A stretch of 30,301 nucleotides of DNA, from positions 1 through 30,301 of IMG/VR virus record IMGVR_UViG_3300043410_001853. One strand, written 5' to 3'. Shown here one piece after another: positions 1 to 30,301 of this stretch. The DNA is from a virus. The position numbers and the translations under genes were made by a program. Numbering within the stretch: the first letter of the stretch is position 1; each line of letters opens with the position of its first letter. A model generated the notes under the pieces. It saw only the letters and a list, made by a program, of their open reading frames with translations. It was not told where the DNA came from and ran no database searches.

Positions 1-632
1 GTAGTAATCTTCGCACTACGCTTCCGCAGTTCCACGCTGAACCCCGCTTTCCGCAGTTCCAGTACTTCCTCCTTCGTGAGTGGCACCACCGACGCTGCGC
101 GCAGCACTTCCACCATTGCGCGCATTCTCCTCAGTGACGCCTCATCCTTGCGGAACTCCTGCGCTGCTGCAGCGTACGCGAGTGCTTCATTTAGCTTCCG
201 TAGTTTCCGTGCGACGGAGGAGCCGTGTGCGGTCCGCAGTTTCTTCCGCTCTTCAGTGTACAGTGTGACTGTCTCCTTCCCTAGTGCGGTGGAACGCCAG
301 CCAGTGGTGACTACACCCGTGAAGTGATGTCGCACCTTTACAGGCACGATGTATCCTCCATCCATGAGCTGTCCACACGCAGTCTGCTCCCGATCAGAAA
401 GCTCCGTATCCACGAGTATCATCCTGCGTGTGGCTTCCGCATTCACCACCTTCCGCATCAGTCGCAGGAGTGACACTTCCAGTCCCACCTTCGATGCTGC
501 GAGCTTCTCCAAGCTGTAGTAGTCGTTCTGCTTCTCCTTCCTTCGCACCTTGTACTCCTCACTCGTGTAGTCACGAGGACGGCCACGCGCGGGGCGGTTG
601 TTCACCGCGTTACTGCTATCTGCGTTGCTCAT
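1..632 (-). CDS. Basic hypothetical phage protein, 5' part only (runs off left edge)
   Basis: An open leftward frame of 210 codons begins at the ATG at 632-630 and has no stop before the window edge. The start overlaps the stop of the upstream gene as ATGA (632-629), and AGGA lies about 11 bases upstream, so translation is probably coupled. The N-terminus is polar, then Arg/Pro/Gly-rich (NRPARGRPRDY near residues 12-22, reminiscent of an AT-hook). A long stretch rich in Lys, Arg and Glu follows (around KVRRKEKQNDYYSLEKL and ERKKLRTAHGSSVARKLRK). The overall basic character and predicted helices would suit a nucleic-acid-binding protein, but I recognise no family. The function is unknown; the existence of the gene is well supported by the long open frame and the coupled start. 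Confidence 0.75.
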   Translation of the reverse strand, partial: MSNADSSNAVNNRPARGRPRDYTSEEYKVRRKEKQNDYYSLEKLAASKVGLEVSLLRLMRKVVNAEATRRMILVDTELSDREQTACGQLMDGGYIVPVKVRHHFTGVVTTGWRSTALGKETVTLYTEERKKLRTAHGSSVARKLRKLNEALAYAAAAQEFRKDEASLRRMRAMVEVLRAASVVPLTKEEVLELRKAGFSVELRKRSAKIT

Positions 633-844
633 TCTTCGATGTATCCTGCTAGAGTGCTGCACCATTGCATAGACGCTTCATCGTACTGCACGAGCAGCAC
701 GTGTGCGCTACTCTGCATGCTGCTTGTGAGAATTGCCTGTGCGTTCAGGCGGAGTAGATGCGATTTCCCTTGCACAGTTGTCAGTGCGGAACCATTCGGC
801 CAGTAGTACCCGCTACGCACACCATCACGATATTCGTCGCTCAT
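629..844 (-). CDS. Hypothetical protein, 71 aa, ends in AGYIEE
   Basis: A small acidic protein read leftward. Its ATG (844-842) overlaps the stop of the preceding gene as ATGA, with GGAGG eight bases upstream, and its own TGA overlaps the next start in the same way. The N-terminal stretch DEYRDGVRSGYYWP resembles DEYHDADRAGYFQP in the 113-residue protein at 1248-1589, so the two are probably distant paralogues. The C-terminus AGYIEE is shared with the 86-residue protein at 1888-2148. There is no membrane segment and no known domain that I recognise. The position in a chain of coupled small genes is typical of phage early or middle accessory genes; function unknown. Confidence 0.7.
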   Translation of the reverse strand: MSDEYRDGVRSGYYWPNGSALTTVQGKSHLLRLNAQAILTSSMQSSAHVLLVQYDEASMQWCSTLAGYIEE

Positions 845-1251
845 CTTTCCGGTCCTCCGAAGTCGTTGAAATCGTAGTGCTTCCGCTGTCCTGCGTTCTG
901 CAAGTCACGTTCCAGGTGATACCTCGCCGCTGCTACGAGCGCTTGCACGTTCGCAGGACTGCGTAACACGCGGCGATCAACGAGATACTCCGCTACCAGC
1001 AGGTGCGAGAACGTGATGATACGTTCCTCGCCGAACACTTCTCGCACGAATGTGGCGTACTTCAGTGCGAACACTGCGGTCTCTCGTGTGGCTGCGTGCA
1101 ACGGGAACTGCGTCATGACCCATCGCTGATCCGCTGTCAGTTCATCGAATGCTTTCCAGCGTTGGAGATCAGTGATGTTGTGATACGGAGTGTCTCGTAC
1201 TGCGTTGTCACTCCATTCCTGCACTAGCGCGGTCAGTCGCTCGCTCATCAT
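841..1251 (-). CDS. Hypothetical protein, 136 aa
   Basis: A leftward gene whose ATG (1251-1249) forms an ATGA overlap with the upstream stop; a second ATG follows at once. GGGAGG lies about eight bases before the first ATG, which favours that start. The protein looks mostly helical and soluble (MSERLTALVQEWSDNAV at the start, ANVQALVAAARYHLERDL near the end) and finishes in GGPER. I recognise no family or catalytic motif. It sits between two genes whose products share an N-terminal DEYxDxxRxGY motif but does not share that motif itself. Function unknown. Confidence 0.7.
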   Translation of the reverse strand: MMSERLTALVQEWSDNAVRDTPYHNITDLQRWKAFDELTADQRWVMTQFPLHAATRETAVFALKYATFVREVFGEERIITFSHLLVAEYLVDRRVLRSPANVQALVAAARYHLERDLQNAGQRKHYDFNDFGGPER

Positions 1252-1589
1252 TCTTCGATCCTCCCGATAGTGTAGTACACCCGCGCATGGAACATGTCAC
1301 GCACGAGGCGCACAGTCTTCCGTGTGTAGTCCGCAGAGCCGAACAACGGAGTGAGTGCGTTGCTCGCAGGGAATAGTGCGGATGACGTGTGTCCGTTCTC
1401 GCGCATGTCTTCCAGCTGCGTGTACGCGTGGACAGTGTAGCGCGAAGGCGGGAATATGCTCACACACGCTGTGTCAGGCTGGAAGTATCCAGCGCGGTCA
1501 GCATCGTGGTACTCGTCGCCACTCCACTCATCGTTCTGCAACGTCACGTCGATTGTTCGCACGGACTTCTCTTCTGGGCTGTAGGACAT
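1248..1589 (-). CDS. Hypothetical protein, 113 aa, DEYxD motif, ends in IGRIEE
   Basis: The start ATG at 1589-1587 is preceded by AAGGAAGT at good spacing and lies only 5 bases after the previous gene's stop. DEYHDADRAGYFQP in the first third matches DEYRDGVRSGYYWP of the 71-residue product two genes downstream, which suggests an old duplication. The C-terminus YYTIGRIEE belongs to a group of similar endings in this cluster (AGYIEE twice). The DNA coding this end, ATCGAAGAATGA, also provides the overlapping start of the next gene. No enzyme motif or membrane segment is visible. Function unknown. Confidence 0.7.
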   Translation of the reverse strand: MSYSPEEKSVRTIDVTLQNDEWSGDEYHDADRAGYFQPDTACVSIFPPSRYTVHAYTQLEDMRENGHTSSALFPASNALTPLFGSADYTRKTVRLVRDMFHARVYYTIGRIEE

Positions 1590-1594
1590 GACTA

Positions 1595-1870
1595 TTACTT
1601 CCTTTCCATTGTGAAGTTGAACGCTGTCACTCGCACCTGCGTATTACGCTTGAACAGTCCGTCGTTGAATACGACGTTGTCAGCAGGCTTGAGCGCTATC
1701 CAGTAGTTATCTGCATCCTCCTCACCAGTGGTGGAGAGACGTGACATGGTGCCGATCGTACCCGCTTCCAGCTTGAACATGGCTACGAGGCAGTTAGTCT
1801 TCGCGTGGCGGAGTGTGACTGTGTCGTTGGACTCGTCCACACTGAGGTAGCAGGGAATACGTTTGTTCAT
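1595..1870 (-). CDS. Hypothetical protein, 91 aa
   Basis: The ATG at 1870-1868 is preceded by GGAGA about eight bases upstream and lies 17 bases after the stop of the 86-residue gene. The sequence (NKRIPCYLSVDESNDTVTL at the start, NTQVRVTAFNFTMERK at the end) alternates hydrophobic and polar residues, as in a small beta-rich protein. It has two cysteines and no transmembrane stretch. I recognise no family. The tight spacing to both neighbours places it in the same leftward operon. Confidence 0.65.
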   Translation of the reverse strand: MNKRIPCYLSVDESNDTVTLRHAKTNCLVAMFKLEAGTIGTMSRLSTTGEEDADNYWIALKPADNVVFNDGLFKRNTQVRVTAFNFTMERK

Positions 1871-1887
1871 GAGTGTGTTCTCCGTTC

Positions 1888-2148
1888 TTACTCTTCGATG
1901 TAGCCAGCGAGCTGGAACGTCAATTCATGGAGTGTGCCTTCCTTGTCAGTGAACTGCTGACTGAGCCAGATTTCGATACGCGGAAGGGACTGTACGCTGT
2001 GCGCATTGCGCGCGATATAGCTGTATTCGCTCTCCGCATCAACGAGTTGCCAGTCGCCGAATAGATGCCGGAACTGCTCCACGTCGAAGAAGCTATCGAG
2101 CAACATGTCAACGAATTCAGTTTCTGTGATCGCTGTCTGTGTGGTCAT
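1888..2148 (-). CDS. Hypothetical acidic protein, 86 aa, ends in LAGYIEE
   Basis: The frame is open upstream to 2379, but the ATG at 2148-2146 is the better start: AGGAG lies nine to ten bases before it, the protein from there (MTTQTAITETEFVDML) looks native, and the upstream part reads like untranslated sequence. The product is acidic, with a helical N-terminal half (EFVDMLLDSFFDVEQFRHLF) and a C-terminus TFQLAGYIEE matching the 71-residue protein. It is probably the first gene of the leftward cluster that runs to the left edge, because a 291-base gap with a promoter-like sequence precedes it. Function unknown. Confidence 0.65.
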   Translation of the reverse strand: MTTQTAITETEFVDMLLDSFFDVEQFRHLFGDWQLVDAESEYSYIARNAHSVQSLPRIEIWLSQQFTDKEGTLHELTFQLAGYIEE

Positions 2149-2187
2149 GATTGTGGTACTCCTGTTTCTGTTACTGCACTGCACTGT

Positions 2188-2215
2188 AGTATAACCATGC
2201 TGCAGCGTTCCGCAA
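2188..2215 (-). promoter_or_regulatory. Possible sigma70-type promoter, leftward
   Basis: On the minus strand TTGCGG (2215-2210) and TATACT (2193-2188) are separated by 16 bases. The -10 matches TATAAT in five of six positions; the -35 keeps only the TTG core. Transcription would start near 2181, about 30 bases before the ATG at 2148, and could serve the cluster running to the left edge. The 291-base gap (2149-2439) otherwise holds a weak GTAGC/GCTAC inverted repeat (2362-2376) and one copy of a 14-bp repeat. Confidence 0.35.
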
Positions 2216-2281
2216 GCGGAGTGTTGAGTTGCTGGCAGCATGGGTATTCCACGCGTGGCTGTGGTTTCGCAGACTTGGACA

Positions 2282-2295
2282 CTGATTAGTTGAGG
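2282..2295. repeat. 14-bp intergenic repeat, copy 1
   Basis: CTGATTAGTTGAGG occurs here and again, identical, at 2760-2773. The match continues as GAC(A/G)CTGATTAGTTGAGG if one mismatch is allowed. Both copies lie in gaps between leftward genes, within about 150 bases of the next start codon. Confidence 0.6.
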
Positions 2296-2439
2296 AGTGT
2301 ATGTGTGAGCAGCGAGGGAATGTGCCGGATGTTCGGACAGGCTGAACGCGGAAACACCGCAGTAGCGTTGTGCTACCACGGCGCTTCTGTTCTGCGTGCG
2401 TGTGAGTGTGTGGGTGATCGAAGCACGGGCGACTGTCTG

Positions 2440-2736
2440 TTAGTGTGAATACAGGCTGCGTCCACGTGCGCGCAAGTCTTCTTCGATCTTCCACGTCGCA
2501 TCCGCCACGTATTGTGGTAGCAGCTTCATGGTGTAGTCGTAGCTGAAGTCGTGGCCGCGCATGAGACGCTGGAAGCTGATGTAGTCGTCTGCCGCGACGA
2601 TGCACGTGTGGCAGTAGCGCTTCTCATCCTTTTCGAGGATCTCATTGGCAGGAAGCAGCGCGCGAACATCTTCGAGCATCACCGTACTGGAGAAGCGGAT
2701 GATGTAGTATTTCGTAAGCGTGGAAGCGTGGCTCAT
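2440..2736 (-). CDS. Hypothetical protein, 98 aa
   Basis: The ATG at 2736-2734 is preceded by AGGA eight bases upstream. The protein starts MSHASTLTKYYIIRFSS, alternates beta-like and helical stretches, and contains two cysteines spaced CHTC (near residue 43), which is too little to call a zinc site. It has no transmembrane helix. It stands alone between two gaps (2149-2439 and 2737-2910) that share a 14-bp repeat, so it may be transcribed separately from the downstream cluster. No family recognised; function unknown. Confidence 0.65.
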   Translation of the reverse strand: MSHASTLTKYYIIRFSSTVMLEDVRALLPANEILEKDEKRYCHTCIVAADDYISFQRLMRGHDFSYDYTMKLLPQYVADATWKIEEDLRARGRSLYSH

Positions 2737-2759
2737 GTGTGTGTTCCTATTCTTCGACG

Positions 2760-2773
2760 CTGATTAGTTGAGG
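2760..2773. repeat. 14-bp intergenic repeat, copy 2
   Basis: An exact second copy of CTGATTAGTTGAGG, 478 bases from the first. On the minus strand it lies just upstream of the 98-residue gene. Read in one frame, both copies would encode PQLISV, and here that frame continues as a short stretch ending VEE-stop just before the gene. This could be a decayed coding end or a regulatory element. Confidence 0.6.
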
Positions 2774-2813
2774 TGGACGTGAAAGCGGGGGCGGGCCAGC
2801 TGGGCGTGGTTCG

Positions 2814-2826
2814 GCGCTGGAAGCGC
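2814..2826. repeat. Small inverted repeat in 2737-2910 gap
   Basis: GCGCT-GGA-AGCGC forms a perfect 5-bp stem with a three-base loop. It lies between the leftward 230-residue and 98-residue genes, near two other short palindromes (CCAGCTGG at 2796-2803 and AGCATGCT at 2831-2838). Confidence 0.4.
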
Positions 2827-2871
2827 GTGTAGCATGCTGGCAGTGGCTGGATCATGCGAGCGTGGGAGAGT

Positions 2872-2905
2872 GGAACGGGATGCTGCCATCCCGCCCCACC
2901 GTTCC
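2872..2905 (-). terminator. Bulged hairpin after the 230-aa gene (terminator-like, no U-run)
   Basis: Directly downstream of the leftward gene ending at 2911, the RNA can fold CGGGATG with CATCCCG (2893-2887 with 2882-2876, loop GCAG). The stem extends as GGAA/TTCC across an 8-base bulge, giving about 11 pairs. An alternative outer pairing GGAACGG/CCGTTCC is also possible. No uridine run follows, so it is not a classical intrinsic terminator; it may slow transcription or protect the RNA end. Confidence 0.4.
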
Positions 2906-2910
2906 GCGTG

Positions 2911-3603
2911 CTAGACGATGGAAATGGACAGGTCTGACTCTTTCGCCAGTTCTGCGAGGTGCTTGTCCAGTTTCCGCAGCATGATCGCGCGCACGTTGTT
3001 ATCGTCTGCCAGCATGACCACGGCACGCAGGTTCTTCGCGTCCGCTTCCTTCAGATTGACAGTCTGGCCTGCCAGCTTCTTCGCCAGATTGCGATACTCG
3101 CTCACGTGCTTTTCCAGCGTGACAGCGTTGATTGACGGCACCTTGGCGCGGATGGTGTCCCGCAGAGGATCAGCCGCATGGACTCCGAACCACGCCTCGA
3201 TCGTCTCGCCATCCAGCCGACCAGTGCTGTTCTTGCCCGTGTAGAAGTAGGCCAGCACGAACGGCACTGCCAGCATGTCCGGGTCTACGAAGATGTCAGC
3301 GGTTGTCGTCATGCTGGACCCGTTCAACGCGTCATTCACGATGCTGCGAATGATCGTGTCCTGCGTGTCGTTGAACGTGGAGCGCAGCATGAAGGTGGCG
3401 TGCTCATTCTCAGGCACGATCAGGTCCAAGCTGTTATCGGGGATGGCCACCACGACGGCGGGACGGTCTGCGTCCACCTTGGTTTCATCCTTCTTGGTCT
3501 TGAACCGGATGATGGCAAGGCGGTGACCAGCAGGGCAACGGTCAGCGGATGTCTTATTCCACACGTTCACCTTGTATGGATCGTAGGATGCGAGGATGGA
3601 CAT
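2911..3603 (-). CDS. Hypothetical phage protein, 230 aa
   Basis: The frame is open to 3675, but the ATG at 3603-3601 has AGGAG seven bases upstream and gives a natural N-terminus (MSILASYDPYKVNVWNKT). The product is soluble. The central part (PDMLAVPFVLAYFYTGKN) is hydrophobic but short, and the C-terminal third (LEKHVSEYRNLAKKLAGQTVNLKEADAKNL onward) is strongly helical and may be a coiled coil. It is the largest complete leftward gene here and is flanked on both sides by hairpins. I recognise no enzyme motif. Being second from the divergent control region, it is probably expressed early and strongly; the function is unknown. Confidence 0.75.
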   Translation of the reverse strand: MSILASYDPYKVNVWNKTSADRCPAGHRLAIIRFKTKKDETKVDADRPAVVVAIPDNSLDLIVPENEHATFMLRSTFNDTQDTIIRSIVNDALNGSSMTTTADIFVDPDMLAVPFVLAYFYTGKNSTGRLDGETIEAWFGVHAADPLRDTIRAKVPSINAVTLEKHVSEYRNLAKKLAGQTVNLKEADAKNLRAVVMLADDNNVRAIMLRKLDKHLAELAKESDLSISIV

Positions 3604-3631
3604 AGGTAGGCTCCTGTTACTGGTCTGTGAT

Positions 3632-3649
3632 CCTAGCAGGCTTGCTAGG
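3632..3649. promoter_or_regulatory. Perfect 7-bp inverted repeat between two leftward genes
   Basis: CCTAGCA-GGCT-TGCTAGG is a perfect stem of seven pairs with a four-base loop, in the 95-base gap between the 91-residue and 230-residue genes, about 30 bases before the ATG at 3603. It could be an operator, a processing hairpin or a weak attenuator. No uridine run follows on the minus strand. Confidence 0.45.
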
Positions 3650-3698
3650 CGTATGCAGCATGACTGAGTGACCACGCTGCAAACGTCTAGGAAGCGGT

Positions 3699-3974
3699 CT
3701 AGCGGCTGGCAAACGCTACAGCGTTGGCGAGATTGCTAGCTACGGTCAGCCGCATACGATGGATACGCTTGCGTTCCGCACCAGTGAATGCCGTACGGCC
3801 ATCTTCCAGCGCGCGGAAGTAGGTGTCAGCAATGCACTCGGTAGGATAGCCCGTGTTCAGCAGGCACTCATACATGCGGTATCCATCGTACAGGCTACGC
3901 GCCATAGCAGCGCGACCAGCGGCTGCCCAGTCAGCCCGATAGCACGTGCCGTAAACTCCGCTTGTCATGTCCAT
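3699..3974 (-). CDS. Hypothetical protein, 91 aa, first leftward gene from the control region
   Basis: Longer frames extend into the repeat region, but the ATG at 3974-3972 has AAGGAAGG about six bases upstream and yields a sensible protein (MDMTSGVYGTCYRADW). The product is helical and rich in Ala, Arg and Tyr (AAGRAAMARSLYDGYRMYECL and TGAERKRIHRMRLTVASNLANAVAFASR), basic towards the C-terminus, with no membrane segment. As the promoter-proximal gene on the left side of the divergent region it is likely among the first transcribed, a typical place for host-takeover proteins. That role is inference; no family is recognised. Confidence 0.7.
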   Translation of the reverse strand: MDMTSGVYGTCYRADWAAAGRAAMARSLYDGYRMYECLLNTGYPTECIADTYFRALEDGRTAFTGAERKRIHRMRLTVASNLANAVAFASR

Positions 3975-4016
3975 CTCTCTGCCTTCCTTCCTGCGTGTGT
4001 GTCTGTCCTGTCGGCT

Positions 4017-4045
4017 ACGTTGATCGTCTCGTTCGATCTTGTCAA
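4017..4045 (-). promoter_or_regulatory. Possible leftward promoter with perfect -35 hexamer
   Basis: On the minus strand, CTTGACA appears with TTGACA at 4045-4040, a perfect -35 hexamer. The sequence 17 bases further on (CAACGT, 4022-4017) is a poor -10, so either an activator assists or the promoter belongs to another sigma class. It would drive the leftward genes beginning at 3974. Confidence 0.3.
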
Positions 4046-4069
4046 GCCCCCCCCTCTGACCAGGGTGCA

Positions 4070-4089
4070 CCATTCCGCATCCGTAACGA
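4070..4089 (+). repeat. 20-bp control-region repeat, copy 1
   Basis: CCATTCCGCATCCGTAACGA. Copy 2 at 4118-4137 differs by a single base, and the starts are 48 bases apart. Confidence 0.75.
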
Positions 4090-4117
4090 TACGGTCCCGA
4101 AACGGTTTCAGATGTAA

Positions 4118-4137
4118 CCATTCCGCATCCGCAACGA
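4118..4137 (+). repeat. 20-bp control-region repeat, copy 2
   Basis: CCATTCCGCATCCGCAACGA, 19 of 20 identical to copy 1. It lies immediately before the first TGTATATACA palindrome. Confidence 0.75.
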
Positions 4138-4141
4138 CTAC

Positions 4142-4155
4142 GCTGTATATACACG
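4142..4155. promoter_or_regulatory. Palindromic control element GCTGTATATACACG, copy 1
   Basis: The core TGTATATACA is a perfect 10-bp palindrome. The full 14 bases recur at 4196-4209 and 4238-4251. This could be a dimeric repressor operator or, since the core contains TGTATA, a -10 element for a phage sigma factor. Confidence 0.7.
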
Positions 4156-4167
4156 CCGTAACTACCG

Positions 4168-4183
4168 TTGCGTATACGGAATG
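4168..4183 (-). repeat. Inverted third copy of the CATTCCGCATCCG repeat
   Basis: On the minus strand this reads CATTCCGTATACGCAA, 14 of 16 identical to CATTCCGCATCCGCAA of copy 2. It lies between the first and second TGTATATACA elements and faces the other two copies. Confidence 0.55.
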
Positions 4184-4195
4184 ACGTACGGACGG

Positions 4196-4209
4196 GCTGT
4201 ATATACACG
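4196..4209. promoter_or_regulatory. Palindromic control element GCTGTATATACACG, copy 2
   Basis: Identical 14-base copy, 54 bases from copy 1. Confidence 0.7.
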
Positions 4210-4237
4210 GGTAGACGCAGCATGACCGGACAGACAG

Positions 4238-4251
4238 GCTGTATATACACG
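4238..4251. promoter_or_regulatory. Palindromic control element GCTGTATATACACG, copy 3
   Basis: Identical 14-base copy, 42 bases from copy 2. It is flanked by two exact copies of GGACAGACA (4228-4236 and 4257-4265). Confidence 0.7.
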
Positions 4252-4286
4252 CGTCAGGACAGACAATCCGCGCATACATTCGTCAT

Positions 4287-4310
4287 ACCGACAATCATAG
4301 GTGTGCGAAC
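4287..4310 (+). repeat. 24-bp near-direct repeat, copy 1
   Basis: Begins ACCGACA and ends with GTGTGC plus GAAC. It matches 21 of 24 bases of the copy at 4320-4343; the 33-base period would place both copies on about the same face of the helix. Confidence 0.6.
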
Positions 4311-4319
4311 AGTCTGGAA

Positions 4320-4343
4320 ACCGACATTCATACGTGTGCCAAC
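4320..4343 (+). repeat. 24-bp near-direct repeat, copy 2
   Basis: Begins ACCGACA and ends with GTGTGC plus CAAC, with three mismatches to copy 1. It is the element nearest the rightward operon, followed by the G6 tract and the AT-rich stretch. Confidence 0.6.
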
Positions 4344-4394
4344 GACCGCCTAGGGGGGTGGAAGCCTTTTTAACCTGGGGCCTGGAGACTATCC

Positions 4395-4432
4395 TTTACC
4401 ATCCTCCCTAAAATCCTAAAAAATTTCATACA
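4395..4432 (+). promoter_or_regulatory. AT-rich stretch, possible rightward late promoter
   Basis: TTTACC followed by CCTAAAATCCTAAAAAATTTCATA forms the only clearly AT-rich segment of the control region, about 150-180 bases before the first rightward gene. The short unit CCTAAAA is repeated in tandem (4407-4413 and 4415-4421). No convincing -35/-10 pair can be assigned, so the promoter call rests on composition and position only. Confidence 0.25.
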
Positions 4433-4578
4433 TCCAACTAACAACACGTGTGTACGAGTGTGCGGAAGAAGGAGTAGCGGGAATTCGTGGGTGACAATGG
4501 GAATGGGGGGAGTATCGTAGGAGGTGGAAGAAGTGAGGCGCGCAACGGATGGGTGCGTGTGTGGAAGGAGTGGCTGGA

Positions 4579-5016
4579 ATGCGTGGTGTGCGGAAGATCG
4601 TGGGAGCGAGTGTGGCACTGGCGCTGGGTGTGGCACTGGCTGCGAGCGTGGGTGTGAGCCGGAGTGTCGCGCAGGGGCAGGCAACGGGCGTGTTCGCAAC
4701 GGGGCTGGTCACAGTGGGTGCGACAGCAACGGATGTGTTCGCTGCGACTCCGAGTGGTGGAGCGACGAGGTATCGGATAAGGGTGCTGAACACGGACTTC
4801 GTGACGCCGAGTGGTGGGAACGGGTATGTGGTGTGGTGTCGCTGGGGAACTGCTGCAGGAGCGGCTGCATCCGTGCGTGGGACGGGTTCGTTTCCGGTGT
4901 TTCCTGGAGGCGGATTTGACGACTCGACGAACGGAGTCTCGCAGCAGGCGCTGAACTGCATCGGTGAGACGAGTGGCGCGAAGCTGTATTACGAGACGTA
5001 CACGGGTGGCATCTGA
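4579..5016 (+). CDS. Secreted protein 1: signal peptide plus small beta-rich domain, 145 aa
   Basis: The frame also contains an ATG at 4549, but the ATG at 4579 has AAGGAG eight bases upstream and starts directly with a classic Sec signal peptide: MRGVRKIV, a hydrophobic core of Ala, Val and Leu to about residue 27, and a likely signal-peptidase I site SVA|QG after residue 31. The mature part is Gly/Thr/Val-rich and beta-like, with two cysteines (WCRWG and LNCIG) that could form a disulphide in the periplasm. PVFPGGGFDD resembles turns common in phage beta-sandwich structural domains, but I cannot name a family. It is the first gene of the rightward late operon. Its destination (periplasm, outer membrane or virion) is unknown. 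Confidence 0.75.
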   Translation: MRGVRKIVGASVALALGVALAASVGVSRSVAQGQATGVFATGLVTVGATATDVFAATPSGGATRYRIRVLNTDFVTPSGGNGYVVWCRWGTAAGAAASVRGTGSFPVFPGGGFDDSTNGVSQQALNCIGETSGAKLYYETYTGGI

Positions 5017-5029
5017 GAGTGCAGCACTC
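5017..5029. repeat. Small perfect palindrome between two secreted-protein genes
   Basis: GAGTGC-A-GCACTC follows immediately after the stop codon at 5014-5016. In RNA it would give a 5-bp stem with loop CAG, perhaps a weak spacer or processing hairpin. Confidence 0.4.
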
Positions 5030-5066
5030 GAAGCTGGGCGCGCACGCAATGGAAGGAGAGTGGAGC

Positions 5067-5834
5067 ATGAGGAGTTACGTACAAGCTGGCGCCCGAATGG
5101 GAGTGGGAGCACTGCTGCTGGCAGGAATGCTGGGAGTGGGAGTAGCACGTGCGGATGAGATCGCACCTCCCTTTCCTGGCGCGGTGGTGAACGGAAGGAT
5201 CTTTCTTCCGCTGTCCACTGGTGCGGAGGCGCCGATCATCGCAAACACTGCGGTGCATACGCAGGTGATTGGTGGCACGACTGGGTACATCCTCATGGAT
5301 GGGTTCGACTCCACGAACCAACTGCGGTTTCGTCGTGCTGGTGGAACTCCTGCATCGCCGACGCTGCTGATCAACGGGCAGTCGATCGGACGTGTGACGT
5401 TCTCGGGCTACGATGGAAGTGCGTGGACGAACCCTGCTGCAGCGATGTTCGGCTTCTCTGCGAACAACTGGTCCACAACGGATCATGCTGCGCACCTCAC
5501 GTTTCAGACGACGAATGTGGGGAGCACCACGCTGACGGATGCTGCGCGCATTCAGCCGGATCAGTCGCTGTCGGTGGGCGGGAGCACGTGGGATCCTGCA
5601 GGCACGGGTGTGAACAAGTTGTACGTGATGGGACACGTGAACATCACGACTGGCTCCGTGTACAAGGTGAATAACGTGCAGGTGCTGGGAGCGCGAGACA
5701 CCGGGTGGACGGCGCCAACGGGCACTCCGCAGAAGACGGGCTTCGCAACGAGCACTGCTACGACGACGCAGCTGGCGCAGACGATGAAGAGCGTGATCGA
5801 CGCGCTGATTACGCATGGGATCCTGGGGCCGTGA
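5067..5834 (+). CDS. Secreted protein 2: signal peptide plus tail-fibre-type C-terminal module, 255 aa
   Basis: The chosen ATG (5067) has AAGGAG (5053-5058) eight bases upstream; earlier in-frame ATGs at 5019 and 5049 lack such a site. Residues 1-29 are a textbook signal peptide (MRSYVQAGARMGVG, a hydrophobic core, then ARA|DE). The middle (GYDGSAWTNPAAAMFGFSAN, then DHAAHLTFQTTNVGSTTLTD and ARIQPDQSLSVGGS) follows a pattern that I know from phage tail-fibre and tailspike repeats. Residues 208-255 (GARDTGWTAPTGT, then FATSTATTTQLAQTMKSVID and ALITHGILG) match the C-terminal module frequent in phage fibre proteins. A signal peptide on a fibre-like protein is odd, since virion fibres are normally assembled in the cytoplasm. 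It could be an exported receptor-blocking protein, or the N-terminus could have another use. It may also be the virion fibre itself. Confidence 0.75.
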   Translation: MRSYVQAGARMGVGALLLAGMLGVGVARADEIAPPFPGAVVNGRIFLPLSTGAEAPIIANTAVHTQVIGGTTGYILMDGFDSTNQLRFRRAGGTPASPTLLINGQSIGRVTFSGYDGSAWTNPAAAMFGFSANNWSTTDHAAHLTFQTTNVGSTTLTDAARIQPDQSLSVGGSTWDPAGTGVNKLYVMGHVNITTGSVYKVNNVQVLGARDTGWTAPTGTPQKTGFATSTATTTQLAQTMKSVIDALITHGILGP

Positions 5835-5854
5835 GTTGCGCGCGGAACTCCAGG

Positions 5855-6136
5855 ATGGTGGGGCTGATGCTACGTGCGGCACTTGTGCAAACGGTGCTAC
5901 TGTGTGGCGTCGGGCAGGCGTGGGCACAGAGTGGTGGTGATAGCATCACTGCACGTGCATCGGCCCCAGCTGCGGCACCGGCGGCAACCGTGCCTGTCAT
6001 GGACATCTCTCTGCGCTTGGAGTCATGCGTAGGAGTGGCGTTCACGCTTCTGCAGGAGAAGATCATGCTGGAAGCGGAAGTGCGGAAGCTGGTTGCGGAG
6101 CTGCGTGCAGCGAGAGTAGCGGGACAGAAGGAGTAG
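5855..6136 (+). CDS. Secreted protein 3: signal peptide plus short coiled coil, 93 aa
   Basis: The start is uncertain. GTG at 5831 overlaps the previous stop (GTGA), ATG at 5855 is chosen here, and ATG at 5867 would also work; none has a strong ribosome site. All three give the same hydrophobic core (LRAALVQTVLLCGVG) and a clear signal-peptidase I site AWA|QS. After an Ala/Pro linker (SAPAAAPAATVP), the C-terminal half (LLQEKIMLEAEVRKLVAELR) is helical with heptad-like spacing. Export plus a coiled coil recalls small phage periplasmic or lysis-accessory proteins, but no lipobox or second membrane segment supports a spanin. It ends four bases before the small terminase gene, whose ribosome site lies inside its last codons. 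Confidence 0.65.
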   Translation: MVGLMLRAALVQTVLLCGVGQAWAQSGGDSITARASAPAAAPAATVPVMDISLRLESCVGVAFTLLQEKIMLEAEVRKLVAELRAARVAGQKE

Positions 6137-6140
6137 TGTG

Positions 6141-6680
6141 ATGGCAGTCGACGTGCAGCGTATCAAGAGTCTACTCGGAGATGGGCTCACCACGGAAGTG
6201 GTTGCGCGTGCCGTCGGCTGCACCTCTTCGTACATCTCGCAACTCATGGCTGATGAGGACTTCCGTACGGAAGTTGCGGAAATGCGGGTGCGAGCACTGG
6301 CTGGGCACACCGAGCGGGATAAGCGGATTGACAGCATCGAGGATCGACTGCTCTCCAAGCTGGAGGAAGTGGTTCCGCACATGTACAAGCCGGCGGACAT
6401 TCTTCGTGCAACTGTCGCAGTGAACGCGATGAAGAGGCGGGGAGCTACCAGCAACGATCAGCAGAACATCATGCATACGCAGGTGGTGAACATCAATCTG
6501 CCTCCTGCTGCTGCACGACAGTTCGTTATCAATCAGGAAGGTGTTGTCATCGAGGCGGATAAGGAGACGCTGGTGACGATGCCTGCCACACAACTGATGC
6601 GGAAACTCGCGGAAGAAGCTGCGGGTACGCAGAAGGAGAAGTACGCAACTGCTGGGAGGTTCCTACGTGATGCTGGATAG
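6141..6680 (+). CDS. Probable terminase small subunit (HTH protein), 179 aa
   Basis: The ATG at 6141 has AAGGAG seven bases upstream (a GTG precedes it directly at 6138). Residues about 14-45 (LLGDGLTTEVVARAVGCTSS, YISQLMADEDFRTEV) form a helix-turn-helix in which GCTSSYISQLM fits the recognition helix. A charged helical stretch follows (RIDSIEDRLLSKLEEVV) and a C-terminal tail with NINLPPAAARQF. Small terminase subunits usually combine an N-terminal HTH that recognises the packaging site with an oligomerising helical core, and the gene lies one short gene before the large subunit. An ordinary transcription regulator is the alternative, but context makes it less likely. Confidence 0.7.
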   Translation: MAVDVQRIKSLLGDGLTTEVVARAVGCTSSYISQLMADEDFRTEVAEMRVRALAGHTERDKRIDSIEDRLLSKLEEVVPHMYKPADILRATVAVNAMKRRGATSNDQQNIMHTQVVNINLPPAAARQFVINQEGVVIEADKETLVTMPATQLMRKLAEEAAGTQKEKYATAGRFLRDAG

Positions 6681-6870
6681 CACTGTGCGTGTCGCGCGTG
6701 TCTCTGCAGAGGAGATGCTGCGAGTGATCGCGGAGCCGAAGATCGACATTGGGGCGCAAGCGGAAGCAGCCACTGTTGTGCAGGAGGAGTCTCCAGCGTA
6801 TCGGCGCCGGAACTTCGAGCGCGCTGTCAGCACGGCGGCATCTGTTCTTGCACTGACGAGGAAGAAGTAG
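6670..6870 (+). CDS. Small hypothetical protein between terminase subunits, 66 aa
   Basis: It overlaps the end of the small terminase gene by 11 bases, with GGGAGG (6654-6659) upstream; either GTG 6667 or ATG 6670 could be the start. It stops one base before the large terminase ATG. The product (MLDSTVRVARVSAEEMLRVI, then AYRRRNFERAVSTAASVLAL, ending TRKK) looks helical with a basic end. Position suggests a packaging accessory role or merely translational coupling; no family recognised. Confidence 0.65.
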   Translation: MLDSTVRVARVSAEEMLRVIAEPKIDIGAQAEAATVVQEESPAYRRRNFERAVSTAASVLALTRKK

Positions 6871-6871
6871 G

Positions 6872-8431
6872 ATGACTGCGCCGAAGGACTGGGCAAAGCT
6901 CATTGGTGTGGACGAGCTCACAGACACGCGTGTTCCAGACGGTGTTGGCGAGGCGGACATGCTGGAGAACAGCACGTACTCCTTCGACGTGGATGAGGTG
7001 CGAGCAGCTGCGGAACAGGATTTGGACTTCCTGGCTGCGCTAGCAATGCCGAACAACTTTGAGTTTGCGTTTCCCCCTGTGCTGAAGACTGCGTGGGAGC
7101 TCCTGCGAAAGAATGTGATGAACATCGAGGAGTTCCCACAGCTTGCGTTAGGGCTTCCGCGCGGGCATGGGAAGAGCACTATGGTGAAGCTGTTTTGCTT
7201 GTATCTGATACTCTTCTCGAAAACACGCTTCTTCCTCATCACGTCTGCAACGGAACAGCTCGCTACGAACTTCCTCTCGGATGTGATGGATTATCTGTCG
7301 GAACCGAACATCATTGCGGCTTTCGGAAACTGGAAGCTGTCACTGGAGACGGATACGAAGGTGCTGAAGAAGTTCGTGTTTCGCGGCCGTCCGATCGTGC
7401 TCGTAGCTGTGGGCGCTGGTGGGGCTGTGCGCGGCCTGAATCTGAAGAATGAGCGCCCGGATGTTGTCATCTTTGACGACATACAGACGCGGGAATGCAG
7501 CGAGAGTAAGATACAGAGTGACGCGCTGTCTCGTTGGATGGTGAACACCGCGATGAAGGCGAAGAGTCCGAAAGGTTGCTTGTTCATCTTCTGCGGGAAC
7601 ATGTTCCCTGGACCGAACTCACTGCTGCGGAAACTGAAGAACAGTAATGAGTGGGTGAAGTTCATCAGTGGCGCTATCCTGGCGAATGGGAAGGCGCTTT
7701 GGCCGGAACTGCGTAGCATGGCTTCGCTCATTAAGGAGCTGAATAACGACATTTCCATGGGTCACCCGGAAGCGTTCTTCTCGGAAGTGCTGAACGACAC
7801 GGAAACGGGTGTGAACAGCACGACGGATCTGTCGTTGCTAGCGGAGTGGAAGTGGACTGCGGAGGATCAGCCGCAAGGGAAGTTCATCATTGTGGATCCT
7901 GCGAACAATAAGTCGCACAGTGACAAGGTAGCGATCGGCTACGTGGAAGTGTACGATGGAACTCCTGCTCTGCGGAGGGTGCTGGAAGAGCGGCTCTCAC
8001 CAGGGGATACGATTCGGCAGGCGCTACTGATGGCTCTGCAGACTGGTACGAGGATCATCGCAGTGGAGTCCACCGCGTATCAGTACTCGCTTCTGTACTG
8101 GTTCACGGAAGTATGCAAGCAGCTGCGTATCACGGGTATCCAAGCGGTGGATATCTACACGGGTGTGCTGAACAAGAACGGACGTATCTCGGATGCGCTG
8201 AAGGAGCTTACAGCGGGAGAGCTCGTACTGCATCCGGATGTGAAGAGCGCCGTCACCTGGCAGGTGGTGAACTGGAACCCGCTGAAGAGAGATAACGTGG
8301 ATGGACTCCTGGATCTGCTCACGTACATGCGGAAAGTGGTGGAAGTGTACGCGTATGCGATTGCGACGGACAGCCACATACTGATTGACGAGTCGGAGCG
8401 TCCGGCTATGACGGAAGAGCATGCGTTCTGA
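6872..8431 (+). CDS. terL: Terminase large subunit (packaging ATPase-nuclease), 519 aa
   Basis: The motor that drives DNA into the prohead and cuts the concatemer. The N-terminal ATPase has Walker A GLPRGHGKST (residues 94-103, with K101) and Walker B DVVIFDD (197-203). The C-terminal RNase H-like nuclease shows IIVDPANN (D342), IIAVESTA (E399) and the closing acidic pair VDGLLDLL (D477 and D481), as expected for two-metal cleavage. The length is normal for the family. The ATG follows one base after the preceding stop, with a GAGGAAG-type site inside that gene. All catalytic residues I look for are present, so it should be functional. Confidence 0.95.
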   Translation: MTAPKDWAKLIGVDELTDTRVPDGVGEADMLENSTYSFDVDEVRAAAEQDLDFLAALAMPNNFEFAFPPVLKTAWELLRKNVMNIEEFPQLALGLPRGHGKSTMVKLFCLYLILFSKTRFFLITSATEQLATNFLSDVMDYLSEPNIIAAFGNWKLSLETDTKVLKKFVFRGRPIVLVAVGAGGAVRGLNLKNERPDVVIFDDIQTRECSESKIQSDALSRWMVNTAMKAKSPKGCLFIFCGNMFPGPNSLLRKLKNSNEWVKFISGAILANGKALWPELRSMASLIKELNNDISMGHPEAFFSEVLNDTETGVNSTTDLSLLAEWKWTAEDQPQGKFIIVDPANNKSHSDKVAIGYVEVYDGTPALRRVLEERLSPGDTIRQALLMALQTGTRIIAVESTAYQYSLLYWFTEVCKQLRITGIQAVDIYTGVLNKNGRISDALKELTAGELVLHPDVKSAVTWQVVNWNPLKRDNVDGLLDLLTYMRKVVEVYAYAIATDSHILIDESERPAMTEEHAF

Positions 8432-8456
8432 GTAACGAGTAACGTAGGAGAGTGAG

Positions 8457-10589
8457 ATGGGACGTCCTCCGCAAACGATGCAGATGGCTGACGCGACGGA
8501 AGAAGCACTGATCCGGTACTTCACGCAGTTGCAGATGAATACGACGGGACAGCTGCAGCTACGGGAAGCGCTGGAGTCGGTGGATCGCACGTATATGCGG
8601 GAAGTGGATCTCACCACGCAGCAGCTGGCTGCGAGGAACGCGAACTCACGTGGGGATCCGACGCAGTTTCAGAACATCACCGTTCCGGTCGTCATGCCGC
8701 AGGTGGAGTCCGCGCTTGCGTACTACATGAATGTGTTCCTGACGCAGTATCCCATCTTCAAGGTGGTGAGCACGCCAGGAAATGCGGACGCGTCCAGCAT
8801 GATGCAGGCTATCATCGAGGAGAACAGTGTTCGCGCTGGCTGGGCTCGCCAGCTGTTACTCGCATTCCGTGATGGGCTGAAGTACAACATGCAGGCTGTG
8901 GAATGCAGCTGGGATTCCATGACGAGCATGAACATTGGGAACAGCCGGGATAATCCGGGGAAGTCCGAAGTTCGGCGCGAACTGTGGAAGGGGAATGTGT
9001 TGCGACGGATTGATCCGTACAATGTGTTCTTCGATCCGCGTGTACCGCTTCCGGATATGCACGTGGATGGGGAGTTCGTAGGGTATCATACTATCATGAG
9101 TCGCCCTCGCTTCAAGCAGTATGCGAATGAGCTCAGTGGTGTGACGGATGCACCGCGCATCAACCAGGCGCTGCGTTCGAAGCACGGGAACTCGGCGCCT
9201 GCTGCGTTCAGTTCCGCAACGACGCCGTTCTCGTACTACATTCCGAGCGTTAATCCTTTCCCGCTAGGGAACGCGAACCAGCAGATGGACTGGATGGCGT
9301 GGGCACATGATCTTCCGTACAAGAGCGGCCGAACTGTGGACTATGCGAATAGCTATCTCGTGACGCGTGTGTACTGCAGGATCACACCGAGTGACTTCGG
9401 CATGAATGTGCCGGGGCCGAACACACCGCAGGTGTGGAAGTTCGTCGTGGTGAATGGGAACTGCATCCTGCACTACGAGCGACTACCGAACGTGCATAAC
9501 TTCATTCCTGTCTTCTTCGGACAGCCGATGGAGGATGGACTGGGTCTGCAGACGAAGAGCTTCGCGCAGAATGCGACGGATTTCCAGTCTGTGGCTTCCG
9601 CAATGATGAATGGGTTCATCGCGTCGAAGCGTCGACTCATCGGCGATCGCGTGCTGTACGATCCACTGCGCGTGCGTGGGGAGGATATCAACAACAGCAA
9701 TCCTGCTGCGAAGATACCGGTGCGGCAGGGCGCGTACGGAAAGCCTGTGAGCGAAGCGGTGTATCAGTTCCCGTATCGGGATGAAGCAACTGCTTCTCTG
9801 CTGCAGGGTTTCCAACTCGCCACGCAGATGGCGGATAAGGTGAACGGACAGAACCCTGCGCAGCAAGGGCAGTTCGTGAAGGGGAATAAGACCCAGACGG
9901 AATACATGGATATCATGGGTCATGGCAACAGTCGGAACCAGGCAATGGCGCTCATGACGGAGCTGCAGATGCTGGCGCCCTTGAAGGAGACGATCAAGCT
10001 GAACACCATGCAGTTCCAGGAGGATGGTGACGTGATGCGTCCATCCACGGGTGAGACTGTGACGGTGGACATGCTGACGCTTCGGCAGAAAGCTGTGCAG
10101 TTCGAAATCGGGGATGGCATCCTGCCGGCGGACAAGATCATGCACATGGACGTGTTTACGACTGCTGTGCAGGTGATTGGCTCCTCTCCGCAACTAGCGA
10201 GTGGGTACAATCTCGCACCGCTGTTCAGCTACATCATGAAGCAGCAGGGTGCGGATCTCGCTCCGTTCGAGAAGTCGGAAGCGCAGAGGAACTACGAACA
10301 GCAGATGGCGGTGTGGCAGCAAGCAGCTGCGGAAGCTGCGAAGACAGGAGCGCAGTTCAGCACTCCGATGCCGACTCCTCCGCAGGAGCCAACACCGCAG
10401 CAGAAGCAGCAGCAGGAAGCGCGCACTCCCACTGTTCACGGACGCATCGCAACGCAAGGAGGCACGAATGGCGCAACCACTTCCAACAATGTTCCAGCAG
10501 TTCCAGTTCAGCGAGGAGGACCTGGCGGCGCTGCAGTTCAGCCCGGAGCAGGAGCAGCTGATACAGCACCACATCGGCCAACTCGCTGA
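8457..10589 (+). CDS. Portal protein, 710 aa
   Basis: The portal forms the dodecameric ring at one head vertex through which DNA passes. The gene follows the large terminase after 25 bases, with TAGGAG before the ATG. The size and sequence (QNITVPVVMPQVESALAYYM, TQYPIFKVV, WKGNVLRRIDPYNVFFDPRV) fit the large portal type of podoviruses with SU10/phiEco32-like heads; the RIDPYNVFFDP motif near residues 183-193 is characteristic of portal stems. From about residue 610 the C-terminus is rich in Gln, Pro, Ala and Thr and is probably disordered. That tail overlaps the next gene in another frame for 122 bases, which may explain its composition. Confidence 0.88.
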   Translation: MGRPPQTMQMADATEEALIRYFTQLQMNTTGQLQLREALESVDRTYMREVDLTTQQLAARNANSRGDPTQFQNITVPVVMPQVESALAYYMNVFLTQYPIFKVVSTPGNADASSMMQAIIEENSVRAGWARQLLLAFRDGLKYNMQAVECSWDSMTSMNIGNSRDNPGKSEVRRELWKGNVLRRIDPYNVFFDPRVPLPDMHVDGEFVGYHTIMSRPRFKQYANELSGVTDAPRINQALRSKHGNSAPAAFSSATTPFSYYIPSVNPFPLGNANQQMDWMAWAHDLPYKSGRTVDYANSYLVTRVYCRITPSDFGMNVPGPNTPQVWKFVVVNGNCILHYERLPNVHNFIPVFFGQPMEDGLGLQTKSFAQNATDFQSVASAMMNGFIASKRRLIGDRVLYDPLRVRGEDINNSNPAAKIPVRQGAYGKPVSEAVYQFPYRDEATASLLQGFQLATQMADKVNGQNPAQQGQFVKGNKTQTEYMDIMGHGNSRNQAMALMTELQMLAPLKETIKLNTMQFQEDGDVMRPSTGETVTVDMLTLRQKAVQFEIGDGILPADKIMHMDVFTTAVQVIGSSPQLASGYNLAPLFSYIMKQQGADLAPFEKSEAQRNYEQQMAVWQQAAAEAAKTGAQFSTPMPTPPQEPTPQQKQQQEARTPTVHGRIATQGGTNGATTSNNVPAVPVQRGGPGGAAVQPGAGAADTAPHRPTR

Positions 10590-10830
10590 ACAGAAGGTGC
10601 GTGCGCAGCTTGCGGATGGTACGAAGGCTGCGCTCAAGGAGTTCCTCGGTGAGCAACTCGTTATCCAAGGTGGGATCGCTGCGCTGACGTTCCTGCTGGA
10701 GTCTACGAAAGCTGCGAAGTACAACGTCGAGTTACGCGCAGTTACACCTGTGAGCACGCATGAAGTATTCGGAGAGGATGCGGCTCTCAGCGCAACACCC
10801 AATCTCTCCACCCTGTCACCAACGGAGTAA
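10468..10830 (+). CDS. Hypothetical protein, 120 aa, overprinted on the portal 3' end
   Basis: The ATG at 10468 lies inside the portal gene in the +1 frame and is preceded by a perfect AAGGAGG (10456-10462) at five bases. The frame is open further upstream, but that part reads as Arg/Ser-rich noise, so this start is clear. The protein (MAQPLPTMFQQFQFSEEDLA, FSPEQEQLIQHHIGQLAEQK) is helical and Gln-rich. It has one moderately hydrophobic stretch (LVIQGGIAALTFLLEST) and an unstructured end. It sits between portal and scaffold, where small head-assembly or protease-like proteins occur in other phages; I see no protease motif. The scaffold gene starts seven bases after its stop. Confidence 0.8.
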   Translation: MAQPLPTMFQQFQFSEEDLAALQFSPEQEQLIQHHIGQLAEQKVRAQLADGTKAALKEFLGEQLVIQGGIAALTFLLESTKAAKYNVELRAVTPVSTHEVFGEDAALSATPNLSTLSPTE

Positions 10831-10836
10831 CACAAG

Positions 10837-11670
10837 ATGAGCGGTTCGATCATTAACACGGTTCGGAATATGTTCGGTGGCGTGAACAGCGCGCCAGCGC
10901 AAGGCGCCCAGCCTTCGGGAAATGCGCCGGTGTCTTCCGCCGCGCTGTTCGCGAATGCAACTCCCGTGGGAGCTCCTGCTGCGCAGCCGGCTGGTACCAC
11001 TCCTGTGAACACCGCGCTTCCCACGGGTGACATCGCTGGTGTTCCGGCCGTGGCTCCTGACAAATCCGCGCTTGAGAATTACAAGGATCTGTTTACAGTC
11101 ACGAAGACTGAGGGGAACACCCCTACCGGACCACAAGCGCCTGTTCTTGGCTTCGATCAGTCGAAGCTGACAGAAGCGGTGCAGAAGATGGACTTCATGT
11201 CTTCTGTTCCGCAGGAAGTCATCGCGAAAGCACAACAGGGAGACGCAGCCTCCCTCGCCGCAATGGTGAACCATGCTGCACGAAGCGCCTTCCAGATGTC
11301 TGCGAATATGGCTGCGCAGATGACACAGAATGCGCTGACCCAGCAGGAAACCTACTTTCGTGAGAAGGTGATCCCGGAAGCTACTCGGCAGTATGCGGTG
11401 CATACCACGACTGCCACGCAGCCCTGGGCTGGTGATCCCGTCATGCAGCCGGTCGCGGATATGATCGGTGCGCAGTTGCAGACGAAGTTCCCGACAGCAA
11501 CGCCGGCGGAGATCAATCAGCATCTTTCCGCGATCATGGAAGGTATGTCGCAGCGAGTGCTGTCCACCTCCGGGTATACGGTGCAGCGTGGCGGCAATTC
11601 TGCTGGCAACGGAAACATGGGTGGTGGCGCCACGCCGGATGCGTACGACTTCAGTTCCTGGACGAGGTAG
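10837..11670 (+). CDS. Probable scaffolding protein, 277 aa
   Basis: Scaffolding proteins guide capsid assembly inside the prohead and then leave. This gene lies at the usual place, after the portal and before the major capsid gene. Its first 75 residues are low-complexity Ala/Pro/Gly/Thr. The rest is largely helical (KLTEAVQKMDFM, PQEVIAKAQQGDAASLAAMV, QMSANMAAQMTQNALTQQE), followed by a Gly/Asn-rich tail ending in a possible capsid-binding end YDFSSWTR. GGAG inside the previous gene's end is nine bases before the ATG. The call rests on position and composition, as scaffolds are poorly conserved. Confidence 0.65.
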   Translation: MSGSIINTVRNMFGGVNSAPAQGAQPSGNAPVSSAALFANATPVGAPAAQPAGTTPVNTALPTGDIAGVPAVAPDKSALENYKDLFTVTKTEGNTPTGPQAPVLGFDQSKLTEAVQKMDFMSSVPQEVIAKAQQGDAASLAAMVNHAARSAFQMSANMAAQMTQNALTQQETYFREKVIPEATRQYAVHTTTATQPWAGDPVMQPVADMIGAQLQTKFPTATPAEINQHLSAIMEGMSQRVLSTSGYTVQRGGNSAGNGNMGGGATPDAYDFSSWTR

Positions 11671-11722
11671 CTTCGAGCTTTCGCTGGGGTAGTTTTCAAC
11701 AAGCGGGTAACAGGAGAGTGAC

Positions 11723-12433
11723 ATGCCGCTTTTTCGTCCGACTGGTCTGCGCGGTGGTGCGCAGGACAATATCTACCCCGGCGATCTCATTGCTGGTGGT
11801 GAGAGCTTCTCCGCTGGCGCGATCAGCACGGCAGGGGATGGTACCTGGGCTGCGAACAACATCGCCACTGGCATCATCCAGCGTACGGGCCCGACCGGCA
11901 ACTACACGGATACCACGGATACGGCGACGAACATCATCCTGGCGCTCGGCGGCGGTGGCTATGCTGCGAGCATCGTTCCTGGCACCTCGTTCCGGCTGCT
12001 GTTCCGGAATACGGTTGCGTACGCGATGACTCTCGCGGCTGGCGCCGGCGTCACGCTGGGTTCCGGCACGACCAGCTGTGCTGCGAGCAAGGTGCGTGAA
12101 TACCTGTTCACCATCCTGAACGCATCGCCACGTGCGGACTTCCAGTGCGTGACGACGAACGGTTCGCCGGATATCACGCTGGTGCTGCCGGGTGGGCTCA
12201 CTGCGTGGCCAATGGGTTCCGATCCGTTCGCGGTGAACATCACTCCGGGCATGATCGTGACCGGAACTGGCATCGCGTCTGGTGCGAAGGTGCTGAACAT
12301 CACGATGGCCACTGGCGGCATCTGCGGCGTGACGCTGGATCAGAACTGCACGGCGACCAGCGCTGCGACGGGGAATGCGATCACCTTCCTTCCGAATGTC
12401 CGTATCGACGGACTGTTCGTGATGGATCAGTAA
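11723..12433 (+). CDS. Putative head decoration or capsid-associated protein, 236 aa
   Basis: AGGAG lies before the ATG at 11723. The product is Gly/Ala/Thr-rich and beta-like, with repeated short motifs: GIIQRTGPTGNYTDTTDTA, IVPGTSFRLLFRNTVAYAMT, and ITPGMIVTGTGIASGAKV followed by TGGICGVTLDQN. The last pattern is one that I associate with beta-sandwich domains of phage structural proteins. It lies directly before the major capsid gene, a common slot for decoration or cement proteins. I cannot name the family. A small tail or spike component is possible. Two hairpins follow its stop codon. Confidence 0.6.
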   Translation: MPLFRPTGLRGGAQDNIYPGDLIAGGESFSAGAISTAGDGTWAANNIATGIIQRTGPTGNYTDTTDTATNIILALGGGGYAASIVPGTSFRLLFRNTVAYAMTLAAGAGVTLGSGTTSCAASKVREYLFTILNASPRADFQCVTTNGSPDITLVLPGGLTAWPMGSDPFAVNITPGMIVTGTGIASGAKVLNITMATGGICGVTLDQNCTATSAATGNAITFLPNVRIDGLFVMDQ

Positions 12434-12434
12434 C

Positions 12435-12448
12435 GCATCGGAAGATGC
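12435..12448 (+). promoter_or_regulatory. GGAA-tetraloop hairpin upstream of the major capsid gene
   Basis: GCATC-GGAA-GATGC: five perfect pairs closing a GNRA-type GGAA loop, two bases after the previous stop codon. Confidence 0.5.
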
Positions 12449-12455
12449 AACTAGC

Positions 12456-12477
12456 GGAGTAGCTACGTAGCTACTTC
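12456..12477 (+). promoter_or_regulatory. 18-bp perfect palindrome upstream of the major capsid gene
   Basis: AGTAGCTACGTAGCTACT (12458-12475) is a perfect palindrome. In RNA it folds as a seven-pair stem with loop ACGU, extended by a G-U and a G-C pair. It ends 26 bases before the capsid ATG. It could protect the capsid mRNA 5' end after processing, pause polymerase, or be a DNA operator. Confidence 0.6.
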
Positions 12478-12503
12478 GTTTCACCAACTAGGAGTTTCTT
12501 TCA

Positions 12504-13718
12504 ATGACCACTGGTACCGCCACGAGCGCTGGTCTCGTTCAGAACCTCGCTGCGCTGTCCTTCGACAGCATGATCACTCGTCTGTTCCCCGGCGGTTCTG
12601 CACCGCTGTTCGGACTGACGAGCATGCTGCCGGCGGAGACCGCGCTGCAGACGGAACATGGCTTCTTCACGAAGACCATGATCTTCCCGTCGTTCAGCGT
12701 CACTGCGGACGCCACGTCTGCGGACACCACGCTGACCGTCAACTCGTCCGCGAACATCGTCGCCGGCATGCTCTTCCGCATCAACTCGACTGCGGAACAC
12801 ATTCTGGTCACGAGCGTTCCGACGAGCACTTCCATCACCGTGCAGCGTGCACGTGGTGGCTCCGCTGCTGCGATCACGAGCGGCATGGTGGCGTATCAGA
12901 TCGGCACTGCGTACGAGGAATCGTCGCTGCGTCCGGGTGCGCTCTCCATCCAGGAAGTGCGTGTCAGCAATCTGACGCAGATCTTCCGGAATACGTGGGC
13001 TGTCTCCGGCACGCTGGCTGCGGTGCAGGTGATCGCGGGTGACGGACGCGTTGCGGAGAACAAGCAGGACTGCGCGATGTTCCATGCGATGGACATCGAG
13101 CGTTCGCTGTTCTTCGGGAAGAAGTACGCCGGCACGCTGAACGGTCGTCCGTTCCGCACAATGGATGGGATCATCAACATCGTGTCGAGCAGCGCGTACT
13201 ACCCCGCTGGCGCGAGCGTGAACGTGACGACTGCTGGCAGCACGACGAACTACACGCAGCTGGAGACGGCGCTGGATCCGGTGTTCAACCAGGTGACGGA
13301 TCCGAAGTCGTCGGCGGAGCGTCTCGTGTTCGTGGGTGGCACCGCGAAGAAGGTGCTGAACAACATCGGTCGCCTGAACGGTACGTACCAGCTGGTGGAC
13401 AACCAGACGAACTGGGGCCTGCAGTTCAGCACGTTCAAGACGGCGCGTGGCATGTTCCGTCTGATCGAGCATCCGCTGTTCAACAGCAACACGAACTGGT
13501 CGAAGATGGCTGTCGTCGTCGACATTCCCAGCTTCTGCCTCGCGTACCTCGCCGGCCGGAAGACCTCCAACATGGAGTTCAACACGAAGGGTGATCAGGC
13601 GCAGGACAACGGCGTGGACGCTGTCGGCGGCACGCTCACGACCGAATGCACCTGCCTCGTGCGCAATCCTCCTGCGTGCGCGGTGATCTACAACCTCACT
13701 GCTGGCGCGCAGGGGTAA
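12504..13718 (+). CDS. Major capsid protein (DUF5309/SU10-like), 404 aa
   Basis: Forms the HK97-fold icosahedral shell. The sequence resembles the DUF5309 (SU10-type) major capsid family: an N-terminal stretch ending in SMLPAETALQTEHGFFTKTM, a small inserted beta domain near residues 68-105 (TLTVNSSANIVAGMLFRIN), the run NLTQIFRNTWAVSGTL, the acidic ERSLFFGKKY region, and DGIINIVSSS. The ribosome site TAGGAG lies ten bases before the ATG. Codon use here is the most biased in the operon (strong CTG, GCG, AAC and ACG preference), as expected for the most abundant protein. Paired hairpins stand on both sides of the gene. Confidence 0.88.
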   Translation: MTTGTATSAGLVQNLAALSFDSMITRLFPGGSAPLFGLTSMLPAETALQTEHGFFTKTMIFPSFSVTADATSADTTLTVNSSANIVAGMLFRINSTAEHILVTSVPTSTSITVQRARGGSAAAITSGMVAYQIGTAYEESSLRPGALSIQEVRVSNLTQIFRNTWAVSGTLAAVQVIAGDGRVAENKQDCAMFHAMDIERSLFFGKKYAGTLNGRPFRTMDGIINIVSSSAYYPAGASVNVTTAGSTTNYTQLETALDPVFNQVTDPKSSAERLVFVGGTAKKVLNNIGRLNGTYQLVDNQTNWGLQFSTFKTARGMFRLIEHPLFNSNTNWSKMAVVVDIPSFCLAYLAGRKTSNMEFNTKGDQAQDNGVDAVGGTLTTECTCLVRNPPACAVIYNLTAGAQG

Positions 13719-13720
13719 CA

Positions 13721-13734
13721 CACGCAGTAGCGTG
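13721..13734 (+). promoter_or_regulatory. Small hairpin just after the major capsid gene
   Basis: CACGC-AGTA-GCGTG, five perfect pairs with a four-base loop, starting two bases after the stop codon. Confidence 0.45.
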
Positions 13735-13747
13735 CGTAACGTAGCTG

Positions 13748-13773
13748 GTCCCGACTACGGCTTCTTTCGGGAC
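13748..13773 (+). terminator. Possible weak terminator or processing hairpin after the capsid gene
   Basis: GTCCCG pairs with CGGGAC across a 14-base loop and is followed by a pyrimidine-rich stretch with short U-runs (ATCCTTTCCTTCCTTCG). It is too imperfect for a strong intrinsic terminator. Partial termination here would raise capsid expression relative to the downstream genes. Confidence 0.4.
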
Positions 13774-13805
13774 ATCCTTTCCTTCCTTCGCAACAGGAGT
13801 CTCCA

Positions 13806-14402
13806 ATGTCAGGCGCCCAGACTGCGACCATCGCAGCACCGGAAGAAATCGAGTTCCTCGATGAACCCGTGTACTACTACTCGAACATGCCGTCGAATGC
13901 GGTCGTCACTCCGGGCGGTCTGCGTGCGGAGTTCTCGGATCACATCCTGCTCACGGTGGTGAAGCCGTTCGTCGATTACCTCGATGGTGAGATCGCACGT
14001 CGGAGCGAGATCTTCCGTCGGTGCACGCAGGAGGAGATCGTACGCTTCCGTGAGCGCACCATTCCGCAGGCGGTGCGGGAGACGGAGCTGCGTCAGCAGA
14101 TCGAAGCGCAGGTGCGTGCGGAGTACGAAGCGCGTGAACGGGAGCGTCTGCTGGCGGAGTCGCTGTCGGCGCGTTCGAGTTCGGCGATGAATGACATCGT
14201 GCGTGATCCGGGCGCTGCTGCTGCGGAAGCGCAGTACGCGGAAGAGCGTGTCGTGCAGGAAGCGGAAGCTGCGGAACGTGCTGCGGCGGAGAAGCTGGAA
14301 GCGGATGCGGCTGCGGCGGCTGCTGCGGAGAACGCGCTTTCCGTGCAGGATCGGCTGAAGGCACTGGCGAGCAATAACGCGCCGCTGGTGGAGAAGGAAT
14401 GA
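13806..14402 (+). CDS. Alanine/glutamate-rich coiled-coil protein, 198 aa
   Basis: AGGAG lies six bases before the ATG. After a short N-terminal segment with FLDEPVYYYSNMPSNAVVT, the protein is an almost unbroken, highly charged helix (RETELRQQIEAQVRAEYEA, RERERLLAES, then AEAAERAAAEKLEADAAAAA), clearly a coiled coil. It lies between the major capsid gene and a small membrane protein and its stop overlaps the next start (ATGA). It may be a head-vertex, neck or internal assembly factor. No specific family is recognised. Confidence 0.65.
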   Translation: MSGAQTATIAAPEEIEFLDEPVYYYSNMPSNAVVTPGGLRAEFSDHILLTVVKPFVDYLDGEIARRSEIFRRCTQEEIVRFRERTIPQAVRETELRQQIEAQVRAEYEARERERLLAESLSARSSSAMNDIVRDPGAAAAEAQYAEERVVQEAEAAERAAAEKLEADAAAAAAAENALSVQDRLKALASNNAPLVEKE

Positions 14403-14587
14403 ACGAGCACGCTGTTCCTTTCTGGCAGCAGAAGAGCACGTACGCCGGTCTTGGTGCGGCTATTCTGCTGATCGGAAACACGGTGCAGTCGTGGGACAGC
14501 CTGTCCACGGGTGGCATCCTGAACCTTCTCATCGCTGCAGGTCTCGCGTTCTTCAACGTGAGGATGCAGGAGTACAAGCCGAAGTAG
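14399..14587 (+). CDS. Small membrane protein with two helices, 62 aa
   Basis: The start overlaps the preceding stop as ATGA, so the two are coupled. Two hydrophobic stretches, YAGLGAAILLIGNTVQSW and GILNLLIAAGLAFFNVRM, are separated by a polar turn (DSLSTGG) and followed by a charged tail (EYKPK), like a class II holin or another small phage membrane protein. A membrane protein between head genes is unusual. Holin is a reasonable guess from size and topology, but no endolysin is next to it, so the function is uncertain. Confidence 0.65.
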   Translation: MNEHAVPFWQQKSTYAGLGAAILLIGNTVQSWDSLSTGGILNLLIAAGLAFFNVRMQEYKPK

Positions 14588-14600
14588 AAGAGCGAAACGC

Positions 14601-15272
14601 ATGACCTTCCAGGAACTTGTCGCAGCTGTAGTGCTGGAAACTGCTCGTGGGGATATGGGGTTTGTCACGGAAGGTGGTGACGGCCGTATTCCGCAGGCAG
14701 TGAAACGTGCGCTGAACTACCTGCATGGGTACGACAAGTTCTGGAGGGACTTGCGCCAGACTGCGGTGTCGTTCAGTTCCGCCGCGTATACGCAGAGCGT
14801 GGATACGCAGGAGGATCTCACGCGCTTTCGGCAGGTGAGTTTCATCATCGGAAATCCTGGAAGCGGCGTCACATCGCTGCTGGAAGTTCCGGATGGTGCG
14901 CGGTTCACGCAACGGTTCGAGTTGCTGGACCCGTCCGCGCTGCTGTTCCCTGGCAGGATCATTCCTGCGAACTCGTACTACGTAGCGGGAAGCATGATCG
15001 CATTGCGCTCCACGGTGTTGAGCCTGGAGAATGCGCTGATCGGCTACTACGCGTTTCCGAACCTGGATTACACTTCGGATGGTGGCGTGCACTTCGATAG
15101 CTGGGTTGCGCGTGACTACCCGTGGGTCGCGATTGCGAAAGCAACGAGTGACGTCTTCTCCGTTGAAGGGAAGCAGGAGATGGCGCGGAAGATGGACTCT
15201 CCCATTGTGGGGCAGTATCCGCAACTTCTCGCGCAGATGGTATCGGACAATATTGAGATGGAAGCGCGCTGA
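14601..15272 (+). CDS. Probable head-tail adaptor (connector) protein, 223 aa
   Basis: The position (after the head genes, before the nozzle-like protein) and size fit the adaptor ring that binds beneath the portal and accepts the tail nozzle. The N-terminus (MTFQELVAAVVLETARGD, then RIPQAVKRALNYLHGYDKFW) is helical like known adaptors, followed by a beta-rich part (FTQRFELLDPSALL) and SLENALIGYYAFPNL. The C-terminus DSPIVGQYPQLLAQM is helical. A weak GAAGAG-type site precedes the ATG. Its last base is shared with the next ATG (TGATG). Confidence 0.65.
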   Translation: MTFQELVAAVVLETARGDMGFVTEGGDGRIPQAVKRALNYLHGYDKFWRDLRQTAVSFSSAAYTQSVDTQEDLTRFRQVSFIIGNPGSGVTSLLEVPDGARFTQRFELLDPSALLFPGRIIPANSYYVAGSMIALRSTVLSLENALIGYYAFPNLDYTSDGGVHFDSWVARDYPWVAIAKATSDVFSVEGKQEMARKMDSPIVGQYPQLLAQMVSDNIEMEAR

Positions 15273-15856
15273 TGACATACTCTCCGAACCTGTTCAATCC
15301 GAATGAGCCTGTCATCGGGAACGTCGCTGGCACCGCTGCGGAGGAGTTTCGCCTGATCAAGACGGGCGGAATGTTCCTCGCGAAGAGTGCAGAGTGGGTG
15401 GATTACAGCAACACCACATCCTTCCAGTTTCCGTTGGACTACAACGTGGTGGCGGGATACCTTGGCACCACACGTACGTTACGGTTGGAAGCGTATGGAA
15501 GGATGCACAACACGAGTGGCGGGAACGTCACGTATGCGTTCTACGTGCAGCTCGGCGGCACGAACGTGTTCATTCCTTCGTTCATCGCCTCCACCGGCAC
15601 GGATGATGCGTGGATGCTGAGTGCGGATATCAAGAATAACAATGCAGGAAGTCAGTCGGCGCGCTGTGCGTTGGACGTGTACGGACCTCCCAGTTCGGCG
15701 GGCGCTCTGCAGAACATCAACACGCAAGTTGGTGCTGTGAACGTCGTCACGCTGAACACGGCGGTGGATCAGCTGTTCCGCTTCTCGATGCAGATGAACG
15801 TCGCGAGCGCGAACGCATCCTTTACGCTGTACGGTGCGCGTCTTCTGATCGGGTGA
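15272..15856 (+). CDS. Putative structural protein, 194 aa, beta-sandwich-like
   Basis: The start overlaps the previous stop by one base. The protein is rich in Asn, Gly, Thr and aromatic residues with alternating beta-like segments (FQFPLDYNVVAGYLGTTRTL, GNVTYAFYVQLGGTNVF, RFSMQMNVASANASFTLYGA). This resembles jelly-roll or carbohydrate-binding beta-sandwich proteins of phage tails. It lies between adaptor and nozzle genes, so a small neck appendage, whisker or fibre-anchoring protein is likely. No family name can be given. Confidence 0.6.
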   Translation: MTYSPNLFNPNEPVIGNVAGTAAEEFRLIKTGGMFLAKSAEWVDYSNTTSFQFPLDYNVVAGYLGTTRTLRLEAYGRMHNTSGGNVTYAFYVQLGGTNVFIPSFIASTGTDDAWMLSADIKNNNAGSQSARCALDVYGPPSSAGALQNINTQVGAVNVVTLNTAVDQLFRFSMQMNVASANASFTLYGARLLIG

Positions 15857-15859
15857 CTC

Positions 15860-17506
15860 ATGGCACGCTTCACTGTTCGCGCAACGCTGTCGAATGCGGT
15901 TTTCCCCTTTGCTACGGAGCTCTGGGGACGAAGCATAATCGTGCCCGGACAGGATATGAACTATGATCGCGCGCAGCTGAACCTGTCCGGACAAGTGCTG
16001 GATAAGGGGATACCGCAGGCGTACTACATGGAGAATGTGATCCCCACTGTGCAGGGGTATCAGTCTGTGTTCTTCCGGAAGGAAGGTTCCGCGTACAGCG
16101 GCGGAACGAAGAGCATCGGACGCGTCTTTCCCATTCACACGAATGATGGTGGTCGCTACCTGTTCTCTCCTGCGGAAGGGAAGAACTACATATACGATGC
16201 TGCGATCGACGATTGGCGGAGCGTCAGTCCGATTGCGCCTGGCACGCTGCAGGATAATGCGCTCGTCACCACGGCGCACATCAACGGACAGACGTACATC
16301 TTCTACGAAGGCTACGATGCTTTCGTGTATGACAACGCGGGTTTCGCACTCACGTCTGTCACGTTGTCCGCACTCGTGATTGCGAACATCACTGGTCTCT
16401 GCGCTGCGAATGGGCAGATGCTAGCGTGGTCCGGTACGACACTGTACTGGAGCAGCCTCACGGACGAGACGGACTTCACTCCGGATCTCACCACTGGTGC
16501 GGGAAGCGCTTCCGTGCAGGAGGCGAAGGGAAGGATCCTGCTTGTCCTGCCCACGAGTAATGGCGTGTTCCTGTACTGCACTGGGAACGTGGTGTATGGG
16601 AAGTACACTGGGAACGAGCAGTTCCCGTACAGCTATCATGAAGTGCCAGGCAGTGGCTTCATCTCGAATGCGAGTCAGGTGAGCTGGCATTCGAACATGT
16701 CGTATCAGATTGCGCAGACCAGTAATGGTATTCAGCAGTTCGATGGACAGACGTCGAGCAACATCTACAATGACATCACGGACTTCCTCTCCCTGATGCT
16801 GTACGAGGAGTACAACGCTTCGACGCAGGCGTTCGTGGCGGAGTATCTGTCCACGCCACTGTTCACCGCAATCGCTGTGGTGCAAGCGCGGTTCTTCGTC
16901 CTCTCATACGGGAAGGAACCGAACCGTTTCACGGATGCACTGATCTACGATCTGAATCTCAAGCGCTACGGGAAGCTGAAGCTTAATCATGTTGCGTGCT
17001 TCGAGTGGAACTTTCCGACGATACAGACGGCGCCCACCTACGAGCAGCTGATGAACACCACGTACGCGGATCTCATGACTACCACGTATGATGACCTCGA
17101 TGCTGCGTATTCCCCGAATGTGACGCAGAAAGGAGGCGTCGCGTTCGTCACGGAGAACGGACTGCTCTACGTGATGGATACGTCGCAAGGCGCCATTCCA
17201 GCTACTGCGTTGGAGAGTTCCTCCCGTCTGGTGATCGGCAAGTTCCAGATGGATCGCCTCGGAGGCATCGAGCATCACATCACGGAAGTGGAGTCCGTGG
17301 ATAGCAATAGTGACTTCACCTGCAAGATCATTCCTTCGTATGACGGGAAGACGCTGCTAACTCCGCGTACGACTTTCGAGCAGAGTCCGGCGGCCAAACT
17401 TCGGCGCTTCTCACGACACGTGACAGGGGAGAATATCTCCTGCTTCTTCGAAGGGCGGTTCAACCTGAACACGCTCCTTATCACGTATACGCGGAGGAAC
17501 GCGTAA
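15860..17506 (+). CDS. Tail nozzle / tail tubular protein B-like, beta-propeller, 548 aa
   Basis: Forms the hexameric nozzle of the short tail below the adaptor. The N-terminal signature GIPQAYYMENVIPTVQGYQS, the propeller repeats (YLFSPAEGKNYIYD, QTYIFYEGYDAFVYDN) and the segment WSSLTDETDFTPDLTTGAGS (from residue 197) with GRILLVLPTSNGVFLYCTGN are typical of podovirus nozzle proteins. It starts four bases after the previous stop with only a weak GGGTGA site, and its last base is the first of the next ATG (TAATG), so coupling is probable. Confidence 0.8.
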   Translation: MARFTVRATLSNAVFPFATELWGRSIIVPGQDMNYDRAQLNLSGQVLDKGIPQAYYMENVIPTVQGYQSVFFRKEGSAYSGGTKSIGRVFPIHTNDGGRYLFSPAEGKNYIYDAAIDDWRSVSPIAPGTLQDNALVTTAHINGQTYIFYEGYDAFVYDNAGFALTSVTLSALVIANITGLCAANGQMLAWSGTTLYWSSLTDETDFTPDLTTGAGSASVQEAKGRILLVLPTSNGVFLYCTGNVVYGKYTGNEQFPYSYHEVPGSGFISNASQVSWHSNMSYQIAQTSNGIQQFDGQTSSNIYNDITDFLSLMLYEEYNASTQAFVAEYLSTPLFTAIAVVQARFFVLSYGKEPNRFTDALIYDLNLKRYGKLKLNHVACFEWNFPTIQTAPTYEQLMNTTYADLMTTTYDDLDAAYSPNVTQKGGVAFVTENGLLYVMDTSQGAIPATALESSSRLVIGKFQMDRLGGIEHHITEVESVDSNSDFTCKIIPSYDGKTLLTPRTTFEQSPAAKLRRFSRHVTGENISCFFEGRFNLNTLLITYTRRNA

Positions 17507-18096
17507 TGAGTGACAGTGCGCGCTACCTCGCACCGCTGAACTTCGGTATGCGGAGAGGTATGCGTCTGTCGGAAAGCATGACGGATACGGAGCTGCGCGC
17601 AGCTGTCACGGAACTGCACTCCACTATGCAGCAGGTGATCGTAGCTCTGACGCAGTTCTGCGGGATCGGCTCACGCGCGCCTTCTCAGTGGGAGGCATTA
17701 GCGGAACTCCCTGACACCGTGCTGTTCAACAATCTCGGTCGCTTCTACGTCTCCGCATCGGAGACACTCGCGTATGGGGACATCATCAATCTCCATCTCG
17801 TGAGTGGCACACTTCGTGCGAGGAAGGCGAATGCGACGAATAATACGAAGCCTGCGGATGGCTTCTGTAATACGCCAGGCGGCGTAACTTCGGGCGCCAT
17901 GACGGAAGTGATCCTCCGTCTAGGTGTTGCCACGCGTAGCGGGCTCACAAAAGGATCACGCTACTACCTTTCCACTACTGGCGGAAGCGTAACTACGACC
18001 GCTCCGACGAGTAGCGGGAACGTGGAGCAGTATCTCGGCGTGGCGTTGTCTAGTGAGAAGCTGCTTGTTTTGGCTGGGAACTGGCTACAACACTAA
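17506..18096 (+). CDS. Putative tail or fibre-related structural protein, 196 aa
   Basis: The start overlaps the nozzle stop (TAATG). A helical N-terminus (DTELRAAVTELHSTMQQVIV) that could trimerise is followed by a beta-rich domain with patterns seen in phage fibre or decoration domains (SRYYLSTTGGSVTTTAPTSS, VEQYLGVALSSEKLLVLAGN). This helix-then-beta layout suits a trimeric fibre or short tail appendage attached to the nozzle. Family not identified. Confidence 0.6.
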   Translation: MSDSARYLAPLNFGMRRGMRLSESMTDTELRAAVTELHSTMQQVIVALTQFCGIGSRAPSQWEALAELPDTVLFNNLGRFYVSASETLAYGDIINLHLVSGTLRARKANATNNTKPADGFCNTPGGVTSGAMTEVILRLGVATRSGLTKGSRYYLSTTGGSVTTTAPTSSGNVEQYLGVALSSEKLLVLAGNWLQH

Positions 18097-18114
18097 TGAC
18101 TGGGGGTAACAAGA

Positions 18115-18414
18115 ATGCCGCAGGATATAAACGAACGCCTTGCCAGGCTGGAGGCAGACATGACGTCGATGAAGCAAGCCTTCGTGCGACACTCAGAAGT
18201 CGCCACGTCCAACACGCAGGAACTGAAGGACCTACGTGCGGATATGTCTACGCTGCTGGAGATCTCGCAGAACATCGAGAGTGGCATGAAACTCGCGGTG
18301 ATGGGCGGGAAAGCTGCGAGATGGGTGGGCGGAACGGTGGTGAGCATCATTGCGCTGGTGCAAGCGTACTACTACGTGAAGACCGGAACACCGCCGAGTA
18401 TCACACTGAAGTGA
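18115..18414 (+). CDS. Coiled-coil protein with C-terminal membrane helix (XhlA-like layout), 99 aa
   Basis: GGGGGT precedes the ATG at seven bases. Residues 1-60 are a coiled coil (NERLARLEADMTSMKQAFV, then NTQELKDLRADMSTLLEI) and residues about 67-90 contain one membrane segment (RWVGGTVVSIIALVQAYYYV). This layout is shared with XhlA-type haemolysin/holin accessory proteins and with several unclassified phage proteins; the similarity is architectural only. A longer frame starting at 18096 reads as noise and is rejected. It is the last small gene before the ejection proteins and is followed by a hairpin. Confidence 0.7.
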   Translation: MPQDINERLARLEADMTSMKQAFVRHSEVATSNTQELKDLRADMSTLLEISQNIESGMKLAVMGGKAARWVGGTVVSIIALVQAYYYVKTGTPPSITLK

Positions 18415-18420
18415 AATCCA

Positions 18421-18456
18421 CTCTTGCTACAAGAGGCGTATCTGCTATCTTGTAGC
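18421..18456 (+). promoter_or_regulatory. Competing hairpins / possible promoter before the ejection-protein genes
   Basis: The long stem GCTACAAGA (18426-18434) with TCTTGTAGC (18448-18456) has nine perfect pairs and a 13-base loop. A shorter stem CTCTTG/CAAGAG (18421-18435, loop CTA) uses the same CAAGA, so the two exclude each other. TTGCTA (18424-18429) and TATCTT (18446-18451), 16 bases apart, also make a four-of-six match to both sigma70 hexamers. A short U-run (TTTT, 18464-18467) follows the long stem after seven bases. Confidence 0.5.
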
Positions 18457-18479
18457 ACGCTGCTTTTGAGGACCCCCAC

Positions 18480-20309
18480 ATGGCTGACACAATTCCGCAG
18501 CAGACTGCGTTGCAGAGTCTTCTCGCCACGATTAGTCAGCTGGCGCCACTAGTACTAGGAAGTGGAGCGCAAACCTCCGCTGGTACGACTGCGCGTACGG
18601 ATGCTGGCAGCCGTGTGGGCACCACTGCGGGCTCGAATACGCAGGTCGCTACCACGGATGCGAACCCCGCTGCGATCCAGGCACTGCTCGCACAACTGCT
18701 GCTGGCGAACCAGAACATAGCGAACCCAACTGCGGTGAACCCCGTTGTGCAGCAGATCATGCGCACAGCCGCGCTGCAGCGTCCGACGCTGTACTCGAAG
18801 ATGGCGCAAGCGGGTCTGTACAACAGCACTACCGCTGTGCAGTTGCAGAATGAGCTCGACAACAACGCGCAGGCAGCGGCTTCGAAGGTGATCCTGGACT
18901 ACACCACGCAACAGCAGGGGATCGCAACTACTGCTGCGACGAACCTTGGGAACCTCACGCGCACTCAGACGAGCACTGGTACGACGAACAACCAGGAAGC
19001 GGCGAACACGAGTAATGCGTCGAACGGGCAGGAGAACGCGACACGGAACACCGCGTCTCCGCTGAGCAATCTCGGGAACATCAGCAAGGATAATCTCCTG
19101 CTGGGTGGCGCGGGGCTTCTCGGTTCCGTGCTGTGGAACAAGTACAGCGATAAGATCTTGCAATCCACACCGGGAGCGATCGGCGCTGCTGCATCCGCGA
19201 TTGGTATTCCGGATAGTCTTCTGGAGTCTCTCGGACTCCTGGATCTTCCCACGCCTCCGGAATTCATGTCAGCTGTGGATGCGTTCATTTCGAACAATCC
19301 AGGCGTCAGCATGTCGGAAGCGATTGCGGGTGCGCAGCAGTTAGCGGATCAAGCCGCTTCCGCAGGCGCTGCTACCAGCTTGGCGCCCGCTACGGAAGCG
19401 GCTGCAACTCCGAACGCTACCACGACGGACCTCACTACACTTGGGAACGGACAGCCTCCGCAGTATATCTTCTTTTCGGACTCCCCACCGGTGCTGGATG
19501 CGACGCAACCGCTCGCGTATGGTGCAACGGATCTTATGGGAGGTGTGCTACCGGATGCTGCGTCCACGGGCTCACTCGCAGGAGACTTCTCCAGTTTCCT
19601 CGACGGACTGGGATCCGCAGCTGCTCCGCTCGGCATTGTGGGCGCCATGCTTCCTGGAGTGCTTGCGAATGATCCGGATCAGGCAGCTCTCGGAAGTGTT
19701 GGTGCTGGCATCGGCACGATGATCTTCCCTGGGATCGGTACTGCGCTGGGCGCGCTACTTGGGAACCTTGCTGGGAAGTTCATCGGACCGGGTCCGCAGA
19801 ACGCGTGGAGTTCCACACGTCCTTCGATCGAGAACGGACGACTGAGCTTCAACGCGGATAGCACTCTCTCGCAGCTGGTGAACCCGAATAGTCTGTTGGA
19901 TAACTACTGGACGCAAGCGGATGCACTGAACCGCGCTGCGGACATGTATGGGTTCCAGGTGAATGGGGATGCGGGTAGCTACCAGATCGGCTACAACACT
20001 CCTGGACAGACACCGGATCCAACGAAGTTCATCGACCTCATCACTCCGAACGCATCGGGAAGGAACCTGCTGTCGTCGCTGTCGTTCAGTGGAAACTCTG
20101 CGTTGGAAGGACGCTCGTTCAATTCGTTGGACGAGCTGTTCCGCGCACTCTCTTCCAGTGGTGTGACTCCGACGGGCACGGCGCAGGACCGGCAGGATCC
20201 ACGTGCTGCATTGCAGGCATCGCTCGCAGCTGCGGGGAATGCACCTCCGGATATTAACTCGATGAATGCTGCGCAATTGGCGGCGTTCCTCGGCATCACT
20301 AGCGGCTAG
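18480..20309 (+). CDS. Putative ejection (internal virion) protein 1, glycine-zipper rich, 609 aa
   Basis: GAGGA lies seven bases before the ATG. The protein is Ala/Gly/Thr/Asn/Gln-rich and poor in charge in its first 200 residues. Two hydrophobic glycine-rich segments stand out: LLLGGAGLLGSVLWNKY (from about 206) and a stretch near 402-437 (GSVGAGIGTMIFPGIGTALG and following). Such glycine-zipper segments are found in proteins that insert into membranes. Its position at the head of the three-gene block of large virion proteins suits an internal protein ejected to form the trans-envelope channel, like T7 gp14-16 in role. No sequence family recognised. Confidence 0.6.
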   Translation: MADTIPQQTALQSLLATISQLAPLVLGSGAQTSAGTTARTDAGSRVGTTAGSNTQVATTDANPAAIQALLAQLLLANQNIANPTAVNPVVQQIMRTAALQRPTLYSKMAQAGLYNSTTAVQLQNELDNNAQAAASKVILDYTTQQQGIATTAATNLGNLTRTQTSTGTTNNQEAANTSNASNGQENATRNTASPLSNLGNISKDNLLLGGAGLLGSVLWNKYSDKILQSTPGAIGAAASAIGIPDSLLESLGLLDLPTPPEFMSAVDAFISNNPGVSMSEAIAGAQQLADQAASAGAATSLAPATEAAATPNATTTDLTTLGNGQPPQYIFFSDSPPVLDATQPLAYGATDLMGGVLPDAASTGSLAGDFSSFLDGLGSAAAPLGIVGAMLPGVLANDPDQAALGSVGAGIGTMIFPGIGTALGALLGNLAGKFIGPGPQNAWSSTRPSIENGRLSFNADSTLSQLVNPNSLLDNYWTQADALNRAADMYGFQVNGDAGSYQIGYNTPGQTPDPTKFIDLITPNASGRNLLSSLSFSGNSALEGRSFNSLDELFRALSSSGVTPTGTAQDRQDPRAALQASLAAAGNAPPDINSMNAAQLAAFLGITSG

Positions 20310-20324
20310 TAAGGAGTACCAGTT

Positions 20325-22565
20325 ATGGCTGATCCGAATTCCCTGCTGGGTGATCTCGTACTGCCGAATGGCGTAGTGGCGCGAGACCTATCTGGTATCA
20401 AGAACCCGTCTGCGCCAACTAACTTTTCGTATACGCCGCAGACTCCTTCTGCGAGTGTGAACACGAACATCGGTGTGGGTCCTCGTCCGACTATCTCTCC
20501 GAACGTGGGTGATCCGCTGCTCGCACAGACACGTGATATCGCAAACATGGGTATTTCGGGTGTGGATAACATTCCAAATCCGACGATGAATGCGGGGCTC
20601 GCGAATAACTCCCTCGGCGCGGACATGATCGCACGAGGGCAGATGTCGGTGAACCGTGAGCAAGTGCGCGCAGAGACGCAGATTGCGGCTGCGAACTCCT
20701 CCGCTGCTGCGTTGTTCGGCGTATCTCCTGGTGCACCTTCCGCGCTGATCGCGGAAACGATTGCGAAGGTGAATACGCTGCAGGAGCAGCGCAATGCGGT
20801 CATGAACGATATCAACACGGCCACGAATGTGGACTTCTTCACGAAGCCGCTGGACTGGATCGCAGCGCAGGTATCGCTTCCTTTCAAGATTGAGAAGGCG
20901 AACATGCTTTCCGCGCAACTGGATCAGGGAGTTGCGTTCATCAGCAAGATGGAAGCAGCAGTGAAGGATCAGGCGACGACGAACGCGCTTGCTATCACTG
21001 CGGCGAACGACGCGAAGTTGCGTGGATTGGATGACATCGCACTCGGTGAAGCACTCATGCGGAAAGCGCAAGGGGAGTTCACGTCGAACGGACAGATCAT
21101 TGCAGCGGGCAACCTGCTGCTTGCGGAGAATGGGCAGAAGACGAATCTTGCAATGCTGGAGGTGCAGGCATTCGCGGATAACGTGAACCGCGTTGTCAGC
21201 ATCAACAACATGTATACGGGCTACGATAACGTCGCCGCTAGCGTGGCGGGACAAGTATCGAGCATTCAGCAGCGTATCAATGAAGCGAACCAGCGCGGAT
21301 ACGAAGCGCAGTTCGAACGTGAAGTTGCGAGCATCCGTGTGCAGCAGCAGAACACTTCTTCTGAGCTGGAGAAGATTAACATCGCTATTCGTGGCGGACA
21401 TCTGGAACTTGCTGCTGCGGATCTCGGTCTGCGTAAGGAAGCTGCGGTACTGGATCAGAAGCGCGTGCAGTTGCAGGAGCGAGCACTGGAAATCAGTGCG
21501 GAGCAGTTGGGTATTTCGAAGCAGGAGTTCGCGCTTCGTGTGTTGAATGATGATCGTGAAGCTGCGCGGTTCCTCGTGCAGATAGGCATCCTGCAGAGCG
21601 AGCGCGAGATTGCTGCGAGCCGCGTGCTCACGGTGCAACTGAGCAACATCCAGGCGCAGCTGCTGAACACGGACCTGCAGAAGAAGCAGGAAGCACGTGA
21701 CGCGATTAACGAACGACTGCAGAAGGTTGCGAAGTACTACGGCTTCGTTCCTATCACGGTTGAGCAATTCAACATGATGGAGAACAAGGAGCTGAAGGAG
21801 ATCTACTCTTCCGCTATAGTGGATCCGGCTGTGCAATCCGACATGTATGGAGGAGCGCCCGCAGCTACGACAACGGACTCACTCACGCGTCTGTCACGCT
21901 ACGCATCGAACCTTCCAGAAGGACTGCAGCGTACGATGCTCGCTGTTCGGCAGATGAACGAACAGTTCCTGACGCAGACGAACACGCAGATGAAGTTCAA
22001 GTCGCTCACGCCGGAAGAGCGGAAAGCGGAAACGGAAGTGTTCTTCAAGAACCAGTTCGCACAAATTCGGCAAAATGTTCCGGATACTGGCAGCATTTAC
22101 AGCCTTCCGCTGCTGAGTTCCTTCATCGGCAACGGCCAGATGGACAACTCTCCACTGAAGCCGTATCTGCAGCTGCGTGTGCAGGCGAATCCGGAAGCGA
22201 CAATGAGTCCGAAGGAGATCGTGGCACTCACGCAGCAGGCAGTGAAGGAAGGGAGGATGAGCACCGCACAAGCAGCGGAAGAGCTGTCGCAATTGTATTC
22301 CCGTGGGGTGTTGGTGAACGCGTCTGTTCGGCAGTTCAGCAAGTTGGGCATTCCGGCGCCAGTTCCTGGACAGGGCGGATACAACGCGATGCTGCCAAGC
22401 ATTTCCGCATACGTGCAATCGTACACCGCTCCCGCAGGAGCTCCTCCTTCTTCGAGTGGTACGATTGTGGATATGACGAACAAGGCGCAGTTGGAGAATT
22501 ACCTCACGAATATCGACAATCGGCGACGTTCGTTGGAGAGCATCACAGGCATTCCCGGTCGTTAA
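20325..22565 (+). CDS. Putative ejection (internal virion) protein 2, long coiled coil, 746 aa
   Basis: AAGGAG precedes the ATG. The N-terminus is Pro/Asn/Ser-rich (QTPSASVNTNIGVGPRPTIS). From about residue 310 to 470 a long, charged helix runs through VSSIQQRINEANQRGYEAQF, VLDQKRVQLQERALEISAEQ and LLNTDLQKKQEARDAINERL. The last 100 residues are helical with a Pro/Ser-rich linker. It resembles in layout the elongated internal virion proteins of podoviruses that stack inside the head and leave with the DNA. No enzyme motif is visible. Homology is not established here. Confidence 0.6.
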   Translation: MADPNSLLGDLVLPNGVVARDLSGIKNPSAPTNFSYTPQTPSASVNTNIGVGPRPTISPNVGDPLLAQTRDIANMGISGVDNIPNPTMNAGLANNSLGADMIARGQMSVNREQVRAETQIAAANSSAAALFGVSPGAPSALIAETIAKVNTLQEQRNAVMNDINTATNVDFFTKPLDWIAAQVSLPFKIEKANMLSAQLDQGVAFISKMEAAVKDQATTNALAITAANDAKLRGLDDIALGEALMRKAQGEFTSNGQIIAAGNLLLAENGQKTNLAMLEVQAFADNVNRVVSINNMYTGYDNVAASVAGQVSSIQQRINEANQRGYEAQFEREVASIRVQQQNTSSELEKINIAIRGGHLELAAADLGLRKEAAVLDQKRVQLQERALEISAEQLGISKQEFALRVLNDDREAARFLVQIGILQSEREIAASRVLTVQLSNIQAQLLNTDLQKKQEARDAINERLQKVAKYYGFVPITVEQFNMMENKELKEIYSSAIVDPAVQSDMYGGAPAATTTDSLTRLSRYASNLPEGLQRTMLAVRQMNEQFLTQTNTQMKFKSLTPEERKAETEVFFKNQFAQIRQNVPDTGSIYSLPLLSSFIGNGQMDNSPLKPYLQLRVQANPEATMSPKEIVALTQQAVKEGRMSTAQAAEELSQLYSRGVLVNASVRQFSKLGIPAPVPGQGGYNAMLPSISAYVQSYTAPAGAPPSSSGTIVDMTNKAQLENYLTNIDNRRRSLESITGIPGR

Positions 22566-22580
22566 GAAGGAGACACACAT

Positions 22581-25500
22581 ATGCCTTCCGTTGATCCCGC
22601 TACCGGAGAAGTCTCCAATATCGTGTTCGGTGCTGACACTGGTGCAGCACTCGCTGGCGACAGTCGCAGTATTTTCGATAGTGTCGGCAACTTCTTCGCG
22701 AAGGGGCTACCACTCACTGGGCTCGCTGTATTCAACAGTTTCGCGAACAGTGGTATCGAAGTTGCGAACTGGTTCGGTGCTGACACGGAACCGTTCGACA
22801 TCGAGAAGCAGATGCGCAGCATCGGCCTGAATGACTACGCGGATTACTACGCGGAGCATTCGCAGGGTATCGAAGTTGCTGGTTTCGCAGCGGGCTCACT
22901 TCTGCCAGGACTTGGCGCGATCAAGCTACTGAAGATGGCGCAGGTGGGAGAGTTCTCCGGAGCTCTCATGCGCGCGACGAACTTCATGGCGGGTCCGAAG
23001 AAGCGCATCATCGAAGAGGGTCTGCAGACGATTGCGGACCAGGGTGCGATGTACAACAGTCTGCGCGCGGACAAGTGGAAAGCGATCGCACTCGGCTTCG
23101 GAGATCAGGCGCTGCAAGCACTCGCGTATGAAACAGCGACTGCTGCTACGATGTTCGCGTCTCCTATCTTCGACAAGGAGAGTCTGGCGGATAGCGTGCA
23201 ACACGTGATCTTCGGCGCTCTCCTCGGTGGTGGCATCGGCGGCGTGTTCGAAGCGATTGGCACGAACGCTGCGTTCAAGGGTGGACTTGCAGCTACGGAC
23301 GCAGCGATGCAGCCGTGGCGGGTCTCTCGTCAGTACGGCTACGTGGATAATGCGACGATCAATGGGAGTCCGATCTACGGTGACCGTGTTGCCGCACTGA
23401 ACGAAAGCATTCGGCTCATGCCGAAGGACTTCCCATCTGAAGCTGCGCGTCGTGTGTTCAACCGCACGGAGAGTGAAGCGGTGCAGCAATCGCAGATGTG
23501 GCTGCAAAAGCTCGGGCGCGCGGATGATACGGAACCCGCGAACGCACTCTGGCAAGTAGTGAGTCGTATTTTCCGCGATACGGGAATGGATCCGAATGAC
23601 GCGCACACATTGCTTGGGCGCCTCACTGCGATCACCCGTATCGGAGAGACTGCGTACGTTCCTGCGCGTGACGGCTTCTACATCAATCACTTCACAGCAG
23701 GCGAGTGGAAGATTGGCGCTGCGCAGCTGGATCAACTGATCGCGGATGTCGCGCATCCTGGGAGTGATGTCTCCACCTATTGGAACATCCGTCCTGGCTA
23801 CACGATGGGTGACATCAAGATCGGCCACTTCGCTGAGCGACGGGAAGTCATTCCTGGGTTCGACATTCGGAAGTACGTCGACGTGCAGGATGCGTTCGAT
23901 CAGGGTGTGGACATCTTCGTGTACAAGAGTGGGAAGGTGCACGTCAACAAGAACAGTTCCGTACTCGAAGGTAGGGCGCCCATTCCTGGACAGAGTCGCA
24001 CACTCACCGCTGCGGAATACCGTTCGTACACGAAGACGGGAGAACTCCCGCCGGACAGTTCCCCACTGTGGAGTGAGCCACTCACGCTACGTGTGAGGGA
24101 TGGTTCCATCGTGACGAATCCCACACCTGTGATCGCAGACCTCGGCGCTCCCGTGTTGGAAGCGGGCGGAAATGCGCTTCGTGCTGGCAATAGTGTCTTC
24201 CACTACGGTGTGGAAGAAGGGATGGAGACACTCACGAAGCGTCTAACGAGTATCACTCCGGAGACGGATACGGTGGCGCTTTCCGCTGAACTCAGCGGGC
24301 GCTACACCTGGGCGGAGATGCGTGGCCTGCGTGCAGGTGATGAGATTTCCATGTCGGACATTCCGATGCTGGAAGCACTGCACCGACGCATGGCTTCGTA
24401 CAAGGACTGGAACCAAGCGGTGGAGGACTTCCTGGAACGTGGAGTCACCATTGCAGGGGATGAGTTCCCCGCTACGGAACTTGCGTTTCGCAACATGCTG
24501 CAGGATGCGAAGGATGACCTCATCCACACGCTCATGCAGGAAGGGAATCTCTCAGCGGATATGATCGCACGTGCGGCGAATGTTCCGACGAAGTATCTGG
24601 AGAACGGCGGAAACGCGCAAGTGCTGGGAGACCTCATCCGACCGTTCGAGGAACACACCACACTACAGCACGTCAATCTCACGTACGACATTACGCGCAT
24701 GAATGTGCAGGATGGACAGATCATTCGCGGTATTGCGGATGTGCAGCGTCGTATCCAGGTGCTGAAGGACGCGGCGGAAGCAGCTGTGCGTGCGGAGTTC
24801 GGTCAGCGCGCTGCGGATCTGAAGATCGACCTGTACTCCAGTGCGGATGCGGTAGTGGAAGGTGTGCGCGCTGGCTTCTTCTCCTTCGCGAATGCAGGGT
24901 ACAGCACGCTCGGGAACGCAGTTCAGCGCATGGGCACGTTCGTCGAGAAGCTGAAGATCGACCGCATCAACAACGTGATGGATACCTTCGTGCGTCAGGC
25001 TGCTGCGCTTCGACAGGATCCCATTGCGTTCGCTGAAGCGAGTGCCTTCACAGCGGTGCGTCATCGCACGGGGGAGAACTACGTGTTCCTTCCTCCGGAT
25101 ATTGCGAAGCGCCACTGGATGTCGGAAGACACTGTGGTGCTGGAGCACTCCCTCGTGCGTGGTCCGGATGGGCGCATCGTGGATTGGAACAAGAGCTACA
25201 CACCCACTGGTTTCTATCCCGCAGCAGCGAAGGTGGATCCGAATGCGAACCAGTGGGATTTCGCAGCTGGGCCGCACACCTTCTATCATCTCTCGCCAGC
25301 AGTTGCTGCGTGGGAGCGTGCGCACATGGAGATCAATAACGCGCGCGTCATATCTACGAACCGCTTCTACGCAGCGCAGGGTGTGAACAAGGAACTGCGA
25401 CTCGACATCTTGTACGCTCCGCCGATCGACACGACGAAGACGCCGTACTTCTTTTACGTGCGTGATCCCAGCGGCTTCGCACTCGGCGATGGTGGCATTG

Positions 25501-27830
25501 CGATTGTCACTGCACGTACTGCGGAAGAACTCGCGAAGAAGGAACTCGCACTCGGTAACGAGTTCCAGGTGTTCACGAAGGAAGCGCTGAAGCGCGAGCA
25601 CATGATCCGTGGGGAATACGACTTCCAGCGGAACTTCATGCAGACGCGTGTGAATGCGGAACTCGCTCGTCGTGGTGTCCTCAATGACATCATGCCGGAA
25701 GCGAACGTGGATACGTACATTCAGAACTACGTCGCGCATCATGCGCGTGGTGAGACGCGCGTCATTCGTGACTACGCGGAGCTGAGTAATGCGCAGCTGT
25801 TCGCGGAGATTGACTCCATGAGCAAGCGCTACACGGAGCTGGAGCAATCGAAGACTGGCTTCTTCAGCCGACTCATCAATCCGCAGCCTCGCAATCCGTA
25901 TGAGAGCTACATCAAGACTGCCCTCGGCATCACGGACAACGAGTCGTATCCCATGTGGAAGAGCGCACAGCAGAAGGTGGAAGCCTTCGCCGGTACTGCG
26001 TTCGACATTGCGCGTAGTGCGTTCTTCGCTGCGAAGAGCGGGCAGCTTCGTCCTGCTGCGGAACAGTCCGCGCAGTTCGCGGAAGCAGTGGACATCGCAC
26101 GGCGCGCTGGTCTCGGTCCGGCGTACGACGTATTCGGAGGGCAGAAAGCGTACGCGGAACTCGCCAGCACTCCTGCGGAGAAGCGGATACTCACGGACTT
26201 CATCAGCCGCGCGAACGCAGCACTCGGCGCTACCACCGTGCGTCTGGACGCATTCCAGAACCTGATCAACGTGATTTCCACTCCGATCCTCATGCTGACG
26301 GAAGCTGCATCCGCGAAAGGTGTGGCGCATGATCTCTGGCAGGCGCAGATACCCGGCACGATGCAGACTGTTCCTGCGACGACGAAGGTGCTGTTCAAGA
26401 GTATCGCGAACTGGTTCGACAAGGATATCCGCAATCAATACATGCCGATGTATACACGCATCGGTGCGGTGCGAGATATCTCCAGCGACTTCGCTAATCT
26501 CGTGGATAACGTCACTCTCCCGTATGGGGATGGCATGTTCGCGCGTATGCAGGCGCAAGCTGGACGTATCGTGGACTCTGCGTCGAACTTGCTCGGCACG
26601 CGTTACGCGGAACAGTTCGTGCGTTTCATCACGGCGGATGCTGGACGTCAGCTGTTCGAAGCGATGGGCCATCGTGGTTCCGCTCTGCAGGATAACGTGC
26701 TCACATTCGTGAACCGTGTGCACGGGAACTACGTAGCGAGTCAGCGTCCTATCGCGTTCCAGGGACCGATCGGACAAGCGATAGGAATGTTCCAGACGTA
26801 CCAGATGAACCTCATGCAGCAACTGTTCCGTTACGTGGAAGATCGTGACGCGAAAGCAGTTGCGATCATGATGGGACTGCAGAGCACCATCTTCGGTTTG
26901 CAGGGGCTTCCTGGTTTCCAGCTGCTGAACAAGGCTGTGATCGGGAATGCGCCGGGCAACACCGGACACGCGGATGCGTACAGCATCTTGCCGAACTACA
27001 TGGATAAGGGCATGGCGGATTGGCTGCTGTACGGAGTGGCTTCCAATGTCATGCAAGCAGGACTGTACACCCGTGGTGACATTAACCCTCGTCAGCTTAC
27101 TGTGCTTCCCGTTAATCCGCTTGATTATCCTGCTATTAACGGCGGTATTCAGCTGATCAGCAACTTGCTGGATACGATGGGAACACTCGTGCAGGGAGGG
27201 GATGTCGCCACTACATTCCTGCGCGGGCTGGAGCACAACGGTCTTTCCCGTCCACTCGCGGGTCTGGCGCAACTCGCGCAGGGCTTCGTGACAACGAAGG
27301 AAGGAAGTCTCGTCTCCGTCACACGCGGTGGTATGGAAGGCGGCTGGAACGACATCATCAGTGCAGCGAACTTCTCACGTATCCTCGGCGCGAGACCGCT
27401 GGAAGAAGCCATCGTGATGGATGCTGCGTATCGCTCTAGCGTGTATCTCGCTAAGGATGCTACGCGGCAGAAGGCGCTAGGAGAAACTGCGAAGAGCTGG
27501 CTCTACGGACAGGGCGCCATGCCTTCGGGTGTCCTCGACAACTTCATGCTGAAATACGCTGCAGCAGGAGGGGATATTCGCAACTTCAGTCAGACGATGA
27601 TGCGCTGGGCGCAGGATGCGAATGTCGGTGTGGCGAACCAGATCTTCAAGGCCCTGGATAAACCGCTCAACAAGAACCTGATGCAGATCATGGGAGGACA
27701 GCCACTTCCGGACTTCATGAATACCGGCACTCGTACTGCTGGTCCGGTCGTGACTGCTCCCGCTTCTACGAGTGGCGCACCGCAGATGCAGCAAGCGGGA
27801 ATGCAATCTCCGATGCTGCAACCGCAGTAG
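22581..27830 (+). CDS. Very large virion protein (ejection protein 3), 1749 aa
   Basis: The largest gene in the window, with AAGGAG before its ATG. The N-terminal 220 residues carry hydrophobic glycine-rich stretches (EVAGFAAGSLLPGLGAIKLL from about 98, VIFGALLGGGIGGVFEAIG from about 210). The middle is mixed alpha/beta (GENYVFLPPDIAKRHWM, YAPPIDTTKTPYFFYVRDPS). The C-terminal part (GPIGQAIGMFQTYQMNLMQQ from about 1394, then GLQSTIFGLQGLPGFQLLN) is a pattern I associate with very large virion-associated proteins of podoviruses. These are thought to enter the cell with the DNA. I cannot identify a transglycosylase, polymerase or protease site, so any enzymatic role is open. It closes the late operon. 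Confidence 0.65.
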   Translation: MPSVDPATGEVSNIVFGADTGAALAGDSRSIFDSVGNFFAKGLPLTGLAVFNSFANSGIEVANWFGADTEPFDIEKQMRSIGLNDYADYYAEHSQGIEVAGFAAGSLLPGLGAIKLLKMAQVGEFSGALMRATNFMAGPKKRIIEEGLQTIADQGAMYNSLRADKWKAIALGFGDQALQALAYETATAATMFASPIFDKESLADSVQHVIFGALLGGGIGGVFEAIGTNAAFKGGLAATDAAMQPWRVSRQYGYVDNATINGSPIYGDRVAALNESIRLMPKDFPSEAARRVFNRTESEAVQQSQMWLQKLGRADDTEPANALWQVVSRIFRDTGMDPNDAHTLLGRLTAITRIGETAYVPARDGFYINHFTAGEWKIGAAQLDQLIADVAHPGSDVSTYWNIRPGYTMGDIKIGHFAERREVIPGFDIRKYVDVQDAFDQGVDIFVYKSGKVHVNKNSSVLEGRAPIPGQSRTLTAAEYRSYTKTGELPPDSSPLWSEPLTLRVRDGSIVTNPTPVIADLGAPVLEAGGNALRAGNSVFHYGVEEGMETLTKRLTSITPETDTVALSAELSGRYTWAEMRGLRAGDEISMSDIPMLEALHRRMASYKDWNQAVEDFLERGVTIAGDEFPATELAFRNMLQDAKDDLIHTLMQEGNLSADMIARAANVPTKYLENGGNAQVLGDLIRPFEEHTTLQHVNLTYDITRMNVQDGQIIRGIADVQRRIQVLKDAAEAAVRAEFGQRAADLKIDLYSSADAVVEGVRAGFFSFANAGYSTLGNAVQRMGTFVEKLKIDRINNVMDTFVRQAAALRQDPIAFAEASAFTAVRHRTGENYVFLPPDIAKRHWMSEDTVVLEHSLVRGPDGRIVDWNKSYTPTGFYPAAAKVDPNANQWDFAAGPHTFYHLSPAVAAWERAHMEINNARVISTNRFYAAQGVNKELRLDILYAPPIDTTKTPYFFYVRDPSGFALGDGGIAIVTARTAEELAKKELALGNEFQVFTKEALKREHMIRGEYDFQRNFMQTRVNAELARRGVLNDIMPEANVDTYIQNYVAHHARGETRVIRDYAELSNAQLFAEIDSMSKRYTELEQSKTGFFSRLINPQPRNPYESYIKTALGITDNESYPMWKSAQQKVEAFAGTAFDIARSAFFAAKSGQLRPAAEQSAQFAEAVDIARRAGLGPAYDVFGGQKAYAELASTPAEKRILTDFISRANAALGATTVRLDAFQNLINVISTPILMLTEAASAKGVAHDLWQAQIPGTMQTVPATTKVLFKSIANWFDKDIRNQYMPMYTRIGAVRDISSDFANLVDNVTLPYGDGMFARMQAQAGRIVDSASNLLGTRYAEQFVRFITADAGRQLFEAMGHRGSALQDNVLTFVNRVHGNYVASQRPIAFQGPIGQAIGMFQTYQMNLMQQLFRYVEDRDAKAVAIMMGLQSTIFGLQGLPGFQLLNKAVIGNAPGNTGHADAYSILPNYMDKGMADWLLYGVASNVMQAGLYTRGDINPRQLTVLPVNPLDYPAINGGIQLISNLLDTMGTLVQGGDVATTFLRGLEHNGLSRPLAGLAQLAQGFVTTKEGSLVSVTRGGMEGGWNDIISAANFSRILGARPLEEAIVMDAAYRSSVYLAKDATRQKALGETAKSWLYGQGAMPSGVLDNFMLKYAAAGGDIRNFSQTMMRWAQDANVGVANQIFKALDKPLNKNLMQIMGGQPLPDFMNTGTRTAGPVVTAPASTSGAPQMQQAGMQSPMLQPQ

Positions 27831-27839
27831 CGCTCACGC

Positions 27840-28208
27840 TCAGAAGCCGACCATCGTGAAGGTGGATGAAGCGAGTCTCTTCTTCCACTCTTCGTTCACT
27901 TCCACCTTCGTGATGGTGCCGAGCGTTCCTGGATCAGGCGCAATCTCCATGAACTGCTGAGCGAACTCCTCTCGTGTCAGGATGCTCCCGATACCATCCC
28001 CTTCCTTCGTGAATGTGAGCACCGCCACATCCGTGCTTCGCACCTTCTCCGCCACGCTGAGAGGGGAGAGATACGACAGGAAGGTTATGTGCGATCCTCC
28101 TGCGAAGATGAATGTGACACGCGAACCACCATTCGCGATGCCAGTCACAGTGACTCGCAGAATCACATCCGCATACACGAGGTCTCGCCGCACGTACTGC
28201 TTCATCAT
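27840..28208 (-). CDS. Hypothetical protein, 122 aa
   Basis: Leftward gene whose ATG (28208-28206) overlaps the upstream stop as ATGA. The sequence is beta-rich in the first half (YADVILRVTVTGIANGGSRV, TFIFAGGSHITFLSYL) and ends in a short helical/beta tail. No family recognised. Its 3' end faces the end of the 1749-residue gene with only nine bases between the two stop codons, so transcripts from both directions must overlap or end inside coding sequence. Confidence 0.7.
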   Translation of the reverse strand: MMKQYVRRDLVYADVILRVTVTGIANGGSRVTFIFAGGSHITFLSYLSPLSVAEKVRSTDVAVLTFTKEGDGIGSILTREEFAQQFMEIAPDPGTLGTITKVEVNEEWKKRLASSTFTMVGF

Positions 28209-28462
28209 TGCGGCGGTCTCCGCTCACGCAGGTGTTTCGCGAACAGCTTGAACAGATCCTCCGGATCGAAGGCTCCGTCCAGCTCGATGCCGAGACACTT
28301 CCCGATCAGCGCCATGCTTTCCGCGAAGTCCACGCCTTTCTGCGCAATCATCATGATGTCCGGATGACGCAGCAGTTCCGCCTGGAAGCGTGACAGTGCT
28401 TCACTCGTGTGCTTCACTTCGATCAGGTGATGATCGGACTGCAGTAGTCCTTTCGTCTGCAT
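28205..28462 (-). CDS. Hypothetical helical protein, 85 aa
   Basis: ATG at 28462-28460 follows AAGGAGG with six bases between, and overlaps the upstream TGA by one base; a GTG directly before it (28465) is too close to that site. The protein (MQTKGLLQSDHHLIEVKHTS, LSRFQAELLRHPDIMMIAQK) is helical and acidic in the middle (GIELDGAFDPEDLFKLFAKH) with a basic tail (LRERRPPQ). It is translationally coupled to both neighbours. Function unknown. Confidence 0.7.
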   Translation of the reverse strand: MQTKGLLQSDHHLIEVKHTSEALSRFQAELLRHPDIMMIAQKGVDFAESMALIGKCLGIELDGAFDPEDLFKLFAKHLRERRPPQ

Positions 28463-29007
28463 CACTGTCCTCCTTCGCTGTTGTTCAGATGCGCGTTGGG
28501 AATGGAGTAGTGTAGCGTTCCTCCTATGTCTATGGACTCCTTGACGTAGCCGTTACGCGCGAGCCACGCCAGAGTGGTCATGATACGATTTTTAGGCATA
28601 GTTTGACCCTGCCGTATGAGGATCTCGCTTACATCCTGTGCCGTAACAAAGTTACGGATGCTGACAGCCGTGAACACATTACGTTGTCCAACAGTCATTG
28701 GAACTGCCACCACCGGCGCATCCCGCACGTGATCCTGCACGTCCACGAGCTCACCACGCTTGTAGCGATGGAAGAGATCCTGCTGCAGCTTCGTCTGATC
28801 CGCGCGCCACTCGCGCATCGCTTTCGCCACATTAAGTGCTTCGTCCAGCTTTGCTGGATCATGTGTCGAGCGCTTCGCATACTGATGCGCCCAACCGACC
28901 ACCAGATCCACCGCAAGCGGATCATTCGCACGTAGCGTGAAGATCGGTTCGTCATCATACGCTGCGGTATACGCGTCGTACTTACTCGGGTTTTTCTTCG
29001 TTCCCAT
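28462..29007 (-). CDS. Possible winged-helix DNA-binding protein, 181 aa
   Basis: The ATG at 29007-29005 has GGGAG about eight to nine bases upstream; a frame start 15 bases earlier has no site. Residues 60-90 form a charged helix (LDEALNVAKAMREWRADQTK). Residues about 106-169 look like a winged helix: FVTAQDVSEILIRQGQTMPK with a recognition helix NRIMTTLAWLARNGYVKE and a wing ending GGTLHYSI. A regulator of early or middle genes is plausible. It heads three tightly coupled leftward genes. The fold call is from pattern only. Confidence 0.65.
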   Translation of the reverse strand: MGTKKNPSKYDAYTAAYDDEPIFTLRANDPLAVDLVVGWAHQYAKRSTHDPAKLDEALNVAKAMREWRADQTKLQQDLFHRYKRGELVDVQDHVRDAPVVAVPMTVGQRNVFTAVSIRNFVTAQDVSEILIRQGQTMPKNRIMTTLAWLARNGYVKESIDIGGTLHYSIPNAHLNNSEGGQ

Positions 29008-29078
29008 GATACACTCTCCCACAAGTCATGTGAATGAGGCGGTAGTAGCAGCGCCGCCCCTCGCTTCGATCACTCGTG

Positions 29079-29360
29079 TCAGGCGTAGCCGGAGCGCACG
29101 AGTATCAGCTTGTCATCCAAGTGGTTGGCCTGCAGTTCGAGCACGGACTTCCAGGGCAGCGGCTTGTATTGTGCCGGCTTGTCTTCCGTGCCTTCGAGAA
29201 GATCATACAGTTTCTGCAGGTCTTCCGACTCGTGTACGTTCACGTATTTACCGTGGCAGCGAATGGCGAGTTCCCCATACGTGCGATCCGTGATCATGAA
29301 CACGGAGATATCTCCCTCACCCCGATCCCAGATGAGAAGCACGGCGTCATGTTCAGTCAT
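29079..29360 (-). CDS. Small hypothetical protein, 93 aa, paralogue of the next gene
   Basis: ATG at 29360-29358, with AGGAG about eight to nine bases upstream. AVLLIWDRGEGDISVFMITD aligns with VVLIWKDEAGDIDVFIVED of the neighbour at 29376-29645, and the ends VRSGYA and VVSGYSAPF also correspond. The leader GGAGTTCTTAACATG differs from the neighbour's by one base in 15, so the duplication included the ribosome site. A small alpha/beta protein of unknown function; its C-terminal half (YDLLEGTEDKPAQYKPLPWK) has diverged. Confidence 0.75.
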   Translation of the reverse strand: MTEHDAVLLIWDRGEGDISVFMITDRTYGELAIRCHGKYVNVHESEDLQKLYDLLEGTEDKPAQYKPLPWKSVLELQANHLDDKLILVRSGYA

Positions 29361-29375
29361 GTTAAGAACTCCTGG

Positions 29376-29645
29376 TTAGAAAGGTGCGCTATACCCGCTC
29401 ACGACGATATACACGTCGCGACCTTCCGCGAAGCATGGTTCATGCCGTCCCTGTTCCTCGAACAGTTCCGGATGAGTCTCCTTCATGTCACGCAGGTCCA
29501 CAACATCCTGCGTTTCATTCGGGCTGTTCAGGAAGATGTTGTGGCACATCATTGCCTTGATCATAGCAGCACGATCTTCCACGATAAAGACGTCGATGTC
29601 TCCCGCTTCGTCTTTCCAGATGAGGACGACGAGGGTATCATCCAT
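29376..29645 (-). CDS. Small hypothetical protein, 89 aa, paralogue of the downstream gene
   Basis: ATG at 29645-29643; its ribosome site AAGGAG lies within the last codons of the MazG-like gene, which ends two bases before. The first 30 residues (TLVVLIWKDEAGDIDVFIVE) mirror the 93-residue product. The middle differs, with CHNIFLNSPNETQDVVDLRD, and both end in a beta strand plus SGY. No known family. Confidence 0.75.
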   Translation of the reverse strand: MDDTLVVLIWKDEAGDIDVFIVEDRAAMIKAMMCHNIFLNSPNETQDVVDLRDMKETHPELFEEQGRHEPCFAEGRDVYIVVSGYSAPF

Positions 29646-29647
29646 GT

Positions 29648-30121
29648 TCAGAACTCCTTCCCACCTTCTTTCAGTCGGTTCTCCGGCTTGTGATCCGCGC
29701 GCTCCAGATTGTACTTCACCTTGCGCAGAATAGTGTGCACGATGCTGTGTTCCATGCCGGTGCCGCCAAGGAGATCACCAAGGCGGATGAACGTATCCGC
29801 GATCTCCTCTTCGAACATGCTGACACCAGGAAGATGATCGCTGGGAAGTCCCTTCCTCGCACCTTCCAGTGCTTCGGAGAGTTCACTGTGACTGAGCGCG
29901 ATGCGTTCGCCTACGTTGAGTTCGAGCGGCTCACCCGTCTTCGGGTCGTGCCACCAACCGCTAGCGACAGCTGCTGCGTGACAGTAGAGGATGAGATTTG
30001 TGAGTTGCGTCGTATCGTAGAGGCGCATGATCTGATGCGCTTCCACCATGAGCTTCGCGGTGTCCTGCGACAAGGTTGTGCGTACCGTGCGCAGCTTCGG
30101 AAACGTCTGTGTATCACTCAT
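29648..30121 (-). CDS. MazG-like nucleotide pyrophosphohydrolase, 157 aa
   Basis: Hydrolyses NTPs or related alarmone-like nucleotides to monophosphates and pyrophosphate in the MazG/all-alpha NTP-PPase superfamily. The metal-binding pattern ExxE(12-28)ExxD is present as E80-L-S-E83 within SHSELSEALEG and E106-I-A-D109 within FEEEIADTFIRLGDLL, 22 residues apart. An N-terminal helical extension (residues 1-50) precedes the domain, and the C-terminus HKPENRLKEGGKEF is conserved in some phage members. Phage MazG-like proteins are thought to adjust nucleotide or stress-alarmone pools of the host. The start overlaps the upstream stop as ATGA, with AAGGA nine bases before it. Confidence 0.8.
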   Translation of the reverse strand: MSDTQTFPKLRTVRTTLSQDTAKLMVEAHQIMRLYDTTQLTNLILYCHAAAVASGWWHDPKTGEPLELNVGERIALSHSELSEALEGARKGLPSDHLPGVSMFEEEIADTFIRLGDLLGGTGMEHSIVHTILRKVKYNLERADHKPENRLKEGGKEF

Positions 30122-30301
30122 GTAAGGAGGTCCTTCTCTTCTTTCGTAAGGAGGTCGTAATCCACGTGGACTGGCACTAGGGCAGGATCACGAGAAGGTA
30201 GCCAGCCAACTTCACCCTTCCCGTTTCGCACACTCTGGATCTTCCCTGCGGTTTGCAAGGAGAGCAGAATGTCTCCCAGCCGCTTGATGCTATCGAGGTT
30301 T
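30118..30301 (-). CDS. 3' part of a protein with possible winged-helix end (runs off right edge)
   Basis: An open leftward frame enters from the right edge and ends at TGA 30120-30118, inside the ATG of the MazG-like gene. The 60 visible residues contain LDSIKRLGDILLSLQTAGKI followed by QSVRNGKGEVGWLPSRDP. This is a helix, turn and beta-hairpin arrangement that fits the last helix and wing of a winged-helix domain, though it is too short to be sure. The tail YDLLTKEEKDLLT contains a repeated DLLT encoded by the 11-base repeat described among the findings. Confidence 0.65.
   Translation of the reverse strand, partial: NLDSIKRLGDILLSLQTAGKIQSVRNGKGEVGWLPSRDPALVPVHVDYDLLTKEEKDLLT
30122..30156 (-). 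promoter_or_regulatory. Two anti-SD-like repeats before the MazG-like start codon
   Basis: On the minus strand GACCTCCTTAC occurs at 30132-30122 and 30156-30146. Each contains ACCTCCTTA, the sequence at the 3' end of bacterial 16S rRNA. The gene's own AAGGA (30135-30131) could pair with TCCTT of the outer copy (30152-30148), hiding the ribosome site until upstream translation opens it. Confidence 0.35.

Follow-up and report, generated by a model that had tools for sequence, protein, structure and literature searches.

Three identical copies of GCTGTATATACACG, a 14-mer with a palindromic core, lie in non-coding DNA where the leftward early genes of a phage meet its rightward terminase and structural genes, on the side of the early genes. 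On protein sequence comparison, the phage is a podovirus related to PaP2/119X and Tiera. With a probability of roughly one half, these sites are a group of operators at this junction to which a small dimeric DNA-binding protein binds, a reading drawn from the sequence and its comparison with other phage genomes. The window analyzed here is the whole stretch of 30,301 nucleotides that makes up the IMG/VR record IMGVR_UViG_3300043410_001853 (positions 1 to 30,301).

The three copies, all matched exactly on the plus strand, occupy positions 4142–4155, 4196–4209 and 4238–4251, precisely where the first-pass annotation had placed them, and at up to three mismatches the 30.3-kb record contains only one additional match, a three-mismatch site at 18120. 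The core, TGTATATACA, is indeed the perfect palindrome that had been claimed (10 bp), whereas the flanking GC and CG, although the same in all copies, are asymmetric. With at most one mismatch, the core occurs solely at these three positions, at no other gene start or elsewhere in the record, compared with an average of 0.10 occurrences in shuffles of the window, and three copies were reached in 0 of 100 such shuffles. In 1000 dinucleotide-preserving shuffles of the segment 3975–4549, the longest word that occurs three times has 9 bases, against 14 in the real sequence. Rather than being scattered through coding sequence, the 14-mer is confined to three non-coding copies, beyond what chance provides. 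The left flanks of copies 2 and 3 are also alike (28 bp, 86%). The site starts are 54 and 42 bp apart, that is, 5.1 and 4.0 helical turns at 10.5 bp per turn, so that the good helical phase originally ascribed to both intervals holds for the second pair only. A 183-aa frame on the minus strand spans the sites. The portion of this frame that lies above the 91-aa gene has a codon-usage score of −0.33 (only 5% of coding tiles score below +0.26), and the possibility that the palindromes are a repeat within a coding sequence is rejected because this in-frame ORF is non-coding by codon usage.

Two further repeat families, absent from the first-pass annotation, interleave with the palindromes. The second family consists of two plus-strand copies at 4069–4089 (ACCATTCCGCATCCGTAACGA) and 4117–4137 (95% identical), which share ACCATTCCGCATCCG at 4069 and 4117, and an inverted, minus-strand copy at 4164–4184; the inverted arms (4119–4136 and 4166–4183) are 89% complementary and enclose palindrome copy 1. 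The third family comprises two adjacent 33-nt copies on the plus strand, with starts at 4276 and 4309 (4276–4341, 76% identical). In addition, a related 8-bp palindrome, CGTATACG, a GTATAC-type word read from the sequence, is located at 4171–4178, halfway between copies 1 and 2.

At the DNA level, the window has no similarity to isolated phages. The large terminase subunit (TerL), portal and major capsid proteins are homologous to those of the PaP2/119X-like phages (Fredfastierviridae and wider relatives), with 29–39% identity to PaP2/119X, Polaromonas phage Tiera and EBPR podovirus 3, and the gene layout is that of the same group, with a leftward early module, a rightward terminase/structural module and a conserved element in between. 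On the left, the first leftward gene (3699–3974, minus strand) encodes a 91-aa protein for which no homologue was found in the relatives, and is followed by the gene of a 230-aa early protein (2911–3603, minus strand) that most relatives also carry on this side of the region and that has no Pfam, PHROG or PDB match; this protein was considered as a possible regulator and set aside, its structural model having a pLDDT of 73 and a fold without a PDB match. On the right, the plus strand encodes the small terminase subunit (TerS; 6138–6680), with 105 tblastn matches in relatives, the top ones at ~47% identity, and a weak HTH_31 match, followed by TerL (6872–8431, phrog_38). The record is most likely a genome fragment, given that the DNA polymerase and primase of the relatives are missing. 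A minus-strand ORF is open at both ends of the record (1–665 and 30118–30301) and reads in frame across them for 282 aa even though the polymerase genes are missing, which may be due to chance or point to a circular or deleted form. Near the right end, a MazG-like pyrophosphatase is encoded on the minus strand (29648–30121; phrog_5658, 3e-45).

The conserved element is tripartite and consists of GGGGGTAGG-RCCTTTTT, ~17 nt, TATCCTATA and then CTAAACTTTTT. Among the relatives, which were gathered by TerL and portal alignments, homologues of the element are found in 48 related loci (L082–L241), as well as at the genome ends of Tiera and in P5, ~0.7–1.1 kb upstream of TerL, a distance that can reach 5 kb in the closest group. 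In the window, the element spans 4353–4427 on the plus strand, 100–210 bp to the right of the palindromes, with the three parts GGGGGGTGGAAGCCTTTTT (4353–4371), TATCCTTTACC (4390–4400; TATCCTATA in most relatives) and CCTAAAAAATTTC (4415–4427; CTAAACTTTTT in most relatives). As deposited, the Tiera genome ends with ...GGGGGTGGTCGGCTTTTTT...TGTATCAA and starts with TAGGCCTCC, so that the boundary falls inside the TATCCTATA homologue; the authors determined ends by PhageTerm and rearranged the genome, the outcome for Tiera itself not being spelled out in their text (PMC9959647). The position of this end inside the element, together with the use of PhageTerm, suggests that the element is probably the packaging cut, or genome end, of this podovirus family. 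Contig ends also pile up 750–1750 bp upstream of TerL, a clustering that is explained in part by simple repeats. Kuura, with its 606-bp terminal repeat, was considered as a second proof of the end and discarded because its ends have no clear element, and the PaP2-type records have arbitrary start points and therefore do not help to place the end. As the original description of a divergent control region implies, the sites have leftward genes on one side and rightward genes on the other, but the element separates them from the latter. With a probable genome end in this position, the palindromes on virion DNA would probably form part of the end that carries the early genes, and not of a single divergent promoter region.

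Repeats at this location are a family-wide feature. A repeated word of at least 11 bases is present within 250 bp to the left of the element in 24 of the 41 relatives, compared with 5.3% of random windows (p ~1e-20), and on the right side in only 4 of the 41. The repeated words are lineage-specific, and some are dyads whereas others are not: the dyads include CGGCAAAAATTGCCG in L194 and L202, ACATTAATGT in L188, TTCTCN6GAGAA in L221, GTGACN7GTCAC in L237 and TTGTATACA in L092, where two copies are separated by 22 bp. Across the family, a dyad bias of the repeat units is no more than a trend (p = 0.07), which speaks against the operator reading, and it was dropped as a rule. In the closest pair, L098 and L131 (92.7% identity in TerL), the flanks are 78–90% and the element is 88% identical, but the last 120 bp to the left of the element only 28–62%, and the tandem units differ. 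Judging from these comparisons, that is, from left-side repeats that are family-wide, lineage-specific and divergent even in this pair, the three palindromes are the form that a fast-changing repeat block takes in this phage. L194 and L202, which are not among the closest TerL pairs, share their repeated dyad as if operators had been exchanged. Separately, L089, L100, L188 and L208 carry, within the early region or close to it, arrays of GCCA-N4-TGGC-like words that recur every 16 bp.

Under the operator interpretation, the three palindromes would be bound by one small homodimeric protein, most likely a member of the ribbon-helix-helix (RHH)/small-antitoxin class of palindrome binders, with one dimer per site and at least two dimers on one face of the DNA (42 bp, 4.0 turns). 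Located just left of the probable genome end, the bound dimers would hold down or time transcription from a leftward promoter and, once the ends join in concatemers, perhaps control the terminase operon as well. The protein, its class, its binding as a dimer and the direction of control are what we infer from the identity and perfect symmetry of non-coding sites in excess of chance and from the different dyad repeats found at the same place in other lineages of the family. The sites resemble RHH/CopG operators in that several identical non-coding palindromes lie near a promoter candidate, albeit a weak one. This candidate (4017–4045, minus strand), the only leftward one detected with approximate E. 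coli matrices, has a perfect −35 hexamer TTGACA (4045–4040), a 17-nt spacer and a poor −10, CAACGT, and the latter counts against control by the palindromes, as does its distance of 95–200 bp from them, with no overlap. Strong leftward sigma-70 promoters were also considered as a rule for the family and rejected, the enrichment being weak (23% vs 10%).

The proposal of a dimeric regulator gains from the report that Phd(1–55), the dimeric N-terminal antitoxin domain of Enterococcus faecalis Phd, binds this very core, TGTATATACA, both in EMSA and in co-crystals (PMC13034048), and from non-coding arrays of the same core that precede RHH-like genes. Its main weakness, besides the lack of overlap between promoter candidate and sites, is that no cognate gene was found in the window. 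Pfam and custom HMM scans of the 30.3-kb window detect no RHH, Phd (PF02604) or similar gene, whether beside the sites or elsewhere; among 26 relatives, RHH_1 has no match and Phd a single one, below the cut-off. These scans for a cognate gene cover a 30.3-kb fragment from which the DNA polymerase/primase part of the genome is missing. The word GTATATAC fits the GntR/HutC operator consensus, GT-N-TA-N-AC.

Pairs of TGTATATACA sites 32–62 bp apart are present in 110 viral stretches, and each of the 31 distinct loci in which three or more copies fall within 450 bp is non-coding, whereas 50 of 75 single 14-mer matches lie within genes. The 14-mer itself was discarded as a conserved unit: its 76 single matches in viral contigs are mostly genic, and one falls in a family member, by chance. 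At least 8 of the 31 arrays, in unrelated phages, directly precede or overlap the start of a small gene that is either RHH-like (L254, L268, L279, L282 and L346) or encodes a KYLLYIH...CKxG...C protein to which no fold is assigned (L260, L261 and L343). The Pfam matches are weak and below the cut-off (NikA-like, 1e-5, in L282 and L346; CopG or RHH_1, 0.03, in L254 and L268), and the small genes of L260, L261, L279 and L343 have no Pfam RHH match, so that the RHH label comes partly from our reading of the sequences. In Pseudomonas prophages (L249, L252, L263 and ~20 similar ones), two TGTATATACA sites with a spacing of 46 or 54 bp precede a pair of BrnT-like and CopG-antitoxin-like genes, often with an S24-type repressor gene adjacent. 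At least 11 of the 31 arrays (L248, L254, L261, L268, L271, L279, L282, L303, L343, L346 and L351) have a large terminase gene within ~3 kb, and the L260 array adjoins a small terminase gene; in the comparison set of 124 neighbours of single matches, no terminase family is seen twice or more (families seen once are unlisted). By our own estimate, roughly 15% of 6-kb phage windows contain a terminase by chance, which limits the weight of this proximity. Arrays accompanied by small RHH-like or KYLLYIH genes near the terminase possibly make up an undescribed regulatory module.

This proximity to terminase genes also speaks for the strongest rival explanation, unlikely as it is, namely, that the palindromes, along with the repeats that interleave with them, serve as accessory recognition sites and help the terminase or a partner protein to find and cut the element at 4353–4427. 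Short repeated sites adjoin the genome end in phage lambda (the R sites of cosB) and in T7 (the terminal short repeats). The one-sided placement of the repeats next to a probable terminal element, the coincidence of that element with the deposited end of Tiera and the clustering of contig ends would all fit such a role, with the reservation on simple repeats given above. However, TerS is conserved (~47% identity to the closest relatives), yet the repeats are not common to the relatives, and lambda cosB is on the opposite side, beside the terminase genes.

The next alternative, neutral turnover, is improbable: the region would be a hypervariable spacer, its short words arising by duplication and then decaying, and would be conserved just as a gap that separates the early operon from the terminus. 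The divergence of the block between L098 and L131, against their well-conserved flanks and element, is as expected under this scenario, as is the fact that the repeat units of relatives are not generally palindromic, but three 10-bp palindromes that are perfect, identical and set in differing flanks, and the presence of the same 10-mer as non-coding arrays in other phages, would be left unexplained. A replication origin at the genome end, with the repeats serving as iterons or weak DnaA boxes, ranks lower still. Six DnaA boxes (five TTATCCACA and one TTATGCACA) are present in the same region of L210, within ~230 bp, about 215–430 bp to the left of its element, and this cluster suggests a DnaA-type origin there; moreover, ATATACACG in the palindromes matches 7 of the 9 bases of TTATNCACA, and the PaP2-like phage Shea has been reported to persist as an episome (PMC13348215). 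Against an origin, L210 is the only one of the 49 element-bearing loci with such a cluster, none being detected in the window region with TTATNCACA, chance alone should give several boxes with two mismatches in 575 bp, and the region is not AT-rich (GC 54.5%). Finally, the suggestion in the first-pass annotation that the sites could be −10 elements at which a phage sigma factor, like that of phiEco32, starts middle or late transcription in both directions, prompted by the resemblance of TGTATA to the −10 element quoted for that phage, is highly improbable: neither the window, in which part of the genome is missing, nor the 26 related records contain a sigma factor (Sigma70_r2 has no match and Sigma70_r4_2 none above the cut-off, in a search that scores in 10–13 control genomes), which leaves this reading without support, a search for a T7-type polymerase, with T7 as the positive control, found none, there is no extended −10/−35 arrangement at the palindromes, and no further gene start has a copy.

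If the element is the cut and the palindromes are operators, a single patch of DNA would link early control to the genome ends in a podovirus family that is common but unstudied. The operator code would then be the most rapidly diverging part of all, as is expected where superinfection immunity is at work. For a PaP2-like phage, both carriage as an episome and resistance to superinfection have been reported (PMC13348215). The recurrence of one 10-mer in unrelated phages, next to RHH-like genes and terminase genes, would provide a searchable handle on the regulator class. More broadly, we tentatively propose, as a doubtful generalization, that TGTATATACA arrays at the terminase locus or genome end of unrelated tailed phages are an undescribed switch or packaging-control module, in which a small RHH-type protein is combined with its own palindrome array, the array of the present phage residing in a hypervariable block beside a newly recognized family-wide genome-end element.

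Among the known systems, the phiEco32 −10 elements have TGTATA in common with the sites, but the phage described here belongs to another lineage. The sites begin with CTGTATAT, as does a LexA box (CTG-N10-CAG), but this identification is rejected, the CAG half being missing in all three copies (CCG, GGT and CGT at that position). Compared with the R sites of lambda cosB and the end repeats of T7, the sites are perfect palindromes and lie on the side away from the terminase genes. The operator of E. faecalis Phd contains the identical 10-bp palindrome (PMC13034048), but as one site in a toxin-antitoxin promoter, whereas the window has three sites and no Phd-type gene was found in it. The TGTATATACA arrays of other phages mostly have a spacing of 14–30 bp, as is usual beside RHH-like genes, with such a gene adjoining, in contrast to the intervals of 42 and 54 bp seen here, which speak against an operator array of that type; nevertheless, the arrays at RHH/CopG-like and BrnT/CopG-like genes (L249, L252, L254, L268, L279, L282 and L346) likewise consist of multiple non-coding palindromes.

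Follow-up and report, generated by a model that had tools for sequence, protein, structure and literature searches.

Phages are known to encode exported proteins that alter the surface of the infected cell, including Llp of T5 and Lom and Bor of lambda. Of these, Lom forms a barrel in the outer membrane, and the other two are lipoproteins. Phage-like fibres and spikes that leave the cytoplasm have been described in bacteria. The mosaic adhesive trimer (MAT) fibres of Bdellovibrio resemble phage fibres, are preceded by signal peptides and serve to recognise the prey surface, and they are defined by a conserved beta-rich domain of ~130 aa directly after the signal peptide, a long bacterial fibre and an S74 or NS74 tip (PMC10769870). 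Likewise, Pantoea WceF is a bacterial secreted enzyme with a tailspike fold and a Tat signal (PMC7949094). Exported fibres, secreted spike-fold enzymes and exported phage exclusion proteins are each already known separately, and the literature that we searched describes neither arrays of exported tail fibres nor a recurrent phage module of exported fibres and spikes in virion clusters.

Here, we describe a locus in a 30,301-nt virus record (IMGVR_UViG_3300043410_001853, positions 1-30,301; hereafter, the window) in which a fibre gene and two smaller genes, all three with predicted signal peptides, precede the terminase genes. The large terminase, TerL (6872-8431, + strand; phrog_38, E 2.8e-52), which served as the landmark for fetching relatives, shares 33-35% identity with the TerL proteins of Polaromonas phage Tiera, Aeromonas phage P5, Pseudomonas phages PaP2 and PaMx41, and EBPR podovirus 3. 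Identity to PaP2 and PaMx41, members of the Fredfastierviridae, is 33-34%, and a possible family relationship was considered on this figure. A scan of genomes for clues to the host picked up relatives of TerL solely in MAGs with the labels Coxiella, Anaerolineae and Ponticaulis, from which no host could be assigned.

Three adjacent genes with predicted signal peptides open the late operon

The divergent early (- strand) and late (+ strand) operons are separated by a control region at 4280-4578, where the one promoter-like match (4491-4518) is at chance level. The late operon begins with three + strand genes whose products each carry a predicted Sec signal peptide: gene A (4579-5016; 145 aa; SRSVA/QG, cut after residue 31), gene B (5067-5834; 255 aa; GVARA/DE, cut after residue 29) and gene C (5855-6136; 93 aa; QAWA/QS). 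Anti-Shine-Dalgarno pairing is best, and the ribosome-binding site good, at the starts of A (4579; -8.4) and B (5067; -9.2). For C, the ribosome-binding site supports a start at 5867 (-7.8; 89 aa) better than one at 5855 (-3.5), and the signal peptide is the same with either. The gaps from A to B, from B to C and from C to the small terminase gene are 50, 20 and 1 base, respectively. This last gene, TerS (6138-6680, + strand), is the first past the trio and was assigned by a terminase match (phrog_16503, E 6e-5) and by alignment with 11 relatives. No terminator-like site was found between A-C and the terminase. Since A-C read directly into the terminase, they are probably late genes.

Signal peptides were scored with a home-made heuristic (charged n-region, hydrophobic h-region and AXA-type site) rather than with SignalP, using a threshold of 4.8; for comparison, OmpA, PhoA, MalE, Bla and LamB score 5.3-6.1. 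On this scale A reaches 6.2, B 5.7 and C 5.0-5.1, and no other gene among the 31 of the window attains the threshold. The background in related phages is 9/514 late genes at or above 4.8, several of which look like real signal peptides. Shuffling each protein's own N-terminus gave the real score in 44 of 5000 trials for B, 59 of 5000 for A and 270 of 5000 for C, the weakest of the three. The first-pass annotation had pointed to three adjacent genes with signal peptides (SVA/QG, ARA/DE and AWA/QS) before the terminase, and the genes, the sites and the heuristic scores all agree with it.

Because the predictor is a heuristic and valine- and alanine-rich N-termini could mimic hydrophobicity, with C as the weakest case, the three N-termini might be hydrophobic by chance and A-C might remain in the cytoplasm. 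We consider this very improbable, given that three consecutive positives stand against the low background rate, that nine phages encode signal peptides at this slot or next to it, and that the exported class bears an even-cysteine signature, both described below. By the heuristic score, A, B and C have the n-, h- and c-regions and the AXA-type site of Sec substrates of signal peptidase I, and a reading of their sequences shows no lipobox. For this last reason, a reading of the trio as lipoprotein exclusion genes was set aside. The lack of a lipobox, together with the fibre character of B, also distinguishes the trio from Llp, Bor and Lom.

B is a fibre-like protein with a predicted signal peptide

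The identity of B as a fibre is well supported by its matches, and its export is predicted. The shaft (residues ~79-191) matches the Bdellovibrio MAT fibres 8on4, 8oml and 8ol4 (phmmer E 5e-4 to 8e-3), the middle of the protein matches fibre proteins (PHROG 9942 tail fiber, E 6.8e-7), and the tip (residues ~189-249) matches tail needles, both in PHROG 1219 (E 1.2e-9, over residues ~190-247 only) and in the PDB (5bu8 needle, E 4e-5, and also gp26 entries). Among 50,697 phage records, B has partial fibre or needle matches only. Pfam returned no domain for B, and no catalytic domain was seen in it.

Like MAT fibres, B has a signal peptide and, behind it, a shaft that resembles phage fibres and is homologous to MAT chains. 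However, MAT fibres are encoded by a bacterial predator, are much longer and end in S74 or diverse adhesive tips, whereas B is a 255-aa phage protein with a needle-matching tip and no Pfam domain, and the defining beta-rich domain, fibre length and tip of MAT proteins are not seen in it. The tip corresponds to the C-terminal region of the P22 gp26 / HS1 needle, but tail needles are virion proteins that close the portal and are not exported, and B has a signal peptide where needles have their N-terminal plug domain. The MAT-like shaft, along with the precedent of a bacterial secreted tailspike-fold enzyme in WceF (PMC7949094), would suit surface adhesins or conversion factors serving the infected cell, a carrier cell or a long-lived infection rather than phage spread. 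We regard such a role as decidedly improbable for the trio, which reads straight into the terminase and is thus probably expressed late. Nor did an integrase come to notice during an analysis directed at other genes.

The window also encodes a separate, canonical virion-fibre-like protein (15272-15856, + strand), which has no signal peptide. Its N-terminal motif, (T/A)Y(S/T)P...AAEFR, also given as MxYxPxx...AxAEFRxxK, is conserved in the window and its relatives and is common to G001-G005. This conservation suggests that the N-terminus is the virion anchor of the unexported fibre. The motif is missing from B.

The smaller proteins A and C

Mature A, of 114 aa, contains exactly two cysteines and is probably a small domain with one disulfide. 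A protein search of the 50,697 phage records found no relatives of A, Pfam gave none, and the best PHROGs match reaches only E 0.97. An AlphaFold model of A has a mean pLDDT of 38 and is uninformative. B is without cysteine and mature C has a single one, and the disulfide argument directly covers A alone among the trio.

C consists, after its signal peptide, of an Ala/Pro linker and a C-terminal coiled-coil-like segment, and no sequence relatives were found in Pfam, PHROGs or the 50,697 phage records. Small proteins of similar style, with a signal peptide and a coiled coil, sit near genes of the A-type family described below in L203, L210 and L215, and the one in L203 weakly matches an Rz-like spanin family (E 0.0066). 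Preparation of the envelope for lysis was among the functions put forward in the first-pass annotation. In this case, the trio would ready the envelope for lysis or progeny exit, with C acting like a spanin and A and B loosening the glycan of the outer envelope. The faint resemblance of C-like proteins to spanins and the lipoprotein-like genes at the same position in two relatives fit such a role, as does gp40 of Xanthomonas phage PBR31, an esterase with a signal peptide that, according to its authors, perhaps aids lysis (PMC10975493). Two-component spanins pair an uncleaved N-terminal anchor and a periplasmic coiled coil with a lipoprotein partner, and C combines a coiled-coil-like end with an AWA cleavage site and no family match. 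On balance the lysis function has become weaker, though C leaves some room for it, and we judge it improbable. We saw no outer-membrane lipoprotein in the window that could partner C, and B has the character of a fibre rather than of a lysis protein. Moreover, the lysis cassette of PaMx41 (gp16-gp19) lies mid-operon, and a holin-like gene of the window (18115-18414) is comparably placed. The product of this gene, which longest-ORF calling missed, is a 99-aa protein with a coiled coil and a C-terminal membrane segment. We recognised no endolysin among the genes of the window.

A variable cargo slot upstream of TerS

Two TerL scans and one TerS scan of viral contigs surveyed what lies between TerS and the divergent early gene. 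It had been suggested at the outset to look for the same trio upstream of terL in related phages. In most relatives this position is empty, and in the closest clade it is a slot with variable cargo, which in some phages is a pair of one small and one large exported protein. Signal-peptide proteins lie in or beside the slot in 9 of the 14 slot-bearing relatives. Counted by gene, they make up 14/42 slot genes in 14 phages (a hand tally) against 9/514 late genes, a difference with a Fisher p of ~1e-11.

The exported pair, a small two-cysteine protein and a large fibre or spike, is found in three of the nine (L011, L100 and L013/L167). In L013/L167 the large protein, of ~823 aa once the overlap is subtracted, spans the contig ends and looks beta-helix-like from its sequence. 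L013 (IMGVR_UViG_3300009709_000031) has a 12-base terminal overlap and so is probably a complete circular map. Other slots hold two fibre paralogues with a signal-peptide protein (L008), an SGNH esterase (L012), a tail protein accompanied by small genes (L095 and L130) or lipoprotein-like genes (L014 and L018). Exactly two cysteines are present in the mature part of 8/9 small exported slot proteins, window A included, compared with 3/23 late proteins of similar size; one of these eight, from L014, is encoded in the interval that separates TerS from TerL. In relatives, two large exported proteins contain 10 and 8 cysteines.

Several other genes of these regions deserve mention. A family of small unexported genes with the pattern VY...GxYY...P...D...P lies beside TerS in the same slot of several relatives (L012 508-762, L097 2048-2311, L098 348-617, L013 1681-1959 and L007 3343-3579). 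Beside the control region is a conserved protein of ~220-260 aa (window 2911-3675, - strand; L011 2476-3132, L097 264-971 and L100 518-1258 (+)), whose gene faces TerS in some relatives and points the opposite way in others. Finally, L100/G004 encodes a second exported spike-like protein of ~885 aa at 13612-16281, in the middle of the late operon and near the canonical fibre gene.

An exported A-type family and cysteine parity

A search begun with the small protein of L167 and continued with its family, whose members are numbered within L174-L220, placed an A-type two-cysteine domain in ~46 viral contigs. The domain is found in two slot phages, L100 (family HMM E 4e-16) and L167 (1e-35, with L167 among the training sequences), and the contigs include phages of other lineages with other terminases and portals. 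Window A does not rise above background against the family (HMM E 0.45; hhalign probability 2%), and homology of A to A' of L011 was tested and not found. The family evidence bears on A through position, size, signal peptide and cysteine pair only, not through homology.

All 42 A-type members with complete starts carry signal peptides by the heuristic score, L180 via an internal start, and their genes often adjoin large exported fibre- or spike-like proteins. The exported spike of L204 is of pectate-lyase type (Pfam E 4.7e-7), and the large exported protein of L201 is of a glycine-rich tail-fibre type. The A-type family, when modelled (pLDDT 60), is beta-rich and has no significant match in the PDB, and the best viral match is an uncharacterised protein of Ralstonia phage RSK1. 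A-type genes were not found in 385 bacterial genomes, from the class of a Ponticaulis MAG, or in plasmids.

Cysteine-containing exported proteins of at least 200 aa at A-type loci have an even number of cysteines in 40/42 cases, versus 27/73 among their non-exported neighbours (p ~1e-10). The set holds near-duplicate contigs, and removal of five leaves 35/37 even. Even cysteine counts in the exported proteins point to disulfides and to real export.

In several lineages the exported genes lie within virion clusters, beside portal, capsid-region or terminase genes. This placement, the tail-needle and fibre domains of B, and the richness of many exported proteins in paired cysteines are what would be expected if the exported proteins were true virion parts, either fibres or decorations, that pass into the periplasm for disulfide formation and dock on virions during or after lysis. 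We take this to be the main rival explanation and nevertheless think it rather unlikely. Virions of tailed phages are assembled in the cytoplasm. Moreover, a second, unexported fibre is encoded by the window phage and by its relatives, and the conserved N-terminal anchor of this fibre is missing from the exported ones. Most relatives have nothing in the slot, so its cargo is dispensable.

Proposed function and wider occurrence

The fact that a separate unexported fibre is kept, coupled with the absence of the module from most relatives and the presence of exported spikes of glycan-degrading type, leads us to favour an envelope-acting, receptor-directed role. We tentatively propose, with a confidence somewhat short of even, that A-C are an exported accessory module directed at the receptor outside the cytoplasm, which blocks superinfection and re-adsorption. 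A, B and C would be made late, from the head of the late operon, exported via Sec, cut by signal peptidase and active outside the cytoplasm. B would form a trimeric fibre that carries a signal peptide in place of the virion anchor and stays off the virion, with C as a coiled-coil partner and A as a small domain with one probable disulfide. The module may bind receptor glycan both in the infected cell's envelope and on the debris of that cell, and the beta-helix versions of sister phages would cut it. Masking or trimming of the receptor glycan would then block both superinfection and the re-adsorption of progeny. B may act on the glycan during its periplasmic construction, or after lysis; the route by which it would pass from the periplasm to surface glycan before lysis is unexplained and counts against the model.

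The spikes of L013/L167 and L204 have signal peptides and appear to be of beta-helix or pectate-lyase type, and in this they are similar to WceF. Window B, in contrast, is not a beta-helix. WceF differs in being encoded by a bacterium and in having a Tat signal.

An envelope-acting module had been suggested in the first-pass annotation, with receptor masking or superinfection exclusion as possible functions. Action on the envelope is a consequence of export. The idea of an exported module gains from the same layout in relatives and from the even cysteine counts, and masking or exclusion is the most plausible of the functions offered, given that B is a fibre and that the exports of sister phages include beta-helix spikes. 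That the three proteins share a function is still something we infer. The fibre-like nature of B, the variable cargo slot and the recurrence of the pattern in other phage lineages are additions to that annotation.

Recurrence beside particle-building genes in many unrelated uncultured phages suggests a little-recognised envelope-acting toolset. A broader reading, which we see as possible but doubtful, is that many tailed phages of Gram-negative hosts carry Sec-exported arrays of fibres and spikes, disulfide-bonded in the periplasm, that would never be on the virion and would be secreted to mask or destroy receptors, in the manner of influenza neuraminidase. Annotation routinely treats phage fibre-like genes as coding for receptor-binding proteins of the virion, and host-range prediction makes use of them. 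If a whole class of these proteins is exported instead, such predictions would choose the wrong gene, and phages would own an unrecognised envelope toolkit. A test combining signal peptide and cysteine parity provides a simple discriminator between exported and virion fibres in any genome. As a further observation at A-type loci, the late region of L170 encodes an exported DUF1996 protein (7362-8612; Pfam E 7.9e-34), with an A-type gene and an SGNH-like one nearby.
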